Positions 1-64,000 of a DNA stretch of 64,000 nt are shown here, in pieces. The stretch lies in the NCBI RefSeq assembly GCF_028710345.1, contig NZ_JAQTUH010000007.1, positions 124,001 through 188,000 on the forward strand. Reading direction: 5' to 3'. The DNA is from Sulfuricurvum sp. Lineage in GTDB: Bacteria; Campylobacterota; Campylobacteria; Campylobacterales; Sulfurimonadaceae. Under the pieces are notes generated by a model. It ran no database searches. It had not been told where the DNA came from and saw only the letters and a program-made list of their open reading frames with translations. Numbering within the stretch: the stretch's first letter is position 1; the number at the start of each line of letters is the position of its first letter. A program made the translations under genes and the position numbers.

Positions 1-455
1 TGCGTATCATATTGAATCGTGCAAAGCATATTGTCACAATACGTATCAATGGAGAAGCTTTTAATTTATCCACCCAATATGATCCACTTAGTTGTAAAAC
101 AATGGGTATCTCGACCCGTTTGGAACAAGTGTGGATTATTATCATCAATAATGCACTCGATGAATTTGAAAAAGGGGAGATACCTTACGAAGATAGAGAA
201 ATTAATATTACACTTAACTACAATGAAGATGATATTGTAGTAAAATTAGCCGATAATGCCGGAGGGATACCTGAATCGATCTTAAATGGAATTTTTGATT
301 TTGCGGTAAGCGGTGTTAAAAAGCAAAGTATGGGTATCGGGCTGAATGTAGCCAAAGCGATTATTGACAAACACGGTGGAGCAATCTATGTCAATAATGA
401 GAAGCAAGGTGCTGTATTTGAAATTCATTTAAAAAAATTTAAGGGAGAATCATAA
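1..455 (+). CDS. Sensor histidine kinase, C-terminal ATPase domain (5' partial)
   Basis: This is the end of a histidine kinase whose N-terminus and phospho-accepting histidine lie outside the window; the frame is open to base 1. The visible 147 or so residues form a HATPase_c domain. The N box contains [13 protein letters not shown], the G1 box DNAGGIP and the G2 box [10 protein letters not shown], so the ATP site looks intact. The stop codon overlaps the start of the chemoreceptor gene by one base (TAATG), and a response regulator follows, so the three genes form one signalling operon. The sensed stimulus cannot be told from this fragment. A TTG at 12 is only an in-frame codon; I do not take it as the start. 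Confidence 0.9.
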
Positions 456-1777
456 TGTTTTTTGGAAAAGAAGCGGCGAAATATAAAGAAGAAGCAGATA
501 CTTTACGGGTTGAGAGAGATAGATTAAAAGAGGAACTAGCTTTATATAAAGAGATTGCCGCATTGAGTCTTAATGAAGCGGTGATGGTTTTAAATGAGCG
601 AAATGAGGCGATTTTTTACAACTCTAAAGCTGACTTAATAACGAACAAAGATGCAGTCATTAGAGAACTGACCAAAGAGTCAAAAGAGATCGTTGTCGGA
701 GAGTGTGAAGCTTCGGTTGTGAGCAAAAAACTGAGTAACGGCATCAAAGGCTTTATTCTTACAAAAGCATCTATAATCGGAGGCGAAGATGGTGGATTGC
801 TTGAGATGCACCAAAAGAGTATTAAAGGGGCATTGGATGCGACTCAACATGTATTTATTGATATTTTAGATAAACTCAAAGAGATGGTTGAACAGTCGAA
901 TGAAACGGCTCGAGGTTCTGATGAAGGGCTCACAATAGCCAAACATGTTGATGAAGATATGGGTAAACTAGCCGAATTGATGGAAGGTACTCTCTCGACA
1001 ACCGCCAATCTTGTCAATCGATCACATGAAGTTTCGAGTGTTGTTGCATTGATTAAAGATATCGCCGATCAAACCAATTTGCTGGCACTAAATGCTGCTA
1101 TCGAAGCGGCGCGTGCAGGGGAACACGGTCGAGGATTTGCTGTTGTTGCCGATGAGGTGAGAAAACTGGCGGAGCGAACCCAAAAAGCGACCAAAGAGAT
1201 TGAGATTGTGATTCAATCGATGCAACAAGATACCAGTGAGATCGAAACCGCTACCGAAGAGCTTTCAGGAATTGTGACAAGTACGAAAGGTGAAGTGAGT
1301 CAAATGTCTGATCGGATGGAAAGTTTTCAGCGCAACTCCTCTCGAAGTGTATTTGAAATTATGGATATCAGTAACTATATTTTTAGTAATTTGGCAAAAA
1401 TTGACCATGTTATCTATAAAAATAATGTGTACGCTTTCTTATTCGGTCAAGAAAATGCCTTTAAAGCGGTTGATCATCATTCGTGTCGTTTAGGAAAATG
1501 GTATGAAAATGGTGTTGGTAAAGAGCAATTTGGAATGCTTAAATCGTACAGTCGATTAGAAGGTCCACATGCGACGGTTCACTCAAATGCGAATGCGTTG
1601 ATTGCCGATTGCGGTGATGGACATAAACTCTGCTCACGCACACAAATCGAACAACGTATCAGAACCATTGAAGCAGCCAGCAAAGAGGTGTTTGAAGCAT
1701 TGGATATTCTGGTCGCTGAAAAAAATGAACAAATGATGAGCAGCGCTATTAATAATCTGTTTGGAGGGAAAAAATGA
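455..1777 (+). CDS. Soluble methyl-accepting chemotaxis protein with C-terminal CZB domain
   Basis: A 440-residue cytoplasmic chemoreceptor with no membrane segment and no HAMP domain. Residues 5-35 look like a short coiled coil. The signalling hairpin lies at about 150-265, with its conserved tip around 200-230 ([20 protein letters not shown]). The C-terminus (about 335-400) is a chemoreceptor zinc-binding (CZB) domain, seen from [13 protein letters not shown] and the HATVH motif that supply the His/Cys zinc ligands. CZB domains in related receptors respond to zinc, redox state or oxidants such as hypochlorous acid; the ligand here is inferred. It is encoded between a histidine kinase and a CheY-like protein, with one-base and four-base overlaps, so it may signal to that pair as well as to the main Che system. 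Confidence 0.92.
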
Positions 1778-2145
1778 TCCGTTTAATGATTGTCGATGAT
1801 GAAACGTCGATTGGAACTATGTTGGAAAAAGCACTTGTACGTTCCAAAGATATTAGTGTAACCTATTTTGATAATCCTGTGACTGCACTATCGCGATTTC
1901 GCAAAGGTGAATACGATGGGGTATTGCTCGATATTATGATGCCCCAAAAAGATGGTATAAGTGTTCTTGAAGAGATTAAAGCTAAAGATCCTGAATGTAT
2001 AGTTATTATGATGACGGCCTATTCTACCCTTGATAAAGTACTACAAAGTCATAAAATCGGAGCTGATCACTATATTCTTAAGCCCTTTGATTCACTCAGC
2101 AATGTTGAGAAGAAAGTGCGTGAATTAGTTAAAGAGCGTAAATAA
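1774..2145 (+). CDS. Single-domain CheY-like response regulator
   Basis: A 123-residue receiver domain with no output domain. The acidic pair sits in IVDDE near the N-terminus, the phospho-acceptor is Asp53 ([11 protein letters not shown]), the conserved Thr is in MMTAYS and the conserved Lys is Lys103 (LKPFD). All catalytic residues are present. It overlaps the chemoreceptor by four bases and ends just before an intrinsic terminator. It is the likely phosphorylation target of the upstream kinase. It could act on the flagellar motor or on another protein; the sequence does not say which. Confidence 0.92.
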
Positions 2146-2150
2146 TGTGA

Positions 2151-2177
2151 GGGGGGATGGCTTCCCCTTTTTTTTTG
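2151..2177 (+). terminator. Intrinsic terminator of the kinase/receptor/regulator operon
   Basis: The sequence GGGGGA-TGGC-TTCCCC forms a six-pair stem with a tetraloop and is followed at once by a run of ten T. It lies 6 bases after the response-regulator stop, a classic rho-independent terminator on the plus strand. Confidence 0.85.
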
Positions 2178-2215
2178 TCTAAATTTTTTATACATTAGTA
2201 AATCGCTATGAATAC

Positions 2216-2244
2216 TTGACAATAAGAAAAAGCTATATTAATAT
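2216..2244 (+). promoter_or_regulatory. Predicted sigma70 promoter and possible operator of the DUF4395/Rrf2 pair
   Basis: A perfect TTGACA at 2216-2221 is followed after 17 bases by TAATAT (2239-2244). The -10 box lies in the palindrome ATATTAATAT (2235-2244). Because the second gene of the unit is an Rrf2 repressor, autoregulation at this palindrome is plausible but is inference only. Confidence 0.55.
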
Positions 2245-2268
2245 GTGTAAAAAATATAGGAGAAAACT

Positions 2269-2712
2269 ATGGCTCAACAATGCCCTTTAATTTTTCGACA
2301 AGTCGATGCAACTGTTACACGTATTAATACGTTATTTGTCATGGTCGGTATTATTGCCTTTTTAGCGACACAATTGTCGATAATATTAATAGCATTAATC
2401 ATCGATTTTGCTCTTCGGTTATATGGATATAAACATATAAGTCCTATCAATATCAGTTCATTATGGATACAAAAAACTTTTGCACTTCCGAGTAAAATGG
2501 AAGATGCCGGAGCAAAACGTCTTGCCGCTTTTTTTGGGGTAGGGTTTACCATTGCACTGCTAGTGTGTTCATCTATTGGTGCGGATATAGCGGGTGCTTT
2601 GATTGCCGGAATATTTTTATTTTGTGCCGGATTGGAATTGGTATTTGGATTTTGTATTGCGTGTAAAATTTATTATATTGCCAAAAAAATCTATCCAAAA
2701 GGGTTTGTATAA
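2269..2712 (+). CDS. DUF4395 family membrane protein
   Basis: A 147-residue integral membrane protein of the DUF4395 family, whose function is unknown. It has about four membrane segments: two in the N-terminal half (about 20-50) and two in the C-terminal half (about 88-130). Family features visible are the N-terminal CP followed by an RxN pattern (ATVTRINTLF), a central loop ending in LPSKMEDAGAKRLAA, and a C-terminal LVFGFCIACKIY with two cysteines. A good ribosome site (AGGAGAA) precedes the ATG. The stop overlaps the start of the Rrf2 regulator by one base, so the two are co-transcribed and possibly linked to redox or sulfur stress, as often proposed for DUF4395 neighbours. Confidence 0.8.
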   Translation: MAQQCPLIFRQVDATVTRINTLFVMVGIIAFLATQLSIILIALIIDFALRLYGYKHISPINISSLWIQKTFALPSKMEDAGAKRLAAFFGVGFTIALLVCSSIGADIAGALIAGIFLFCAGLELVFGFCIACKIYYIAKKIYPKGFV

Positions 2713-3116
2713 TGGCAGCACTCTCTACTAAAGCAGTATATGGTTTGGCTGCGATGCATGTTCTCTCCCACGCCCCAAATGGGCGATCTATGCAAGTGCG
2801 AGAAATCTCGGCAATGACTCAACTCTCCCACGGTTATTTAGAACAACTTCTCTCAGCATTGCGGAGAAGTCATCTCGTTGTCAGTACTCGTGGAGCATCA
2901 GGTGGATATAAACTAGCTCGTGGAGCGCATGAGATAGAGGTGATTGAAATCGTCGAAGCGTTGGAAGGGCCGTTTTATAAGATTGAGGGCAATGTAGGAT
3001 CAAGTTTGATTTTAGAATATTATTGGAAAGAGATTGAGGAAAAAATGAGAGGGTTGTTCGCCTCAAAACTCTCTGAGCTTGATCGTGCTTATCAACCCCA
3101 TTTTTACGATATTTAG
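2712..3116 (+). CDS. Rrf2 family transcriptional regulator
   Basis: A 134-residue winged-helix repressor. The N-terminus (ALSTKAVYGLAAMHVLS) and the wing motif RGASGGYKLAR are the Rrf2 family hallmarks. The three-cysteine Fe-S cluster motif of IscR and NsrR is absent, so it probably senses something other than an Fe-S cluster, or uses partner thiols. Its ATG overlaps the stop of the DUF4395 gene, so it likely controls that gene and itself. Its 3' end overlaps the convergent small gene by four bases. Confidence 0.88.
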   Translation: MAALSTKAVYGLAAMHVLSHAPNGRSMQVREISAMTQLSHGYLEQLLSALRRSHLVVSTRGASGGYKLARGAHEIEVIEIVEALEGPFYKIEGNVGSSLILEYYWKEIEEKMRGLFASKLSELDRAYQPHFYDI

Positions 3117-3352
3117 CGTCTCTTATTTTTCGATTCGATGAGACGGCGGTTTTGCATCATCATCACTTCAATCTCTTTAGCACTTTTTTGTTCATAGATA
3201 GGTTGCGAGGACTGAAAAACTTCTGCATAAAAATCGGCTAATGTTTTCCCTTTTTTAGTCGCGGGGAGTTTTTTCCGTAGTGTGAAATAATCAATGTTTG
3301 AAGGTTCTTCAAATTTGGCAAGAATTGCTTCTCGAAGGGGGTATTTGCTCAT
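3113..3352 (-). CDS. Small hypothetical protein
   Basis: A 79-residue, mostly helical, lysine-rich protein (9 Lys in the C-terminal half, ending SKNKRR) that I do not recognise. It starts at an ATG in the minus direction and ends convergently against the Rrf2 gene with a four-base overlap. It lacks signal peptide and membrane segments. It fills the whole gap between neighbours and reads like a real gene, but nothing shows its role. Confidence 0.55.
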   Translation of the reverse strand: MSKYPLREAILAKFEEPSNIDYFTLRKKLPATKKGKTLADFYAEVFQSSQPIYEQKSAKEIEVMMMQNRRLIESKNKRR

Positions 3353-3379
3353 CGTATACTCTTTAAAATATTTTGTGTA

Positions 3380-3440
3380 CTAAAACGAATACATCCGTTT
3401 TAGTAGCAGGGACAAATGTCCCTTGCAACCCCCTAAAGCT
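3380..3440 (+). repeat. Two-hairpin intergenic repeat, copy 1
   Basis: The first hairpin is CTAAAACG (3380-3387) pairing with CGTTTTAG (3396-3403). The second is GCAGGGAC-AAAT-GTCCCTTGC, followed by AACCCCCTAAAGCT. The reverse complement of 3398-3440 closely matches 21479-21520. The 164-base gap between the small hypothetical gene and recO holds nothing else that I can see. Confidence 0.7.
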
Positions 3441-3516
3441 ACAAAAACTTTGTTTTTGAGATTTTTAGTCACATAGTGAGTAGGGTCTTATTCTAAATGT
3501 ATAGCAATTTTTATTC

Positions 3517-4134
3517 CTAAAGCCCCTCATTAATAATATACCACAACCGTTCTACTTCATCATCATCGAGAAAAAGGGTAGAGTAATGTTCATAAAGCCA
3601 TGAAAGCCCTTTTGCATTGATGCTAAGGGTATGGGAACACTCCTTGTGAGCAGGTAAAAACGCCCGTATAAGTGAGATGCCGTTAAGAATGGGTTCATCA
3701 CAAAAAAAGCAGTTTAGCTCTCGATGGAGTCGCCCTTCATGTTCTAAAAGTTGGACATACGCTTCGATAGCGAGCCGTTTAGGATTTTGATTTTTCCACC
3801 GTTGTGCCGTATCTTCGAGAAGATTAAAATAAAAACTCCCAATCTCTTCGGAGTGTTGTAAATGGGGGTAGAAGAGGGTGATAAATTGTTGCCATATTCG
3901 AATCCGCTCATACTCTCCCATCCATGGAAATCCCAAATGGATTACATCTCTCATTCTAGAGATGGTACTTTTGAGAGAAGATTCGGATTCGTAGTCGATT
4001 TTGAACCCAAGATTAATAGGACTATGACGCGCTCCATAGAAGCGATAAAGGGTTGTTAAGTTTGTCTCCGATATGATTGTGACGATCATATCTTCATCTT
4101 TGACGCGACTAAGTTTGATTATAAATCCTTGCAT
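3517..4134 (-). CDS. recO: DNA repair protein RecO (short Campylobacterota form)
   Basis: A 205-residue recombination mediator that helps RecR load RecA onto SSB-coated single-stranded DNA. The N-terminal MQGFIIKLSRVKDEDMIV and LYRFYGARHSPINLG match the OB-fold start of Campylobacterota RecO. The central part is helical (WQQFITLFYPHL), and a putative zinc site is formed by CFFC and a later H-x2-C (AHKECSH). It is shorter than the E. coli protein (about 240), as is usual in this phylum. It is transcribed divergently from gltB. I am fairly sure of the call because the N-terminus is very characteristic. Confidence 0.8.
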   Translation of the reverse strand: MQGFIIKLSRVKDEDMIVTIISETNLTTLYRFYGARHSPINLGFKIDYESESSLKSTISRMRDVIHLGFPWMGEYERIRIWQQFITLFYPHLQHSEEIGSFYFNLLEDTAQRWKNQNPKRLAIEAYVQLLEHEGRLHRELNCFFCDEPILNGISLIRAFLPAHKECSHTLSINAKGLSWLYEHYSTLFLDDDEVERLWYIINEGL

Positions 4135-4286
4135 TTTCTGTTACTGCACCGCACAATCATTTATTTTTTGCTTGAAAATTACACTAATTTTAAAACTTTT
4201 TAACCTAAAAACGGGTAAAATAAAGAAATTTCCATCCTCTTTAAACTACTTATGTTTAAAAAGAGATTAAAAAAGGTGTTTTATTC

Positions 4287-7200
4287 GTGGAATATCAAGA
4301 TTTATTACGTTCTTTTAAAGACAACTGCGGTTTTGGGCTGATTGCCAACATTAAAAATCGTCCTTCTCATGAAACTTTGGAGAATGCGATTACGGCATTA
4401 GAGCGGATGATGCATCGTGGTGCAGTTGCCGCTGATGGTAAAACGGGGGACGGTAGTGGATTACTTCTCTCTATTCCTCATGATTTTATGCGTGGAGCGG
4501 CATTGGACAATGGTGTAGAGCTTCCTGAAATGTATGCTATTGCGGTAGTTTTTACCCGTGATAGAGCACAGCTGGATGTGTTGGAACGTACCTGTATCAA
4601 CAACGATCTCAAAGTGGTATTGAAACGTACCGTACCACTGGATACCAATGCATTGGGTGAACAAGCACTAGCGTCTCTCCCTGAGATTTACCATGTGTTT
4701 ATCACTCCAAATTCATTGATGGCAAGTCAACGTTTTGATGCATTGTTGTATTTGAGTCGTAAAGAGACCGAACATCTTTTGGTTGATGACCAAGATTTTT
4801 ATATTCCATCGATGAGTTCACGGGTGATTTCGTATAAAGGTTTGATTATGCCGACGCATATCAAAGAGTTTTATATCGATTTACAAAATGAAAACTTTAA
4901 AATCTCATTTTCACTGTTTCACCAACGTTTCTCAACCAATACCCTCCCAAAATGGCGTTTGGCTCAACCGTTTCGCTCGGTTGCACACAATGGTGAGATT
5001 AACTCTGTCGAAGCAAACCGTTTTAATGTTGCGGTTAAATCAGAATCCATCAAAAGTGAAGTGTTTACTGATGAAGAGATTGCACGACTTTTACCTATTT
5101 TACAACCATACGGATCAGACAGTGCAAGTGCCGATAACTTCTTTGAATTTTTGATTGCCAACGGTATGGATTTCTTCAAAGCGGCGCGCGCGGTTATCCC
5201 TGCACCGTGGCAAAATGCACCCCATATGGATCCACAACTTCGTGCGTTTTATGAGTATCACTCTACCGTATTTGAAGCGTGGGACGGACCAGCGGCATTT
5301 TCACTCACCGATGGTCGCTATATCGGATGTGTCCTCGATCGTAATGGTCTTCGTCCATCGAAATACATTATTACCTATGATGATACCCTCCTTATCGCAA
5401 GTGAGTATGGGGTTATCGATATTGCTGAAGAGAATATCAAAGAACGCGGTCGTCTCCAATCAGGACAAATGATCGGACTCGATTTGAAATTCGGCAAAGT
5501 TCTTAAAGATGGTGATATTAACGAATATTTAAAATCGTCTAATCCGTATATGAGTTGGTTGAACAATCACATGACCTATCTCCAAGAGCATGTTGAACAC
5601 CAATTTATTACCAAATGTGATTGTACCGCTGATGAATTGGTTCAACGTCAACGCTATTACAATATCACCCAAGAGGTGATTGAACAAGTTATCGAGCCGA
5701 TGATGCGTGATGGTAAAGAGGCAGTTGGATCGATGGGTGATGATACCCCTCTTGCGGCATTTAGTAGTGTCCAGCGCAACTTTAGCGACTATTTCAAACA
5801 ACGTTTTGCCCAAGTTACCAACCCTCCGATTGACCCTATTCGTGAAAAAGTGGTGATGAGTTTGAATACCGGATTTGGGGAAATTCATAATATTTTGGAT
5901 GAGATTCCTTCTCATGCGAACCGTTTAAAAGCGATTTCACCGGTTATGCTCAAAGAGAAATTGGAAGTTCTAAAATCATTTGGGGATAAAAAATCACCCC
6001 GCTATCACCCATCGTACAGTAATGAGATATTCTCAACCGCTTTTAGCGGAAGCTTGAGGGCTGCCTTGGATGCTTTAGCTGATAAAGTTATCAAAGGGGT
6101 TAAAGAAGAGGGTGTCCGTGTCATCATTTTAGAAGAGAGCGGATTTGACAAAGACCACAAAACGATCCCTATGTTAATGGCAGTCGGTCGAATTAACCGT
6201 GCGTTGTTGGATGCAAAAGTACGTCATTTAGGCTCTATCGTTGCGTGTACCTCTGAAGTGATTGATTCTCACGGTGCAGCGACATTGATCGCTTACGGTG
6301 CGAGTGCGGTTTATCCAACACTTTTGTTCTCAACGATTTCGGCGCGTGTAAAACAAGCTAATGAAAGTGAAGAGAACTGTGTTGAAGCGTTCAAAGCAGC
6401 TCATCACGCCCTTAATGGCGGATTACTAAAAATCATGTCAAAAATGGGGATTGCAACGATTGCGTCATACCGTAACTCTGGCTTATTTGACGTTATCGGT
6501 TTGAGTCGAGAGATTGTTCATGATTGTTTTGGTGAGTCTCATGTGATGATTCCAGGTCTTAGCTATGAAGATATCGATGCTCGTTTGGATCGCAACCACA
6601 AAGAGGCGTTTGAAGTGGGTGGTTTTAACCGTATTTTCCCTCTCAAAATTGGTGGTTTTTACAAGTTTTATAACGGACAAGAGCACCACGATTTTAATCC
6701 GGATGTCATCCACGCAATCCATCGTGTCTCAAAAAGCGGAAAACGTGAAGATTTCGATTTCTTGAGCAATTTGATTAACAAACGGGGTCAAAAATTTATC
6801 CGTGATTTCTTTGAGTTCAAATCAGATCGTAGTGCTATCGATATCTCTGAAGTAGAACCGAAAGAGGCAATCTTCAAACGTTTTGCCTCTGCGGCAATGT
6901 CACTGGGTTCTATCTCTCCTGAAGCACATGAGTGTCTAGCGGTAGCGATGAACACTATCGGTGCACAAAGCAACTCGGGTGAGGGTGGAGAAGATTCAGC
7001 CCGTTTTGATACTCTGAAAAACTCTAAAATCAAACAAGTAGCTTCTGGACGTTTCGGGGTTACTCCAGCGTATCTCCGTTCTGCTGAAGAGATTCAGATC
7101 AAAGTAGCCCAAGGGGCAAAACCGGGTGAGGGTGGACAGCTTCCGGGGCATAAAGTCTCAGGACTAATCGCCCGTCTTCGTCATACGACTCCGGGGGTTA

Positions 7201-8723
7201 CACTGATTTCACCTCCTCCGCACCATGATATTTACTCTATCGAGGATTTGGCACAGCTTATTTTTGATATGAAGCAAGTTAATCCATCCGCAAAAGTAGC
7301 GGTAAAACTCGTCTCAGCTGCCGGTGTCGGGACGATTGCAGCGGGTGTTGCCAAAGCATACGCCGATAAAATCATCATCTCCGGTGGTGATGGCGGTACG
7401 GGTGCTGCACCGCTCACCTCGATCAAGTTTGCGGGGAATCCGTGGGAACTTGGACTTTCAGAAGCGCACAATGCATTAAAAGTAAATAATCTTCGCGGGC
7501 TTGTCCATGTTCAAACAGACGGTGGACTCAAAAGCGGTGTCGATGTTGTCAAAGCGGCGATGTTAGGGGCTGAGAGTTATGCATTCGGTACGGGTGCACT
7601 CGCGATTATCGGATGTAAAATGCTCCGTATTTGTCATGTCAATAAATGTTCTGTCGGTATTGCGACTCAAAATGAGACGTTGCGTAGTGAATATTTTAAT
7701 GGTACGGTAGAACAACTCATCAATTATTTCACCTATTTAGCCGAAGATGTTCGTCAAATTATGGCAAAATTGGGATATAAAACTATGGAAGAGTTGGTGG
7801 GACGCAGTGATCTCCTCCAAGTCACCGATAACGATTTCGCCCGTAAATTTGATTTTAGTGCCGTATTGCATCGCGAAGAGGGAGTCAATACGTGTCAAGA
7901 GCCATCCAATAAACCGTTTGATGATAACGCATTTGAAATCGACGTATTAGCCGAAGCGATGGATGCGATTAAAAACCCTGAACGCCCTATCCGTATTGTA
8001 CGTGATATTTGTAACCTTAACCGTAGTTTCGGTGCTCGTATCAGTGGTGAAATCGCCCAATATTATGGGGATAAAGGGCTTAAAACCGATACGATTAAAA
8101 TCGATCTTAATGGTATCGCAGGTCAAGCATTGGGTGCATTTTTAATCCACGGTGTCTCTATCCGTTTGGAGGGTGTGGCGAACGATTACATCGGTAAAGG
8201 GATGCACGGCGGTAAAATCATCATCAAATCTCGTAACCAAGGTGAAGCGTTTGCAGCGGGCGGTAACACGTGTCTTTATGGGGCAACTGGCGGTAAATTA
8301 TTTATCGCGGGTTCCGTAGGAGAGCGTTTCGCGGTACGTAACTCAGGAGCTTTGGCAATCGTCGAGGGGACAGGTGATAATGCGTGTGAGTACATGACGG
8401 GCGGTATTGTTGTCATCTTGGGTCAAACGGGAATCAACTTCGGTGCTGGTATGACAGGCGGTATTGCGTTTGTGTATGATGAAAACCACAGTTTCGTCGA
8501 AAATGTCAACCGTGAATTGGTTGATGCATTGCGTATCGATACCGATGATGGAGACGAAGCACGCCATTATCTCAAACGTCTGTTAAAAGATTACGTTGCA
8601 GAGACCCAAAGTGAAAAAGCACAACTGCTTCTTAACAATTTCCGCAACGAAATCCGAAATTTTTGGCTTGTAAGACCGAAAAACTTAACCAAATTGCCAC
8701 TTAATCCTGATAAAGGGGACTAA
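4287..8723 (+). CDS. gltB: Glutamate synthase large subunit
   Basis: The 1478-residue alpha subunit of NADPH glutamate synthase (GOGAT). It releases ammonia from glutamine and uses it to aminate 2-oxoglutarate. After a 13-residue propeptide, Cys14 (CGFGLIA) is the glutaminase nucleophile. The class II amidotransferase domain runs to about 430 and the central domain to about 760. The FMN-binding barrel follows (about 790-1170), with GEGGQLPGHKV and a 3Fe-4S motif Cys1110-x5-Cys1116-x4-Cys1121. The C-terminal GXGXG helix domain ends the protein. I take the GTG at 4287 as start because it follows AAAAGGTG and gives the expected short propeptide. gltD follows 5 bases later. Confidence 0.97.
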   Translation: MEYQDLLRSFKDNCGFGLIANIKNRPSHETLENAITALERMMHRGAVAADGKTGDGSGLLLSIPHDFMRGAALDNGVELPEMYAIAVVFTRDRAQLDVLERTCINNDLKVVLKRTVPLDTNALGEQALASLPEIYHVFITPNSLMASQRFDALLYLSRKETEHLLVDDQDFYIPSMSSRVISYKGLIMPTHIKEFYIDLQNENFKISFSLFHQRFSTNTLPKWRLAQPFRSVAHNGEINSVEANRFNVAVKSESIKSEVFTDEEIARLLPILQPYGSDSASADNFFEFLIANGMDFFKAARAVIPAPWQNAPHMDPQLRAFYEYHSTVFEAWDGPAAFSLTDGRYIGCVLDRNGLRPSKYIITYDDTLLIASEYGVIDIAEENIKERGRLQSGQMIGLDLKFGKVLKDGDINEYLKSSNPYMSWLNNHMTYLQEHVEHQFITKCDCTADELVQRQRYYNITQEVIEQVIEPMMRDGKEAVGSMGDDTPLAAFSSVQRNFSDYFKQRFAQVTNPPIDPIREKVVMSLNTGFGEIHNILDEIPSHANRLKAISPVMLKEKLEVLKSFGDKKSPRYHPSYSNEIFSTAFSGSLRAALDALADKVIKGVKEEGVRVIILEESGFDKDHKTIPMLMAVGRINRALLDAKVRHLGSIVACTSEVIDSHGAATLIAYGASAVYPTLLFSTISARVKQANESEENCVEAFKAAHHALNGGLLKIMSKMGIATIASYRNSGLFDVIGLSREIVHDCFGESHVMIPGLSYEDIDARLDRNHKEAFEVGGFNRIFPLKIGGFYKFYNGQEHHDFNPDVIHAIHRVSKSGKREDFDFLSNLINKRGQKFIRDFFEFKSDRSAIDISEVEPKEAIFKRFASAAMSLGSISPEAHECLAVAMNTIGAQSNSGEGGEDSARFDTLKNSKIKQVASGRFGVTPAYLRSAEEIQIKVAQGAKPGEGGQLPGHKVSGLIARLRHTTPGVTLISPPPHHDIYSIEDLAQLIFDMKQVNPSAKVAVKLVSAAGVGTIAAGVAKAYADKIIISGGDGGTGAAPLTSIKFAGNPWELGLSEAHNALKVNNLRGLVHVQTDGGLKSGVDVVKAAMLGAESYAFGTGALAIIGCKMLRICHVNKCSVGIATQNETLRSEYFNGTVEQLINYFTYLAEDVRQIMAKLGYKTMEELVGRSDLLQVTDNDFARKFDFSAVLHREEGVNTCQEPSNKPFDDNAFEIDVLAEAMDAIKNPERPIRIVRDICNLNRSFGARISGEIAQYYGDKGLKTDTIKIDLNGIAGQALGAFLIHGVSIRLEGVANDYIGKGMHGGKIIIKSRNQGEAFAAGGNTCLYGATGGKLFIAGSVGERFAVRNSGALAIVEGTGDNACEYMTGGIVVILGQTGINFGAGMTGGIAFVYDENHSFVENVNRELVDALRIDTDDGDEARHYLKRLLKDYVAETQSEKAQLLLNNFRNEIRNFWLVRPKNLTKLPLNPDKGD

Positions 8724-8728
8724 TATTT

Positions 8729-10108
8729 ATGAGAGAATTTTTAACTATTGAACGAATTGAACCAATCAAACGAGGAGTCGTCCAACGACTCAAAGATTTT
8801 AGTGAGATTTACGAGCCTGTCGAAGCGTATGAAGCAACGTCGCAAAGTGACCGTTGTATCCAATGCGGTGATCCGTTTTGTTTGAACAAATGTCCTTTGC
8901 ACAACTATATTCCCCAATGGCTTAAAGCGGTTGCGGAGAAAGATTTGAAATTTGCATTTAACCTTTCCAATGAGCCATCACCGTTTCCTGAAGTGATGGG
9001 GCGTATTTGTCCTCATGATCGTCTATGTGAGGGGGATTGTACTTTGAGTGACGGTCATGGAGCGATTACTATCGGTTCAGTTGAGACCTTTATCAACGAA
9101 GAGGGATTTAAAAGCGGTCTAAAACCTTATTTCCCAGGAATTACTACCGATAAAAAAGTAGCGATTATCGGTTCAGGTCCTGCTGGACTCTCTGCCGCAA
9201 CCTATCTGCTACGTTCAGGTATTTCGGTCACCATGTATGAGCGCTCAGATCGTGCAGGGGGATTGTTAACGTATGGTATTCCGGGATTTAAACTCGATAA
9301 AAAAATTGTCGAGCGACGATTAGGCTTTTTGCAAGAAGCGGGATTAAAACTGGTATTGAACTGTGAAGTTGGCAAAGATATTGAGTTTGATGTCATCGCT
9401 GATCAACACGATGCTGTATTTATCGGTATCGGAGCAACGAAATCCAAAGGTGCTAAAATTGCTGGTGAAAACGCTTCGAATGTCTATACGGCAATCGAAT
9501 ATCTCACTGCTATTCAACGCAAAATTTTTGGACTTTCTTATGATAAACAGTTCGATTTTAAAGATCTTGAAGTAGTGGTTATCGGAGGCGGTGATACGGC
9601 GATGGACTGTGTCCGTACTGCAAAACGTGAAGGGGCAAAAAACGTAACGTGTTTGTATCGTCGTGATGCTCACAATATGCCGGGTTCTCAAAAAGAGTAC
9701 AAAAATGCGATTGAAGAGGGGGTAGAATTTGTATTCCATGCCTCTCCGAAAGAGATTATTTTGGGTGAGGGTGGCAAAGCCGTTGCGGCACACATGGCAA
9801 AAACCGTTTTGGGTGCCAAAGATGAATCGGGTCGCCAAAAAATGGAAGAGATTAAAGGTGGTGATTTTAATATCAACGCCGACGTTATCATTATGGCACT
9901 GGGATTTGATCCGGTTGTCCCAAGTTTCTTGGCTGAAAATGGTATCAATGTCAATAACTGGGGTGGTATTATCATCGATGAGAAATACCAAACAACGACA
10001 GCAGGTATCTATGCCGGCGGTGATTGTTATCGCGGTGCCGATTTGGTGGTAACAGCGGCGTATGACGGTCGTGAAGCGGCGCGTGCTATTGCAAAATCGC
10101 TATTGTAG
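8729..10108 (+). CDS. gltD: Glutamate synthase small subunit
   Basis: The 459-residue beta subunit of GOGAT. It carries electrons from NADPH through FAD and two 4Fe-4S clusters to the large subunit. The N-terminal cysteine motifs (CIQCGDPFCLNKC and CPHDRLCEGDC) bind the clusters. Two dinucleotide-binding motifs follow: IIGSGPAGLSAA for FAD near residue 145 and VIGGGDTAMDC for NADPH near 285. A C-terminal GGDCYRGADLVVTAAYDGR closes the FAD site. It lies in the same operon as gltB and has the usual length for the family. Confidence 0.97.
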   Translation: MREFLTIERIEPIKRGVVQRLKDFSEIYEPVEAYEATSQSDRCIQCGDPFCLNKCPLHNYIPQWLKAVAEKDLKFAFNLSNEPSPFPEVMGRICPHDRLCEGDCTLSDGHGAITIGSVETFINEEGFKSGLKPYFPGITTDKKVAIIGSGPAGLSAATYLLRSGISVTMYERSDRAGGLLTYGIPGFKLDKKIVERRLGFLQEAGLKLVLNCEVGKDIEFDVIADQHDAVFIGIGATKSKGAKIAGENASNVYTAIEYLTAIQRKIFGLSYDKQFDFKDLEVVVIGGGDTAMDCVRTAKREGAKNVTCLYRRDAHNMPGSQKEYKNAIEEGVEFVFHASPKEIILGEGGKAVAAHMAKTVLGAKDESGRQKMEEIKGGDFNINADVIIMALGFDPVVPSFLAENGINVNNWGGIIIDEKYQTTTAGIYAGGDCYRGADLVVTAAYDGREAARAIAKSLL

Positions 10109-10111
10109 GAT

Positions 10112-10843
10112 ATGAACCCCTTTATCGATGCGGTACTCCTTGCATTACGTGAAGTAGATGGTGCGTTAAACAATACCTCAAATACCACCTTACTCGATTC
10201 TTTCTCCATAGGGGAGGGGGGCGATGTTAGTAGTGGTTTTGATTTGCTTGCTGAGTCGATCTTTTTTAACCATCTCTCCCCTTTTGGCTCTTTGTATTCC
10301 GAAGAGAGTGGTTGGATGTCTCCCCAAAGTGATACCATTATTATCCTAGATCCCATCGATGGAAGTGATAATTTCTCCTCTTTTTTCCCCTATTACGGTG
10401 TTGCGGTATCACGTGAAGTCTCCTCTAAAACAACTGATGCAGTAGTGTGTAATCTTGCAAATGGTGATATTTTTATCCGAACAGATAGTGAATATTATAA
10501 AACATCGCTCCAAAATAGCTTGATCAAAGAGGAAGTTAAAATCACACTTCATCCAAAAATTGGTCTTTTTGAAAAAGCTCATGAACACCCGTTTTTAGGT
10601 GAAAAACTGATCCAAAACGGATTAAAATATCGCTCTCCCGGAGCTGTTGCCCTCTCATTAGCCTATGCCCCTTATGTGAAATATATGCTATTTTTGGGTA
10701 CAATGAGGAAGTTCGATATAGATGCAGGCTTATTTTTGAGCCAACATCTTTACTGTTTTTATGATTCGAGGTATATCCTCATCAGTTCCAGTAAAGAGGT
10801 ATTCATTCAGATGCGTAATATCGTTGAAAAGGAGTATTTTTGA
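10112..10843 (+). CDS. Inositol monophosphatase family protein
   Basis: A 243-residue metal-dependent phosphatase of the IMPase/CysQ/FBPase fold. The metal-binding signature is [10 protein letters not shown] (about residues 80-89), preceded by EESG (about 68-71). The C-terminal part has FDIDAGLF, in the place of the family's WDxAAG. It is a little shorter than typical IMPases (about 260). The substrate could be a sugar phosphate, inositol phosphate or PAP. It sits between gltD (3-base gap) and accD (overlap through TTGA), so it belongs to the same transcript. Confidence 0.8.
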
Positions 10844-11682
10844 GTCTATTTAATCTTTTTGGAAATCCTGAAAAAAAGCAACAACCTACCAAAAGTGAAG
10901 CCCCTTCTCATTGGGTTAAATGTTCTTCATGCCAATCCTTGATGTATTACAAAGAGATGGAAAAACAGCTCAATGTTTGTCCTAAATGTGGATTTCATCT
11001 CCGTATAGGTGTTAATGAACGTCTAGCGCTCATCGCAGATGAGGGGAGTTTTGTTGAGTTTGATGCTACATTAAAACCAATCGATCCGCTCCAATTCGTC
11101 GATAAAAAAAGTTATGCGGCGAGAATCGATGAGGGGTATGCGAAAAACGGACGCTACTCATCGGTAGTGAGTGGAGAGTGTACGATTGAGGGCTCTCCTG
11201 TACAGCTTGTTGTTTTTGATTTTAATTTTATGGGTGGATCACTCGGTTCGGTTGAAGGTGAGAAAATTGTTCGTGCCATCAACCGTGCGATTGATAAAAA
11301 AATGGGTGTTATCATCGTCAGTGCCAGTGGGGGTGCTCGTATGCAAGAGTCTACATTTTCACTGATGCAAATGTCCAAAACCTCTGCGGCATTGGCACGT
11401 TTAGCGGATGCAAAACTCCCATATATCTCACTTCTTACCGATCCGACGATGGGGGGTGTTAGTGCCTCGTTTGCAACTTTGGGCGATATTATCATCGCTG
11501 AACCGGGTGCATTGGTCGGTTTCGCTGGTCAGAGGGTTATTAAACAAACTATCGGAAGCGATTTGCCCGATGGTTTTCAACGCGCTGAATTCTTACTCGA
11601 AAAAGGGTCTATCGATATGGTTGTCCCACGCTATGAGCTCAAAGAGACTTTGGGCAACCTTCTTAAACTTCTCCTCCCTTAA
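10840..11682 (+). CDS. accD: Acetyl-CoA carboxylase carboxyltransferase subunit beta
   Basis: The 280-residue beta subunit of the carboxyltransferase that transfers carboxyl from biotin to acetyl-CoA, the first step of fatty acid synthesis. A four-cysteine zinc ribbon is visible (Cys28, Cys31, Cys47, Cys50), then the crotonase-like domain with ASGGARMQE and the oxyanion region [12 protein letters not shown]. The start is a TTG at 10840, supported by AAAAGGAG five bases upstream, with its last bases forming the TGA of the preceding gene. The 3' end overlaps the ATG of the thiE-like gene. Confidence 0.96.
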
Positions 11683-12242
11683 TGCGTCTGTATGCTCTAT
11701 GTGATCGTGATGCGTTACGCTCACGAGAGGTCGATTTAGAAAACTTTGTAGAGATAGTCAAAAAACATAATGGCGAAATAATCCAATATCGTAACAAGCA
11801 CGATGACATTGCGGCAATCAAAAATGATCTTATCACACTGCGCGCTCTTTGGGATGGGTTTTTAATCATCAACGATTATTATGAACTGATACCGTTTTGT
11901 GACGGAGTTCATATCGGACAAGAAGATTTGTACGCGATTGATACTAATCCCCTCCGTGCGATTACCATCCTCAAAACCGCAATCGGAAACGATAAAATTA
12001 TTGGACTCTCTACCCATAATTTAAAAGAGATTGAGATAGCCAATGCTCTGGACATCAATTACATCGGTTTAGGGGCGTATAGAGCTACCGTAACGAAGAG
12101 TGAAGCCAAAGTACTGGGCGAGAGTCTCGACGAGCTTGCATCGCACTCTAAACATCCTGTAGGGGCTATCGGTGGAGTGAATATGGATGATATCTTTAAA
12201 CACGTCACTTATCATGTCATTGGAAGTGGGTTATTGGAATGA
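11682..12242 (+). CDS. thiE: Thiamine phosphate synthase family protein (ThiE/TenI-like)
   Basis: A 186-residue TIM-barrel protein. QYRNK near residue 39 matches the ThiE pyrophosphate/substrate motif (QxRxK). [22 protein letters not shown] matches the ThiE region that binds the pyrimidine, and AIGGVN and VIGSGLLE match the C-terminal phosphate loop. ThiE joins the hydroxymethylpyrimidine and thiazole units. The protein is about 20 residues shorter than typical ThiE, and shorter forms are often TenI-like or unassigned, so the enzymatic role is less certain than the family. It overlaps accD by one base, an arrangement common in the phylum. Confidence 0.72.
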
Positions 12243-12258
12243 GAACGGTAGTAAAATT

Positions 12259-12717
12259 ATGACCATTTCCCTTGTTTCAATAGCGAAAAAAGAGCGTTCA
12301 CTGTATGACCCTCTTTATCAAGAACAGATAAAAATGATTTCTCGATTTGCAAAATTAGAGGACATGGAACTTTTTCCCAAAGAGATTGTGAAAGCTCATA
12401 CAATAAGTGCCGAGGCATCGAAAAGTGCCTACACAAAGGTTTTAGAGCCAATGATAGGAAAAAGTTATTCCATTGCGTTACATCCTGATGGAAAAAAAAT
12501 CGATTCTTTGGCTTTTAGTAAGCTCCTTTGTGATAAAATCGCGGTACAATTTTTCATAGGTGGGGCGTACGGCTTTGAAGAGTCGTTTGTTGCTAAGTGT
12601 GACAGTGTAATAAGTCTCTCGGAAATGACGATGAGTCATAAGATTGCGAAAGCAGTTTTACTGGAGCAGATATATCGCGCTTTTAGCTTACTCAATAATC
12701 ACCCCTATCACAAATAA
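12259..12717 (+). CDS. rlmH: 23S rRNA (pseudouridine1915-N3)-methyltransferase
   Basis: A 152-residue SPOUT methyltransferase that modifies pseudouridine 1915 of 23S rRNA in assembled ribosomes. The SAM-binding knot is recognised from [11 protein letters not shown] (about 93-103, usually FxIGGxxG), the MSHKIAK segment and the C-terminal [19 protein letters not shown]. The frame is open further upstream to 12187, but the ATG at 12259 gives the expected family N-terminus ([11 protein letters not shown]) and normal length, and avoids a long overlap with thiE. The same accD-rlmH neighbourhood is seen in Helicobacter. Confidence 0.92.
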
Positions 12718-12725
12718 GGAATCGC

Positions 12726-13079
12726 ATGCGAGATAATGAACTGCACTATTTCGAGGAAATATTGCAAACACGAAAAATACAAATTATTAAAAATATCAAT
12801 GGTGTTGAAGCAGAGATGTTAGAGTTGCGTGATTGTGAACTCAATGATGAGGGTGATTATGCGTCGGTCAGTAATGACAACATGGTTGAGAGTGCTATTG
12901 GTGCACAACAATCTCAAGAGTTACTAGAAATTGAAGTTGCAATCGGAAAAATAAAATCTAAACAATACGGTATATGTGAAATGTGTGAAGATGAAATTGG
13001 TTTTCAACGTCTTAAAGTGAAACCTCATGCTCGCTACTGTATTGTGTGTCGTCCTATTGTAGAGAAAAACAAAGCTTAA
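12726..13079 (+). CDS. dksA: DksA/TraR family zinc-finger protein
   Basis: A 117-residue transcription factor of the DksA family, which enters the secondary channel of RNA polymerase and, with ppGpp, adjusts rRNA and amino-acid promoters. The N-terminal part is a predicted coiled coil (about 1-75), followed by the C4 zinc finger CEMC...CIVC (about 85-110). It is shorter than E. coli DksA (151), as usual in Campylobacterota. AAGGA precedes the start by 5 bases. The gap to the next gene is 12 bases with AAAAGGAG, so both are in one transcript. Confidence 0.85.
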   Translation: MRDNELHYFEEILQTRKIQIIKNINGVEAEMLELRDCELNDEGDYASVSNDNMVESAIGAQQSQELLEIEVAIGKIKSKQYGICEMCEDEIGFQRLKVKPHARYCIVCRPIVEKNKA

Positions 13080-13091
13080 AAGGAGAACTCA

Positions 13092-14108
13092 ATGCAACTC
13101 AAACGTTATACTATCGCCTCATTTATTTTTATTTTTTTAGTAGGGATTGCTACTTATAGTATTGATAACAGTACTATCTCTTTTGATTTACTAGGGATTC
13201 ATTTTCCAAATCTTCCGATAGCGTTTTGGGTTGCTGTTCCTGTTGCTTTGATGTATTTTGTAAGTATCTTGCATATGGCATTTCACGCATTACTTGGAAG
13301 TTTAAAACTTCGTAAACTTGATCGAGACAATGAAAAAATGGTCGATGCAGTGCGTGATGCATTACTTGGGGTAAAAGAGCGTAATTACACTTACAAAACA
13401 GAAGCTTATAAATTATTGGGTAAAGTGATTGATAACTCGGCTATCTTGCCGTATGATACACTTAGTGATATTGGTAATGAAAAAATTGATGAAGTTTTGG
13501 ATGCTCTTCGCAATGTTAAAGAGAAGAAAAAAGTGGATTTGAAAAAATTCCATTTGGCAGCGTCAACATCGTTATCAATCGAAAACAATCTTAACCGTTT
13601 TGAGCGTGGTGAATTAAAAGCGGATGAAGTGTTGTCTCGTGCTGATACCTATGGTGATATCGTTTGTATGAAGGCGTATGAATCGTATGTACAAAGTGCT
13701 TCTGTTGGTTCTGTACTCAAATACAAACAACTTTTTAACATCAACTCTCTGTGTGCTTTCGTAGAGCGTATTAACAGTTCAACGAATGGTATCGAGATAG
13801 GGAATGATGAATTGGTTAATCTTTTCAAATCACTCAAGCTTACGTCTCGTGATTACATAGATCTCTCGATGGCAATGGCGAAAAATATGATCCCTGAACA
13901 ACGTATGAGATTGTTTGAAAATCTTAGTGAAACCAATGACGATGCGATGGAAGGGTATTTTTATACCTTGTATGATCTTCAAATGATCGATACGGCAAAT
14001 GAGATTTTGAACAACACCTCTAAAGATGATTATTTGATCTTTAAAGCATACCGTGATTTGAAACGTGCCAATAAACATTACGATATTGCATTGTTCATTA
14101 AAAAATAA
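13092..14108 (+). CDS. Conserved hypothetical membrane protein
   Basis: A 338-residue protein with two N-terminal membrane segments (about 7-25 and 42-66) and a long soluble, largely helical remainder that should face the cytoplasm. I do not recognise a domain. The soluble part contains repeated acidic/basic helices and no cofactor or catalytic motif. A strong ribosome site (AAAAGGAG) lies upstream. It is placed between dksA and dusB, in step with the housekeeping genes and with similar base composition, so it is probably a core gene rather than an insertion. Confidence 0.8.
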   Translation: MQLKRYTIASFIFIFLVGIATYSIDNSTISFDLLGIHFPNLPIAFWVAVPVALMYFVSILHMAFHALLGSLKLRKLDRDNEKMVDAVRDALLGVKERNYTYKTEAYKLLGKVIDNSAILPYDTLSDIGNEKIDEVLDALRNVKEKKKVDLKKFHLAASTSLSIENNLNRFERGELKADEVLSRADTYGDIVCMKAYESYVQSASVGSVLKYKQLFNINSLCAFVERINSSTNGIEIGNDELVNLFKSLKLTSRDYIDLSMAMAKNMIPEQRMRLFENLSETNDDAMEGYFYTLYDLQMIDTANEILNNTSKDDYLIFKAYRDLKRANKHYDIALFIKK

Positions 14109-14119
14109 TTTTCTCATCG

Positions 14120-15109
14120 ATGACTCCTAAACTCTCTTTTGATACCCCTGTTTATGCTCTCGCCCCTTTGGCGGGGTATACCGATCTCCCTTTTCGCAAT
14201 GTTGTTAAAAAATTCGGTGCTGACTTGACCGTGAGTGAGATGATCAGCTCCAATGCATTGGCACACGGTTCGGCAAAAACATTTAAAATGTTGGAACGAA
14301 GCCCCAACGAAGATCCCTATTCGGTTCAAATTGCCGGTTCTGAGAGCGATGTTGTCCGTCGTGCCGTCGAGGTCTTAAATGAACAAGAGAATATCGATAT
14401 CATCGACCTAAACTGTGGTTGCCCCGTCCCTAAAATCGTCTGTCACGGTTCGGGAAGTTCACTCTTGCGTGATCTGCCCCGTATGGCAAGCATCATCGAA
14501 ACGATTAAAAAAACCTCCAATAAATCGACCCTTAGTGTCAAAATACGGCTTGGGTTTGAAGATAAAAATCACATCGAGATTGCTAGATTGGTTCAAGATT
14601 GCGGTGCCGATTTCCTCGCCGTTCATGGACGTACCCGTGCGGGAAAATTTAAAGCACCCGTCGATTATGATGCGATTGCCGAAATCAAAGCCTCTGTCTC
14701 TATCCCTGTGATTGCCAACGGAGATATTGACTCTTTTGAAAAAGCGCAATGGGTGTTAGAACATACCAAAGCCGATGGGGTGATGATCGGACGAGGAGCT
14801 GTCGGTGCTCCATGGATTTTTCATCAACTAAAATCCGGAAGCGCAACCGTCGATCCTCTCATTAAACACGCTATTATCATGGAACACCTTGATGGGATGG
14901 TACGCTTTTACGGTCCTCGCGGAGTGATAACTTTTCGTAAACATGTCCATACCTACTCCAAAGGCTACGAGGGGGCTTCGGCATTGCGTGATTTGGTTAA
15001 CCGTATCGATGATCCGAGTGAGTATCGCGCCGTTGTCGATGAGTTCTTTCTCACCCACCGTCAAATCGGAGAAGGGTTTAAAGCCTCTGATATGAAATGT
15101 GAGTGTTAA
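14120..15109 (+). CDS. dusB: tRNA-dihydrouridine synthase
   Basis: A 329-residue FMN-dependent enzyme that reduces uridine to dihydrouridine in the tRNA D-loop. The TIM barrel begins with ALAPLAGYTDLPFR (FMN phosphate region), followed by the catalytic Cys motif DLNCGCPVPKI, HGRTR and the C-terminal FMN motif VIANGDI / GVMIGRGAVGAPWIF. The C-terminal helical tRNA-binding domain follows. Choosing DusB over DusA or DusC rests on general similarity. The gene is the last of the housekeeping run; an AT-rich accessory island begins just after it. Confidence 0.93.
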   Translation: MTPKLSFDTPVYALAPLAGYTDLPFRNVVKKFGADLTVSEMISSNALAHGSAKTFKMLERSPNEDPYSVQIAGSESDVVRRAVEVLNEQENIDIIDLNCGCPVPKIVCHGSGSSLLRDLPRMASIIETIKKTSNKSTLSVKIRLGFEDKNHIEIARLVQDCGADFLAVHGRTRAGKFKAPVDYDAIAEIKASVSIPVIANGDIDSFEKAQWVLEHTKADGVMIGRGAVGAPWIFHQLKSGSATVDPLIKHAIIMEHLDGMVRFYGPRGVITFRKHVHTYSKGYEGASALRDLVNRIDDPSEYRAVVDEFFLTHRQIGEGFKASDMKCEC

Positions 15110-15136
15110 AATACCCTCTCAACTCTCCTCTTTCGC

Positions 15137-15162
15137 TATAATATTCTCACTTTAACAGTGAG
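15137..15162 (+). promoter_or_regulatory. Candidate promoter of the STAND NTPase transcript
   Basis: A perfect TATAAT (15137-15142), preceded by GC, is followed by CTCAC-TTTAACA-GTGAG (15146-15162), a small inverted repeat that would lie at the transcript start. No good -35 box is visible, as is common for sigma70 promoters in this phylum. Confidence 0.5.
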
Positions 15163-15171
15163 GCACATAAT

Positions 15172-15258
15172 TTGTCATTCTTTCTAAAATCTCTTTTAAA
15201 TTCATTGCCACGAAATAGGTTTAGAATAAATGAGATTAATATTGCGATAACAATATGA
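15172..15258 (+). CDS. Possible 28-codon leader ORF coupled to the STAND gene
   Basis: A short reading frame starts at TTG 15172, eight bases after a GAGG Shine-Dalgarno match, and ends with a TGA that overlaps the ATG of the large NTPase (ATGA at 15255-15258). It would encode a basic, hydrophobic peptide beginning MSFFLKSLLNSLPRNRFR. The large gene has no Shine-Dalgarno of its own, so ribosomes finishing this ORF could restart on it. It may instead be the truncated start of an older gene interrupted by the island. The overlap is seen; the role is inferred. Confidence 0.4.
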   Translation: MSFFLKSLLNSLPRNRFRINEINIAITI

Positions 15259-18200
15259 GTAAGTATCAATTTCCATTAAAAGATGAAAAAGAGTTTGAAT
15301 TATTAGTTAATGATTTATGCGCAGAAAAATATGGCTTTGATTTTCAAGTATATGGAAGAAAAGGTCAAACTCAAAGTGGAATAGATGGGCTTTCTTTTGC
15401 AAAGAATGAAAAACAAATTGTTTTTCAGTGCAAAAATAAACTAATAGCTAGAGATGATACAAAAATTCAAAAAGAGCTTTTAGCTGATATAGAAGATGAA
15501 GTTCAATCGGCTAGTACTAAATTTACAAATATTGATACATTTATTTTTGCGAACTCTTTTAAACAAGATACTGTTCTACAAGATAGAGCAATAGAATTAA
15601 CATTTCAATATGGCTTTACTGTTGTTCTGTGGAGTTGGGAAGAGATTGAAGGATTACTCGAAAAATATCCAACAGTAGCAAAACATTACTATCCTTGGGC
15701 ATTTGATAAAAGTGTATTGAGCGAAAATGACATCAAACAAAAGTTTCACGAAAATTCAGTATCTTTACTTTCCTCATCAAGTCTATATATTGAAAAAAGT
15801 TTTATTGATATGCCCGAATTTGATGAGATTTTTGAGTTTATAAATAGTGAGAATTATAAAGATGATTTATTGGTTCTGACTGGAAAAGCTGGTATCGGTA
15901 AAACCGCAATATTAAGTAAGATACAAAGTGTTCTTATAGAGAATAATATGGCTTATTTGAGTATTAAAAGTGATAAAATCGATATAGAAAGTCGAGATTC
16001 ACTTTCTAAATTTTTTGGCGTTGAAGATATTTTACATTCTATAAAACAGTTATCAAGAAAAGAAAAAGTCATTGTGTTGATAGACCAACTGGATGCTTTA
16101 TCTTTAACAATGTCATCAAATCAAAAAGTAATAAATATTATCTTGGGGTTTATAGAACAATTAAAATACATCTCAAATGTAAAAATAATCGTTTCTATCA
16201 GGGAATATGATTTAAAAAATGATCCGTTATTCAAACATTTAGATGACTCTAATGTTATAAGAACACAGTTATTGAGTTTTGAATATGTCAATGACAAATT
16301 AAAATCTTTTGTAAAAGAATCTGTAACATTAAATAATACCTTAATTGAGTTATTACGAACACCACTACATCTTTCGATTTTTATAGACTTATATCCTAAT
16401 GACAATAGCTGTATATCCATTAAAACACTGCAAGATTTATATAACAAATTTTGGGAACAAAAAGTCAATAGTGAGTCAATTGATAGAACTACGAGACAAA
16501 ATAGTATTAAGTTATTAAATTCAGTCGTTCAAAAAATGAATGAAATAAAAAAAATTGAAGTTCCTGCTTTATATTTTGAAGACGAATTTAAAGAAGAAAT
16601 GCGTCTTTTATGTAGTAATGGAATTTTGAAACAAGAGAATAATAAAATCTCATTTTTTCATCAAACTTTTTATGAGTATCTTTTTGCAAAAGCATTTATG
16701 AAAAAAGGGAAATCTCTTTATCAGTATATTGTAATAACCTCCCAAGATTTGAGTATAAGAGAGCAATTTAAACAAATCATTCAGTTTTTAAAAGGAACAA
16801 ATGAAGAGCAATATCTGTTAGAACTTAAAAACATTTTGTACTCAGATAAAGTTCGATTTCATATCAAGCTTTTATTAATTTCATATCTTGGAAGTCTTGA
16901 AAATCCGACCACCGAAGAATTCGCTTTTGTAAAAAAACTCTTTACTGATGATAAAAACTTTGAAAAGTATTTTATAGAAAGTTGGATATCCGCTGATTGG
17001 CTAATCTATTTTAAAAAAGATGGTTTTTTTAATGATGAGAATTTTAAAAAATATAATTTGCATTATAGATTGGAAACATTTGTAAACAAAGAGCCGTATT
17101 TGGTTTTAGAAATATTAGACGAATGTGAATTTGATTCTGAATTCAAAGATGAAGCCATAATGCTGTCACTGGAAAAACTTGATAATTGGAATGATTATAG
17201 TTTTGCAATTTTTGATAAATATCATCATGTCATGCGTAAAGAGAATGTGAGATTTGATATAGAAAAGATTTATAAAAAAGTATATTTATTCAATCAAGAA
17301 TATGCGATACATTTGTTTTTTGACTTTTTAGATACTCTCATAAAAGAAGCTAACAATAATAAAAATGATCTTTTAGATTATCATTGGTATAAGATATTTG
17401 AATTTTTAGTAGCAATGAACAATCAATATATTTTTCAGAAGCTCTTGGAATCAATCCAAAAAATTAGTAGCAAATTTGAGAGAAAACACGCTAAAAAAGA
17501 GTTTTTAATTACTGATCAAGTTTTTGATTCTTGGATGTGGAAATATGATAGTTCAAATCATTCTACATTGAGACTATATAGAAAAACACTTGAAAAAATA
17601 TCGCAAGTTGCTATAGATGATAAAGATGTTTTTATAGAACTTATCAAACCCTATCAGGATACTCGCTATCTTTCCCTGATTTCATTTTTAATATTTGGTT
17701 ATTCAAAAAATCCAGATGACTATAAAAATGAAATATTGGCATTGCTTACAAATATAAAACTTTTAGAAGAGATGTCTTTTGACCACGATGATGGATATGA
17801 GTTGGTAATGTTATTAACTAAATCATTTCACATATATGATGTATCAGAACAAGAAAAAATATTCAATTCTATTTTTCAGGTAAATCCGAAATGGGAAAGT
17901 AGCTATTATGTAGGCAAGTGTCACGGAACATATTTTAGATTAAAAAAATATGAACTTTTATCTCAACTTGATATAGAGGATATAAAGAAATTTGGTTATT
18001 TAAAAGAGTTTCAAGAGTTGCAAAGAAAATTTTATTGGTATAAGCTCAAAAAACCGCATAATGTTGAATCTGGATGGGTTGGAGCACCTTTCGATGAAGA
18101 AGTTTATAAGAAGATGAGTTTGAATAATTGGCTTCAATCGATGAAAGTATTTGATGGTACGGTATCAAGAAAAAGTATGGATAGTTTTTTAAGAGGTAGT

Positions 18201-19523
18201 AAAACTGAACATCATAGGCAATTTGAAAAAGAAGTTACTGAAAAACCAGATAACTTTTATGATTTATTGCTACAGTTAAAATCTGAAAATATTCATGCGG
18301 ACTATTTGTCAGCTGGATTAAGCGGATTAATAGCATCTAACTATGATGCAGAGAAAGTTTTAAAAATTACTCATCTATATTCAGATATAGAAAATAGTTG
18401 GTTAAAACGGACGATTTTAAAAGCTATGAAACATTTAATACATCGGGATAAATTTGATGATAGCTTAATAACTATTTTAGAAGCGAATAGAGATATCAAG
18501 TATGAAGGTTTAATAAGGGATAAGGATAAGTTTCAGACTATTCATGATTATATGTCTAGTTCAATTAATTCTTTTGAAGGTGATTTCGCAGAACTACTCC
18601 CGTTGGTTTATAAAAATGTAGTTAATGATGAAAATAGTACAAAAAGGGTTATGAGCCTTATTGATAATGTTATTGATAAAAATGTAGATTTTGTCATTTT
18701 TGGATTATTAAGAACTTTAGGAAATATTGAATCTGTTGATAAAATTTTATTTGCAAAGCTTCTAGTTAATCTTATAGAAAAAGATGAAATTGGACAAGTT
18801 TCAATATTTTCGTTACACAATTTTCATTATTTATATCTGAATGAGTATGTCTCAAAAGAACAATTGCTCGTATATATTAAAAAGTGTATATCTTTTGCAA
18901 ACAATGTAAAAGATAAAGAAGATGCTCATTATATAAATAATTTAGGAATGTTTTTATTTTACTATTACGTAACAGAAAAAGATGAAATATTTGAAGAGAT
19001 GCTGAATGAAGCGATTAGTTCTAATAGCCAAATTATTCATGGAGTATTACATCAAATTTTTGAACAAGAGCTACATTCAAAAGATCAAGAAAAAGTTGAA
19101 AAATCAAAGCAATTTATTTTAAAATTTAAAAATGATGAAGAGAATGACTACTTTTATACGTATGATTTAGCAAAAATGAAAGGATTGAATTTTATACAAG
19201 ATGATTTTGCATTTATTAAAAGTTTAGCAGAATCTCTTAATATAAGAAAAGAAGTCAAAAGTTTTATTGAATATTTACAAAATGAGTATTATTTAGATAC
19301 TAATCTATCTGAAAAAATATTTGAACTTTTAGAGGTACTCATACACAATATTGATGCAAATAAAGAGATGGGTTATTATGATTCAAGACCGTTGATCGAG
19401 TTTATATTAGAGTTGAATACTAGAGCAAAATCGGATGAAAAGAAAATAGGCATATTAGATTTATTGGATAAATTTTTAATGAGTGACACGCTACGGCATA
19501 CTACTAAATCAGCAATTGATTGA
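15255..19523 (+). CDS. Mrr-like nuclease fused to STAND/NACHT-type NTPase (Avs-like defence protein)
   Basis: A 1422-residue multidomain protein. Residues 1-150 resemble an Mrr-type PD-(D/E)XK nuclease: Glu15, the yGRkGQtQsGiDG loop with Asp44, and Gln58-x-Lys60 (FQCKNK). A P-loop NTPase follows: Walker A GKAGIGKT at 210-217, Walker B VIVLIDQLD at 272-280, a sensor-like arginine in VSIRE, and a winged-helix motif FFHQTFYEYLFAKAF at 467-481, typical of NACHT/STAND proteins. The remaining 900 or so residues are helical repeats without a named domain and would be the sensor. This order matches antiviral STAND (Avs) proteins such as Avs4, which cut DNA after binding a phage protein. It is far more AT-rich than its neighbours, which suggests horizontal transfer. 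The antiphage role is inferred. Confidence 0.82.
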   Translation: MSKYQFPLKDEKEFELLVNDLCAEKYGFDFQVYGRKGQTQSGIDGLSFAKNEKQIVFQCKNKLIARDDTKIQKELLADIEDEVQSASTKFTNIDTFIFANSFKQDTVLQDRAIELTFQYGFTVVLWSWEEIEGLLEKYPTVAKHYYPWAFDKSVLSENDIKQKFHENSVSLLSSSSLYIEKSFIDMPEFDEIFEFINSENYKDDLLVLTGKAGIGKTAILSKIQSVLIENNMAYLSIKSDKIDIESRDSLSKFFGVEDILHSIKQLSRKEKVIVLIDQLDALSLTMSSNQKVINIILGFIEQLKYISNVKIIVSIREYDLKNDPLFKHLDDSNVIRTQLLSFEYVNDKLKSFVKESVTLNNTLIELLRTPLHLSIFIDLYPNDNSCISIKTLQDLYNKFWEQKVNSESIDRTTRQNSIKLLNSVVQKMNEIKKIEVPALYFEDEFKEEMRLLCSNGILKQENNKISFFHQTFYEYLFAKAFMKKGKSLYQYIVITSQDLSIREQFKQIIQFLKGTNEEQYLLELKNILYSDKVRFHIKLLLISYLGSLENPTTEEFAFVKKLFTDDKNFEKYFIESWISADWLIYFKKDGFFNDENFKKYNLHYRLETFVNKEPYLVLEILDECEFDSEFKDEAIMLSLEKLDNWNDYSFAIFDKYHHVMRKENVRFDIEKIYKKVYLFNQEYAIHLFFDFLDTLIKEANNNKNDLLDYHWYKIFEFLVAMNNQYIFQKLLESIQKISSKFERKHAKKEFLITDQVFDSWMWKYDSSNHSTLRLYRKTLEKISQVAIDDKDVFIELIKPYQDTRYLSLISFLIFGYSKNPDDYKNEILALLTNIKLLEEMSFDHDDGYELVMLLTKSFHIYDVSEQEKIFNSIFQVNPKWESSYYVGKCHGTYFRLKKYELLSQLDIEDIKKFGYLKEFQELQRKFYWYKLKKPHNVESGWVGAPFDEEVYKKMSLNNWLQSMKVFDGTVSRKSMDSFLRGSKTEHHRQFEKEVTEKPDNFYDLLLQLKSENIHADYLSAGLSGLIASNYDAEKVLKITHLYSDIENSWLKRTILKAMKHLIHRDKFDDSLITILEANRDIKYEGLIRDKDKFQTIHDYMSSSINSFEGDFAELLPLVYKNVVNDENSTKRVMSLIDNVIDKNVDFVIFGLLRTLGNIESVDKILFAKLLVNLIEKDEIGQVSIFSLHNFHYLYLNEYVSKEQLLVYIKKCISFANNVKDKEDAHYINNLGMFLFYYYVTEKDEIFEEMLNEAISSNSQIIHGVLHQIFEQELHSKDQEKVEKSKQFILKFKNDEENDYFYTYDLAKMKGLNFIQDDFAFIKSLAESLNIRKEVKSFIEYLQNEYYLDTNLSEKIFELLEVLIHNIDANKEMGYYDSRPLIEFILELNTRAKSDEKKIGILDLLDKFLMSDTLRHTTKSAID

Positions 19524-19562
19524 GTGAATGGAAACAGTCTGAATTGAAAATGAGGGGGGCAA
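19524..19562 (+). repeat. Imperfect direct repeat, left copy
   Basis: Bases 19524-19562 (GTGAATGGAAACAGTCTGAA and onward) align with 20649-20683 (GTGAAATGGGAATAGGCTGA and onward) at about 32 of 40 positions. The two copies bracket the Abi-like gene and its leader. Confidence 0.5.
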
Positions 19563-19577
19563 GGGGTAAAACCCCTT
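19561..19577 (+). terminator. Hairpin after the STAND gene
   Basis: AAGGGGT-AAA-ACCCCTT is a perfect seven-pair hairpin 38 bases after the stop of the STAND gene. It has no T tract, so it may end transcription weakly or be part of a repeat element similar in style to the two-hairpin repeats at 3380 and 21479. Confidence 0.45.
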
Positions 19578-19648
19578 GGCTACGCCAGCAAAAGAGGGGT
19601 CATGTATTCAATCTTCACTTTTGATAATGTAAATTCATAAAGGAGGTT

Positions 19649-20389
19649 TTAAATACTCCGATATTTAAGCTTTATCGATTGAACATCAAACCTATCATCG
19701 TATTCAAGCAGGATTTTTAAATCGTTCAAGGCGTTGACAACATCCGATTTACTCATCCGCTGTTTTGTGTATTTCGGATTGGTTTTGATACTTTCTCCTA
19801 TACGGCGGTGATGGCAAATGTCATTTCTCGCATTTCGAATAATGGAAAACAACCCCTTGATTTGATGTTTATTACTGTATTTAGATGTACCGTTGGCATT
19901 GAGTATGGTTTCTTTTTTGATGAATTTCTCAAAGATATTGACGTATCTCGAACCGTTCAAAAACACCAGCTCAAGCGTCCCAAATGAGATGCTGTTTAAT
20001 GCTTGAGACGGTTTTTGAATAGAACGTATTTCTGCTATTTGGAAATCATTCAAATCTCGCATAACGGGGTCAAGATGCCATTGTATTCCATAAGCTTTAA
20101 CCATTCGGTGATTAACGAACGTTCGTAAAAAAGCTTCGAACTGGTTGATTTGAATATAAAGCCAATAATATTGGTTCGTGATATTTTTAATCTCTTCGAA
20201 ATATTGTTCAATCGTGTAATAATTTTTAATAGGTAGAATTTTTTTGTTATGTATCAGGGCTTTAGCACTGTCTTCGAGAATGAATTTTTCTTTTTGGCGA
20301 ACAAGTTTCAATGCTGTTTTTGTTTCGCTTAGTGAGGTTGGGATAATATTGTTAGCTAATAAAATCTGTTTAAAATGCCTATGATTCAT
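19649..20389 (-). CDS. Abi-like HEPN protein (abortive infection family)
   Basis: A 246-residue soluble protein. The C-terminal motif RNARNDICHHRR contains Arg188-x4-His193, the HEPN ribonuclease signature, and the segment SFGTLELVFLNG matches the family feature upstream of it in Abi_2 (AbiD/AbiF) proteins. HEPN toxins of this kind cut RNA when activated and stop phage growth; this role is inferred. The N-terminal third does not closely resemble classical AbiF. It faces the STAND gene tail to tail and has a long leader with hairpins. Base composition is closer to the host than that of the STAND gene, so the two may have arrived separately. Confidence 0.62.
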   Translation of the reverse strand: MNHRHFKQILLANNIIPTSLSETKTALKLVRQKEKFILEDSAKALIHNKKILPIKNYYTIEQYFEEIKNITNQYYWLYIQINQFEAFLRTFVNHRMVKAYGIQWHLDPVMRDLNDFQIAEIRSIQKPSQALNSISFGTLELVFLNGSRYVNIFEKFIKKETILNANGTSKYSNKHQIKGLFSIIRNARNDICHHRRIGESIKTNPKYTKQRMSKSDVVNALNDLKILLEYDDRFDVQSIKLKYRSI

Positions 20390-20399
20390 TTAAGTTGCC

Positions 20400-20545
20400 T
20401 AGATGTATAATTTTACCACTCCTCAGAGGGTGTCGAACCGTTCAAGATGTTTGGCTGTATCAGCTTCGAGCTGAAACTCTCTGAGATTATCCTCTTCAGA
20501 ATCTCAAAACTTCCCAAATATTTATTACGCTATATTGTATCTGAA
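20400..20545 (-). ncRNA. Hairpin-rich leader upstream of the Abi-like gene (candidate structured RNA)
   Basis: On the minus strand, a TACAAT box near 20540 is followed by two perfect adjacent hairpins: GAGATT-type arms at 20482-20488 and 20500-20506 (TGAGATT/AATCTCA), and TCAGCT-TCG-AGCTGA at 20460-20474. The Abi ATG is 70 bases further on. Some AbiF genes are known to have a conserved structured RNA directly upstream, so this could be such a partner RNA. I cannot match it to that motif by eye. Confidence 0.4.
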
Positions 20546-20648
20546 GCCTCTAAAATTTAGATTTATGCGATAAATACTAGCCATCGATAAAATTCCGTCA
20601 AGTCTCAAAATAAATAGTTAATCTTTTGATAAATATTACTTAAAGTTC

Positions 20649-20683
20649 GTGAAATGGGAATAGGCTGAATTAAAATGGAGGGC
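20649..20683 (+). repeat. Imperfect direct repeat, right copy
   Basis: Second copy of the element at 19524-19562; both end in GGGCAA and lie on the same strand. Confidence 0.5.
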
Positions 20684-20720
20684 AAAAAAAAAGGTCGAGG
20701 GTAATTACTCCCTCGACCTT
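20683..20720 (-). terminator. Orphan intrinsic terminator on the minus strand
   Basis: AAGGTCGAGGG-TAATTACT-CCCTCGACCTT is a perfect 11-pair stem with an A9 run on the left side, which is a U9 tract for minus-strand transcripts. No minus-strand coding gene lies upstream: 20721-20879 is non-coding and then comes a plus-strand gene. It may end a small RNA. The whole 490-base gap 20390-20879 otherwise holds only the Abi leader, the repeat copy and a promoter for the Sel1 gene. Confidence 0.75.
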
Positions 20721-20829
20721 AATCGTACCACTCCATTAAGCGTATGGAAAGTTTTGTATTAGCATAAAGTTATACCACAGAATGAAGATTTATTTTTCGA
20801 TTAAATTATTTTTTATAGTCTACTATTAG

Positions 20830-20845
20830 CCTCTTTAGCTACAAT
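20830..20845 (+). promoter_or_regulatory. Candidate promoter of the Sel1 gene
   Basis: GCTACAAT (extended -10 type, box 20840-20845) lies 34 bases before the Sel1 start. The 16 bases CCTCTTTAGCTACAAT match 15127-15142 in 14 positions. Confidence 0.45.
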
Positions 20846-20879
20846 CCCTCTCTTTTATATCGAAAATAAGGTTTACACT

Positions 20880-21350
20880 ATGGTAGTCGATTTTTACATA
20901 ACAGCAATGAAAAACTATGAAGTAGGGCGTTACAAAGAGGCATTTGATATTTTGAGTAGTGCGACCGATGATCCGCGATGTTTGTATGCTCTTGGGACGA
21001 TGTATTATAACGCTCAAGGAGTAGAGCGTAATTTCACTCAATCCACCCACTATTATGCCCAAGCAGCAGAAGCAGGGATTCTACCGGCACAAGTGAATGC
21101 TGGGTTTGCGTATGCAAATTCGATGGGGGTTCCTGAGGATTTTGATAAAGCGGCTTATTATCTCAAAATGGCGGTAGCTCAGGGTGATAGCGCGGCTAAG
21201 ATTACATTAGCCGAGATATATGCCAAAGGAGAGGCGGGAGGGAGCCGTAAAGAGGCGGCGAAACTCATACGCGAGGTTTTGGCTACGACGGGTGGAGAAG
21301 AGGCGTATGATGTCTACAGCCGTTATGATTTAGGAAATGTAAAAGAGTAG
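20880..21350 (+). CDS. Sel1-repeat protein
   Basis: A 156-residue protein made of Sel1-like (TPR-type) helical repeats, seen from ALGTMYYNAQGVERNFTQS, AEAGILPAQVNAGFAYANSMG and the following repeat AVAQGDSAAKITLAEIYAKG. Such repeats bind other proteins. No signal peptide is visible, so it is probably cytoplasmic. AAGG lies about eight bases before the ATG. It stands alone between the defence island and a repeat-rich gap. Function is unknown. Confidence 0.85.
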   Translation: MVVDFYITAMKNYEVGRYKEAFDILSSATDDPRCLYALGTMYYNAQGVERNFTQSTHYYAQAAEAGILPAQVNAGFAYANSMGVPEDFDKAAYYLKMAVAQGDSAAKITLAEIYAKGEAGGSRKEAAKLIREVLATTGGEEAYDVYSRYDLGNVKE

Positions 21351-21382
21351 TACGATAAATTATGCTCAAAAGCATAAGTTCT

Positions 21383-21438
21383 CGTCACTCCCGCGTAGGC
21401 GGGAGTCTAGCTGGATTCCCGCCTACGCGGGAATGACG
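21383..21438. repeat. 56-bp palindromic repeat (HSREGGNP type), intergenic copy
   Basis: A near-perfect palindrome: CGTCACTCCCGCGTAGGCGG is mirrored by CCGCCTACGCGGGAATGACG around a centre of GAGTCTAGCTGGATTC. The same element, in a diverged form, lies inside polA at 28606-28673 and as a remnant at 31133-31165. In this gap (21351-21540) it sits next to a copy of the two-hairpin repeat. Confidence 0.9.
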
Positions 21439-21478
21439 AAACCAAAGTATTTTCTTCCGCATCCGAAAGATGTGGAAA

Positions 21479-21540
21479 GCTTTAGGGGGTTGTAGGGACT
21501 TTAGTCCCTGCCACTAAAATGGGCTTTGCTCATTTGGCGT
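21479..21540 (-). repeat. Two-hairpin intergenic repeat, copy 2
   Basis: Read on the minus strand, it has the order AAATG...CATTT hairpin, then GCAGGGAC-TAAA-GTCCCTAC, then AACCCCCTAAAGC, as in the copy at 3380-3440. The first stem differs from copy 1 by compensating changes (ACG/CGT against ATG/CAT). Confidence 0.7.
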
Positions 21541-22419
21541 TTAAATAAGTGACGCCTTTTCTTTATACGCATCAAACACTTCGTCTTGTGCAGGGGCAAG
21601 TTGAAAATAACCATCAAGTTCACGGTGTTTGGTTTGGAGCAATGCTTCAAACTCATTTTGGGTGATGGGGATATTGTCTTGGAATTTATCGAGTAAGATA
21701 GTGTTATTTCCTAATAAAACAAGATAGCTCATGGTTCCAAAATCGAGCATGGCGACGGAGTGAGAAGGGTCGAGTGTTTTTTGAAATCGTATTTGAATCC
21801 CGCTACTATCCAAATCAGCAATCGGGAGAGTAGGAGAAGGACCTTTTTTCGGTAAAGAATTAAACAACCACGGTGCTTTTGGTTCACTGTGTAATGCGGT
21901 AGCTTTTTTCGCAATTCCCTGTTTAAGCCAAAAAAGGATAATGATCCCTACGATTAAAATCCCGATAACAACATAATAACTTCGTTCAAATTCACTTTCA
22001 TCTTTTGTCGGGAGCGCTCCGGTTGCCTCATTATCGGTTTCATTCAATGCAGGTGCGGTTGCGGGTGGGCTAAAGCGTAATCGTAATCCATATGAATCGG
22101 ATGTTTTAGAGGCTTGTAGGAGAACATTATTACTCACTTTCGCGGTAATGATAATTTGATCACCCGATGGAGCAATAGTAATATTCTGGAGATAAGTGGA
22201 GTTAATCGTTTTATTGAGCGGTGAATCAATCGAAGCCTCTTCGAGTTTGATGGTGATAGTCTGACCTTGTTGGTTTTGACGCAGAACCCCCTCATACGGA
22301 GTATCAAACGTTAACATAACATCAACACGCTCGTGACGATCATAGACATTGTAGCTAAGAATTTTAGAACCCCACACGAAAGTGGTGAGGAGAAGTAGCA
22401 GTAGGGGTATTTTTTTCAT
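21541..22419 (-). CDS. fliO: FliO-like flagellar export protein with large periplasmic domain
   Basis: A 292-residue protein with an N-terminal signal sequence (about 1-18), a beta-rich periplasmic domain (about 19-125), one membrane segment (about 147-164, VVIGILIVGIIILFWL) and a cytoplasmic tail. It follows FliN- and CheX-like genes with a four-base overlap. FliO helps assemble the flagellar type III export gate. Helicobacter FliO is known to have an unusually large periplasmic N-terminal region, which fits here. The assignment rests on topology and position more than on sequence motifs; an unnamed AMIN-type membrane protein is the alternative. Confidence 0.55.
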   Translation of the reverse strand: MKKIPLLLLLLTTFVWGSKILSYNVYDRHERVDVMLTFDTPYEGVLRQNQQGQTITIKLEEASIDSPLNKTINSTYLQNITIAPSGDQIIITAKVSNNVLLQASKTSDSYGLRLRFSPPATAPALNETDNEATGALPTKDESEFERSYYVVIGILIVGIIILFWLKQGIAKKATALHSEPKAPWLFNSLPKKGPSPTLPIADLDSSGIQIRFQKTLDPSHSVAMLDFGTMSYLVLLGNNTILLDKFQDNIPITQNEFEALLQTKHRELDGYFQLAPAQDEVFDAYKEKASLI

Positions 22420-22766
22420 AATCTCTCTTTGGATAGATAATACAGAACGGCACTCGAATCAAGCACCTCATTGATACGGATGGCGAGATTTTTTTCATAC
22501 ACCATCACTTCGCCTTTACCGATAATACGTTGATTTACATACGATTCGACACTTTCACCCGCCGGTTTGCCTAAATCGATGACAGACCCTTTTTCCAATT
22601 TTAAGATTTCACCCAATGTCAGCGTAGTTTGCCCCAAATCGGAGACAAACTCAACTTCCATATCGAGTAATCCTTCGTAGTCCATCCATGAAAGCTCTGC
22701 AACGGGATCAAAACCTTTCTTCTCCAAAACAATCGGCTCATTTGATGGGATAGGTGTTTGATCCAT
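22416..22766 (-). CDS. fliN: Flagellar motor switch protein FliN
   Basis: A 116-residue protein with a C-terminal SpoA (surface presentation of antigens) domain at about 38-112: LLDMEVEFVSDLGQTTLTLGEILKLEKGSVIDL and a terminal IRINEVL. FliN forms the bottom of the flagellar C-ring and binds CheY-P. Its ATG lies two bases after the stop of the CheX-like gene, and its stop overlaps the FliO-like gene. The length and domain are normal for FliN. Confidence 0.9.
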   Translation of the reverse strand: MDQTPIPSNEPIVLEKKGFDPVAELSWMDYEGLLDMEVEFVSDLGQTTLTLGEILKLEKGSVIDLGKPAGESVESYVNQRIIGKGEVMVYEKNLAIRINEVLDSSAVLYYLSKERL

Positions 22767-22768
22767 AT

Positions 22769-23194
22769 TTAAAGTGCCTTTAATGCCATAAATATTTCAC
22801 CATCGGCAATATGGATAGTATTGTATTTATCGAATGGCATATCGAGAGAATCACTATCCAGAAGGTGTGGTGTTGAGATGTTAAAAGTGTTACAATTATC
22901 CTCTTCACAGAGAACTTTGGCACTTCCGACAATCATGTTGGTTGTTTCGAGTAACATATCGCGTAACGTCTCCGTATCGGTAATCTCTTGACCTAAAAAT
23001 ATTTCACTAATGCACAATAATAAGGTCTCATCACACCCGATATAGGTACGATATTTCTCTCCGTCATGTGCTTCAATATCTAAATAAGCAAGAAGTGTTC
23101 TCTTTTTTGGGAATTCTGTAATAATCTGATGGGGTAAACGAATCTGATGGATACAAAAGTTTTCAGCTGCTTTGAGAATATACGTTAGCATCAT
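22769..23194 (-). CDS. cheX: CheX-like chemotaxis phosphatase domain protein
   Basis: A 141-residue protein resembling the CheX/CheC family, which dephosphorylates CheY-P. The family's active-site helix (E-x2-N) is seen in LLETTNMIVGSAKVL at about residues 82-96. A second half-motif is not clear, as in CheX proteins that work as dimers. It is the first gene of the CheX-FliN-FliO set, which supports a role at the motor switch. It starts next to an ATG-ATG pair at 23192-23194. Confidence 0.65.
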   Translation of the reverse strand: MMLTYILKAAENFCIHQIRLPHQIITEFPKKRTLLAYLDIEAHDGEKYRTYIGCDETLLLCISEIFLGQEITDTETLRDMLLETTNMIVGSAKVLCEEDNCNTFNISTPHLLDSDSLDMPFDKYNTIHIADGEIFMALKAL

Positions 23195-23265
23195 GCCTCG
23201 CCTATTAAAATATAAATTTTAGTATTGATAGAGATTATAGCGTAAATCTACAAGGAAATAACGAG

Positions 23266-23271
23266 TATAAT
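23266..23271 (+). promoter_or_regulatory. Candidate -10 box of the TauE-like exporter gene
   Basis: A perfect TATAAT lies 30 bases before the GTG start, in the gap between the divergent CheX-like and TauE-like genes. Confidence 0.45.
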
Positions 23272-23301
23272 CGCGCTTATATTAAGAAAAAGTGGTTTGC
23301 T

Positions 23302-24051
23302 GTGACAATAGAACTCATAATAGGATTAGTACTTTTAGGTATTGTTGTGGGAACCATGTCCGGTTTTTTTGGTATCGGAGGGGGGACGGTGAGTGTTCCT
23401 ATCCTTTTGTATCTAGGATTCGGTATCAAAGAGGCGATCGGTATTTCGATAATGCAGATGGTTGCCGGATCATTAATGGCGGCAAGAGTACATCATAAAA
23501 ATAAGACGTATGTGGTTCAGGATATCAAATATTTTGGATACGGAGGGATTATCGGTGCGGCAGTAGGAGCTGTGTTGGTCAAAGTGTTAGCATCGACCTT
23601 TTTAGAGTGGCTTTTTTTATCGATTGTTGCGTTTACGTTAGGTCGATTAGTATTATCCAATCCAGCTCCATCGCGTGAAGAGGTAGTCCATCGACCACTT
23701 TATACCCTTATCGGTGGAGGAATTGGGATTTTTTCAGGTATGCTTGGAGTTGGAGGATCGATTTTGATGACCCCGATTTTAGTGAGCTTTATGGGATTTC
23801 CTCTCAAAAAAGCATCCGCAGTCGGGCTCTTTTTTGTGATGTTTACCTCTATTTCTGCTTTTGTATCGATGGTGTTTTTAGGGTTAATCAATTTTCAAGC
23901 CGGTTTGATTATGGCAATAAGTTCTATCGGGGGGATTGTATTGGGGATTTGGCTTTTACAAAAAGTTAAAATTTCCCACTACAAGCAGATTCTTGTTGTT
24001 TTTTATATTATTATTTTTATTATTACAGCGTATAAGCTGATCATGAGGTAA
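23302..24051 (+). CDS. TauE/SafE (TSUP) family anion permease
   Basis: A 249-residue integral membrane protein of the TSUP family with about eight membrane segments in two similar halves. Each half begins with a glycine-rich motif: [17 protein letters not shown] near residue 17 and [17 protein letters not shown] near 138. Members move sulfite, sulfonates, sulfoacetate or other organic anions, so export of a sulfur compound would suit a sulfur-oxidising host, but the substrate is not visible. The start is GTG. The gene ends three bases before uvrA and may be co-transcribed with it. Confidence 0.88.
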
Positions 24052-24054
24052 CGT

Positions 24055-26871
24055 ATGGATAAAATTAAAATTATTGGGGCGCGTGAGCACAATCTCAAAA
24101 ATATCTCATTGGAAATTCCAAAAAATAAGTTGGTGGTCTGTACGGGGATTAGCGGTAGCGGAAAATCGACATTGGCGTTTGATACCCTCTATGCCGAAGG
24201 TCAGCGTCGCTATATCGAATCACTCTCATCCTATGCACGGCAATTTTTGGATCGTGTCGGAAAACCCGATGTGGACAAAATCGAAGGGCTTACTCCCGCC
24301 ATCGCGATTGATCAGAAAACTACCTCTAAAAATCCTCGTTCAACTGTCGGGACGATTACTGAAATTTACGATTATCTCCGTCTCTTGTATGCCCGTATCG
24401 GGATACAGCATTGTCATTTATGCGGTAAAAAAATATCTAAAATGTCGGCTCAAGATATTATTGATCAGGTACTAAAGCTCCCTGAAGAGTCGAAAATCAT
24501 TATCTTAGCACCTTTGGTTCGCGAAAAGAAAGGATCATTCACTGATATTCTCGAATCACTCCGTCATAAAGGGTATGTACGCGCCATGATTGATGGGGTT
24601 ATGGTACGTCTTGATGAGGAGATTGAACTCTCTAAAACCAAAAAACATTCGATCAAAGTGGTCATAGATCGTTTGGTTGTTAAAGCCGATAACCACGATC
24701 GTGTGGCTCAAGATGTTGAAAAAGCACTCAAAGAGAGCTACGGTGAAGTAGAGATAGAAATTCAAAACCACGATGAAGTAGGGATGGCGGAGAAGTTGAT
24801 TCACTACAGTGAACACAGTGCCTGTTTTGATTGTAAAGTGAGTTTTGATCCGTTAGAGCCTCTCTCATTTTCGTTCAACTCTCCCAAAGGTGCGTGTTCG
24901 GAATGTGACGGTTTGGGGATTCGCTATGCGCTTGATTATGACAAAATAATCGACTCCGAACTCCCTATCGAGAAAGGGGCGATCAAGATCGTCTACGGAT
25001 TCAATAAAGGGTACTATTTTACGTTTTTGAAAGCGTTTTGTGCGGCGGAAGGGATCAATATTACAGTTCCGTTTTATACGCTCGAAGAACATCATAAAAA
25101 AGCGATTCTCCACGGCAGTATTGATGAAGTGGAGTTTAAATGGCAAGATCATCCGATTAAGCGTATATGGCCAGGTATTGTCCGTATTGCCTATGATATT
25201 TTCAAAGACGAAAAAGATCTAGCCGATTATATGTCTGAAAAACCGTGTAATGTTTGTAATTCTCATCGTCTTAAACGTGAATCATTAGCGGTTCGTGTTG
25301 CGGATAAAGGGATCGGAGAGGTGATTACGATGCCGCTAAAAGATTCGTATGCATGGTTTAGCGACCCTCAAACATTTGCGGGATTAAGTGATCAAAGTGC
25401 GATGATTGCCGCGTCTATTTTGAATGAAATTCGTGAACGTCTTTTCTTCCTCTTTGATGTGGGATTGGGATACCTTTCATTAAGTCGTGATGCCCGTACC
25501 ATTAGTGGCGGTGAAGCGCAACGTATCCGTATCGCCTCACAAATCGGGAGCGGTTTGACGGGGGTGATGTATGTTCTCGATGAGCCGAGTATCGGATTGC
25601 ATGAGCGCGATACCCTCAAACTAATCCGAACTCTCCGTTCTCTCCAAGAGAAAGGGAATACCGTTATCGTCGTTGAACACGACAAAGAGACGATTGAAAA
25701 TGCTGATTACATTGTCGATATCGGTCCGGGAGCGGGAAAATTCGGAGGGAATGTTGTTTTTGCAGGAACATTAGAGGAGATGAAAAAATCAGATACCCTC
25801 ACCGCGCAGTATCTCTCAGGGCGGAAAAAAATAGAGTATTTTTATCGTCGTGAACAAAAAGAGTGGATGTCGATTAAAAATGTAACATTGAATAATATTA
25901 CCAATTTGAGTGTTGATATTCCATTGCACAATTTTGTCTGCGTAACCGGAGTGAGCGGAAGCGGAAAAAGTTCGTTGATTTTGCAAACCTTACTCCCCGT
26001 TACCCGTGAAATTCTCAATCATGCCCGTAAAATTAATCGTGTAGCAGGGGTAGAAGTTGAAGGGTTAGAAAAACTCGATAAAGTGATCTATCTCGATCAA
26101 AGCCCTATCGGACGGACACCGCGTTCCAACCCTGCCACCTATACAGGGGTGATGGATGAGATTCGTAATTTGTTTACCAAAACCAAAGAGGCACAGATTC
26201 GCGGATATACCGCATCACGTTTTAGTTTCAACGTCAAGGGTGGACGATGTGAGAAGTGTCAAGGTGAGGGTGAAATCAAGATTGAGATGCACTTTTTGCC
26301 CGATATTATGGTGAAATGTGATGCGTGTCATGGAAGTCGTTATAACCTCCAAACATTACAAGTGGAGTACAAAGGGAAAAATATCTCTGATGTGCTCAAC
26401 ATGTCGGTCGGTGAAGCATTGGAATTTTTCGCCCCGATTCCGAAAATCAAGGCAATTTTACAAACCCTCAGTGATGTGGGACTCGATTACATCACCTTGG
26501 GACAAAATGCAGTTACCCTCTCAGGTGGGGAAGCACAACGTATCAAACTTGCTAAAGAGCTCAGTCGCCGTGATACGGGAAGTACCCTCTATATCCTCGA
26601 TGAGCCGACAACGGGATTGCATTTTGATGATGTCAACCGTCTGACCAAAGTGCTCCATAATTTCGTCGAGCTTGGGAATTCGGTATTGGTTATCGAACAT
26701 AATCTTGATATGATTAAAAATGCCGACTATATTATCGATATGGGTCCCGAAGGGGGAAGCGGTGGCGGATTGTTGGTTGCCATCGGAAATCCTGAGGTTG
26801 TAGCACGTGATTGGGAAAAAACCGGAAGTTTTACCGGAAAATATTTGGCAATTGAATTAGATAGGGTATAA
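24055..26871 (+). CDS. uvrA: Excinuclease ABC subunit A
   Basis: A 938-residue DNA damage sensor of nucleotide excision repair; it binds damaged DNA as a dimer and loads UvrB. Two ABC ATPase modules are visible: Walker [10 protein letters not shown] near 31 with signature [11 protein letters not shown], and GVSGSGKSS near 635 with [12 protein letters not shown]. Zinc modules are shown by [15 protein letters not shown]...CSECDG and [19 protein letters not shown]...CDACHG. The length is normal for the family. No separate promoter is seen behind the TauE-like gene. Confidence 0.98.
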
Positions 26872-26900
26872 TAAGTTTAGTTTTACTGTAGGGAATATTT

Positions 26901-27713
26901 ATGAAAAGTTCGATGATTGATAGTATTAAATCGCTTCCACCGCTTCCTAAAACGGTTATTGATATGCAACGGGTGTGTAATGACCCAAACTCGTCGATCC
27001 ACGATTTGGTAAAAACGGTTGAACATGACCCAATGATTGTTGCTAACCTACTTAAAGCGGCTAATTCACCGCTCTATAGTCTTCGTCGAGAGATTACGAA
27101 CGTTGCTCAAGCCGTATCGTTGTTCGGGATGAGTATGACCCGTTCTATCGGTGTTGGTAATTCGGTTCGTAAACTCCTCAATGTTGATATGGAACCGTAT
27201 GGTATTAGTTCTGAACGATTTGCTGAAATTTCCTCGATGCAGGCAGTATTGGCACAAAAATGGTATATGCAAGTGGATCGTGCTAAAGCAGATAAACTTT
27301 TCCTTGCGGCATTTTTGCAAGAGACGGGAAAAATCGTTATCGCTAGCGATATTATCCAAGAAGATTTGACGACCAATTTCAAATCGGATATTGAAGTGGC
27401 TATTGATATCTCTATTGTAGAGCGTAATTATGTTGAAGCAACGACTGCGGAAGTGACAGCGGCTATCTTTACCCATTGGAATTTTGATCGTGAGTTTGTA
27501 CAAATGATCGAACATACAGACGCTCCAGATAAAGCACCGGATGAGCTTAAAGAACTTTCAGCTGTTCTTAGTGTCATCAAAACCGTAATGCCTATTAACG
27601 ACCCGTTATCAGAGAGAGCTGTGATTCAAGGGGTTAAAAAAGCCGAAGCAGCAGGGCTTAATACAACAGCTCTACAAAACGCTATCAATACCATTATCGA
27701 ACATTTGTCTTAA
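26901..27713 (+). CDS. HDOD domain protein
   Basis: A 270-residue single-domain HDOD protein (a catalytically silent relative of HD phosphohydrolases) typical of signalling pathways. Characteristic features are LPPLPKTVIDMQRVCNDPNSS at the start, LLKAANSPLYSLRREI and AVSLFGMSM, and the helix FLAAFLQETGKIVIA. The family's function is unclear, often linked to chemotaxis, c-di-GMP or stress signalling. It lies 29 bases after uvrA and 3 bases before polA, and its TAAGG region provides the ribosome site of polA. Confidence 0.9.
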   Translation: MKSSMIDSIKSLPPLPKTVIDMQRVCNDPNSSIHDLVKTVEHDPMIVANLLKAANSPLYSLRREITNVAQAVSLFGMSMTRSIGVGNSVRKLLNVDMEPYGISSERFAEISSMQAVLAQKWYMQVDRAKADKLFLAAFLQETGKIVIASDIIQEDLTTNFKSDIEVAIDISIVERNYVEATTAEVTAAIFTHWNFDREFVQMIEHTDAPDKAPDELKELSAVLSVIKTVMPINDPLSERAVIQGVKKAEAAGLNTTALQNAINTIIEHLS

Positions 27714-27716
27714 GGT

Positions 27717-30491
27717 ATGGCGCAAAAAACCGTTACGATCATAGATACGTTCGGATTTTTTTTCCGATCGTTTTATGCTCTCCCACCACTTAAAAATAAA
27801 CAGGGTTTTCCTACCGGCCTTTTGACCGGATTCATAAATCTCATCGCCACTCTCCATAAAGAACACAGTAGTGATTACCTCATTTTTGCCCTCGATGCCA
27901 AAGGACCTAGTTTTCGATCAAAAATTGATCCGCAGTATAAAGCCAACCGTTCCCCTGCACCTGAAGAGTTAGTCCAACAGTTGCCCGTAGCGATTGAGTG
28001 GATTGATAAAATGGGATACAAATCACTGATGCAAAGTGGTTATGAAGCCGATGATATGATAGCATCCGTTGTCCATCATGCTAGAGCACAAGGGCATAAA
28101 GTACGTGTTGTTTCGCACGATAAAGACCTCTATCAACTTATCGAAGATGATGTGGTTGTATTGGTCGATGCCATCAGTAAAAAAGTGATGAATGAACGTC
28201 ATTGTGATGAAAAATACGGTGTCCATCCCCGCCAGTTTATCGATTACCAATCCCTCATCGGGGATACCGCCGATAACGTCCCCGGTGTTAAAGGGATAGG
28301 GAAAGTAACGGCACAAAAGCTTCTGAGCCAATTTGGAACATTGGATGCAATCTATTTGAGATTAGATGAAGTAACTCCGCCACGAATCAAAGGGTTACTG
28401 GAAACCTATCGAGACGATGCCTTCCGTTCTCGTGAACTGGTACGTCTCAAAGATGATGTGTTCGAGACGCTCGATTTTTCAGAATATGCTATGCATTTTG
28501 ACAATCCGTTCTTGCCTATTTATGACGATTTGGTTCACTATGAGATGAATGCGGTACTCCGTACACTCAAAGCCAAAGCGTTGTTTGAAGAGTCACAAAG
28601 TGACCGTCATTCTCGCGAAGGCGGGAATCCAGCTATCATTAAGATGGATCCCCGTGTCAAGCACGAGGATGACGAAGAGGTTCTTGTGCCCTTTGGGTAT
28701 GACGGGGAAGGTTGCAGTGTACTGATTGATAATAATGAAGCACTGCACAATCTTATTCAAGCTATCCCTCACGATGCTATCGTTGCTTTTGATACCGAAA
28801 CAACAGGACTCGATCCGAGCAAAGATCATTTAGTCGGTTTTAGCTTTAGCTATGATGGTAAAACGGGGTATTATGTTCCGATGATGCACAGTTATCTCGG
28901 AGTAGGGGATCAAGTCACCCATGAGGCGGCAAAGCAGGCGATACAAGCACTGTTTACACGTAAAGTTATAGGACATAATATCAAATTCGATCTCCATTTT
29001 GTAACCCGCTTTTTAGGGGTGGATCGTTTGGGTATTTATGCTGATACGATGGTGATGGCATGGCTCACCGATTCGGCACGTTCACTCTCGATGGATAACC
29101 TTTCACAAAATCTTTTACACCATGAGATGATCCATTTCAAAGACACAGTTAAAAAAGGGGAAAACTTCGCTTCGGTCGCGATAGAAGATGCGTGTAAATA
29201 CGCAGGAGAAGATGCCTATATCACCTATCGCCTTTACGACGTACTTCGCGAGCAACTCTTGCTAAAAGGTGCTCAAGAGGCACTTGATGAAGCATTTAAT
29301 GTCGAGTTTCCGTTTACTGTGACGTTACTAGGGATGGAGCGCGAGGGGATAGCTGTCGATACAGCGGTATTGGAGACCTTTAAAAAAGAGGTAGCCTTAG
29401 AAATCGCCACCCTAACCGAACAAATCCACACCGCATGCGGAACCGTGTTTAATCTCAACTCCCCCAAACAGCTCGGAGTAATATTATTTGAAACACTAAA
29501 ACTTCCTCACGGCAAGAAGACTAAAACGGGTTACAGTACCGACGAGCAGGTTTTAGATGGACTAAAAGATGAGCATTCCGTGATACCGATGTTGTTGCAG
29601 TACCGCGAATATCATAAGCTCTACTCCACCTACATCGAACCACTCATCGCTTTGGCTCAAAATGATCCGCAGTCGCGTATTTATACTTCGTTTGTCCAAA
29701 CAGGAACGGCAACGGGACGACTTAGCTCCAAAAATCCAAATCTCCAAAATATCCCCGTCAAAACGGCGTTAGGGATGCGTATCCGAGAAGCGTTCGTTGC
29801 CCCTGCTGGGAAAAAACTGATCGGGATCGATTACTCCCAAATCGAGCTTCGTCTCCTTGCCCATTTCAGTCAAGACAGTGTGTTGGTCAATGCCTTTAAT
29901 GAATCACACGACATCCACATGCAAACGGCGATAGCGTTGTTCGGTGCTGAGGATGCACCTCGTAAGCGTAACATCGCCAAAACGGTTAACTTCGGTCTAC
30001 TCTACGGCATGGGGCAAAAAAAACTCTCCGATACTCTGGGGATTACGACCAAAGAGGCAAAAGAGATAATCGAACGCTATTTCGAGACGTTTCCGAGTGT
30101 CAAAGGATATTTTAGCGGCATCGTAGAGCAAGCCAAAGAGATGGGATACGTCGAGACGTTGCTTCATCGCCGCCGATATTTTGATTTCGCCTCCGCCACA
30201 CCGATGCTCAAAGCCGCCTACGAGCGCGAATCAGTCAACACCGTATTCCAAGGCTCCGCGAGTGATCTCATTAAACTCTCGATGAACAAAATTGATACGA
30301 TGATCCGCGCTGAGGGGTTACGCGCCCGAATGCTGTTACAAATCCACGATGAACTGATTTTTGAAGTCGATGAGGATATGGCAGAAGTGTATGCAAGCCG
30401 TTTTGTTGAGGTTATGGAGAATATTTTAGAACTGCGTGTTCCGTTGAAAACGTCGATGCATATCGGGAATCACTGGGGTGAGTTGAAGTAA
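27717..30491 (+). CDS. polA: DNA polymerase I
   Basis: A 924-residue polymerase for repair and Okazaki fragment processing. The 5' nuclease domain (1-290) shows YEADDMIAS and the helix-hairpin-helix GVKGIGKVTAQKLL. The 3'-5' exonuclease (about 335-520) retains its acidic residues (FDTETTG, HNIKFDLHF, YAGEDAYITYRL), so proofreading should be active. The polymerase domain has DYSQIELRLLAH, RNIAKTVNFGLLYGMG and QIHDELIFEV. Residues 297-319 (RHSREGGNP...HEDD) are encoded by a palindromic repeat inserted in frame in the linker between the two nuclease domains. The remainder is normal, so the enzyme probably tolerates it. Confidence 0.97.
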   Translation: MAQKTVTIIDTFGFFFRSFYALPPLKNKQGFPTGLLTGFINLIATLHKEHSSDYLIFALDAKGPSFRSKIDPQYKANRSPAPEELVQQLPVAIEWIDKMGYKSLMQSGYEADDMIASVVHHARAQGHKVRVVSHDKDLYQLIEDDVVVLVDAISKKVMNERHCDEKYGVHPRQFIDYQSLIGDTADNVPGVKGIGKVTAQKLLSQFGTLDAIYLRLDEVTPPRIKGLLETYRDDAFRSRELVRLKDDVFETLDFSEYAMHFDNPFLPIYDDLVHYEMNAVLRTLKAKALFEESQSDRHSREGGNPAIIKMDPRVKHEDDEEVLVPFGYDGEGCSVLIDNNEALHNLIQAIPHDAIVAFDTETTGLDPSKDHLVGFSFSYDGKTGYYVPMMHSYLGVGDQVTHEAAKQAIQALFTRKVIGHNIKFDLHFVTRFLGVDRLGIYADTMVMAWLTDSARSLSMDNLSQNLLHHEMIHFKDTVKKGENFASVAIEDACKYAGEDAYITYRLYDVLREQLLLKGAQEALDEAFNVEFPFTVTLLGMEREGIAVDTAVLETFKKEVALEIATLTEQIHTACGTVFNLNSPKQLGVILFETLKLPHGKKTKTGYSTDEQVLDGLKDEHSVIPMLLQYREYHKLYSTYIEPLIALAQNDPQSRIYTSFVQTGTATGRLSSKNPNLQNIPVKTALGMRIREAFVAPAGKKLIGIDYSQIELRLLAHFSQDSVLVNAFNESHDIHMQTAIALFGAEDAPRKRNIAKTVNFGLLYGMGQKKLSDTLGITTKEAKEIIERYFETFPSVKGYFSGIVEQAKEMGYVETLLHRRRYFDFASATPMLKAAYERESVNTVFQGSASDLIKLSMNKIDTMIRAEGLRARMLLQIHDELIFEVDEDMAEVYASRFVEVMENILELRVPLKTSMHIGNHWGELK
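28606..28673. repeat. Palindromic repeat inserted in polA
   Basis: The arms GTCATTCTCGCGAAGGCGGG...and...CCCCGTGTCAAGCACGAGGA TGAC are imperfect inverse copies of each other. The element keeps the reading frame and encodes RHSREGGNPAIIKMDPRVKH. It belongs to the same family as 21383-21438. Confidence 0.88.
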
Positions 30492-30497
30492 TAATTC

Positions 30498-31124
30498 ATG
30501 AAATATTTACTAATAGCTCTTTTCTTCTATATGCCCATTCAACTTGGGTACATGATGATCACCGAAGCATATCAAAACTTCGGAACCAAACTGGAAAAAT
30601 TGCAACTGGCTATAAATCTATATCGCTATGCACTTGCCGTAGGCTGTTTGATTGCAGCTCTATTTTGGAAAGGAGCGGAGCCTCCTGTACTAGATATTAG
30701 TAAAGTTCAAGTATCTGAAGGATTTGCAGTTTGCAAAAATACTTCAGGAAGAGGTATTTACGGGACATATACAATGGATGGTATCAAATATGTGCGAGCA
30801 TTTGGTTATGTTTTTGGTACTGGTTCAGGCGGAACTTCATGTGACACGTCGATTAATGGGCATCGAACAAAAATTGTTTGGTTACCAATCTATAACAATA
30901 CAGAGAGATTAATTCTTGAAGTAAGAAATATGGAGACAAATAGAATATACGGTTTGAGAATGGAAAATCAATATGAACGTCATAAGGAATCTATAAAAAT
31001 GAAAATATGGTTTTATTTTTCAAAAATAGCCCTTTTTCTCCTCGCTATTCAGTTCGGATTTTGGGAAAAAGCAAACAAATTTCATAAATTGTTCAAAGTA
31101 AAACCAAAAAAATCAAATTTATAA
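30498..31124 (+). CDS. Hypothetical membrane protein
   Basis: A 208-residue protein with membrane segments at about 1-21, 43-60 and 171-190, and a middle soluble part (about 65-165) that has two cysteines (Cys76 and a Cys in GTSCDTS) that could form a disulfide. I do not recognise it. No clear Shine-Dalgarno precedes the ATG, and it is more AT-rich than polA. It begins the accessory patch of toxin-antitoxin genes between polA and the aminopeptidase, so it may be an acquired gene. Confidence 0.6.
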   Translation: MKYLLIALFFYMPIQLGYMMITEAYQNFGTKLEKLQLAINLYRYALAVGCLIAALFWKGAEPPVLDISKVQVSEGFAVCKNTSGRGIYGTYTMDGIKYVRAFGYVFGTGSGGTSCDTSINGHRTKIVWLPIYNNTERLILEVRNMETNRIYGLRMENQYERHKESIKMKIWFYFSKIALFLLAIQFGFWEKANKFHKLFKVKPKKSNL

Positions 31125-31132
31125 GATAATTT

Positions 31133-31165
31133 TTATAGCTGGATTTCCATTTGCGCGGGAATGAT
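31133..31165 (-). repeat. Degenerate remnant of the HSREGGNP-type palindrome
   Basis: Read on the minus strand, ATCATTCCCGCGCAAATGGA is followed by AATCCAGCTAT, matching the left half of the elements at 21383 and 28606 with several changes. Confidence 0.6.
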
Positions 31166-31168
31166 GGA

Positions 31169-31197
31169 TTGACTTTATTATCGTATTGCGATAATAT
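31169..31197 (+). promoter_or_regulatory. Promoter and operator of the higBA module
   Basis: TTGACT (31169-31174) and TAATAT (31192-31197) are 17 bases apart. A perfect inverted repeat TATTATCG-TATTG-CGATAATA (31176-31196) fills the spacer and overlaps the -10 box, where the HigA antitoxin would bind to repress. The expected transcript start falls at or within a base or two of the higB ATG (31204). Confidence 0.72.
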
Positions 31198-31203
31198 ATC
31201 CAT

Positions 31204-31485
31204 ATGATAAAATCGTTTAAATGCAAAGAGACGGAAAAACTGTTTTGGGAAAAGCCCAGTAAAAAGTTCCCTGCCAATCTCGCGATGCGTGCCAAGATCA
31301 AACTCGATATGCTCGATGCTGCACAAGAAAAACAAGATTTACGTATCCCTCCCGCCAACCATCTCGAAGAGTTAAAAGGCAATTTGGCGGGATATATGAG
31401 TATCCGTATCAATAACCAGTTTCGCGTCGTGTTCCGCTTTGACGGTAAAGATGCGTATGATGTTCACATTATCGACTACCATTAA
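31204..31485 (+). CDS. higB: Type II toxin, HigB/RelE family
   Basis: A 93-residue RelE-fold toxin of the HigB family, expected to cut mRNA on the ribosome. It begins IKSFKCKETEKLFWEKP and has the family's core LEELKGNLAGYMSIRINNQFRVVFRF, ending in DVHIIDYH with the C-terminal histidine typical of HigB. It precedes its antitoxin, the usual order for higBA. No Shine-Dalgarno lies before the ATG, and the predicted transcript starts at the ATG, so translation may be leaderless. Confidence 0.9.
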   Translation: MIKSFKCKETEKLFWEKPSKKFPANLAMRAKIKLDMLDAAQEKQDLRIPPANHLEELKGNLAGYMSIRINNQFRVVFRFDGKDAYDVHIIDYH

Positions 31486-31495
31486 AGGAGACATT

Positions 31496-31792
31496 ATGAA
31501 AGAGATCCGACCATCCACCCATCCTGGGATCATCCTCAAACTCGAATTTGCTGAACCGCTTAACCTAACGCAAGCACGTATGGCGGAAGACCTCGGAGTT
31601 GGGATTAAGACACTCAGTGAGCTTTATAACCAAAAACGGGGCATCAGTGCGGTAATGGCACTCAAACTCTCCGAATATTTCGGAACGACTCCACAGTTTT
31701 GGATGACGTTGCAAGATAATTTTGATTTGTATCAAGCTTATAAGCAAGAAAAAACATCGATTCAAAAGATTAAAAAACTGCAAGTGGCGTAA
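31496..31792 (+). CDS. higA: Antitoxin HigA, XRE-type
   Basis: A 98-residue helix-turn-helix antitoxin. The N-terminal RPSTHPGIILKLEF and the HTH LTQARMAEDLGVGIKTLSELYNQKRGIS are HigA hallmarks, followed by LSEYFGTTPQFWMTLQDNFDL. It neutralises HigB and represses the operon. I use the ATG at 31496 because it follows AAAGGAG by 5 bases and gives the normal N-terminus; the frame is open 19 codons further upstream within higB. The gene has its own strong ribosome site while higB has none, which would keep antitoxin in excess. Confidence 0.92.
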   Translation: MKEIRPSTHPGIILKLEFAEPLNLTQARMAEDLGVGIKTLSELYNQKRGISAVMALKLSEYFGTTPQFWMTLQDNFDLYQAYKQEKTSIQKIKKLQVA

Positions 31793-31828
31793 AAAAGAAT
31801 TAGCAATCACTGGTGTGAGTTAAAATAA

Positions 31829-31854
31829 TTTTGTAGTATAATGTATCTACAAAA
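31829..31854 (+). promoter_or_regulatory. Promoter and operator of the second toxin-antitoxin module
   Basis: TTTTGTAG (31829-31836) and CTACAAAA (31847-31854) are perfect inverted arms that enclose the -10 box TATAAT (31837-31842). A ribbon-helix-helix antitoxin bound here would block the promoter. Confidence 0.72.
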
Positions 31855-31871
31855 CTCTATAGGAGTAGACA

Positions 31872-32102
31872 ATGAAAAAAGCGATCAATATTCGGATGGA
31901 TGAATCGTTGTTAAGTGATTTGGATCAATATGCTCAGGAATTGGATCGTTCTCGTACGTATTTGATTGAAAAAGCGGTGAGTGCCTATTTTGATACTCTT
32001 GATGAAATTATTAGTGATAAGCGCATCGATGACATTAAAAGTGGAAAAAGTGAAGTTATACCGCTTGATGAAGTTTTGAGACGAGCAGGGATTAATGTTT
32101 AA
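31872..32102 (+). CDS. Ribbon-helix-helix antitoxin (RelB/CopG-like)
   Basis: A 76-residue antitoxin. The N-terminal strand KAINIRMDESLLSDLDQYA followed by ELDRSRTYLIEKAVSAYF is the ribbon-helix-helix DNA-binding fold. The acidic C-terminal part would wrap the toxin. AGGAG precedes the ATG by seven bases. Its 3' end overlaps the toxin gene by eight bases, so the pair is translationally coupled. It should bind the inverted repeat at 31829-31854. Confidence 0.88.
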   Translation: MKKAINIRMDESLLSDLDQYAQELDRSRTYLIEKAVSAYFDTLDEIISDKRIDDIKSGKSEVIPLDEVLRRAGINV

Positions 32103-32346
32103 AGTCGTTTTTGACAAAGATGCCGAAAAAGAATTTTTGAAGTTAAACAAAACACTCAAAGAGCAAATCGCAAAAAAACTGCTTGATTTACAAAATGGTG
32201 TATTTACAAATGATAAACCTCTCAAGGGGAACCATAAAGGAAAATTTCGGAAACGTGCAGGGGATTATCGGATAGTATATTTACGAGAAAATGATATTTT
32301 GCTTATTACTCTTATCCGAATTGCTCATCGAAAAGAAGTTTATTAA
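32095..32346 (+). CDS. Type II toxin, RelE/ParE superfamily
   Basis: An 83-residue RelE-type toxin. It shows FKVVFDKDAEKEFLKL at the start, LKGNHKGKFRKRAGDYRIVYL in the core and a C-terminal RIAHRKEVY, all typical of RelE (the last motif carries the basic residues used in mRNA cleavage). It is the partner of the overlapping ribbon-helix-helix antitoxin. It could instead act on gyrase, as ParE does, but the HRKEVY end favours RelE. Confidence 0.9.
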   Translation: MFKVVFDKDAEKEFLKLNKTLKEQIAKKLLDLQNGVFTNDKPLKGNHKGKFRKRAGDYRIVYLRENDILLITLIRIAHRKEVY

Positions 32347-32357
32347 AGAAGGTGATC

Positions 32358-33593
32358 ATGCGACAATTTAACGAAGAACTAATCCAATTTATCGATGCCT
32401 CGGTGACACCGTTTCATGCGGTTGGTGAAATGGAAAAGAATCTCCTCTCATCTGGATTTACAAAACTCGATGAGTCTCGTGTGTGGGAATTACAGGAGGG
32501 AAAAAACTATTTTGTAACACGAAATGACTCCTCTCTCATCGCCTTTAGCTATCCGCCATCACCGCAAAAAGGGTATACCATCGTGGGAGCACATACCGAC
32601 TCTCCGAATCTCCGTGTCAAACCTAATCCTCTTAGTAGCAGTGCAGGGGTGTTGCAGTTACGTGTTGAGCCGTATGGGGGATTACTGCTTAATCCGTGGT
32701 TTGATCGTGATCTCAGCCTCGCAGGGCGTATCGTTTACCTAGATAGCACAAATGAGCGATGTGAGAAGCTTATCAATATCAAACGCCCTATCGGTGTTAT
32801 CTCCTCATTGGCGATACATTTGGATCGTGAGGCGAACTTATCACACTCTATCAATGCCCAAACCGATATTGTCCCGATTATTGGATGTGGTGAACTCGAT
32901 TTTGAATCGTGGATTTTGAATGAAGCAGGGGTAGATAATGGAAAACTTCTCGCCCACGAACTCAGTTTTTACGATACCCAAAAAGGTTCATTCATCGGGG
33001 TAAATCAGGAACTGATAGCCTCTGCACGGCTCGATAATCTCCTGAGCTGTTATGTGGGGTTAAAGGCGATAATGGCGTGTGAGACACCGATGCTTTTAGC
33101 GTGCATGGATCATGAAGAGGTGGGGAGTGATAGCCATGTCGGAGCAGGGGGGACGTTTTTAGAAGAGGTGTTACGTCGTATCTCTGGAGAGAATTTTTCG
33201 TTGCTTATGCGTCAATCTTTGATGGTATCGTGTGATAATGCTCATGCGCTTCACCCCAATTTTACCGCTAAACATGAGAGTGCTCATGCACCGCTTCTTA
33301 ACCAAGGGGTTGCGATTAAAATCAACTCCAATCAGCGTTACGCAACGTCAGCACGAACAATGGGACGATTTGTCCAGTGCGCTCAGAGTATCGGCATCAA
33401 AACGCAAACCTTTGTCACCCGTAGCGATATGGGATGTGGCTCAACCATCGGTCCGATTACCTCTACACGCCTTGGGGTGGAGACAATCGATGTAGGGACG
33501 CCGCAACTCTCCATGCATTCGATACGTGAGATGTGTGGCACGGAGGATGCTTATGGATTAAGTCAAATACTAATCCATATCGGAGAGTTTTAA
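32358..33593 (+). CDS. M18 family aminopeptidase
   Basis: A 411-residue zinc aminopeptidase of the M18 (aspartyl aminopeptidase) family, which forms large cytosolic tetrahedral complexes and removes N-terminal acidic or neutral residues. Zinc and catalytic motifs are VGAHTDSPNLRVKP, ARLDN, CMDHEEVGS, CDNAHALHPNF and the C-terminal TPQLSMHSIREMCG. I place the start at the ATG 32358, which follows AGAAGG by six bases, rather than the GTG at 32352, which lies inside that ribosome site. The stop overlaps the flgS start by one base. Confidence 0.94.
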   Translation: MRQFNEELIQFIDASVTPFHAVGEMEKNLLSSGFTKLDESRVWELQEGKNYFVTRNDSSLIAFSYPPSPQKGYTIVGAHTDSPNLRVKPNPLSSSAGVLQLRVEPYGGLLLNPWFDRDLSLAGRIVYLDSTNERCEKLINIKRPIGVISSLAIHLDREANLSHSINAQTDIVPIIGCGELDFESWILNEAGVDNGKLLAHELSFYDTQKGSFIGVNQELIASARLDNLLSCYVGLKAIMACETPMLLACMDHEEVGSDSHVGAGGTFLEEVLRRISGENFSLLMRQSLMVSCDNAHALHPNFTAKHESAHAPLLNQGVAIKINSNQRYATSARTMGRFVQCAQSIGIKTQTFVTRSDMGCGSTIGPITSTRLGVETIDVGTPQLSMHSIREMCGTEDAYGLSQILIHIGEF

Positions 33594-34576
33594 TGAGTGA
33601 AACCATCTCCCCCGAAGAGCTAAAAACCCTAATCGACCAGACCTATAAGGTAGAAGAGGAGTATGTGGCTCTTCGTCACTCGTATGAGCATCTCCAATCG
33701 ACGATAGAGCAGGTTATTGAGTTTTTGCCCAATGCGATTTGGATTGTGGAGGAAGATGGGACGATTTTTTTACAAAACTCACAAGCTAAAGTGCTGGATG
33801 AGCTGTTTGGAATTTTACAATGGGATGTTGAAGATTATGAGGTGAATTTTTATGAGAGGTCGTACCTCATTAAATCCGCTCATCATAACGAAAAATATCT
33901 CCTCAGCGCAACCGATATCACCGAGCAAAAACGGAAAGAGAATCTCGCAACGATGGGACAGATGGCAGCTCATTTATCCCATGAGATACGCAACCCTATC
34001 GGCTCTATCGCACTTCTTACTTCAACACTTATCAAGCGGGTTATCCCTGAGAATAAACCTATTGTGGTAGAGATCCAAAAATCACTTTATCGTATCGAAA
34101 GAATCATCAAAGCGACTTTGATGTTTTCCAAAGGTATTCAGGCCCATAAATCCACGCTTCGTTGGGAATATATCCTCTCTGAACTTCACAATGCTATAGG
34201 GTATTATAGCTATGGCAAACAGATTGAGTTTAGTTTTCCTGAACACGATTTTGAACTCAGCGGTGATTTTGATCTGTTGGTGATGCTCTTTTCCAATTTT
34301 ATTTTTAATGCTATCGATGCGATTGAGCTCGATGATGAGGAAGGGGGAGCTATTCGCTTGACTCATTTAATGGTTGATGGAAAACATCAGTTTACAATTA
34401 TTGATTCCGGTATCCCTATCGTCAATAAAAAATGGCTTTTTGAAGCATTTAAAAGCACTAAAGAGCGTGGTAATGGGCTAGGACTTGTTCTTTCCCAAGA
34501 GATTGCTAAAGCCCATGGGGGAGAGATATCACTCTATGAAGGTGAGAATAAAGGGTTTGTAATTACACTTTCCTAA
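33593..34576 (+). CDS. flgS: Flagellar sensor histidine kinase FlgS
   Basis: A 327-residue soluble histidine kinase. It starts with a coiled-coil-like segment (about 8-45), then a PAS-like domain (about 45-115), the phospho-acceptor His130 in HLSHEIRNP, and an ATPase domain with FNAIDAIE, IIDSGIP and GNGLGLVLSQE. It lacks membrane segments. In Campylobacter and Helicobacter, FlgS phosphorylates FlgR to switch on sigma54-dependent flagellar genes, and the IEQVIEFLPNAIWIVEEDG and LQNSQAK segments resemble that protein. The start at 33593 (TAATG overlap) avoids a long overlap with the aminopeptidase. FlgR is not in the window. Confidence 0.78.
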   Translation: MSETISPEELKTLIDQTYKVEEEYVALRHSYEHLQSTIEQVIEFLPNAIWIVEEDGTIFLQNSQAKVLDELFGILQWDVEDYEVNFYERSYLIKSAHHNEKYLLSATDITEQKRKENLATMGQMAAHLSHEIRNPIGSIALLTSTLIKRVIPENKPIVVEIQKSLYRIERIIKATLMFSKGIQAHKSTLRWEYILSELHNAIGYYSYGKQIEFSFPEHDFELSGDFDLLVMLFSNFIFNAIDAIELDDEEGGAIRLTHLMVDGKHQFTIIDSGIPIVNKKWLFEAFKSTKERGNGLGLVLSQEIAKAHGGEISLYEGENKGFVITLS

Positions 34577-36765
34577 AGAGGTTGTGGTTCACTGAGATAG
34601 TAGCCTTGTAGATAATCGATACCAAGCTCTTTGCACTCATCGTAAATATCTTTGGAATGGACAAACTCAGCAATTGTTTTGATATTTAAACGATGGGCAA
34701 ATTCGACGATGGTTCGGACGATATCTTGTGCACTGGAATCGGTATCGAGGTTTTTGATTAGTGATGCATCAATTTTAATATAATCAACATGTAACCGCAA
34801 AATATGGGCAAAATTTGAATATCCTGTTCCAAAATCATCAATAGCAATCCGGCAACCGAATTTTTTCACCTGTTCTATAAAGGTAGAAATTTCGACATGA
34901 TTTTCAATCCCTTCATTCTCTAAAATCTCAAAAATAAGACGATCTCCGGCATTAGATTCACGCAGATGTTTATAGAGAAGTTCTTGAATATCGGTATCTA
35001 AAATATCGGTAATGGAGATATTGATTGAGTAGTGATGTGGCGTTGTTCGTAGTTGTTCAAAAATAGTGTTAATAACAAAACGGGTAATATGGGGATAAAG
35101 CCTTGTTTTCTTAGCAATATCCAAAAACAAATAAGGGGAGACAACGGAGCTGTCGGTATCGATAATTCGGATAAGTGCTTCATACTCATGGATTTCTTTG
35201 GTGAGTGGATGATGTATTCCTTGAAAATAGAGCGATAAACGTTGATGATTGATAGACTCTTTGAGTTTTTTAGACCACAAAATATTATTAAGATACTCCT
35301 CTTTGATACGAAGTGATTCATTGTATTTTAGAAGTGCCATTCCTTGTTTTTTGGCTGTTTTTAAAGCCATATCCGCGCGTCCCATTAAGTCTAAATCACT
35401 ACTCCCATAATCAACTCCTATACTGACGGTTGCAAAAATAGTAATATCGTCAATTTCATAGTTGGTTTCGTTAAGAATATGGAGGATATTTTTAGTCATT
35501 GTATCAAATCGCACACTCTCCATCTTCCCTGCTAATGCAAGGGCATACTCATCAGAGGGCATTTTGTAAAGTGATAATGTATACGTTTGCGCTATATCTT
35601 GGAGAGATATTCCGATAGCTTGCAACAGTTTATCTCCGATTTCATGACCATAAAAATCATTAATCTCTTTAAAATTATCGATATTAATGAGGATAATACC
35701 TACATATTTTTTATGACCGATATTGTGAATCAGTGCTTTGCGATTGGGAAGTTGTGTTAGGGCTTCGGTATAGAGTTGGTGTTTTAGTTGGTTGTTGAGA
35801 TAATCCGATTTGCGCTTAATACGTAGAATAAGTGATTTAAATCCGATATGGAGGATAAGTGCTAAAAGTAAAAGAAGTATGGAGCTAATCATCAATAACT
35901 TGTTAATCTCATGTTTATAAACAAGCTCATCTTGGGTGATATCAAGGGCGCAAATCATTTTAGCGAGAGGTTTGTTGGCATAGGTGCGCAACTCACGTGA
36001 TGCAATAATATAGGTATTATCGTTAATAGTATAACTTGTGGAGTAGTTGAAGGGATAGTTATCGGGTAAATGTTCAAATAGTGGGTCATTAAAAGAGATG
36101 AGGGAATACTTTCCGTAGTGTTTAAGCTTGTTAGTAGAAGGGAGAACTTTTTGAAGTGCATCGGTATTAAAGGCTAATGCCGATTTAATACTGGAATAGG
36201 CATTGAGTCGTTGCTGAATATGGTTAATATTTGCAGCAACTTGAACTATGCCAAGAAAACGGTTGTCTTTAAAAATAGGCAAAATACTGACAACAGAGAT
36301 ATTATACTGTGTTACATCCAAAGAGGTAATGGGTTGGCGTGATTGAATTGCTTGAGCAATAATAGGGCGCTTTTTACTCATATTATCGCCAAATTTTTTC
36401 GGATCTTGCATCCTGAGGAAATGGAGTCCGTCTGCTTTGATGAATCCGGTTAAATCAGCTTCACCTCGAGAGTGAGCTTCGTTAAAATAGGGTAAGGATA
36501 ATGCGTATAATGCATCTCGATCACCCGCTTCAAATGCGTCAACGATTCGGTGATCGGAGAGTATTTTACAGCCATAATGGTTAAGCCCTTTTTCGGTATC
36601 GAGCATGGAGAGTTCAAAGGTATTTTTTAAAAGTTGACGGTGTGCGGATGTTTTTTCATCTAAAACACGTTTTTTATCTTGAATAATAGAGTAAACAAAA
36701 AAACCGATTAGGAGGAGGACAATACCCATTGCAAGTAATGTTGCCCGTATCTGAATTTTATGCAA
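34573..36765 (-). CDS. Membrane-bound GGDEF/EAL protein, likely c-di-GMP phosphodiesterase
   Basis: A 730-residue protein with a periplasmic sensor flanked by two membrane segments (about 8-28 and 288-308), a GGDEF domain (about 335-485) and an EAL domain (about 495-730). The cyclase motif is degenerate (PSDEY in place of GGDEF), so it should not make c-di-GMP and may bind GTP as a regulator. The EAL domain keeps YEALIRI, FEILENEG, IDDFGTGYSN, IKIDASLI, TIAEF and YLQGY, so phosphodiesterase activity is likely. The sensor part looks like a double Cache domain. It converges with flgS with a four-base overlap. Confidence 0.92.
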   Translation of the reverse strand: MHKIQIRATLLAMGIVLLLIGFFVYSIIQDKKRVLDEKTSAHRQLLKNTFELSMLDTEKGLNHYGCKILSDHRIVDAFEAGDRDALYALSLPYFNEAHSRGEADLTGFIKADGLHFLRMQDPKKFGDNMSKKRPIIAQAIQSRQPITSLDVTQYNISVVSILPIFKDNRFLGIVQVAANINHIQQRLNAYSSIKSALAFNTDALQKVLPSTNKLKHYGKYSLISFNDPLFEHLPDNYPFNYSTSYTINDNTYIIASRELRTYANKPLAKMICALDITQDELVYKHEINKLLMISSILLLLLALILHIGFKSLILRIKRKSDYLNNQLKHQLYTEALTQLPNRKALIHNIGHKKYVGIILINIDNFKEINDFYGHEIGDKLLQAIGISLQDIAQTYTLSLYKMPSDEYALALAGKMESVRFDTMTKNILHILNETNYEIDDITIFATVSIGVDYGSSDLDLMGRADMALKTAKKQGMALLKYNESLRIKEEYLNNILWSKKLKESINHQRLSLYFQGIHHPLTKEIHEYEALIRIIDTDSSVVSPYLFLDIAKKTRLYPHITRFVINTIFEQLRTTPHHYSINISITDILDTDIQELLYKHLRESNAGDRLIFEILENEGIENHVEISTFIEQVKKFGCRIAIDDFGTGYSNFAHILRLHVDYIKIDASLIKNLDTDSSAQDIVRTIVEFAHRLNIKTIAEFVHSKDIYDECKELGIDYLQGYYLSEPQPL

Positions 36766-36846
36766 AAGTGACCTTAGGATACAAATATTAATGGTAATTA
36801 TTGTATCGTAAAAATATCACATTTTTGTACAAATTATAAAAAACAA

Positions 36847-37521
36847 TTACTCTTGGAAAAGGATTGAACCTAAGCGAATCATCGTTGAACCACACTCGAT
36901 GGCGAGTTCAAAGTCACTACTCATCCCCATGGAACAAATTGATCCTTGAGGGAGTTTTTCATGGAGAGTGTGGGTGATTTCAAAACTTTTTCGGATAATT
37001 TTGGAATCCTCACTATGGGCACCGATACTCATGATACCTTGTAATCTTAAGTTCGGACAACTCTCATGAATGTGGGTATAAGCTTCTAAAAACTCTTCGG
37101 GTGCAAATCCCGATTTTGATGTTTCATACGCAGAATTTACTTGAACCAATGCACGGAGTGTTTTTCCATCACGCACTAAACGTTCATTAAGTGCATGCGC
37201 AAGGTCGAGTGAATCGATGGAGTGAATCATATGTGGATTGAGGGCTAAGAGGTGATTGATTTTATTTTTTTGTAAATTCCCAATAAAGTGCCATTCTAAG
37301 GGGAGATCATCAAGTTGTTCTACCTTGGTTGCAAAATCTTGTACTTTATTCTCACCGAATGCTCTCTGACCGATGGCATAAAGGTCACGGATAGAGTCTT
37401 GTTCGACGTATTTACTGGCGGCAACGATTTTAACGATATGATGATTACTTACACGTAAGCGTGCTCTTTCTACCCGCTCTATAATGGCATCAAAGTGACG
37501 TTTTTGCTCTAAAGTATTCAT
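36847..37521 (-). CDS. YggS family pyridoxal phosphate homeostasis protein
   Basis: A 224-residue single-domain PLP-binding protein of the alanine-racemase-like fold. The cofactor lysine lies in VAASKYV near residue 35; GENKVQDF, EWHFIGNLQKNK, VQVNSAYETSKSGF, MGMSSDFELAIECGSTMIRLGS are all conserved family segments. YggS proteins balance vitamin B6 and amino acid pools and are not known to catalyse a reaction. Its start overlaps the end of rseP by four bases, so it is the last gene of pgsA-rseP-yggS. Confidence 0.94.
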   Translation of the reverse strand: MNTLEQKRHFDAIIERVERARLRVSNHHIVKIVAASKYVEQDSIRDLYAIGQRAFGENKVQDFATKVEQLDDLPLEWHFIGNLQKNKINHLLALNPHMIHSIDSLDLAHALNERLVRDGKTLRALVQVNSAYETSKSGFAPEEFLEAYTHIHESCPNLRLQGIMSIGAHSEDSKIIRKSFEITHTLHEKLPQGSICSMGMSSDFELAIECGSTMIRLGSILFQE

Positions 37522-38570
37522 TGCATTAACCTCGTAATATCGTTATAAAGTCCTAAAAACATCAAGCCAAGAAGAAGAACCCACCCTCCGATAGTGAGCT
37601 GAGTAATTACCGCTTCACTAGGTGCTTTACGGCGAATTATCTCATAGAGATTAAACATAATATGTCCCCCATCGAGGGCAGGGATAGGGAGGAGGTTGAG
37701 GACACCGAGGTTAACTGAGATAAGTGCGGTAAAGAAAAAGAGGGATATCCATCCATATGCCGTTGCATCCGCAGTCACTTGGACGATACTCACTACACCG
37801 CCAACCTCTTTAGCGGGAACAACACCGGTGAGAAGTTTTTGAACACTTTGGAAAATCAAAAAGGAAGTTTCATAGGTTTGTTTTGTGGCATACTCTAATG
37901 TTTCACTAAAGCCAAGATTGAGTTTATGAGTAATCCCTGATGGAGCGATACCGACCATCCGTTTTTGAACTTTTTCCTTAAAAATATTGGTAGCTTCACT
38001 GATCTGAGGGGTGAGGGTAATAAAGAGTTTGGTTTCATTACGCTCGACACCGAGTGTTAAAGAGCCTTCAGATGATTTTATAGTATCGGATATCTCATCC
38101 CATGTCGTAATGGTTTTACCATTGATTGAGAGAATTTTATCTTTTGCTATCAGCCCTACTTGTTGAGCAGGAGAGTTGACGACTACTTTACCAACTATTG
38201 GAGAGAGAGCTTGTGGTCCTCCCAGTGCTATAGCGTAAAAAAGGACCCATGCGGTTAAAAAATTAGCCAAAGGACCGGCAAGGAGAATGATGATACGTTG
38301 CCATGGTTTTTTAGTCGTATAGCTATCATTATCGTAGCTAATGGCGGTAGGATCAGAATCATCTTGTCCTTTCATCTTGACATATCCACCGAGTGGAATA
38401 GCAGATATTTGCCATTGGGTATTGAGCCATCGAAAAGAAAAAAGCTTTTTCCCAAATCCGATACTGAATACTTCGACGTATACACCGAAAAATTTCGCTG
38501 CGCTATAGTGACCTAGTTCGTGTAAAAAAATAAGTAAAGAGAGGACGAGAAAAGCGACAATCCACGACAT
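37518..38570 (-). CDS. rseP: Site-2 intramembrane metalloprotease RseP
   Basis: A 350-residue membrane protease. HELGH (His17, Glu18, His21) in the first membrane segment and NLLPIPALDGGH in a later one form the zinc active site; one PDZ domain lies between them (about 110-190, GLIAKDKILSINGKTI). RseP cuts membrane-bound regulators such as anti-sigma factors and remnant signal peptides. I start at 38570 (MSWIVAFLVL), which follows AAGGG and lies right after the pgsA stop; the frame is open 12 codons further into pgsA, but that would give an odd basic tail. Confidence 0.93.
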   Translation of the reverse strand: MSWIVAFLVLSLLIFLHELGHYSAAKFFGVYVEVFSIGFGKKLFSFRWLNTQWQISAIPLGGYVKMKGQDDSDPTAISYDNDSYTTKKPWQRIIILLAGPLANFLTAWVLFYAIALGGPQALSPIVGKVVVNSPAQQVGLIAKDKILSINGKTITTWDEISDTIKSSEGSLTLGVERNETKLFITLTPQISEATNIFKEKVQKRMVGIAPSGITHKLNLGFSETLEYATKQTYETSFLIFQSVQKLLTGVVPAKEVGGVVSIVQVTADATAYGWISLFFFTALISVNLGVLNLLPIPALDGGHIMFNLYEIIRRKAPSEAVITQLTIGGWVLLLGLMFLGLYNDITRLMQ

Positions 38571-38571
38571 C

Positions 38572-39120
38572 TTACATTTTCCCTTTATAGGCTTTACTAA
38601 ACCCAACTACATATTCAACACCCGAATAGACGGTTAGGGCAACAGCTATCCATAATAGTGTGCTTCCACCAGTCCAATGCATTAGTAAAAATCCGATAGC
38701 AATCATCTGTGCTACAGTTTTTACCTTTCCTGCCATGGAGGCACTAACATCAATCCCCTCCGAGAGGGAGAGGGTGCGAAGACCTGTGATAAACAGTTCT
38801 CGAACGATAATGATATAAATTGCCCATGCTGAGGCAACACCACTCATCATTAAACCTAAAAACGCGGCGAGAGTGAGCATTTTATCGGCGAGTGGATCGA
38901 GGATTTGTCCGACGATAGTGATTTGATCGAGTTCACGAGCAACGTAACCATCGAAAAAATCGGTTGTACTGGCGATTACAAAGAGCAATGTGGCGATGTA
39001 ATAGGTCCAACTGACATGCCATCCCATATCGGTGAATACTTGAGGATTTAGGATGATCCAAAACATTATTGGAGCGATGAAGAGACGGATTAAAGCTAAA
39101 ATATTGGGAATATTGAACAA
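38572..39120 (-). CDS. pgsA: CDP-diacylglycerol--glycerol-3-phosphate 3-phosphatidyltransferase
   Basis: A 182-residue integral membrane enzyme that makes phosphatidylglycerol phosphate, the first committed step to phosphatidylglycerol. The CDP-alcohol phosphotransferase motif is complete: DFFDGYVARELDQITIVGQILDPLADK (quoted in parts: DGYVAR, then G-x3-D-x3-D ending PLADK). It has about five membrane segments. It is first in a minus-strand operon with rseP and yggS; it is upstream of the 167-base gap that also drives the branching enzyme on the other strand. Confidence 0.95.
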   Translation of the reverse strand: MFNIPNILALIRLFIAPIMFWIILNPQVFTDMGWHVSWTYYIATLLFVIASTTDFFDGYVARELDQITIVGQILDPLADKMLTLAAFLGLMMSGVASAWAIYIIIVRELFITGLRTLSLSEGIDVSASMAGKVKTVAQMIAIGFLLMHWTGGSTLLWIAVALTVYSGVEYVVGFSKAYKGKM

Positions 39121-39287
39121 AAATAACCTTTACTAAATTACGATTTATTGTATTTGCGTGATTATAGCTAAAATGTATTATGGCTTAGGTATAGAGTTAA
39201 TAATTGGACTATTTACTTAAATAAATTCAAAACAATAATCTATCCGATACAATGAAGTCATATCTTAGTCCAACAAAGAATTAAACT

Positions 39288-41075
39288 ATGAATAATGAAA
39301 CAAAAATCAAGGGCATGGGATCGATTCTACATGCGCATGGAGTTACTTTCCGTGTGTGGGCACCCCATGCACATCACGTATCCGTTATAGGATCATTTAA
39401 CGAATGGGATGCAACTAAACACCCAATGCATTCTGAAGAAAATGGGTATTGGTATACCAATGTAGCTGAGGCTCATGCGGATGATCAGTATCTGTTTCTC
39501 CTCTCTACGCCAGAGGGTGAGTTTAAACGTATCGATCCGTATGCCCGTGAAGTAACAAGCTCAATCGGAAACAGTATTGTTCACGATACCCATTTTGAGT
39601 GGCAAGAGGACGATTTTACACTTGCCCCGTGGAATGAACTTGTCATCTATGAACTGCATGTGGGGACGTTCAATGATCAAGAGGAAGTTAGTCATAAAGG
39701 TGAATTTTCATCGGTATCTGCCCGTTTGGGACATTTGAAAAAGCTTGGTATTAATGCGATTCAGATTATGCCGATAGGGGAATTTGCTGGTGAGCGATCG
39801 TGGGGATATAACCCTTCCCATATTTTTTCGGTAGATGGTGAATACGGAGGACCATTAGCGTTTAAACAGTTTATTAAGAGCGCTCATCTAGCGGGTATTG
39901 CGGTGATACTGGATGTTGTTTATAATCACCTTGGCCCCAGTGACCTTAATTTATGGCAGTTTGACGGTTGGAGTGAAAATGGTCGTGGCGGTATCTATTT
40001 TTATAATGATGATAGAGCCATTACCCCATGGGGAGATACTAGACCCGATTACGGACAGGGAGAAGTTCGTCAATATCTTATGGACAATGTTATGATGTGG
40101 TTCGAGGAGTATCATATCGATGGTATCCGTTTAGACTGCACCCAGTTTATTCGTATGGTCAATGATTCTGACAAGAGAGATATTCCTGAGGGGCGGAGTC
40201 TGCTCCAGTGGATTAATAGCCAAATTGCACAAAAATTTCCCGGTCGTATCACAATCGCCGAGGATCTTCAAAACAATAAATGGGTGACTAAAGAAGTGGG
40301 TGCCGGCGGTGCCGGATTCGCCTCTCAGTGGGATGCTATGTTCGTCCATCCCATACGTCAAGCGGTGGTCGCGCCTCAAGATGAGCAACGATCACTCGAT
40401 TCTATCCGTGATGCTATCTTGTACCGTTACAATGATGATGCCTTTGATCGGGTTATCTACAGTGAATCGCACGATGAAGTCGCAAACGGTCATGCCCGTG
40501 TACCCCAAGAGATTAACCCAAACGACCCAAAAGGGTGGTACGCTCAGAAACGTTCAACATTGGCCGCCGCAATGGTTTTTACCTCTCCCGGCATCCCTAT
40601 GCTTTTTCAAGGTCAAGAATTCCTAGAGGGGGGATGGTTTCGCGATACGGTTAGCGTTGATTGGGATCAATGTGCTGAGTTTCACGGTATCGTTCGATTG
40701 TATCGAGATCTTATTCGGTTACGTTCCAACCATGATGGCTTTACGCGTGGTTTGTGTGGACAGTTTACTCAGGTCTATCACATGAATAATGAACACAAAG
40801 TGATTGCTTTTCATCGTTGGGATAAGGGGGGTATTGCGGACGATGTTGTTATTGTTGCTAACTTCTCGCATGAGGCACAAGAAGACTACGTTATCGGATT
40901 TCCCTCTGAAGGAGCTTGGAAACTCCGTTTCAACAGTGACTGGGAAGGGTACAATGATGATTTCGGTAATTTTCTGAGTACCGATATTCTCACCGACCGA
41001 GGAGAGTGTGATGGACTCCCCTATTATGCTTCGGTGTCTATCGGTGCTTACAGTGTAGTGATTTTTTCGCAATAA
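39288..41075 (+). CDS. GH13 alpha-glucan enzyme, probable 1,4-alpha-glucan branching enzyme
   Basis: A 595-residue GH13 glycosidase with an N-terminal CBM48-type module (about 10-95, FRVWAPHAHHVSVIGSFNEW). The catalytic barrel has the nucleophile Asp283 (DGIRLDCTQ), the acid/base Glu325 (TIAEDLQ) and the transition-state Asp396 (ESHDEVAN). WGYNPSHIFSVDGEYGG and DVVYNHLGP are standard. GlgB would add alpha-1,6 branches to glycogen. It is shorter than E. coli GlgB (728), and trehalohydrolase (TreZ) proteins share several motifs, so the exact reaction is open. It stands alone, divergent from pgsA. Confidence 0.82.
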   Translation: MNNETKIKGMGSILHAHGVTFRVWAPHAHHVSVIGSFNEWDATKHPMHSEENGYWYTNVAEAHADDQYLFLLSTPEGEFKRIDPYAREVTSSIGNSIVHDTHFEWQEDDFTLAPWNELVIYELHVGTFNDQEEVSHKGEFSSVSARLGHLKKLGINAIQIMPIGEFAGERSWGYNPSHIFSVDGEYGGPLAFKQFIKSAHLAGIAVILDVVYNHLGPSDLNLWQFDGWSENGRGGIYFYNDDRAITPWGDTRPDYGQGEVRQYLMDNVMMWFEEYHIDGIRLDCTQFIRMVNDSDKRDIPEGRSLLQWINSQIAQKFPGRITIAEDLQNNKWVTKEVGAGGAGFASQWDAMFVHPIRQAVVAPQDEQRSLDSIRDAILYRYNDDAFDRVIYSESHDEVANGHARVPQEINPNDPKGWYAQKRSTLAAAMVFTSPGIPMLFQGQEFLEGGWFRDTVSVDWDQCAEFHGIVRLYRDLIRLRSNHDGFTRGLCGQFTQVYHMNNEHKVIAFHRWDKGGIADDVVIVANFSHEAQEDYVIGFPSEGAWKLRFNSDWEGYNDDFGNFLSTDILTDRGECDGLPYYASVSIGAYSVVIFSQ

Positions 41076-41112
41076 GGGTTTTACTTAAGAGAGCTGGGAA
41101 AAAAGGATGTGA

Positions 41113-41133
41113 ATTCCGTGCCAATCACGGAAT
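41113..41133. terminator. Hairpin between convergent genes
   Basis: ATTCCGTG-CCAAT-CACGGAAT is a perfect eight-pair stem between the branching enzyme and fabL, which face each other. On the minus strand a T6 run follows after eight bases; there is no T tract on the plus side. A bidirectional terminator is likely. Confidence 0.55.
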
Positions 41134-41141
41134 GAGGAAAA

Positions 41142-41921
41142 TTATTTAAACGTTGTTCCGCCATCGACGATGATAGTTTGTCCGGTAATCCAACTCGCTT
41201 CTTCGGTACAGAGGAAATAGACGGCTCCTGCGATGTCGTTCGGGCTTCCCATACGGTTCATCGCGGAGCGTTTGATAGTTTCGGCTTTGACCTCTTCGTA
41301 GTTGGTGAATGCTTTAAGCGCATCGGTATCGATAGGACCACCTGAGACGGCATTAACACGGATATTCATTTCTCCGAGTTCTACTGCCGCGTAACGGCTC
41401 ATCGCTTCGACGGCTGCTTTGTTGGTTCCGTGACCTGCGTAGTTTTCGATGTAGATGAGATTACCGGTACTTGACATCGTAACGACGGCACCACCACCCA
41501 CTTTTTCCATCCGTTTTGCCGCTTCTTGGGTTCCGACGACGAAAGCGTTGACGGTAGCGGTGTAGATGTTGTTAAGACCGCGTGGTTTGAGACGCATAAA
41601 TTTACCGTATCCGCCGACAACAGGACGACCGTAAATCATCGCGTTACTAACAAAAAAATCGATACGATCGAAATCGGCATCGATGGCTTCAAAGAGGGGT
41701 TTGAATTCATCAGGTTCTAAGATATTGAGAGGATAAGCGCGGGCTTTGATTCCGTATTCGCTTTCCCATTTTTGTGCCAAAATATTAGCGGTTTCGGCAT
41801 TTGAATTATAGGTAAATGCGATATTGACGCCATTTTTCGCAAATTTCTCTGCGATAGCTTCACCGATCCCTTTGGTTGCTCCGGTGATTACGAGGGTTTT
41901 ACCTTTCATGGTGTTTGTCAT
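41142..41921 (-). CDS. fabL: Enoyl-[acyl-carrier-protein] reductase, FabL-like SDR
   Basis: A 259-residue short-chain dehydrogenase. It has the nucleotide-binding GATKGIGEAIA (about 13-23), the active-site region NYAGHGTNK (Tyr-x6-Lys) and the segments AVSGGPIDTDALKAF and GQTIIVDGG, which closely follow Bacillus FabL. FabL reduces the enoyl-ACP double bond in the last step of each fatty acid elongation cycle, using NADPH. In older Helicobacter annotation the gene next to dapA is called a 7-alpha-hydroxysteroid dehydrogenase. The four-gene operon pyrD-M16 protease-dapA-SDR has the same order in H. pylori. Confidence 0.8.
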   Translation of the reverse strand: MTNTMKGKTLVITGATKGIGEAIAEKFAKNGVNIAFTYNSNAETANILAQKWESEYGIKARAYPLNILEPDEFKPLFEAIDADFDRIDFFVSNAMIYGRPVVGGYGKFMRLKPRGLNNIYTATVNAFVVGTQEAAKRMEKVGGGAVVTMSSTGNLIYIENYAGHGTNKAAVEAMSRYAAVELGEMNIRVNAVSGGPIDTDALKAFTNYEEVKAETIKRSAMNRMGSPNDIAGAVYFLCTEEASWITGQTIIVDGGTTFK

Positions 41922-41924
41922 TCT

Positions 41925-42818
41925 TTATGCTCCTACAATAGTGTAATTTTTTAGTACTGTTTCGAGTTTTTTAAGATTATCCGTGCTTGGTGCAACAAGT
42001 GGCAATCGGTATTCGAGGGTATCGAGTAGTCCTGCGATATACATTGCCGCTTTGATCATAACCGGATTAGACTCTAAAAAGAGGGCTTTATTGATCGGGA
42101 AAAGGAAATCATTAATCTCTTTTGCACCGTTCATATCACCATCCAATGCTTTGGCAACAAGTGAACTTTTGAAATCAGGGAGTAGGTTCGAGGTGACCGA
42201 AGTAATACCTGCTCCGCCACATGCGAGGATAGCGTAATCGATAGCATCATCGCCGCATAACACTTTGAGTTCAGGGCGATGAGAGAGGAGCTCGATGGTG
42301 CGCTCGATACTCCCTGTTGCCTCTTTGATTCCATAGATATTAGGAAGATCATCAAAAAGTCGGATAACGGTGTCGGCACTGATATCGACCATTGTACGCC
42401 CCGGAACGTTATAGAGCATGAACGGTAACTCAGGAACGGACTCAGCGATGGCTTTATAGTGTTGATAAAGTCCCTCTTGGGATGGTTTGTTGTAATACGG
42501 AGCGACGGAAAAGATTGCATCGACGCCACATTTTTGTGCTGTTAATGCCGCTTCGATTGCTTCAGCGGTAGAGTTGCTCCCTGCACCTGCGAGGACTTTG
42601 GTAGAGGTTCCTTTACAAACGGCTACGGCAATCTCCATACAGATACGATCTTCTTCGTAGGTGAGGGTTGCACTCTCTCCTGTGGTTCCGACAGGACATA
42701 CGGCGTTGATACCGTTGTTAATCTGTCGTTGAATAAGCTCAGCGTATTTTTGCTCATCGAGTTTCCCGTTTTTAAACGGTGTAATAAGGGCGGTAGTAGA
42801 GCCAGTGACTAGATTCAT
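41925..42818 (-). CDS. dapA: 4-hydroxy-tetrahydrodipicolinate synthase
   Basis: A 297-residue TIM-barrel aldolase that condenses pyruvate with aspartate semialdehyde, the first step of the diaminopimelate/lysine branch. The pyruvate Schiff-base lysine lies in YGIKEATGS; the tyrosine is in MLYNVPGRT and the substrate-binding GTTGE is near residue 45. The length is normal. It overlaps the upstream M16 protease gene by four bases and ends three bases before fabL. Confidence 0.97.
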   Translation of the reverse strand: MNLVTGSTTALITPFKNGKLDEQKYAELIQRQINNGINAVCPVGTTGESATLTYEEDRICMEIAVAVCKGTSTKVLAGAGSNSTAEAIEAALTAQKCGVDAIFSVAPYYNKPSQEGLYQHYKAIAESVPELPFMLYNVPGRTMVDISADTVIRLFDDLPNIYGIKEATGSIERTIELLSHRPELKVLCGDDAIDYAILACGGAGITSVTSNLLPDFKSSLVAKALDGDMNGAKEINDFLFPINKALFLESNPVMIKAAMYIAGLLDTLEYRLPLVAPSTDNLKKLETVLKNYTIVGA

Positions 42819-44116
42819 TTTTTTCCTTTGCGTAGGATAATAGTAGTTGACTTTTCGCTAACGAAATAGTGTTTGGCAAGGCGTTGAAGCTCTTTTGCAT
42901 TGAGATTGTTAATCTCCTCTTCATACCGTTCTAACGGAGCTAAATCACCGCGTGAAAGGTATCCGCCGAAGAGTTCAGCCACTGAGGTAGAGCTCTCTAG
43001 GGAGTAGATGAAGTCTGATTTTGTACTGATTTTTATTTTTTCGAGTTCACTGGTTTTGACCTCTTTATCTTGGAGCTTTTTAATCTCTTTCCATAGCTCT
43101 TTTTCGATTTGTTCTGCTGTAACACCTTTATTGGCAATCGCTAAAAATAAAAATATTCCCGGATCGATGGTCTCCATATTGTAAGCATGGATTTGATTGA
43201 CAAGTCGTTTTTCATCGACAAGGGTGCGGTAAAGGCGGGAACTTTTGCCGGAACTAAGCAATTCACTCAGTGCAGAGAGTTTCGGCTGATCGGCGTGTTG
43301 AAAGTTCGGGATAGGAAAAGAGAGGGCTATCATCTCTACTTCACTCTCTTTGTGTATCTCAACCCGTCGTGCACCGTCTTGTTCAGGTTCGATGGTTTTG
43401 ACGGTAGGGATATCGACGGTGTTAGCAATCGAGCCAAAATGCTTTTGTGCCTCTTCAAAGACTTTATCAGCTTTAATATCGCCGGTGACAACGAGAATCG
43501 CATTGCGCGGTTGATAGTAAGTAGCGTGAAATTTTTGAATATCTTCGAGTTTCCATGTTTGGATATCGTTCATAAATCCAATCGGCGTCCAATGGTAAGG
43601 GTGGTAGATATAGGCACTGTTGAAGAGACGAAAATAGAGGTAGCCCATCGGATTGTTGTCGGTTCTCCAACGACGCTCTTCGGCAACGACGTTACGTTCT
43701 GGTTGGAATTCTTCATCTTTGAGGTTGAGATTTTGCATGAGTTCCGCAAAAAGTGAGAGCGATTTGCCCATGTTTTCACTGCTCGATTTGATGTAGTAGT
43801 GGGTGTGGTCAAATCCGGTCGAGGCGTTGTTCATTCCGCCGATGCTTTTGACCTCTTCATCAAACTCACCCGCTTTGAGATTTTTAGTCGATTTGAAGTT
43901 CATATGCTCCAACATGTGGGCGATTCCACTTTTCCCCATCACTTCGTTACGGCTTCCCACTTTATAAAAAATATCGGTAGAGATGACGTTGGAGTTATTG
44001 TCCATGGGAATAGCAACGACTTGTAAGCCGTTATCCAAAGTTTTTGTTTCATAGTGAGGCAAAGATGAGGCCATAAGGGTTCCTACTGTAAAAAATAACG
44101 CACTGAGTCTTTTCAT
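42815..44116 (-). CDS. M16 family zinc metallopeptidase
   Basis: A 433-residue peptidase of the pitrilysin/processing-peptidase family. A signal peptide (about 1-16, FFTVGTLMASS) points to the periplasm. The inverted zinc motif HMLEH lies at about 66-70, with the third ligand Glu in EERRW about 76 residues on. The C-terminal half has LSSGKSSRLYRTLVDEKRLV typical of the inactive domain. H. pylori HP1012 (PqqE), in the same order next to pyrD and dapA, is the probable counterpart. Targets are unknown. Confidence 0.9.
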   Translation of the reverse strand: MKRLSALFFTVGTLMASSLPHYETKTLDNGLQVVAIPMDNNSNVISTDIFYKVGSRNEVMGKSGIAHMLEHMNFKSTKNLKAGEFDEEVKSIGGMNNASTGFDHTHYYIKSSSENMGKSLSLFAELMQNLNLKDEEFQPERNVVAEERRWRTDNNPMGYLYFRLFNSAYIYHPYHWTPIGFMNDIQTWKLEDIQKFHATYYQPRNAILVVTGDIKADKVFEEAQKHFGSIANTVDIPTVKTIEPEQDGARRVEIHKESEVEMIALSFPIPNFQHADQPKLSALSELLSSGKSSRLYRTLVDEKRLVNQIHAYNMETIDPGIFLFLAIANKGVTAEQIEKELWKEIKKLQDKEVKTSELEKIKISTKSDFIYSLESSTSVAELFGGYLSRGDLAPLERYEEEINNLNAKELQRLAKHYFVSEKSTTIILRKGKK

Positions 44117-45171
44117 ACTCGATCAGCGCCTATAGCTTCGGTGATAGAGGTGAATCCATCACGCTCTAAAAGATCGATGAGACCGTGATTAATCTCTTCG
44201 ATTACTTCAGGACCTTTGTAGATTAATGAGGTGTAAAGTTGAACTAATGATGCACCCGCACGGATACGGCGATAGGCCTCTTCCGGTGATGCAATACCGC
44301 CGACACTGATGAGGGTTGTTTTGCCATAGAGTTCACGAGCAATTGCATCGAAGATATAAAAACTTCGTTCGCGTAATACTTCACCGCTTAATCCACCGAT
44401 ATCTTCAGGTTCAGATACGAGAGAATAATCGATTGTAGTGTTGGTAGCAATAATCCCATCCGCTCCGCACGCTACGGCGTGGCTACAGAGTGCAACCGCT
44501 TGATCTTCAGACATATCGGGGGCAATTTTGAGCAAAATAGGTTTATCGGTAAGGGCTTTCGCGGCGGTAAAAAGATCATGGATAAATGTCTCATTTTGAA
44601 GATCACGAAGCCCCGGAGTGTTGGGAGAGGAGATATTGATAACCATGTAATCAGCATACGGGTGAAGTGCTTTGATGAGGGTCGTGTAATCTTTAATCGC
44701 ATTCTCTTCGGTTGTTGTTTTGTTTTTGCCGATATTGACACCGATAGGGGTGCTGAATGGGTAAATGTTTTTAAGGCGGTGATTGATACGAAATAAGCCA
44801 TCATTGTTGAATCCCATCGCGTTTTGGATAGACTCCTCTTCGATGTGTCTCCAAAGGCGTGGGCGGGGATTTCCCTCTTGAGGTTTTGGGGTGAGAGTTC
44901 CGATTTCGGTAAATCCGAATCCCATTGCGAGCGTCCCCTCTATCATAGTGGCATTTTTATCAAAACCTGCCGCAAGTCCTACGGGATTAAGAAAGGTACG
45001 TCCAAAAAGCTCTTGTTTGAGAATCGGATGGGTTACGAAATTTTTTGCAATCATGCCGTTGAACAAGGGAGGGCAATAATTAGCAGCACGGAGACCAAGA
45101 CCGACCAGTGTATGAGCCGATTCGGGTTGTAGTTTAAAAAACCAAGGTTTTAGAGATTCGTAATCAAACAT
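44113..45171 (-). CDS. pyrD: Dihydroorotate dehydrogenase, class 2 (quinone)
   Basis: A 352-residue membrane-associated flavoenzyme that oxidises dihydroorotate to orotate in pyrimidine synthesis and passes electrons to quinone. The N-terminal helical part (LKPWFFKLQPESAHTLVG) is specific to class 2. FMN-binding and active-site motifs are NPVGLAAGFDKNA, INISSPNTPGL, KIAPDMS and GVGGI-type SVGGIAS, ending GASLVQLYTSLIYKG. It is first in the pyrD-M16-dapA-fabL operon. Confidence 0.97.
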   Translation of the reverse strand: MFDYESLKPWFFKLQPESAHTLVGLGLRAANYCPPLFNGMIAKNFVTHPILKQELFGRTFLNPVGLAAGFDKNATMIEGTLAMGFGFTEIGTLTPKPQEGNPRPRLWRHIEEESIQNAMGFNNDGLFRINHRLKNIYPFSTPIGVNIGKNKTTTEENAIKDYTTLIKALHPYADYMVINISSPNTPGLRDLQNETFIHDLFTAAKALTDKPILLKIAPDMSEDQAVALCSHAVACGADGIIATNTTIDYSLVSEPEDIGGLSGEVLRERSFYIFDAIARELYGKTTLISVGGIASPEEAYRRIRAGASLVQLYTSLIYKGPEVIEEINHGLIDLLERDGFTSITEAIGADRV

Positions 45172-45237
45172 GCCATTCGCCTCACAAGAGTTAAAATTGA
45201 CGCGATTATACTCAAAAAAGGTTGAATGGTTTGTTAA

Positions 45238-46326
45238 TCAACCCTTTAATGGGAGTGTTTCAATATGTTCAGTTATTTGTAATGCGATAGATTTTGGTGT
45301 AGAATCGTTAAGTATCAAAGATAAGTCGTTTTTCCCGAGTGTTCCGTAGAGTGTTGGTGCAGTGGCTTTAAACAGGGCGATTGTAGGGACTCCTGAAGCA
45401 CTGGCAAGATGCATGGGACCTGTATCCCCGCATACAAACGCATCCATTTGAGAGAGTATAGCACCCAAAAACCGCAAGTTCGATTCGAGCAAAGAGTAAA
45501 GCTCATTGGAAAGTTTTTCGGTTACATCGGGTGAGAGAATATCGATAAACACGAAATCAGGATTGCGCTGTTTCATGTACATATACCATTCATTCCACCA
45601 CTCATTAGAGATTTTTTTCTCATATCGAGCATCGCGAAATATCCCTATGATCTTTCGTTTACTCCCCCAAACATATCCCTGTTCCACAAGACGTTTTTTC
45701 AGTTCCTCGAGTGCTTCAGACTCTTCGTGTTCATTAATAGCAATATCCATTTTTTGCGGAAAATCGGTAGCTTTGTTTCCAAAAGCTTCCATTAAAATGA
45801 GTGGTTTTAACGCTTCATGCACCGATCCGTTTGGTGCATTGACAACATGCGTTGAGGGTGACCAATCCCCCAAAGAATCAAAGCCAAGTTTGTATTTTCC
45901 TCGTGCTAAAAATGTTGCCCCACGATCGCTTGCCGATCCAGTATTCATATTGATTACAAGGTCATAATAGGGTTGACGAAGTTGAGCAATGTATCGAAAA
46001 AGGTGTAATGGGTTTTTGAGTAATTTTCGGGGAAAATCAAAAACATTGTGAACCGTCGAAAACCCTTTTAGTAATGGTGCAGGATAGCGTGCTCCGATTA
46101 ATACATCCATAGAAGCTTCAGGGAATCGTTGCTCAAGTGCACGAAGAAGAGGAGTTGTAAAGAGGATATTTCCGATGCGATAATTGATACGGATAACTAA
46201 AATACGACGGATGTTTTCAGATGGAATGATGGTGTGTTGCGCACGTGTCGGAAACAGAAAACGCAACAGTGCATTAAATCCATTTTTGATTTTTTTTCGC
46301 ATTTGTGAATGGAATGGTATTCCCAT
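45238..46326 (-). CDS. Glycosyltransferase family 9 (heptosyltransferase-like)
   Basis: A 362-residue GT-B fold protein of the family that adds ADP-heptose to lipopolysaccharide core. Recognised by RILVIRINYRIGNILFTTPLLRALEQRFP near residue 43, NMNTGSASDRGATFLA, and the nucleotide-binding end VCGDTGPMHLASASGVPTIALF. The first 40 or so residues are basic and would bind the membrane. It follows the MsbA-like exporter by nine bases, so LPS assembly and transport are coded together. Confidence 0.88.
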   Translation of the reverse strand: MGIPFHSQMRKKIKNGFNALLRFLFPTRAQHTIIPSENIRRILVIRINYRIGNILFTTPLLRALEQRFPEASMDVLIGARYPAPLLKGFSTVHNVFDFPRKLLKNPLHLFRYIAQLRQPYYDLVINMNTGSASDRGATFLARGKYKLGFDSLGDWSPSTHVVNAPNGSVHEALKPLILMEAFGNKATDFPQKMDIAINEHEESEALEELKKRLVEQGYVWGSKRKIIGIFRDARYEKKISNEWWNEWYMYMKQRNPDFVFIDILSPDVTEKLSNELYSLLESNLRFLGAILSQMDAFVCGDTGPMHLASASGVPTIALFKATAPTLYGTLGKNDLSLILNDSTPKSIALQITEHIETLPLKG

Positions 46327-46335
46327 GCTCTCTCC

Positions 46336-48048
46336 TTAACTTTCACTCAGTGTTTGACTGAGACGTTGATACTCTTCAGAGGTATGTAAGAGTTGTTGAT
46401 GACTCCCCTCAGCTAGAATATGGCCTGCTTTAAAGAGAAGAATCCGATTTGCATTTTGAACCGTGCTGAGACGATGAGCGATAAGGATGGTGATTTTATC
46501 TTTTGTGTATTCATTGAGAGTATTTTGTATTTTTCGTTCAGTCTCATTATCGAGTGCACTGGTTGCTTCATCCAAAATAAGCAGCGATGCATGTTTATAG
46601 ATTGCTCTGGCTATAGCAATCCGTTGTCGCTGTCCACCTGAGAGATTTGCACCGAACTCTTGCATCACCGTGTAGATGCCATCCGGAAGAGATTGGGCAA
46701 ATTCGAGTGCATCTGCCATAATCAATGCCTCTTTAACCCGTTCTTCATCGATAGCTTCACCGTACGCAACGTTCGCTGCCAAGGTGTCTTGAAAAATGTA
46801 AACCCTTTGAGAAACAAAAGCGATTTGGGAACGGAGTGAATGTTGCGTATACTCTTTGATATTGTGGTTGTTGATCGAGATGGTTCCCGAAATCGGATCG
46901 TAAAATCGGAGGAGAAGATTGACAAAAGAACTTTTCCCCCCTCCGCTTTGTCCGACAAGAGCAATCGTCTCTCCTGCATGAATATTTATACTGATGGCAT
47001 TTAACGCCGTTTTGTCTTCAAATTTGAGTGTTACGTGATCGAATTGAATTTGTTTGATAGGATCATCGAGTTGAAGTCGACCATCTGTTATCGTGTTTTC
47101 CATATCAAAAATTTGAAATACCCGCTCACTCGCCGCTTGGGCATCTTGCACCCTTCCTAATATATTACTGACCCCTTTGAGTGGTTGGAATACTAGCCCT
47201 AATGCTGTTAAAAATGCGGTGAACTCTCCCACACTCATGGCGCCGTCATAGACTTGCTTACCCCCGATATAGATAACGGTAGCGAGACCGATTGCCGCGA
47301 TAATCTCCATCATGGGTGAAATTAATTCACTGGTATAGGTTGATTTCATATTGATTTTAAAAAAATTGATGTTTTCATTTCGAAATTGTTCCAATTCGTA
47401 GTGCTCGGTAGCATTGGATTTAATGATTTCGGAGTTGTTAAAAACTTCAGTTAGACGGGTAACCATATCGGCATTTTTCTCTTGTGAACGATGAGCGAGC
47501 CGTTTGAGCCGTTTCGTGATTTGTAACAAAGGGATGATAACAGCAGGCATAACGATCAATGCCCAAAAAGCAAGGGTAGGATTGAGATAAATAACATATC
47601 CGATGAGTGTAATGACAGTGAGGCTTTCGCGAACTAATTCAGGCATCATGGAGGAGACGAAGTATTGAATTCGGTTAATATCGTTGGTGATTCGTGAGAT
47701 GAGTTCACCGCTACGGTTAGTATAGAGAAATTGCATATCCAAATGAATCATTTTAGAGAGTAACTCTTCTCGAATTTTTGAAACAATATGGAGACCGATA
47801 TAGGTATTGAAAACCGATTGAATATAGCGTCCGATTGCTTTAAAAAGATATATCCCTATTAAAAGCATTGGGATGATGTAGAGCATTTGGCTCTCTTTTT
47901 TGATAAACATATTATCCATCAACGGTTTCATGATGTGTGCAGTCGCTGCTGTTGCACTGACGGTTAAAATGATCCCAATCAAGACCATGAGAAATTGAAA
48001 TTTATATTCTCGGATATAAGGCCAGAACCGTTTATAACTCTCTCTCAC
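46336..48048 (-). CDS. msbA: MsbA-like lipid A/lipid exporter, ABC transporter
   Basis: A 570-residue half-transporter. An ABC type I membrane domain with six segments (about 15-300) is fused to an ATPase: Walker A GQSGGGKSS near 364, Q-loop, signature LSGGQRQRIAIARAI, Walker B LLILDEATSALD and a switch histidine in IAHRL. As a homodimer it would flip lipid A-core or other lipids across the inner membrane. The link to a heptosyltransferase supports the MsbA role. It overlaps cysS by four bases. Confidence 0.88.
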   Translation of the reverse strand: MRESYKRFWPYIREYKFQFLMVLIGIILTVSATAATAHIMKPLMDNMFIKKESQMLYIIPMLLIGIYLFKAIGRYIQSVFNTYIGLHIVSKIREELLSKMIHLDMQFLYTNRSGELISRITNDINRIQYFVSSMMPELVRESLTVITLIGYVIYLNPTLAFWALIVMPAVIIPLLQITKRLKRLAHRSQEKNADMVTRLTEVFNNSEIIKSNATEHYELEQFRNENINFFKINMKSTYTSELISPMMEIIAAIGLATVIYIGGKQVYDGAMSVGEFTAFLTALGLVFQPLKGVSNILGRVQDAQAASERVFQIFDMENTITDGRLQLDDPIKQIQFDHVTLKFEDKTALNAISINIHAGETIALVGQSGGGKSSFVNLLLRFYDPISGTISINNHNIKEYTQHSLRSQIAFVSQRVYIFQDTLAANVAYGEAIDEERVKEALIMADALEFAQSLPDGIYTVMQEFGANLSGGQRQRIAIARAIYKHASLLILDEATSALDNETERKIQNTLNEYTKDKITILIAHRLSTVQNANRILLFKAGHILAEGSHQQLLHTSEEYQRLSQTLSES

Positions 48049-49442
48049 TCTCTACTCTCCCAAAATGTCCCCAATGGAGTATCCATAATCGAAATGCCAA
48101 GAGCAGTGAGTTCGTCTCGGAGGGCATCAGAAGCGGCGAAATCTTTAGCTTTTTTGGCTTCGGAGCGTTTCTCTACCAAATCATCGATTTTTTCTTTAGT
48201 TGCTTCATCCACTCCAAACTGGAAGTAGGTGAATGGGTTTTGAGCACCAAATCCTAACACCGTTTCAATGGTTGAGAGCGATGAGAGGAGTGTTTGACGG
48301 TATCCTTTATCTTTTGGATTCGCATCGAGGGCTTCATTGGCTTGTGTCACCAACTCATCGATGAGGGCATAGGCACGAGAGACATTGAGATCATCCCCTA
48401 ACGCTTCAAGAAGATTCTTTTTAAATTCAGTATCGATAATTTCGGCGGTGAGTCCAAAGAGCCGTTTTTTGAGGCGATAGAGTTTATCGAGCCGTTTTTT
48501 AGAGGCGATTAAATCTTCTTCGTTAAAGTTAAAATCTCCACGATAGTGGGTGCTGAGGAGATAAAATCGGAGCACTTCGCCATCATAGCTTTTAAGGGCA
48601 TCTTTGAGGAAAAAGCTGTTTCCTAAACTTTTGGACATCTTTTCGCCATCAATCGTGACAAAACCGTTGTGCATCCAGTATTTTGCCAACTCATGATTCG
48701 TCGCACAGCGAGTTTGTGCCGCTTCGTTTTCATGATGTGGGAAGAGCAGATCGGCACCTCCACCGTGGATATCGATAGCATACTCACCGACATGAGGGCT
48801 GACATAGTTCTCAATCATCGCCGAACACTCCAAATGCCACCCCGGACGACCGCGCCCAAAAGGGGAATCAAAAGCAACACCCTCATCGTGAACTGCTTTC
48901 CAGAGGGCAAAATCGGCTTCATTTTTTTTCTCAGAGACTTTTTCGACACGGCTCACATTCTCAGAACTTTGGCGGTTGCTGAGAGAGAGGTAGTTTGTAT
49001 CACTGGCGGTGTCAAAATAGATATCACCGTTACTGATAGCATAGGCGTGTTTTTTGTTCAGTAACTTTTGAATCATTTCGCTCATCGCGTCAATCGATTC
49101 GGTCGCTTTGGGCTCCAAGGTTGGTTTAGTTACCCCGATGGCTTCCATGTCACGATGATACGCGGATGTATAACGTTCGGCAATATCGTTCGTACTAATC
49201 CCCAACTCGCGCGCTTTATTAATAATCTTATCGTCGATATCGGTGATATTACGGGCAAAGAGAACATCATACCCTTCCGCTTCCAGAACACGACGCAATA
49301 GATCGAACACCAACGCACTTTTGGCGTGTCCTAAATGGGCATCATCATAAACGGTAGGTCCACAGACATAAAGGGAGACTTTTCCCTCTTGAAGTGGGAT
49401 AAATGGTAGTTTTGTTTTTTGTACGCTGTCGTAAATAGTCAT
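48045..49442 (-). CDS. cysS: Cysteinyl-tRNA synthetase
   Basis: A 465-residue class I aminoacyl-tRNA synthetase. The HIGH-type motif is in CGPTVYDDAHLGHAKSALVFD (quoted in part: AHLGHAKS), and the KMSKS loop is MSKSLGN near residue 270. Zinc ligands are Cys28, the Cys in WHLECSAM and the His/Glu in FPHHENE. The length is normal. It lies between murJ (15-base gap) and the MsbA-like gene. Confidence 0.97.
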   Translation of the reverse strand: MTIYDSVQKTKLPFIPLQEGKVSLYVCGPTVYDDAHLGHAKSALVFDLLRRVLEAEGYDVLFARNITDIDDKIINKARELGISTNDIAERYTSAYHRDMEAIGVTKPTLEPKATESIDAMSEMIQKLLNKKHAYAISNGDIYFDTASDTNYLSLSNRQSSENVSRVEKVSEKKNEADFALWKAVHDEGVAFDSPFGRGRPGWHLECSAMIENYVSPHVGEYAIDIHGGGADLLFPHHENEAAQTRCATNHELAKYWMHNGFVTIDGEKMSKSLGNSFFLKDALKSYDGEVLRFYLLSTHYRGDFNFNEEDLIASKKRLDKLYRLKKRLFGLTAEIIDTEFKKNLLEALGDDLNVSRAYALIDELVTQANEALDANPKDKGYRQTLLSSLSTIETVLGFGAQNPFTYFQFGVDEATKEKIDDLVEKRSEAKKAKDFAASDALRDELTALGISIMDTPLGTFWESRE

Positions 49443-49457
49443 AATATTCCAATCGTT

Positions 49458-50861
49458 TTATCGTATTAAGTGTATCAAAAAATTGTTTAGAGCATAGAAT
49501 GTAACGGCAAATAGAGCTGAACCGATGACAAAATAGAGGCTAAAACGGGTTTTAAGAAGATCAAAAAAGATATTCCATCCCACTTCTCGTATGGTGAGAA
49601 CCATTTGTACCGCACCACCGATACTCCCCGCTAGTGCTAATCCTGCGGCTCCGAGGGGTTTCATAAGAATGAGTGAACAGATGATATTGATGATGAGAGA
49701 TGCAGCCGCAATTTTAGCCGCTTTGATATGTTTGTGCATAGCGTAGAGATAAAGGGAAAAGAGTTTAGCAAGTCCAAAAGGGACTAGTCCCACCATATAC
49801 ATCATCAATACATTCGCTGTATTATGGGTATCTTGGATCGTAAATGCACCCCGCTCAAACAAAAGCCAAATAATCGGTTCACTAAGGAGTGTTCCTCCGA
49901 GTACTGATAGAGCAAGAAGAGCACTTAAAAGCCAAAAAGCTTTGTGTAGGTTTTGAAAAGCAAGAGTGTGATTGTCATTATTAATCGCTTTTGCAATAGC
50001 AGGAAAGAGTGCCGTAGTAATCGCTAAAGCGATGATGGCAAAAGGGAGTTGAAAAATGCGGTTGGCATAAAAGAGATAGGAGACTGAACCTGCTGCTAAA
50101 AACGATGCAAGAGAGGTGTCGATAAATGAGGCGATTTGTGCTGTCGAATTTCCTAAAACTGAGGGGAAAAAGAGGGAACTAAATTTGGACTCTTCTGCTT
50201 TAACGTCTTTGGTTTTACGATATTTCCATCCCCCGATGAGGAGTTTCATAAGCCCTTTTTGACGCATAGTGTAGAGGTGAGTAATGACTTGGAACACTCC
50301 CCCAGCCAAAATAGAAAAACTTAAAGCGTAGACTATGATTTTTGGGTCACTGTGGGCAAAGAGTATCAACGCGGCAATCATAGCAATATTGAGCCAAACG
50401 GTTGAAAAAGCAGTTGTAAAAAAATGTTCTCTATGCTGTAGCAACGTCCCTAAAAAGGTGACGATAAAAATAAGATCCAAATACCAAAAATTGATAATAG
50501 TCAGCGGGGCAGTTTTCGCAATGAGATCGGCATTCCAGTCCCATGCCAAGATTTTAGTAAAAAAACCAGGGAAGAGGGTAACTAACAATGATAAAGCAAT
50601 AATAAAGAGCATGAACCGGATAAAAATAGCAACGGCAAAGACACTTTTCTGTCGAGATGCTATGTATGAGGGCATAAAGCTTTGGGTAAACGAACCCTCC
50701 GCGAAGATACGGCGAAAGAGGTTTGGGAATTTGAACGCCATAAAAAAGACATCACTCCACACATTTGCACCCAATGCCGAAGTCATTAAAATATCCCGAG
50801 CAAGCCCAGTAATACGGGATGTTAAAATGCCAAACGAGTTGGAAAATATCGATTTAAACAT
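49458..50861 (-). CDS. murJ: Lipid II flippase MurJ
   Basis: A 467-residue membrane protein of the MOP superfamily with about 13-14 segments. MurJ moves lipid II across the inner membrane for peptidoglycan synthesis. FKSIFSNSFGILTSRITGLARDIL at the start, VFFMAFKFPNLFRRIFAEGSFTQSFMP and the GLALAGSIGGAVQM region match the family. It leads the minus-strand envelope operon murJ-cysS-msbA-GT9. Confidence 0.95.
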   Translation of the reverse strand: MFKSIFSNSFGILTSRITGLARDILMTSALGANVWSDVFFMAFKFPNLFRRIFAEGSFTQSFMPSYIASRQKSVFAVAIFIRFMLFIIALSLLVTLFPGFFTKILAWDWNADLIAKTAPLTIINFWYLDLIFIVTFLGTLLQHREHFFTTAFSTVWLNIAMIAALILFAHSDPKIIVYALSFSILAGGVFQVITHLYTMRQKGLMKLLIGGWKYRKTKDVKAEESKFSSLFFPSVLGNSTAQIASFIDTSLASFLAAGSVSYLFYANRIFQLPFAIIALAITTALFPAIAKAINNDNHTLAFQNLHKAFWLLSALLALSVLGGTLLSEPIIWLLFERGAFTIQDTHNTANVLMMYMVGLVPFGLAKLFSLYLYAMHKHIKAAKIAAASLIINIICSLILMKPLGAAGLALAGSIGGAVQMVLTIREVGWNIFFDLLKTRFSLYFVIGSALFAVTFYALNNFLIHLIR

Positions 50862-50978
50862 AGTTTATATCAAGCCCTGAAATAGATTTGATGCAATTTT
50901 AGCTGATTAGGGATTAAAAGTAATCGGAGATTAATATATTGCTTCCATTCGCTTTGAACATGTCGAGTGGTTGAATAT

Positions 50979-51077
50979 TCACTTAAACAGAATACTAAAC
51001 CCGCTATAGAGAAAATACCCTGAAGCACCTAATAAGACTATCGTAAGTAGTAATTTTTTCCAATTCGTTTTCATCAT
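50979..51077 (-). CDS. Possible 32-residue single-span membrane peptide
   Basis: A short frame starting at ATGATG (51077 or 51074) encodes MMKTNWKKLLLTIVLLGASG followed by YFLYSGFSILFK and stops at TGA 50979. It has a positive N-terminus and a clean hydrophobic span, the usual look of small bacterial membrane proteins. The ribosome site is weak (AAG, about 8 bases upstream). The other parts of the 326-base gap 50862-51187 show only an AT-rich start region for the FapA-type gene. Real expression is uncertain. Confidence 0.4.
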   Translation of the reverse strand: MMKTNWKKLLLTIVLLGASGYFLYSGFSILFK

Positions 51078-51187
51078 TTTACTTGAAATGTAGCTTTAAA
51101 ATAAATTTTACGCAATTTTAACCGATATGTCATTAAAATAGCCCTATAATACAATAACTATAAAACAATGAAGAAAGAGGAGGCAAA

Positions 51188-53065
51188 GTGGCAGAAGTTC
51201 AATTAAAGTCTAATGCCATACCCTCTATTGTTGTTCGAACTAGCAATGTCGCGAAAGAGTTGATGAGTGTTGCTGAAAATCATAAAGTATCGGTTAAATC
51301 ACTCGATTTTCGATTATTAGATTCCCAAACGTTTACCCGTATCGTTACCAACGGCAATGATGATTGGATTGAATGTAGCCCTGAAGAGATCAACGATATC
51401 CATGTTGAAATGTATCTCAATCCACAATTTGAAATAAAACAGATTTATGAGATAGAGATTTTTTCGATTACAGAAACCCCTACATTAGATTCTTTAGATA
51501 TATCAATTGCAGGGAATGGGACTCTGTGTAAAATCTATTTAACCATTAAAGTCGGTAGCACTGCCCATTTTAATGAAACGTTTGAAGCTGATTTTTACGA
51601 ATTGATTAAAAAGAAAAAATTGCGTGCCAATTTGATGATAGGAATTTTTGAGTCAATTATGAAGTTTAATTTAGCTGATTTAATCGCAAAAATTCGAATT
51701 TATGGAGATTATACATTTGAAGATCAAGAACGGTTTTTGATCGGTGAAGCGTATGAACCGATTAGTACTATTGATGATAAATTGATTTTGCATTACGATA
51801 AAAAACATCAAGCTATGAGTGATGAGGGGAGAATAGATTATTCTAAACGCGGTTACATCGTGAGCGTGGTTGAAAATGATCTGTTGATTGAATATATCAA
51901 GCCGTTAAAAGGGACGATAGGGCGTAATGCGCGTGGTGAAGTGATGATACCTAAAGAGCCGATTGTTAAGTACGAACCTACCTTTACCGTCAGTGAAAAG
52001 ATACGGCGTGATGAGTTAGAGAAATCGGTAGAATTTCGAGCAAAAGTGGGTGGATATGTAACGTTTGAAGGTGGTGTTTATGACATCAAAACGGAGATGG
52101 ATGTCACGGAGATTAGTTTTCGCTCAACTGGTTCTATTGATACCGCATTGGATGCGGATGTCTCTATTAATGTCAAAGAGAAAGATGCCCTCAAAGATGC
52201 AATCGGTACAGGGATGTCTGTTACCGTCAATGTGATTAATATCGAGGGAAATGTAGGGGCGGAAGCGAAGGTAACAGCACACAAAGCAACTATAGAAGGG
52301 CAAGTTCACAGCAGTGCAACAGTCATAGCTGATGAGCTTTCAATTAATATCCACAAAGGAAAAGCGTTTGGGAAGGTGATTCACATTACCCGCTTGGAGC
52401 ATGGTGAGGTAGAGGGTGAAAAAGTATATATTACTCAAGCTGTCGGTGGCAAAATACGGGCACAAGAGATTGTGATTGAGCTTTTGGGATCGCATACTAA
52501 ATTAACTGCCTCTAAAAGTATTGAGATTAAAAAGCTTCAAGGGGGAGAAAATATATTTACTATCGATCCATTGCTCAATGAATCGCGTGAGAGTTTACAA
52601 GCGGAAGATGAAAAAATGGTAGAGGCGAAAAAAAAGCTTGAGGCTGTTACGAAAGAGTTAGCAGATTATGAAAAGACGATGGCGGACAACGCATCAGCTT
52701 ATGAAGATATCAAGAAAAAACTGATCCATTACAAACGCAATCAGATAAAAGCTCCCTCTGCATATGTTGATAAATATCAAAAGTTTCAATATTTTAGACA
52801 AAAATTAGAGTCATTGCGAAAAGAACATCAAGAAAAATCAGAATATTTAACACTGATTAGTTCACACCATACTGCGTTACAAAGTGAAATTTTTGATGCT
52901 CGGATTATTAATCATGATCGCTGGAAAAACTACAATGAGGTAGTTTTTAAATTAATTGATCCCCCAATCGATGTTACCTATTTTCCGAATGACGGTAGTG
53001 ATGAAAATGTTTTGGGGTTGTATGAAGAAGATGGGGAATTTTCGATAAAGGTAGTGGGGAAATGA
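51188..53065 (+). CDS. FapA/DUF342 family polymer-forming protein
   Basis: A 625-residue cytoplasmic protein of the DUF342 (FapA, flagellar assembly protein A) family. The N-terminal region (about 1-230) is unassigned. The repeating short beta segments from about 230 to 460 (for example [21 protein letters not shown]) form a right-handed beta-helix. The C-terminal part (about 465-600) is a coiled coil. In Vibrio, FapA/HubP-linked forms regulate polar flagellum assembly; here the role is inferred. It starts at GTG after AAGAGGAGG, and overlaps ruvA by four bases. Confidence 0.82.
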
Positions 53066-53625
53066 TCGTAGGATTAGTTGGAAACATTGAGTTTAAAGAG
53101 CCTACTGCACTCCATTTAGAAGTCAATGGGGTTATCTATCAAGTGTTTATTAGTTTGCATACCTATGGTGGATTGAGTAGTGATAAAGTGCGTTTACATA
53201 TCTCCCATATTATCCGTGAAGATGCACAACAACTTTATGGATTCTTGCAAAAAAGTGAAAAAACTCTCTTTGAGGGGATGTTAAAAATCAATGGAATCGG
53301 TCCAAAAGCGGCATTAGCAATCTGTAGTACCTTTACGCCGGAGCAGTTTGCGGGTATTATTTCATCTAAAGATGTCAATGCACTGAAAAAAGTTCCGGGA
53401 ATCGGACCAAAAAGTGCGGCACGGATTATGGTGGAGCTTGCAGGGTTTGATGCCGTATTGCTTCAGGGGGAATCGTTTACTACCAGTGCTTCAAGTGAAG
53501 CGTTGATGGCATTGGAATCGCTAGGATTTAAAAAAGAGGTGATTGTCACTGCCCTCTCAAAATGCAGCGGTACCGATACCGCAACCCTCGTCAAAGAGGC
53601 GTTGAAACAACTTCAAAAATTTTAA
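53062..53625 (+). CDS. ruvA: Holliday junction DNA helicase subunit RuvA
   Basis: A 187-residue DNA junction-binding protein that targets the RuvB motor to Holliday junctions. It has an N-terminal OB fold ([22 protein letters not shown]), two helix-hairpin-helix motifs ([15 protein letters not shown] and [19 protein letters not shown]) and a C-terminal helical domain ([16 protein letters not shown]). The length is normal. It overlaps the FapA-like gene and is followed by ddl after 16 bases. ruvB and ruvC are not nearby in the window. Confidence 0.97.
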
Positions 53626-53641
53626 TAAGGATTATAGAGTA

Positions 53642-54679
53642 ATGAAATTAGCCATTTTATTCGGTGGAGCGAGCTTCGAGCACGAAATCAGTATTGTGAG
53701 TGCCATTACGGTCAAAGGGAAACTCAAAGGTTTCGATTTAAGTTTTATTTTTTGTGACCAAGATCACCGTTTTTATCTTATCGACGATGCCAAAATGAAA
53801 GCGATCACTTTTTCTCGCGGGGAACATCTGAAAATGCCACAAATTTCCCTTGTGAAGGGTGGATTTGAACAACGGGGGATGTTCGGTAGTAAAATGCATA
53901 CTATGCCGATTCTCAATCTCATCCACGGCGGTGATGGTGAAGACGGTTCAATAGCGGCGTTGCTTGATTTTTACGCTATCCCTTTTATCGGACCGCGTAA
54001 AGAGGCGTCAATGCTCAGTTTTGATAAACACTATACGAAATGGTTGGCAAATTCACTTGGGATAAAAACGCTTCCCTTTGAGGCGATTACCCAAGCTACT
54101 CGCAGCTCAATTACTACTCCATACCCTTTTATTGTTAAACCTTCGTGTTTGGGGAGCTCTATCGGTGTGAGTATCGTCCGTGAGGCTAGTGAACTCGAAT
54201 ATGCACTGGATGTTGCGTTTGAATTCGATAAAGTATTGCTGATTGAACCGTTTATTAGTGGTGTCAAAGAGTACAATTTGGCGGGATTTAGTGCACGTGG
54301 TGAGATCACCTACTCGATAGTGGAAGAGCCTCAAAAAGCAGAATTTTTGGATTTCGAGAAAAAATATCTCGACTTTTCACGCTCAAGCACCGTCGCAGAA
54401 GCCGAAGTTACCGATGGATTGGTAGAACAATTACGCAATGCGTTTCGAAAAATTTATACCCCGTTATTTGAAGGGGCTCTGATTCGTTGTGACTTCTTCG
54501 TAATCGAGGGTGAGGTATATCTCAACGAAATTAATCCTATCCCCGGATCGATGGCGAACTATCTTTTTGAAGATTTTAGTGGCGGAATCCAAAAACTTCT
54601 CGCCTCACTCCCTTCTAAAAAAGCGATTCGTGTTCAATACGATTATATCCACTCCATTTCTCAAGCAAAAGGAAAATAA
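53642..54679 (+). CDS. ddl: D-alanine--D-alanine ligase
   Basis: A 345-residue ATP-grasp ligase that makes D-Ala-D-Ala for peptidoglycan. It has the N-terminal LFGGASFEHEISIVSA, the HGGDGEDGSI substrate loop, the ATP-binding PFIVKPSCLGSSIGVS and the C-terminal NEINPIPGSM. The length is normal. The order ddl / alpha-beta hydrolase / murF / HIT matches H. pylori HP0738-HP0741. Confidence 0.97.
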   Translation: MKLAILFGGASFEHEISIVSAITVKGKLKGFDLSFIFCDQDHRFYLIDDAKMKAITFSRGEHLKMPQISLVKGGFEQRGMFGSKMHTMPILNLIHGGDGEDGSIAALLDFYAIPFIGPRKEASMLSFDKHYTKWLANSLGIKTLPFEAITQATRSSITTPYPFIVKPSCLGSSIGVSIVREASELEYALDVAFEFDKVLLIEPFISGVKEYNLAGFSARGEITYSIVEEPQKAEFLDFEKKYLDFSRSSTVAEAEVTDGLVEQLRNAFRKIYTPLFEGALIRCDFFVIEGEVYLNEINPIPGSMANYLFEDFSGGIQKLLASLPSKKAIRVQYDYIHSISQAKGK

Positions 54680-54681
54680 CC

Positions 54682-55398
54682 GTGGCGGTAAAATCGCTTA
54701 AATACAAAGGGACAACCTTTTCCATCAGCTATGAAATTATTCACCCTATGAACTCACGGGATATTGTTTTTTTGCATGGTTGGGGCTCTTCTAAAACGTT
54801 AATGAAGCAGGCGTTTACGAACTATCTTCCTAAATTGCGCCATATTTATATCGATATGCCCGGATTTGGTGCGAGTGAGTCTACTATGGCACTTACAACC
54901 GAAGAATATGCCACTATTATTGAATTATTATTAAGTGAAATTGGTGCGCATAAAGAGATAATCGTAGGTCATTCGTTTGGTGGAAAAGTAGCGACATTGC
55001 TCAATCCAAAGCTTTTAATTTTAGTAGCATCAGCGGGAATATTAGTCCCGAAACCATTTAAAATCCGTGCCAAAATTGCCCTTTATAAAATTCTAAAATC
55101 GACAGGACTCACGTCGTTGCGTTCCCTTTTTGTTGCCCCCGATGCGAAGGGGATGAGCGAGGAGATGTATCAGACCTTTAAAAATGTTGTGAATGAAGAT
55201 TTTACGAGTCATTTCGCGAGTTTTAAAGGTAAAGCTCTTTTGTGTTTTGGTAAACGTGATACCGCTACACCGTTATGGGCGGGAGAAGCTATCCAAAAAC
55301 TTATCCCCAATTCCCGTTTAGTAACGTTTGAAGGGGATCACTATTTTCTTTTCCAAGAGGGGAAAAAGATAGCCGAAGAGATAGAGAAAAGTTTATAG
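54682..55398 (+). CDS. Alpha/beta-fold hydrolase
   Basis: A 238-residue hydrolase. Catalytic residues: HGWGSS oxyanion strand near residue 28, the nucleophile serine in GHSFGGK (about 96-100), and the histidine in GDHYFLF at the C-terminus. The start is GTG at 54682, two bases after the ddl stop. It lies between two peptidoglycan genes, as in other Campylobacterota, which suggests a cell-wall or lipid-related role; no substrate can be told from the sequence. Confidence 0.85.
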   Translation: MAVKSLKYKGTTFSISYEIIHPMNSRDIVFLHGWGSSKTLMKQAFTNYLPKLRHIYIDMPGFGASESTMALTTEEYATIIELLLSEIGAHKEIIVGHSFGGKVATLLNPKLLILVASAGILVPKPFKIRAKIALYKILKSTGLTSLRSLFVAPDAKGMSEEMYQTFKNVVNEDFTSHFASFKGKALLCFGKRDTATPLWAGEAIQKLIPNSRLVTFEGDHYFLFQEGKKIAEEIEKSL

Positions 55399-55409
55399 GA
55401 GAATAATAT

Positions 55410-56849
55410 ATGGAGACAGCGCAACTGGTCGCTTTTATTTCCAACACTATTTTGGTGTTGACATTGGGATGGTATCTTATTACCAATCTGCAATGGTACG
55501 ATTATCGGATTGAGAGGGTGATATTGCGTCACCATAAAACATGGTGGCATATCGTCTATTTTGTCGTTCCGTTTTTGCTTTATACCCTCATTCCGATTAG
55601 TGCACCTTTTGTTGCGGCAGTAACCATGGTTGCTCTCTATTTTTGGCATCATAAACTTGATAAAAAACTGGTGTTGACATGGCGGGTAAAACGGTTTTTG
55701 ATTCTCTTGATCGGGTTGACACTTTTTATCGATTTGATATGGACAATTAAATCGATTAGTCCTCATTTCAGTGTGTTGATTCCATTGGTATTAGCGTATA
55801 TACTCTCGATGGGGGTAGAGAAATTTTTATTTGAAGCGTATAAACGTGAAGCAAAGGCTAAAGTTGCTTCAATGAGCTCGTTAACGATTATTTGTGTGAC
55901 GGGGAGCTATGGTAAAACGTCGATGAAAAACTTTATCGCTCAAGTTCTCTCGACGAAGTTCAATGTCTACGCAACCCCGCGCAGTGTCAATACGCTCGGA
56001 GGGATTATCCGTGATGTCAATGAATCTCTCCCCTCCAATACCCAAGTGTATGTGTGTGAAGCGGGAGCACGTCAAATCGGTGATATTTACGCGATTACTC
56101 AGTTGTTAAATCCACAGATTGTCGTAGTGGGTAAAGTGGGACCACAGCATATGGAGTATTTCAAAACACTGGAGCGTATCAAACAGACCAAACTCGAAAT
56201 TATCCACTCTAATCGTCTCAAACGTGCTTTTATTCACACATCCGTGACGGATGAGCCGCACGAAAAGGTGACTTTTTTCGGAGATGGTATTGAAAACCTC
56301 GAAGCGACGTTAGAGGGGTCTGATTTTGATTTGTTGCTTCATAATGAGACACACCATTTTCATACGTCAGTATTGGGCGGATTTCAAACAATCAATATTA
56401 ATGCCGCGTTGTTGATTGCTGATGAGATGGGGATGAGCAGTGAGGAGATGATTCGTGCGGTCGAAAAGCTCAAAAGTGTGGAACACCGCTTAGAGCGTAT
56501 CGATGCGGGGGGTAAAATTATCCTCGATGATGGATATAACGGTAATATTGATGGGATGTTGGAGGGGATACGTCTGTGTTCGCTTCACAACGGGCGTAAA
56601 GTAATCGTCACACCAGGGCTTGTTGAGAGTACCGCAGAGCTTAATTCAGAGCTTATCGAGGCGATTAATGGGGTTTTTGATATTGCTATCATCACAGGGC
56701 AACTCAATGCAGAGCAGTTTGATAAAGAGTTAAATGTACCCGAAAAGATTATGTTAGCCGATAAATCGTTGATGGTACAAAAATTAGGGGAAGTGACCCG
56801 TGCGGGGGATATTATTTTATTCGCAAACGACGCACCGAATTTTATTTGA
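55410..56849 (+). CDS. murF: UDP-N-acetylmuramoyl-tripeptide--D-Ala-D-Ala ligase with membrane domain
   Basis: A 479-residue Mur ligase that adds D-Ala-D-Ala to the UDP-muramoyl-tripeptide. The first 115 or so residues are a multi-span membrane domain (about four hydrophobic segments). The ligase part begins near 145, with the P-loop VTGSYGKTSMK (about 160-170), the NTLGGIIRDVN and EAGARQIGDI segments, and the C-terminal DDGYNGNIDGML. E. coli MurF is soluble, so the anchor is a lineage feature. The product of ddl is its substrate. Confidence 0.9.
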   Translation: METAQLVAFISNTILVLTLGWYLITNLQWYDYRIERVILRHHKTWWHIVYFVVPFLLYTLIPISAPFVAAVTMVALYFWHHKLDKKLVLTWRVKRFLILLIGLTLFIDLIWTIKSISPHFSVLIPLVLAYILSMGVEKFLFEAYKREAKAKVASMSSLTIICVTGSYGKTSMKNFIAQVLSTKFNVYATPRSVNTLGGIIRDVNESLPSNTQVYVCEAGARQIGDIYAITQLLNPQIVVVGKVGPQHMEYFKTLERIKQTKLEIIHSNRLKRAFIHTSVTDEPHEKVTFFGDGIENLEATLEGSDFDLLLHNETHHFHTSVLGGFQTININAALLIADEMGMSSEEMIRAVEKLKSVEHRLERIDAGGKIILDDGYNGNIDGMLEGIRLCSLHNGRKVIVTPGLVESTAELNSELIEAINGVFDIAIITGQLNAEQFDKELNVPEKIMLADKSLMVQKLGEVTRAGDIILFANDAPNFI

Positions 56850-56860
56850 TGAATAATTCT

Positions 56861-56921
56861 TCCGTTCGCCCTGAGCTTGTCGAAGGGCAGTTCATGGTTC
56901 GACAAGCTCACCACGAACGGA
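56861..56921. repeat. 61-bp palindromic repeat with GAGCTTGTCGAA core
   Basis: TCCGTTCG and GAGCTTGTCGAA are mirrored by TTCGACAAGCTC and CGAACGGA; only the four bases in the middle of each arm (CCCT / ACCA) do not pair. It is a known style of dispersed repeat in many bacterial genomes. It fills most of the gap between murF and the HIT gene. Confidence 0.9.
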
Positions 56922-56964
56922 AACAGAGAAAAAGCCTAATTCAAAATATAAGCTAGGAAGTCTT

Positions 56965-57456
56965 ATGGAAAATACTTTATACGCTCCATGGCGGAATGAA
57001 TACGTAGCCGGCAGTAATGTGGATGGGTGTGTGTTTTGTCATATTAGCGAGCATCCGGAACTTGATAATGACCACCATGTTCTCTACCGTGATGAGTTTT
57101 GTTTTATGGTGATGAACCGCTACCCCTATACCCCAGGTCATTTTATGATTATCCCTCACCATCATACCGATGCGCTGGAAGCACTAGATCCTGCGACATG
57201 GTTGCATATGAGTGGATTAGCACAACGTGGTGTTAAAATGCTCAAAGAGTCTTTGAACGCACATGGGGTAAATATCGGGATGAATTTAGGGAAAGCAGGG
57301 GGGGCAGGGATAGCGGAACATATCCATCTTCACCTTGTCCCGCGATGGGAGAGAGATACGAATTTCATCACTTCAATTGCTCAAACACGAGTCTATTCGA
57401 CCGATTTTGAGCGAATCTATCATAAGCTTCGTGATTTATTGCCACAATACCTCTAA
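56965..57456 (+). CDS. HIT family hydrolase
   Basis: A 163-residue histidine-triad protein that binds nucleotides and hydrolyses dinucleotide polyphosphates or adenylates. Two CxxC-like cysteines (CVFCHI near residue 21) may bind zinc. The catalytic triad is HIHLHLVPRW near residue 114. MNRYPYTPGHFMIIPHHHT matches the branch containing AP4A phosphorylase-like proteins. It follows murF, with the palindromic repeat between them. Confidence 0.93.
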   Translation: MENTLYAPWRNEYVAGSNVDGCVFCHISEHPELDNDHHVLYRDEFCFMVMNRYPYTPGHFMIIPHHHTDALEALDPATWLHMSGLAQRGVKMLKESLNAHGVNIGMNLGKAGGAGIAEHIHLHLVPRWERDTNFITSIAQTRVYSTDFERIYHKLRDLLPQYL

Positions 57457-57475
57457 GTGAGGTATCTTGTTATTT
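57447..57475 (+). terminator. Weak terminator after the HIT gene
   Basis: ATACCTC-TAAGT-GAGGTAT forms a seven-pair stem with the HIT stop codon TAA in its loop; CTTGTTATTT follows. It separates the convergent HIT and OmpA-family genes. Confidence 0.5.
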
Positions 57476-58135
57476 GATAGTAACCTCAAGGCGACGGTTT
57501 TGTGCACGCCCTTCATCGGTTGTATTTGTTGCGATAGGCTCTTTCGACCCTTTACCAGAGGATTGGATACGTGTAGAATTTATTCCAGACGCAATGAGTT
57601 TATCCGCTAACGCTTTTGCACGTGCTTCAGAACGTGGTTGATTGCGTGCATCGGTTCCAATAATATCAGTATGACCAACGATTGATATTGTGCATGCCGG
57701 ACTTTCTTGCATAAAAGTAATTAATTTTTCTATATCTTTGTCTGCAGATGAAGGGATAATATTGGATGCAAAAGCAAAATTGATATGAAGAGTAACACTT
57801 TTCGGGCATCCTTTACTATCGACTTTATATCCACTAGGGGTGTTCGGACAAGCATCTAGTGTGTTAATAATACCGTCATGATCATCATCGAGTGGCACTT
57901 GTGCAACTATGGGTGCAGGTATCGGTGTCACTGGCGGAGTAGTAACTGCAACGGGTGTAGCTTTTTCTTTATTAATCTCTTGATAGGTTGTAGAATAGGT
58001 GGTCTTTTTATATTGTTCAGGGCAATATTCGTGACGATCGATACAGTGTTGATCAATAGCTGAGGCTTGAACCGCAAATACAAAAAGAGCAATGACTGAC
58101 AATGCTTTGGCAGATTTATGTGGATGATGGAACAT
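57470..58135 (-). CDS. OmpA family outer membrane / peptidoglycan-binding protein
   Basis: A 221-residue exported protein. A signal peptide (about 1-26) ends in ASA. A variable linker rich in Pro, Thr and Val follows, then one TSP3-like calcium-binding repeat (DDDHDGIINTLDACPNTPSGY), then the OmpA C-terminal domain (about 110-221) with GHTDIIGTDARNQPRSEARA and GKGSKEPIATN. It should bind the diaminopimelate of peptidoglycan. It has no outer membrane barrel. It is divergent from the type I secretion operon. Confidence 0.9.
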   Translation of the reverse strand: MFHHPHKSAKALSVIALFVFAVQASAIDQHCIDRHEYCPEQYKKTTYSTTYQEINKEKATPVAVTTPPVTPIPAPIVAQVPLDDDHDGIINTLDACPNTPSGYKVDSKGCPKSVTLHINFAFASNIIPSSADKDIEKLITFMQESPACTISIVGHTDIIGTDARNQPRSEARAKALADKLIASGINSTRIQSSGKGSKEPIATNTTDEGRAQNRRLEVTIK

Positions 58136-58222
58136 ATTTTAGTCCTTAAAATATTAAATGATATGTTGTAATGATACTCTATAATTGTGTTTAAAAAGTT
58201 TCATTTCCTAACAATATGTTAT

Positions 58223-58238
58223 TTGTAAAATTTTACAA
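58223..58238. promoter_or_regulatory. Palindrome in the divergent OmpA/TolC intergenic region
   Basis: TTGTAAAATTTTACAA is a perfect 16-bp palindrome, 88 bases before the OmpA-family start and about 200 before the TolC start. It may be a regulator site. The rest of the 305-base gap 58136-58440 is AT-rich and non-coding. Confidence 0.4.
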
Positions 58239-58355
58239 GTAAATTATACTATACTACATAAATATTTTTTTATGATAATACTTAAGTTGCTAGATACAGT
58301 GCATATTTAAATGAATTTATAATGAAATTATAACATTTTAAATACATTTAGCTGT

Positions 58356-58361
58356 TATAAT
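58356..58361 (+). promoter_or_regulatory. Candidate -10 box of the type I secretion operon
   Basis: TATAAT lies 79 bases before the ATG of the TolC-like gene. In the untranslated leader, ACCGA (58388-58392) and TCGGT (58405-58409) could form a small hairpin. Confidence 0.45.
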
Positions 58362-58440
58362 ATCACGAAATTATGAATTACTAAGTTACCGAAGAGTCTA
58401 AAAATCGGTGAATATTATATAATATTTTAAGGTTGAATCA

Positions 58441-59853
58441 ATGAAAAACAAATGGGCTATTGCTGCAACATTTTCACTGTGTGCAATTTCAGCACTTCAT
58501 GCACTCTCATTGCAAGAGGGAGTAGATGAAATTTTAAACACAAATCCTATCGTTCAAGAGCGTCTCCATAATTACCGAGGAACGCTAGAAGACCTACGAA
58601 CAACGGAAGCACAATATTTGCCTTCTCTTGATTATTCCGGGACTATCGGTCGTGAGAAAACAAAATCTCCAAGTACTGGTTTTAACAGTGTCTCGTTAAA
58701 TGGGTATGAACATTCACTTCAATTGACACAAAATCTTTTTAACGGTTTTGGGACAATGTATGAGTCCGATTATAACAAAGCACGTCTTTTAGCAGCAGCT
58801 TATAATTATGTTGAAAATGCAAATGACGCATCCTTTAATTTTGTCACCGCGTATATCAATGCGTTAAAAGCACGTGATATTGTCAAAATTGCAGAATCAA
58901 ACGTACAATACAATAAAGTGATTTCGATAAAGGTAGATAAGCTTTTTAAAGCAGGTATGACAACTCGTTCTGAAGTTGAAAAAGCGGAAACATCTCTTTC
59001 ATTGGCAGAATCTAATTATGTTGTGTCTCAAAATAATTTGGACGATGCCCTTTTTAACTTGGAACGTATTTATGGTAAAAGTGTTAAAGCAAATGAACTA
59101 GAGTCATTGATCTTTGAGGGCCAAATACCTGATTCCTTGGAAGAGATGCGCGAATACGCGCAATTGCATAATCCCTCTGTAATGGTAACCGATTACAATA
59201 TTAAAGCAGCACGCGCTCAAAAACTTTCGTTGCAAAAAAACTATTATCCGAAAATTGATGCTTTTGCGCGTCAAAGTTGGGCTAATAATGTGGGTGGATT
59301 AGAAGGTAATGATGAGCGTACAAAATTAGGGATAAATTTATCGTATAACTTGTATCGCGGTGGTGCGGATGAATCACAAATACAAAAAAGTTTAAGTAAA
59401 ATGAACCAAGAGACCGAAATTAAGAGGGATGTCCTTCGTAAACTTGATGAACAAGGCTCTCTTTCATGGTCTGCAAAAGAGAATTTACAACGTCAAATTA
59501 CTTATCTTAAACGTTATGAAACAACCAGTAAGAAGACATTAGAATTGTATGAAAAAGAGTACGATTTAGGTCGTCGAACCTTGCTTGACCTTACAACAGC
59601 GCAAAATGATCATGTCTCATCTCAAACTCAAATTGTGCGTGCAGAACATGATCTTCTGTTAGCTCATTATCGTATTTTAGATGCTATGGGATCAATGGTC
59701 TCAACGATACTCGGGACACAGTCCGTTACAAATTTTGAACGAGTCGGGCTAAAGTCGCTTGATAATCGTTTAGATAATGATGACCGTATAGAGAATTTGA
59801 TCGTTGCCGATCGTAAAATAGAGAAATATAAAAAAGATAAACAACAAAAATAA
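58441..59853 (+). CDS. TolC family outer membrane channel of a type I secretion system
   Basis: A 470-residue outer membrane efflux protein. A signal peptide (about 1-21, ISALHA) is followed by two duplicated helical-hairpin repeats with long coiled-coil segments and the family's strand motifs (LTQNLFNGFG, INLSYNLYRGGADESQI). TolC-type trimers span the outer membrane and periplasm. It is first in an operon with an ATPase and adaptor, hence part of one dedicated exporter. AAGG lies about nine bases before the start. The last 30 residues are charged and may be disordered. Confidence 0.92.
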   Translation: MKNKWAIAATFSLCAISALHALSLQEGVDEILNTNPIVQERLHNYRGTLEDLRTTEAQYLPSLDYSGTIGREKTKSPSTGFNSVSLNGYEHSLQLTQNLFNGFGTMYESDYNKARLLAAAYNYVENANDASFNFVTAYINALKARDIVKIAESNVQYNKVISIKVDKLFKAGMTTRSEVEKAETSLSLAESNYVVSQNNLDDALFNLERIYGKSVKANELESLIFEGQIPDSLEEMREYAQLHNPSVMVTDYNIKAARAQKLSLQKNYYPKIDAFARQSWANNVGGLEGNDERTKLGINLSYNLYRGGADESQIQKSLSKMNQETEIKRDVLRKLDEQGSLSWSAKENLQRQITYLKRYETTSKKTLELYEKEYDLGRRTLLDLTTAQNDHVSSQTQIVRAEHDLLLAHYRILDAMGSMVSTILGTQSVTNFERVGLKSLDNRLDNDDRIENLIVADRKIEKYKKDKQQK

Positions 59854-59908
59854 GTATTGTTTAGGTATTCTATAAAACATTTTTTATGGCATGAAGGGAT
59901 AAGGATAG

Positions 59909-62089
59909 ATGAAATATGATGAACAGGCTAAAATGTTAGATCCCGAAGGTGCATCATTCGGTACTGACCCTTTATTGCAATGTTTAGTTCTTTTTACCCA
60001 TATCTATCACAAACCCTTTACGGCTGAAGCATTGATGGCGGGTTTGCCGACATCCCCTTTCGGTGGTGCGCTACAGCTCTTTAGTCTTAAAAGCTCAAAA
60101 AGTCTTTTTGCTCGTGCTGCAAGTCGTGCAGGGCTTAAAAGTACATTGGTCCATCGCAGATTACGAGAGATATCTCCGTTGCAACTTCCTATGATTTTGC
60201 TGTTAGAAAACAATAGTGCATGTATTTTGGATTCGTTGTCTCCCGATCTAAAGATGTGTAAAATTATCCTCCCAGCTGAAGAAGCAGTTGAAGAGTATGT
60301 TCCGATAGAGCTTTTAGAAAACGAATATGTTGGTTATGGTTTTTTAATTAAACGCCCTTTTGTGTATGATGAAAACGACTCACTTACACTAAGCGTGAAA
60401 CATAAACACTGGTTTTGGGATACGATAAAACTCTCAAAAAATATTTACCGTGATGTTATTTATGCTACGGTATTGGTTAATCTTTTTGTCCTTGCGACAC
60501 CGCTGTTTACCATGAGTGTATACGATCGTGTTATTCCGAACAATGCGACCGAGACGTTGTGGGTTTTTGCAACGGGGATTTTAACTGTCTATTTTTTGGA
60601 TACGCTGTTAAAATTTACCCGTGCCATCTTGTTGGAAAATGCGGGTAAAAAGAGTGACGTTATTATGTCCTCGATTATTTTTGAAAAAGTACTTGATTTG
60701 CGCATGTCCTCCCATCCTAAATCGGTTGGATCATTTGCAAGCAATCTTAAAGATTTTGATTCGATTCGCTCTTTTTTAACCAATGCAACATTAACGGCAT
60801 TAGTCGATTTTCCGTTTGCGGTTTTCTTTTTATTCGTTATTGGTTATATCGGTGGATGGATGGTTGTCGTCCCAGTTGTTATGATGATTCTTATTGCAGC
60901 CTATGCATTGTTTATGCGCCATCCGCTTCGTGAAAGTATAGAAGAATCGCACAAGGCATCTGCTGCCAAAAGTTCAATATTGATTGAAGCACTACAAAAC
61001 ATTGAAACATTGAAAACCCTTGGCACATTAGGTCAAATGCAGTGGCAGTGGGAAGAAGCAACCGGTGAGATTGCTCAAAAAAGTTTAAAATCACGGATGA
61101 TTTCAACATCGATTTCAACCATTACAGGATTTTTAACACAGCTTACTACCGTTATTTCCGTTATCGCTGGTGTCTATCTTATTGGAGAACACGAACTTAC
61201 GATGGGGGGATTGATTGCTGTAATGACATTAGCAGGCCGTACAGTTGCCCCTATGGGTCAAGTTGCTTCTTTGATATCTAACTATTCGGATGCCAAATCA
61301 GCGTATGATGTTATTAATAATATTATTGCTCAACCTATGGAGAGGCCACATGGTAAAAAATTCGTAACGAGACCGGAGCTTAAAGGGGAGATTGAGTTTA
61401 AAGAGGTTAATTTTGGATACGATGATACAGAATTTAGTGCATTGAAAAATCTCTCTTTCTCGATAAAAGCGGGTGAAAAAGTGGCGATTATCGGTCGAAT
61501 CGGTTCCGGAAAAAGTACGATTGCAAAATTATTGCTGAACCTTTATCAACCTCAAAGTGGATCGATTTTACTTGATGGAATTGATATTAATCAGATTGAT
61601 CCAGCTGATTTACGTCAAAATATCAGTTATGTTTCTCAAGATATTAATCTATTCAAAGGAAATGCAAAAGATAATATTACTTATCGCAATACGAGAGTAT
61701 CCGATGAGCAAATGATACGAGCATCGGTTATATCGGGTGCGGATGAGTTTATACGTAAACATCCGCAAGGGTATGAAATGCCGATTGGGGAGCGTGGAAT
61801 GGGACTCTCAGGCGGTCAACGCCAAAGTATAGGAATTGCACGCGCGTTATTGCTTGAATCGCCGATTGTGATTATGGATGAACCAACCAATGCAATGGAT
61901 CAACTCAGCGAAAATCGTCTTATCTCTAATCTGCAAACTTATCTTAGTGACAAAACTGCCATTATCATCACTCAAAAAAATACGGTTCTCCCTTTGGTAG
62001 ATCGTGTTATTGTCATGAATGAGGGGAAAATCTATATGGATGGTCCACGTGATAGTGTCATCGCAAAGCTTTCAGGAGGTTTGGGATGA
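59909..62089 (+). CDS. Type I secretion ATPase/permease (LapB-like)
   Basis: A 726-residue ABC exporter. The N-terminal 130 residues form a C39-like domain without the catalytic Cys-Gly-Pro motif (DPLLQCLVLF in its place), so it should dock the substrate without cutting it, as in LapB/HlyB-type systems. Six membrane segments follow (about 165-450). The ATPase has Walker A IGRIGSGKST near 531, signature LSGGQRQSIGIARAL, Walker B IVIMDEPTNAMD and a glutamine (ITQK) in place of the usual switch histidine. Its start follows AAGGATAG. It overlaps the adaptor gene by four bases. Confidence 0.93.
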   Translation: MKYDEQAKMLDPEGASFGTDPLLQCLVLFTHIYHKPFTAEALMAGLPTSPFGGALQLFSLKSSKSLFARAASRAGLKSTLVHRRLREISPLQLPMILLLENNSACILDSLSPDLKMCKIILPAEEAVEEYVPIELLENEYVGYGFLIKRPFVYDENDSLTLSVKHKHWFWDTIKLSKNIYRDVIYATVLVNLFVLATPLFTMSVYDRVIPNNATETLWVFATGILTVYFLDTLLKFTRAILLENAGKKSDVIMSSIIFEKVLDLRMSSHPKSVGSFASNLKDFDSIRSFLTNATLTALVDFPFAVFFLFVIGYIGGWMVVVPVVMMILIAAYALFMRHPLRESIEESHKASAAKSSILIEALQNIETLKTLGTLGQMQWQWEEATGEIAQKSLKSRMISTSISTITGFLTQLTTVISVIAGVYLIGEHELTMGGLIAVMTLAGRTVAPMGQVASLISNYSDAKSAYDVINNIIAQPMERPHGKKFVTRPELKGEIEFKEVNFGYDDTEFSALKNLSFSIKAGEKVAIIGRIGSGKSTIAKLLLNLYQPQSGSILLDGIDINQIDPADLRQNISYVSQDINLFKGNAKDNITYRNTRVSDEQMIRASVISGADEFIRKHPQGYEMPIGERGMGLSGGQRQSIGIARALLLESPIVIMDEPTNAMDQLSENRLISNLQTYLSDKTAIIITQKNTVLPLVDRVIVMNEGKIYMDGPRDSVIAKLSGGLG

Positions 62090-63423
62090 CTCCTAAAAAG
62101 AAATATAATTTTGATGCTAACGACTATCAATTTATGCGCAGTCTTTCTGCAGCAGTATTAGAAGACACTCCTCACCGTTTGCGTAGTGTGTTGATTTTTT
62201 GGCTTATAACAGTCTTTATTTTCTTTTTATGGGCAGCATTGGCCCCTATCGACGAACTTGTACGTGGAGAGGGGAAGGTTATTCCCGGTGGTGAAAATCA
62301 GATGATTCAGCACCTTGAGGGGGGGATGCTTAGTGCGATTTTAGTCAAAGAGGGGCAAAGAGTAAAATCAAATGATGTATTGCTTAAAGTTGATAACCTA
62401 AAATCTTCAAGTACGTATGAAAGCTCCCAATATAAATCAGCAGAATTGCGAGCGAGAATTGTCCGTTTACGTGCTGAATCAACAGGTGGTCCATTTTCTC
62501 CAAGCGATAAAGATATGCAAGAAATTCCGATGCAGATTATGCAAGAGCGGAGTCTTTTTGCTTCTAATAAAGATAAACTTCAATCTCAATTGGATTCATT
62601 ACAAGATTTGTATCAGCAAAAACAAGGTGAACTCAGTGAAGCACAAGGTCATATTAATGAGCAAAAACATGCTCTTGAACTGATCAAAGAAGAGGTTGCG
62701 ATTTCTGAACCTATGGTGGCTCAAGGGATTAAACCACGTGTTGAATTTTTAAAATTGCAACGTGAATATAGTGATGTGAATGAACGTTACAACAGTGTAC
62801 GAGCTTCTATTCCAAGACTCCGTTCAGCTATCAATGAGATTAGCAGCAAAATGCGTGAAGCACGTTCTGAATACGTCACCAAAGCACGAATTGATTTAAA
62901 TGCGGCAGTTACGGAAAATCAACGTGTAGGTGCTGAAAGCTCAGCGCTTGCTGATCAAGTAACGCGTACGGTGATTAAATCACCTATTAACGGTATTGTT
63001 CAAAAAATCTTCGTCAATACTGTAGGTGGTGTCATTAAACCGGGTGATAATTTAATTGAGATTGTTCCAACTGAAGGTGGATTACTGATCGAAGCTAAAG
63101 TAAAACCTTCGGATATTGCATTTATCTATCCTGGGCAAAAAGCAGTAGTCAAAGTGACTGCGTATGATTTTTCAATATATGGTTCACTTAACGGAGTTGT
63201 TTCAACGATTAGTCCCGATACTGAAACCGATCAAAAACAAAATGTCTATTATATTGTTCGTGTTCAAACTAACAAAAAATATTTAGGTACAAAAGAAAAG
63301 CCTTTGAAAATTATCCCTGGTATGATGGTCAATGTTGATGTTATTACGGGTCAAAAAACTGTATTAGAATATATTTTAAAGCCATTGCTAAAAGCTAAAC
63401 AATACACTTTTTCGGAGCGATAA
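62086..63423 (+). CDS. HlyD family periplasmic adaptor of the type I secretion system
   Basis: A 445-residue membrane fusion protein. It has one membrane segment (about 37-57), the lipoyl/barrel-sandwich half motif GGENQMIQHLEGGMLSAILVKEGQRV, a long coiled coil (about 110-290) and the second half, IKSPINGIVQKIFVNTVGGVIKPGDN, with a C-terminal beta barrel. This is the usual order for LapC/HlyD. It bridges the ATPase and the TolC-type channel. The exported protein, probably a large RTX adhesin or toxin, is not inside the window. Confidence 0.94.
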   Translation: MTPKKKYNFDANDYQFMRSLSAAVLEDTPHRLRSVLIFWLITVFIFFLWAALAPIDELVRGEGKVIPGGENQMIQHLEGGMLSAILVKEGQRVKSNDVLLKVDNLKSSSTYESSQYKSAELRARIVRLRAESTGGPFSPSDKDMQEIPMQIMQERSLFASNKDKLQSQLDSLQDLYQQKQGELSEAQGHINEQKHALELIKEEVAISEPMVAQGIKPRVEFLKLQREYSDVNERYNSVRASIPRLRSAINEISSKMREARSEYVTKARIDLNAAVTENQRVGAESSALADQVTRTVIKSPINGIVQKIFVNTVGGVIKPGDNLIEIVPTEGGLLIEAKVKPSDIAFIYPGQKAVVKVTAYDFSIYGSLNGVVSTISPDTETDQKQNVYYIVRVQTNKKYLGTKEKPLKIIPGMMVNVDVITGQKTVLEYILKPLLKAKQYTFSER

Positions 63424-63425
63424 TT

Positions 63426-64000
63426 ATGAAACTTTATCTTGTGACATCTTCTGAAAGTATCATGAACCATTGGTCCAAAGCATTAAAAAAATATCATCCT
63501 ATGAAAATTCATTCTATGAATGAATTAAATTGTTCTACGATAAAGGGAATTATATTGTGTCAGGATACGGATATAGATGAAACTAAACTACATGATTTAC
63601 TCAATAATTCTGAATCAAGATTAATGATTTTTTCGATGCTACCAGATTTTTTAAAAGCACAGCAATATCTTAGTAAAGGTGTTGTTGGATATGGTAATGC
63701 TATGATGCATGAATCTCATATACAATCAGCATATCAAGCAATCGAAGAGGGTAAGATATGGCTTTATCCTGATTTTATTTCAGGTCTAATTACACAATTA
63801 ACTCAAGTGAAACCGAAAAATATTGAGTCTCACGAGGCTCTTGAAAAACTATCACATCGTGAGAAAGAAGTGGCATTGCTTTTAGCCCAAGGTTTGACCC
63901 ATAATGAGATAGCCGAAGATTTGAATATTACAGTTCGTACGATTAAAGCACACTGTACATCTATCTACGAAAAACTTGCAATTAAAGATCGTTTAGCCCT
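63426..64000 (+). CDS. LuxR-type regulator with degenerate receiver domain (3' partial)
   Basis: The first 191 residues of a regulator that runs off the window. The N-terminal half (1-125) resembles a receiver fold, but the acidic pair, phospho-acceptor Asp and conserved Lys are missing (VTSSE at the start, ILCQDT where Asp is expected, GYGNAM in place of the Lys loop), so it probably works without phosphorylation. The C-terminal half is a GerE-type helix-turn-helix (LSHREKEVALLLAQGLTHNE...IKAHCTSIYEKL). It starts two bases after the adaptor gene and likely controls this secretion system. Confidence 0.88.
   Translation, partial: MKLYLVTSSESIMNHWSKALKKYHPMKIHSMNELNCSTIKGIILCQDTDIDETKLHDLLNNSESRLMIFSMLPDFLKAQQYLSKGVVGYGNAMMHESHIQSAYQAIEEGKIWLYPDFISGLITQLTQVKPKNIESHEALEKLSHREKEVALLLAQGLTHNEIAEDLNITVRTIKAHCTSIYEKLAIKDRLA

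Follow-up and report, generated by a model that had tools for sequence, protein, structure and literature searches.

The protein encoded at positions 15255 to 19523 of the window (the whole 64,000-nucleotide stretch of Sulfuricurvum sp. DNA analysed here), which we designate P0001, is in our judgement likely to be a single-gene STAND immune receptor of the NLR type that works like the Avs proteins. It is probably an abortive-infection sensor outside Avs1-5, for which we infer phage defence, a trigger and DNA cutting. We favour this reading because P0001 combines an invariant nucleotide switch, a conserved nuclease and a separate sensor region with exchangeable effectors, horizontal spread and neighbours drawn from defence systems. 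As the sequence-only reading had it, the locus is one large gene: the frame opens with ATG, has zero internal stops and occurs in one copy in the whole genome. The features to which we refer are these.

15110-20790, no strand: island, an insertion flanked by dusB (up to 15109) and a Sel1-repeat gene (from 20880)
15137-15142, plus strand: TATAAT, candidate -10 element ahead of the P0001 gene, read by eye
15255-19523, plus strand: Mrr-STAND-solenoid protein P0001, 1422 aa, intact ORF call
15255-15704, plus strand: predicted PD-(D/E)XK Mrr-type nuclease domain, aa 1-150 (E15, D44, Q58, K60), from the predicted model, invariant columns and a sub-threshold Mrr_cat match
15792-16694, plus strand: NACHT-type STAND NTPase module with winged-helix part, aa ~180-480, from Pfam, model, Foldseek and conservation
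15882-15905, plus strand: Walker A, GKAGIGKT, aa 210-217
16080-16103, plus strand: Walker B-type motif, IDQLDALS, aa 276-283
16194-16205, plus strand: sensor-1-like motif, SIRE, aa 314-317
16653-16679, plus strand: winged-helix motif, FFHQTFYEY, aa 467-475
16707-19520, plus strand: all-helical HEAT/importin-like solenoid, presumed sensor, aa 485-1422, from the predicted model and Foldseek
18015-18329, plus strand: best conserved solenoid block, aa 921-1025, from conservation; common to the 9n00 protein
19649-20389, minus strand: P0002, 246 aa, second island gene, weakly Abi/HEPN-like by Pfam and PADLOC matches

The central module unites a Walker A motif, a double-acidic Walker B, a sensor-1 arginine and a winged-helix histidine, the combination by which a STAND/NACHT ATPase is recognised, and K216, D277, D280, R316 and H469 within these motifs are identical in 33 of 33 family members. 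The last of them lies in a motif that we take to correspond to the histidine motif of NLRs. Among Pfam models, AAA exceeds its cut-off on this module, and no STAND or NACHT cut-off is reached by P0001 (nSTAND3, E 2.7e-5, 24.3 bits against 27.2 required; NACHT, E 0.0015, 18.9 against 26.7). Because relatives do pass these cut-offs (L044 for nSTAND3, L028 for NACHT and L052 for nSTAND1), we regard the shortfall as a limit of sensitivity rather than as evidence against the fold, and the presence of NLR NACHT modules among the fold matches agrees with the original assignment of a NACHT/STAND ATPase.

The N-terminus is modelled by AlphaFold2 as alpha-beta-beta-beta-alpha-beta-alpha, the order of PD-(D/E)XK folds, and thus joins the core fold to the catalytic E, D and Q-x-K residues of an Mrr-type nuclease, although the Pfam model Mrr_cat is sub-threshold on P0001 (E 0.0028). 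Across 13 diverse Mrr-type nuclease domains E15, G42, D44, Q58, K60 and W126 are invariant; the three residues named from the sequence (Glu15, Asp44 and Lys60) are therefore conserved in homologues, and Gln58 can be added to them. When the front half (residues 1-640, AlphaFold2 with aligned relatives, pLDDT 83.7) was compared with the PDB by Foldseek, Avs4 bound to a phage portal (8dgf) ranked top, with E-values of 4e-16 and 8e-16, followed by NLRC4, NLRP9 and NLRP3, and this bears out the claim that the domain order is that of antiviral STAND proteins. TM-scores are modest (0.30 for Avs4 and 0.41-0.44 for the NLRs), so what is shared is an architecture and a switch, not the same protein.

The remainder of P0001 had been described as helical repeats with no named domain, and so it appears: residues 470-1422 are modelled as entirely helical (AlphaFold2, relatives aligned, pLDDT 87.3), and past residue 480 no named domain is found, the best Pfam match (E 0.37) being at chance level. 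By Foldseek against the PDB, this solenoid of ~940 aa resembles importins, condensin HEAT subunits and SF3B1, with the low TM-scores expected of flexible repeats. A separate sensor region is thus present, as the proposed comparison with Avs sensors presupposed, but its form is HEAT/importin-like, no Avs structure stands among the 50 best of 80 solenoid matches (E <= 0.001), and the solenoid sequence has no match in solved Avs chains. Its conserved positions in aa 921-1025 are E921, R924, P945, W959, H986, F990, Y1017, G1024 and L1025. Among close relatives the first half, aa 501-900, has a mean pairwise identity of 67% as compared to about 78% elsewhere, with the lowest conservation at aa 641-800; one could guess that this variable part marks where recognition varies.

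The gene has a G+C content of 26.9% (GC3 19.8%) as compared to 40.9% in the window outside the island, in agreement with the AT-rich island originally noticed. G+C also falls to 32-33% at 58001-59000 and at 63001-64000 of the window. The interval between dusB and sel1, 5.77 kb in the window, is 86-112 bp in six congeners (L060-L065), and because four others (L069-L072) carry an unrelated short ORF there, membrane-protein-like, we consider it a variable site. The island measures ~5.8 kb, with its right edge placed approximately, near the conserved sel1 promoter; a search for target-site repeats at its ends gave no more than the repeats that AT-rich DNA would be expected to contain, and a search of Rfam found no RNA element at the locus. 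The neighbouring gene said to be Abi-like does adjoin P0001, while its matches support an Abi identity weakly (AbiU2 in Pfam, E 0.083; PDC-M34B in PADLOC, E 2.8e-4); a HEPN-type R-x4-H (RNDICH) was seen by eye. P0002 was not found beside any other homologue examined, and neither the 40 related genomes nor the plasmids searched gave a copy. A conserved partner gene of P0001 was accordingly rejected, since neighbours vary between loci and P0002 was not found with other copies.

Near-full-length relatives with 69-73% identity are present in four more Campylobacterota genomes from three families, together with a further 73% relative cut by a contig end (L021) and more diverged copies in Arcobacter (L023) and in G421 (L014); beyond these, a scan of genome contigs yielded at least about 30 distant relatives among the matches listed, nearly all from Bacteroidota and most 1370-1560 aa long. 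The gene was absent from all 40 congeners searched, and only 2 others of 228 genomes of the family have any match. Whereas UvrA identity drops from 91-94% within the genus to 80% within the family and 74-75% in other families, that of P0001 is 69-73% throughout; because identity is flat and does not follow the species, and because occurrence is sporadic, we conclude that the gene has been transferred horizontally. On the core tree, P0001 falls together with a Sulfurospirillaceae copy (94/89, slightly below firm support) and not with the copy from Sulfurimonas, a member of its own family, and five copies lie at 25-27% G+C in genomes whose flanks are at 30-41%. The distribution and the empty site show that the gene spreads horizontally as island cargo, and the reading of the locus as a horizontally acquired island is upheld. 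Relatives were found neither in viral contigs (two scans) nor in annotated phage records, and we therefore see no link to prophage.

Among 145 neighbours of the relatives, PADLOC models of Gabija GajA match three (best E 4.5e-300), and Pfam identifies AbiEii, UvrD helicase, phage integrase and conjugation proteins; with 145 neighbours and no matched control set, this is an association, not an enrichment. In L032 (4047-12299) and L035 (4054-12301), the STAND gene has a HamB-like Hachiman helicase immediately upstream of it, at 10-23 bp. In both loci a 262-aa ORF precedes this helicase and a 200-aa protein with a HELGH metallopeptidase-like motif follows the STAND gene by 10-12 bp, possibly forming a composite operon. 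Elsewhere, L017 (84-14209, genome G205) encodes a 730-aa Mrr-STAND protein with 28% identity over residues 4-476, in an apparent defence island with DUF262-like and PAPS-reductase-like genes (named by eye). Several Campylobacterota copies (L011, L012) stand alone among housekeeping genes, so that a tie to defence islands is evident for only some of the family. Alternatively, one could envision P0001 guarding mainly against plasmids or rival mobile elements by sensing a protein of conjugation, replication or recombination. Relatives do reside in conjugative or integrative elements (conjugation-type genes in L013, L024 and L038, an integrase in L015, and a Sinorhizobium conjugative plasmid), but phage-defence genes ride such elements too and the window copy is chromosomal with no visible mobility genes, so we consider this explanation unlikely.

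The relatives retain the switch and the solenoid, and their N-termini differ, being Mrr, LmuA-like, GRD-type PD-(D/E)XK, Cap4-like (by eye) or of other kinds; in distant relatives these effectors are mostly nuclease types. On the core tree effector types cluster, yet not all form single clades, and L046, which is LmuA-like, is nested among three Mrr types with support of 100/100. We therefore conclude that effectors have been exchanged on a common sensor core. A transmembrane effector considered for L014 was dropped, as the frame stays open as far as the end of the contig and its 3' portion is read in a different one. Two Saprospiraceae proteins, L030 (6401-11771) and L054 (8004-12116), are without a nuclease and have short N-termini that by eye look like an effector-associated (death-like) adaptor; in L030, the upstream gene has a possibly matching adaptor domain. 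That the switch-solenoid core is kept though the effector type changes argues against a type IV restriction-like enzyme, in which the nuclease or solenoid would read foreign DNA (its modification or its ends) and the NTPase would serve as motor or licence. Such an enzyme would suit an Mrr-type nuclease, and DNA-binding proteins (condensin Ycg1, FANCI) are among the best fold matches to the solenoid, but the top fold of the front half is a protein-sensing Avs, followed by NLR switches and not by restriction translocases, which makes this account improbable in our view. A STAND regulator with no part in defence, or a gene in decay, would accord with the strong AT bias, but we give the idea very little credence given the intact ORF, the conservation of all catalytic residues in distant relatives, the patchy, transferred distribution and the lack of any DNA-binding or metabolic domain in P0001 by Pfam. 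Nor did any profile model assign P0001 to a STAND family of metabolic or regulatory role.

For an Avs-like receptor, the course of events might be as follows. At rest, the NTPase of P0001 would probably be closed. The C-terminal solenoid would bind a protein or complex of an invading phage or other mobile element, upon which the NACHT-type switch would bind or exchange ATP and oligomerise, as its invariant residues and its Avs/NLR fold suggest. The oligomer would gather the N-terminal Mrr-type nuclease domains and DNA would be cut, which would stop the infection and probably kill or arrest the cell; these last steps are modelled on Avs1-4 and on the conserved catalytic residues.

A handful of families of bacterial NLR-type sensors of phage proteins are known, and P0001 suggests that there is another, encoded by one gene that could readily be transferred to a test strain and distinguished by its arm. 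More tentatively, and with less than even confidence, P0001 may represent an Avs-like class not yet described, with a HEAT-like sensor family of its own in Campylobacterota and Bacteroidota, built on one sensor core with swapped effectors and detecting some conserved part of the phage that is neither terminase nor portal. The natural effector swaps would let sensing be separated from killing, and if P0001 protects, its trigger would tell whether bacteria read conserved phage parts beyond terminase and portal.

Avs1-4 sense terminase, portal or other phage proteins and then cut phage and host DNA, killing the cell (PMC12931631). P0001 has the effector, STAND and repeat-sensor architecture of Avs1-Avs5, and the label Avs-like holds for this architecture but not for a match to any PADLOC Avs model: none matches P0001 at E <= 1, and we have left it out of Avs1-5 for that reason. 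Avs4 (AVAST type 4, 8dgf) likewise places a PD-(D/E)XK nuclease before a STAND NTPase and a long helical sensor; it differs in that P0001 has neither a PADLOC Avs sequence match nor an Avs among its 50 best solenoid fold matches. Avs2 (9o4e) is matched weakly, by profile, in the NTPase (E 3.8e-6) and not in the solenoid, and the weak PADLOC match to Avs2 is confined to the NTPase of the distant relatives L052 and L076. The PADLOC candidate family PDC-M54A, of unproven function, matches residues 204-484 (E 5.8e-13), the STAND region, and leaves out the nuclease and solenoid. The eukaryotic NLRs NLRC4, NLRP3 and NLRP9 share the NACHT and winged-helix switch fold, but carry CARD/PYD and leucine-rich repeats where P0001 has a nuclease effector and a HEAT-like solenoid. 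The nearest homologue with a known structure is a 1523-aa 'AAA family ATPase' (9n00/9n01/9yix), for which a literature search found no name, function or paper; it is clearly homologous to P0001 in the nuclease core and STAND module (profile E 7.5e-40) and also matches its solenoid, chiefly in the central block (profile E 3.5e-14), although it is distant and its nuclease is of another subtype; should this protein prove to be a named defence protein, P0001 would become a distant member of it.

What the first reader, a model, noticed from the sequence alone, without database searches (positions are those of the whole stretch)
20683..20879. Orphan minus-strand terminator, possible small RNA
A perfect 11-pair hairpin with a nine-U tract for minus-strand transcription ends a stretch with no minus-strand coding gene. 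TATAAC-like and TATACC-like sequences on the minus strand (around 20770) could start a short RNA of about 80 bases. It lies upstream of the Abi leader, so it may be the antitoxin or guide RNA of that locus, or insulate it from antisense transcription of the Sel1 promoter.
Basis: partly seen in the sequence, partly recalled or inferred. Interest (0 to 1): 0.5.

Follow-up and report, generated by a model that had tools for sequence, protein, structure and literature searches.

The report
Orphan leader of a toxin-like cassette
The lone terminator is the surviving front end of a small self-silencing gene cassette, found in many copies across sulfur-oxidising bacteria and some relatives, that elsewhere encodes a 19-residue membrane-type peptide; here the peptide gene is gone and only the probable small RNA that would silence it is left.

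Summary
The hairpin is real and an outlier in the window. It belongs to a dispersed family in Sulfuricurvum: 21 of 41 genomes. Covariance models extend the family to other genera and families of the order. Intact copies have a clear sense promoter, an about 80-nt leader ending in this terminator, a Shine-Dalgarno site, a hydrophobic ORF (19 codons in 69 of 71 unique copies) and a second hairpin with a 3' anti-Shine-Dalgarno tail. The leader's 5' arm pairs with the stretch from just after the terminator to codon 7, enclosing the start codon, with very strong covariation: 97.6% of cells paired, against 85.0% shuffled and 44-52% slid. This looks like a type I toxin whose silencing RNA is its own terminated leader; toxicity and that role are inferred. 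The window copy keeps promoter, leader and terminator but has lost the ORF, as have 10 other copies. It sits at the edge of a 5.7-kb insertion with Abi-like and STAND genes. My literature searches listed no description.

The parts
20769..20774 (-). -10 element TATAAC, with TG at 20777-20776 (extended -10)
   Evidence: Sequence. In 68 of 69 unique 19-aa cassettes a hexamer with at least 5 of 6 matches to TATAAT lies in the region just before the leader, 52 of 69 have TATAAT itself; TG is present in 35 of the 70 with a recognised hexamer.
20684..20763 (-). predicted orphan small RNA (leader), about 80 nt; its start is inferred from the family, where the paired 5' tip begins about 6-7 nt after the -10
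   Evidence: BLAST family in 21 of 41 genomes; model R2 match to the core, 47.3 bits, E 4e-9 for the three loci searched
20731..20763 (-). 5' arm GCTAATAC...TGGAG; in intact copies this arm pairs with the stretch from CTCCA to codon 7 of the peptide ORF
   Evidence: the window arm would pair at -31.2 and -29.8 kcal/mol with the toxin-like mRNAs of L044 and L047 in other genomes
20691..20720 (-). terminator stem-loop, loop AGTAATTA holding the palindrome TAATTA
   Evidence: family loops
20684..20692 (-). T9 tract
20676..20680 (-). CTCCA, 3' half of the helix with TGGAG (20735-20731); last recognisable cassette bases before the lost ORF
   Evidence: alignment
19553..19580 (-). cassette-type 3' hairpin GCCAAGGGGTTTTACCCCTTGCCCCCCT, now beyond the abi gene; its core (19560-19579) is one of only two sites with up to 2 mismatches in the genome
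20653..20682 (-). 30-nt repeat copy A, overlapping the end of the cassette remnant
   Evidence: 80% to copy B
19527..19556 (-). 30-nt repeat copy B, at the end of the 3' hairpin remnant
19649..20389 (-). Abi-like ORF with a HEPN-type motif (motif recalled), lying between the two cassette remnants
   Evidence: PADLOC PDC-M34B 2.8e-4; no Pfam match above its cut-off
15111..20787 (.). insertion between dusB and sel1 that holds the STAND gene, the abi gene and the orphan leader at its right edge
   Evidence: in 5 of 9 relatives' loci the alignments to the dusB side and the sel1 side are adjacent or at most 90 nt apart, in 3 they are about 490-525 nt apart, and in 1 the contig ends too early to tell

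Best explanation
The feature is an orphan copy of the leader module of a multicopy, type I-toxin-like cassette. In an intact cassette a promoter makes a transcript that I expect mostly to stop at the internal terminator, giving an about 80-nt RNA. Read-through gives an mRNA for a 19-residue membrane-type peptide. In that mRNA the 5' arm pairs with part of the Shine-Dalgarno and with codons 4-7, enclosing the start codon, and the 3' tail can pair with the Shine-Dalgarno, so it should be born silent. I propose that 5' or 3' processing frees the mRNA and that the terminated leader, which carries the same arm, pairs with the freed mRNA in trans; the palindromic terminator loop, shared by both RNAs, would allow first contact. 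Shown by sequence: architecture, pairing, covariation, coding signature, repeated ORF loss. Inferred: transcription, termination efficiency, processing, toxicity and trans action. In the window the ORF is gone, leaving a probably still transcribed but partnerless leader.
For: Family. Covariation: 97.6% of cells paired vs 85.0% shuffled and 44-52% slid; 24 pairs changed on both sides, 25 sequences; 93.8 vs 70.8 and 40-51 in the wider alignment A3, which was fitted to the model. Cognate 5' tip and ORF pair at -14.3 vs -6.0 kcal/mol; 22 of 25 cognates rank first; 0 of 10000 permutations. Shine-Dalgarno and 3' tail: cognate -14.7 vs -12.7, 0 of 5000 permutations over 71 cassettes. Coding: 19 aa in 69 of 71 counted ORFs (filter 16-24 aa); diversity at codon positions 1, 2, 3 is 0.31-0.48, 0.09-0.11, 0.36-0.37. 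ORF found with leader: 44 of 44 Campylobacterota contigs hit by an ORF pattern also carry the cassette. ORF lost, leader kept: 11 solo vs 30 full; of 79 distinct model matches 7 have no counted ORF, several of them broken. Pairs sharing a flank: L033 full / L021 solo, L060 full / L036 solo (by eye). Window membership.
Against: No expression data. The full-length mRNA already blocks itself, so a trans role for the terminated leader is not required by the fold. The structure counted came from the same alignment, which favours it over slid versions; one measure there (further pair types, 65 vs 60.4) was reached by 18 of 500 shuffles. Solo leaders (10 of the 11 tested) match resident toxin-like mRNAs no better than foreign ones (-17.9 vs -18.1 kcal/mol, 9 vs 241 pairs), and four solos fold weakly (-10.2 to -12.3 kcal/mol against -16.6 to -25.4 for full copies), which favours relics. 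A weak antisense -10-like site lies in the ORF (at least 4 of 6 in 50 of 69, none with 5 of 6), so an IsoA-like antisense RNA is not excluded. The window's own genome shows no significant intact copy; one divergent candidate scores E 0.32.
Confidence: 0.72

Rival explanations
1. The window copy is a mere relic: after ORF loss the leader is drifting and does nothing.
For: 10 other solos, four of them with weak terminator folds (L053, L037, L063, L058). No significant intact cassette in the own genome, rated 100% complete. No better match of solos to resident toxin-like mRNAs.
Against: The window stem is perfect and its -10 is one base from TATAAT, so it is either recent or kept. Orphan antitoxin loci can be expressed in another system (orz-only loci; passages of PMC11264685).
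Confidence: 0.5
2. The window copy is a functional orphan antitoxin: it protects the cell against cassettes of matching arm arriving with foreign DNA, and may stabilise or follow the defence-type insertion.
For: Its arm would pair at -31.2 and -29.8 kcal/mol with toxin-like mRNAs of other genomes (L044, L047). It sits on an insertion of defence-type genes.
Against: No enrichment of matching toxins in the same genomes. One cassette used as query had no match in the phage or plasmid collections, and the ORF pattern was absent from viral contigs.
Confidence: 0.2
3. In intact cassettes the true antitoxin is an IsoA-like antisense RNA from inside the ORF; the leader is only a cis lock and the terminator an attenuator.
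For: A recurrent antisense -10-like stretch in the ORF (at least 4 of 6 to TATAAT in 50 of 69). aapA/IsoA works with an opposite-strand RNA (PMC6733600 passages).
Against: No copy reaches 5 of 6 at that site, against 68 of 69 for the sense promoter region; only 7 of 69 have a T5 run where an antisense terminator would be expected. The stretch can also be explained by coding and a conserved hairpin (helix 6).
Confidence: 0.2
4. A plain terminator that shields abi or sel1 from stray minus-strand transcription.
For: It is a strong intrinsic terminator between sel1 and abi.
Against: The conserved unit is promoter plus leader plus terminator, dispersed at mostly unrelated sites, so its origin is the cassette and not local insulation.
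Confidence: 0.05
5. It is the antitoxin or guide RNA of the Abi-like gene.
For: Proximity (294 nt upstream of abi, same strand) and an abi gene lying between two cassette remnants.
Against: No Abi or STAND homologue in the other loci then held; no Rfam match; the pairing partner elsewhere is the peptide mRNA.
Confidence: 0.03

Closest known systems
aapA/IsoA type I toxin-antitoxin family (Helicobacter)
   Same: Multicopy chromosomal cassettes in the same order (order recalled); small peptide; silent full-length mRNA with a long-distance pairing in which a 3' anti-Shine-Dalgarno covers the ribosome site (PMC6733600 passages).
   Different: AapA3 is 30 aa and its antitoxin IsoA3 is an 80-nt RNA from the opposite strand (passages). 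Here the peptide is 19 aa, and the candidate antitoxin is the terminated leader of the same strand, with an intrinsic terminator inside the 5' UTR.
Ibs/Sib type I system (E. coli)
   Same: IbsC is also 19 aa, predicted to span the membrane (PMC8309996 passage).
   Different: The antitoxin SibC pairs with ibsC mRNA as an RNA of its own (same passage).
Orphan antitoxins (orz-only loci of zor/orz, E. coli)
   Same: Antitoxin-side copies left without their toxin gene; one confirmed as transcribed (PMC11264685 passages).
   Different: A different system; orz is not the leader of the toxin mRNA (recalled).
Attenuator-controlled leaders / riboswitches
   Same: Intrinsic terminator inside a 5' UTR.
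   Different: In the intact copies the downstream gene is the same tiny ORF, and the leader is complementary to its start.

Membership tests
Type I toxin-antitoxin (general) | small hydrophobic peptide ORF with ribosome site | tested here: met
   71 unique cassettes, 19 aa in 69 and 20 aa in 2, after a filter of 16-24 aa, at least 55% hydrophobic and a G-rich site; about 76% AVLIMFCW; second codon positions conserved
Type I toxin-antitoxin (general) | peptide is toxic | not testable with these tools
   only indirect: repeated loss of the ORF with the leader kept
Type I toxin-antitoxin (general) | RNA antitoxin complementary to the toxin mRNA | tested here: inconclusive
   the leader is complementary, with covariation; that it exists as a separate RNA acting in trans is inferred
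Type I toxin-antitoxin (general) | primary mRNA folds to hide the Shine-Dalgarno | tested here: met
   predicted folds and covariation only
aapA/IsoA | antisense RNA on the opposite strand of the ORF | tested here: inconclusive
   no -10 of 5 of 6 at the candidate site in any of 69; weak site in 50 of 69; 7 of 69 with a T5 run
aapA/IsoA | AapA-sized peptide (30 aa for AapA3) | tested here: not met
   19-20 aa
Ibs/Sib | 19-aa hydrophobic toxin | tested here: inconclusive
   length and composition fit; toxicity untested
Ibs/Sib | sequence homology to Ibs and a separate Sib RNA | not tested
   profile scan impossible below 20 aa; two 20-aa members had no Ibs match
Rfam families (including any abi-associated RNA) | score above gathering threshold | tested here: not met
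   0 matches in the window and in 6 cassette loci

The most novel reading that the evidence does not exclude
A toxin-antitoxin architecture in which one promoter and one strand supply both partners: an internal terminator splits transcription into a leader RNA (antitoxin) and a read-through mRNA (toxin), and a palindromic terminator loop lets the two same-strand RNAs kiss each other before the arms pair. Orphan leaders such as the window copy then serve as portable immunity against matching cassettes.
Probability: 0.3. Interest if true: 0.88.

Novelty: new variant of a known kind. Interest (0 to 1): 0.7.

Why it matters
If true, a toxin and its silencing RNA need not be two genes on opposite strands: premature termination of one transcript could make both, with their ratio set by the terminator. 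The cassette is short, repeated and strongly covarying, so each pairing can be tested by ordinary mutation and compensation. It also adds a small-peptide family to Sulfurimonas-type bacteria, for which my searches listed no paper on such a type I system.

Tried and rejected
Known RNA families: Rfam at gathering threshold gave nothing for the window or for six cassette loci. Sub-threshold hits (mir-4788, S414, MicC and others) are judged chance.

Abi partner or guide: rejected for lack of co-occurrence in the loci held. A 70% resemblance over 30 nt between the leader and the region before abi (20408-20437) was considered. Model R2 run without filters on L001, which covers it, found only the leader and a 12.7-bit opposite-strand match, so I treat it as chance.

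Phage or plasmid origin: one cassette (L043) had no match; the ORF pattern was absent from viral contigs.

Resident-toxin hypothesis for solo leaders: not supported; 10 of the 11 solos and 25 full copies (those of alignment A1) were used.

The palindromic loop was tested only crudely: 10 of 13 distinct loops of at least 6 nt hold a 6-nt palindrome, against a mean of 1.4 and a maximum of 7 in 5000 letter shuffles. The loops are not independent by descent; 11 of 71 cassettes have no such palindrome even with 2 flanking bases on each side; some palindromes are centred on the stem. I call it suggestive.

The third own-genome copy (C2 near 235,100) resembles a full cassette but scores only E 0.32; I do not count it.

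Rows dropped; 47 loci given; 49 pattern matches, of which 30 full, 11 solo and 8 inside genes (dropped); 6 loci gave no classified copy; 90 model matches, 79 distinct; 7 distinct ones have no counted ORF (L090 second place, L165, L167, L171, L172, L176, L178: broken, without a usual start, or of other length); three of these had been mis-called by the script and were removed by hand. One search matches read came too late to be counted: L179 and L180 hold 19-aa ORFs by eye, L182 and L183 only 14-aa ones. R2 was built from the hits of R1, so its scores for those are not independent. Model hits on the opposite strand of strong hits were treated as the palindrome's mirror image.

Full report
1. 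Observation. The minus-strand hairpin at 20720-20691 is an 11-pair perfect stem with an 8-nt loop and a nine-T run. It is the only perfect stem of at least 9 pairs with at least 7 T in the whole window under the search. An extended -10 (TGGTATAAC, 20777-20769) lies about 80 nt before the end of the T run.

2. It is one copy of a dispersed family. A 114-base query finds matches in 21 of 41 genomes of the genus at E<=0.001, several in some genomes. Record titles from a pattern scan name Sulfuricurvum, Sulfurimonas and other Campylobacterales or Helicobacteraceae. A covariance model of the intact form (R1) finds it in 22 of 101 genomes of the family, 7 of 18 genera, and in 11 of 199 genomes of the order. 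The wider model R2 finds 21 of 398 genomes of the order, including three other families, and 6 of 200 of the phylum, all six in this order. Own-genome hits are included in these counts. The family is patchy, as expected of an accessory cassette. The flanks of the 25 intact copies compared are mostly unrelated, with a few shared sites. One cassette had no match in phages or plasmids; the ORF pattern had none in viral contigs.

3. Anatomy of intact copies. TATAAT-like promoter; a 5' arm beginning at the expected start; TGGAG; terminator stem with a T run (T9 in the 25 aligned); CTCCA; the 3' arm; a G-rich Shine-Dalgarno; a start codon and a short hydrophobic ORF such as MDKLLFALLLMCIFAPMLN; then a second hairpin and usually a C-rich tail. 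Of 79 distinct model matches, 72 gave a counted ORF (filter 16-24 aa, hydrophobic, G-rich site), 71 after removing duplicates; 69 of the 71 encode 19 residues and 2 encode 20. Members in other families differ strongly in sequence (MWRLLLIILLLCLLTKKLY, MQQLLLIVILLMFVITKLH) but keep length and layout. Diversity at codon positions 1, 2 and 3 is 0.31-0.48, 0.09-0.11 and 0.36-0.37: second positions are kept, the mark of a hydrophobic coding sequence.

4. RNA pairing. On 25 cassettes the consensus fold has 97.6% of cells paired, against 85.0% with partners shuffled and 44-52% with partners slid; 24 pairs show changes on both sides. The structure came from the same alignment, and one measure (further pair types, 65 against 60.4) was reached by 18 of 500 shuffles; the other four by none. 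The wider set gives 93.8% against 70.8% and 40-51% (that alignment was fitted to the model). The 5' tip pairs with ORF codons 4-7: cognate -14.3 against non-cognate -6.0 kcal/mol; 22 of 25 cognates rank first; 0 of 10000 permutations. The whole arm pairs at -36.2 against -18.0, and 25 of 25 cognates rank first. The start codon is enclosed and part of the Shine-Dalgarno is paired (helices 1 and 2). The Shine-Dalgarno and the tail after the second hairpin also co-vary between groups (for example AAGGGGACA with TGTCCCCTT in L164); the overall difference is modest, -14.7 against -12.7 kcal/mol, but 0 of 5000 permutations reach it over 71. The terminator loop often holds a six-base palindrome that changes and stays palindromic (TAATTA, TCATGA, TGATCA, TTCGAA); this is suggestive only.

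5. Mechanism. The full-length mRNA is predicted to be silent from birth: its 5' arm meets the ribosome site as soon as that is made, and its 3' tail can cover the Shine-Dalgarno. A non-translatable primary transcript is described as a hallmark of type I loci, and a 3' anti-Shine-Dalgarno for aapA/IsoA (passages of PMC6733600). What is different is the intrinsic terminator between the arms. It should end most transcripts as an about 80-nt RNA that carries the arm and therefore could act on any mRNA that has lost its own leader by processing. Architecture and pairing are shown by sequence; transcription, termination efficiency, processing, toxicity and trans action are inferred. An antisense RNA inside the ORF is a live rival: a weak -10-like site occurs in 50 of 69, but none reaches 5 of 6 there, and a possible terminator run is present in only 7 of 69.

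6. Loss of the ORF. From the 47 Sulfuricurvum loci given to, 30 copies are full, 11 are leader-only, and 6 loci gave none that could be classed. L033 (full) and L021 (leader only) share a flank by eye, as do L060 (full) and L036 (ORF lost). All 44 Campylobacterota contigs found by an exact ORF pattern also carry the leader; the 13 other contigs, from unrelated groups, do not, and are taken as chance. The pattern samples well-conserved ORFs only. One own-genome remnant keeps the peptide's C-terminal part without its start (L069). So the intact ORFs sampled keep the leader, while leaders often lose the ORF. That fits a harmful peptide but is not proof. Ten of the 11 solo leaders were compared with 25 full copies and match resident toxin-like mRNAs no better than foreign ones; four solos fold weakly, which favours relics for these. 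An orphan antitoxin that is still transcribed is known in zor/orz (PMC11264685 passages).

7. The window locus. In 5 of 9 relatives' loci the dusB side and the sel1 side are adjacent or at most 90 nt apart, in 3 about 490-525 nt, and in 1 it cannot be told. The window carries 5.7 kb there, with a STAND gene (PADLOC PDC-M54A, 5.8e-13), an Abi-like gene (PDC-M34B, 2.8e-4) and the orphan leader at its right edge. The leader is intact to CTCCA (20676). A cassette-type 3' hairpin, one of two in the genome, lies beyond abi at 19553-19580. Both remnants run into copies of one 30-nt repeat. The abi gene therefore sits between the two ends of a cassette or of two cassettes; which of these cannot be told. 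The window leader would pair well with toxin-like mRNAs of other genomes, and no significant intact cassette was found in its own genome.

8. Literature. Searches for type I systems with Epsilonproteobacteria, Sulfuricurvum, Sulfurimonas, Sulfurospirillum, aapA/IsoA, T1TAdb, Ibs/Sib, premature termination, UTR-derived antitoxins and palindromic kissing loops listed no paper whose title or abstract start describes this cassette. I read passages of three papers (PMC6733600, PMC8309996, PMC11264685) and only listings of the rest. Most subscription papers are not held, so an earlier description cannot be excluded.

9. Verdict. The element is an orphan leader of an apparently undescribed, patchily widespread, type I-toxin-like cassette family with an unusual same-strand layout. 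The window copy itself is probably a recent relic or orphan antitoxin; the interest lies in the family.

Noticed in passing
19527-19556 and 20653-20682; L071 minus-strand positions 1510 and 2460: A 30-nt repeat (about CATTTTAATTCAGCCTRTYCCCATT) flanks the abi gene as direct copies; the same repeat flanks an ORF with sub-threshold Abi_2/HEPN matches in another genome (L071), and occurs as an inverted pair in L070. It may be a mobile-element footprint.
   Followed up: partly
15255-19523: 1422-aa STAND-type NTPase gene (Pfam AAA; nSTAND3 just below cut-off) with PADLOC match PDC-M54A (5.8e-13), part of a 5.7-kb insertion between dusB and sel1.
   Followed up: partly
L069 about 1435-1525 (own genome C3, about 293,500): Internally deleted cassette: promoter and 5' tip run into the peptide's C-terminal part and the 3' hairpin.
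   Followed up: partly
L066 about 1330-1640 (own genome C2, about 235,100): Divergent candidate full cassette with a TTG start and peptide (L)LRLWIVFLVLMVLAPALH; model score not significant (E 0.32).
   Followed up: partly
L002/L066 and L020: A cassette copy lies after what looks like the same small gene in two genomes, but in opposite orientation, hinting at independent insertion or inversion.
   Followed up: no
L111 358-492 and 670-799; L090 442-569 and 786-910: Two cassettes in tandem in Sulfurimonas indica NW8N and in a Helicobacteraceae MAG; the first ORF of L090 is interrupted.
   Followed up: no
A1 columns 156-169: A nearly invariant hairpin (commonly GTGCATTTTTGCAC) lies inside the peptide ORF; its role is unknown.
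   Followed up: no
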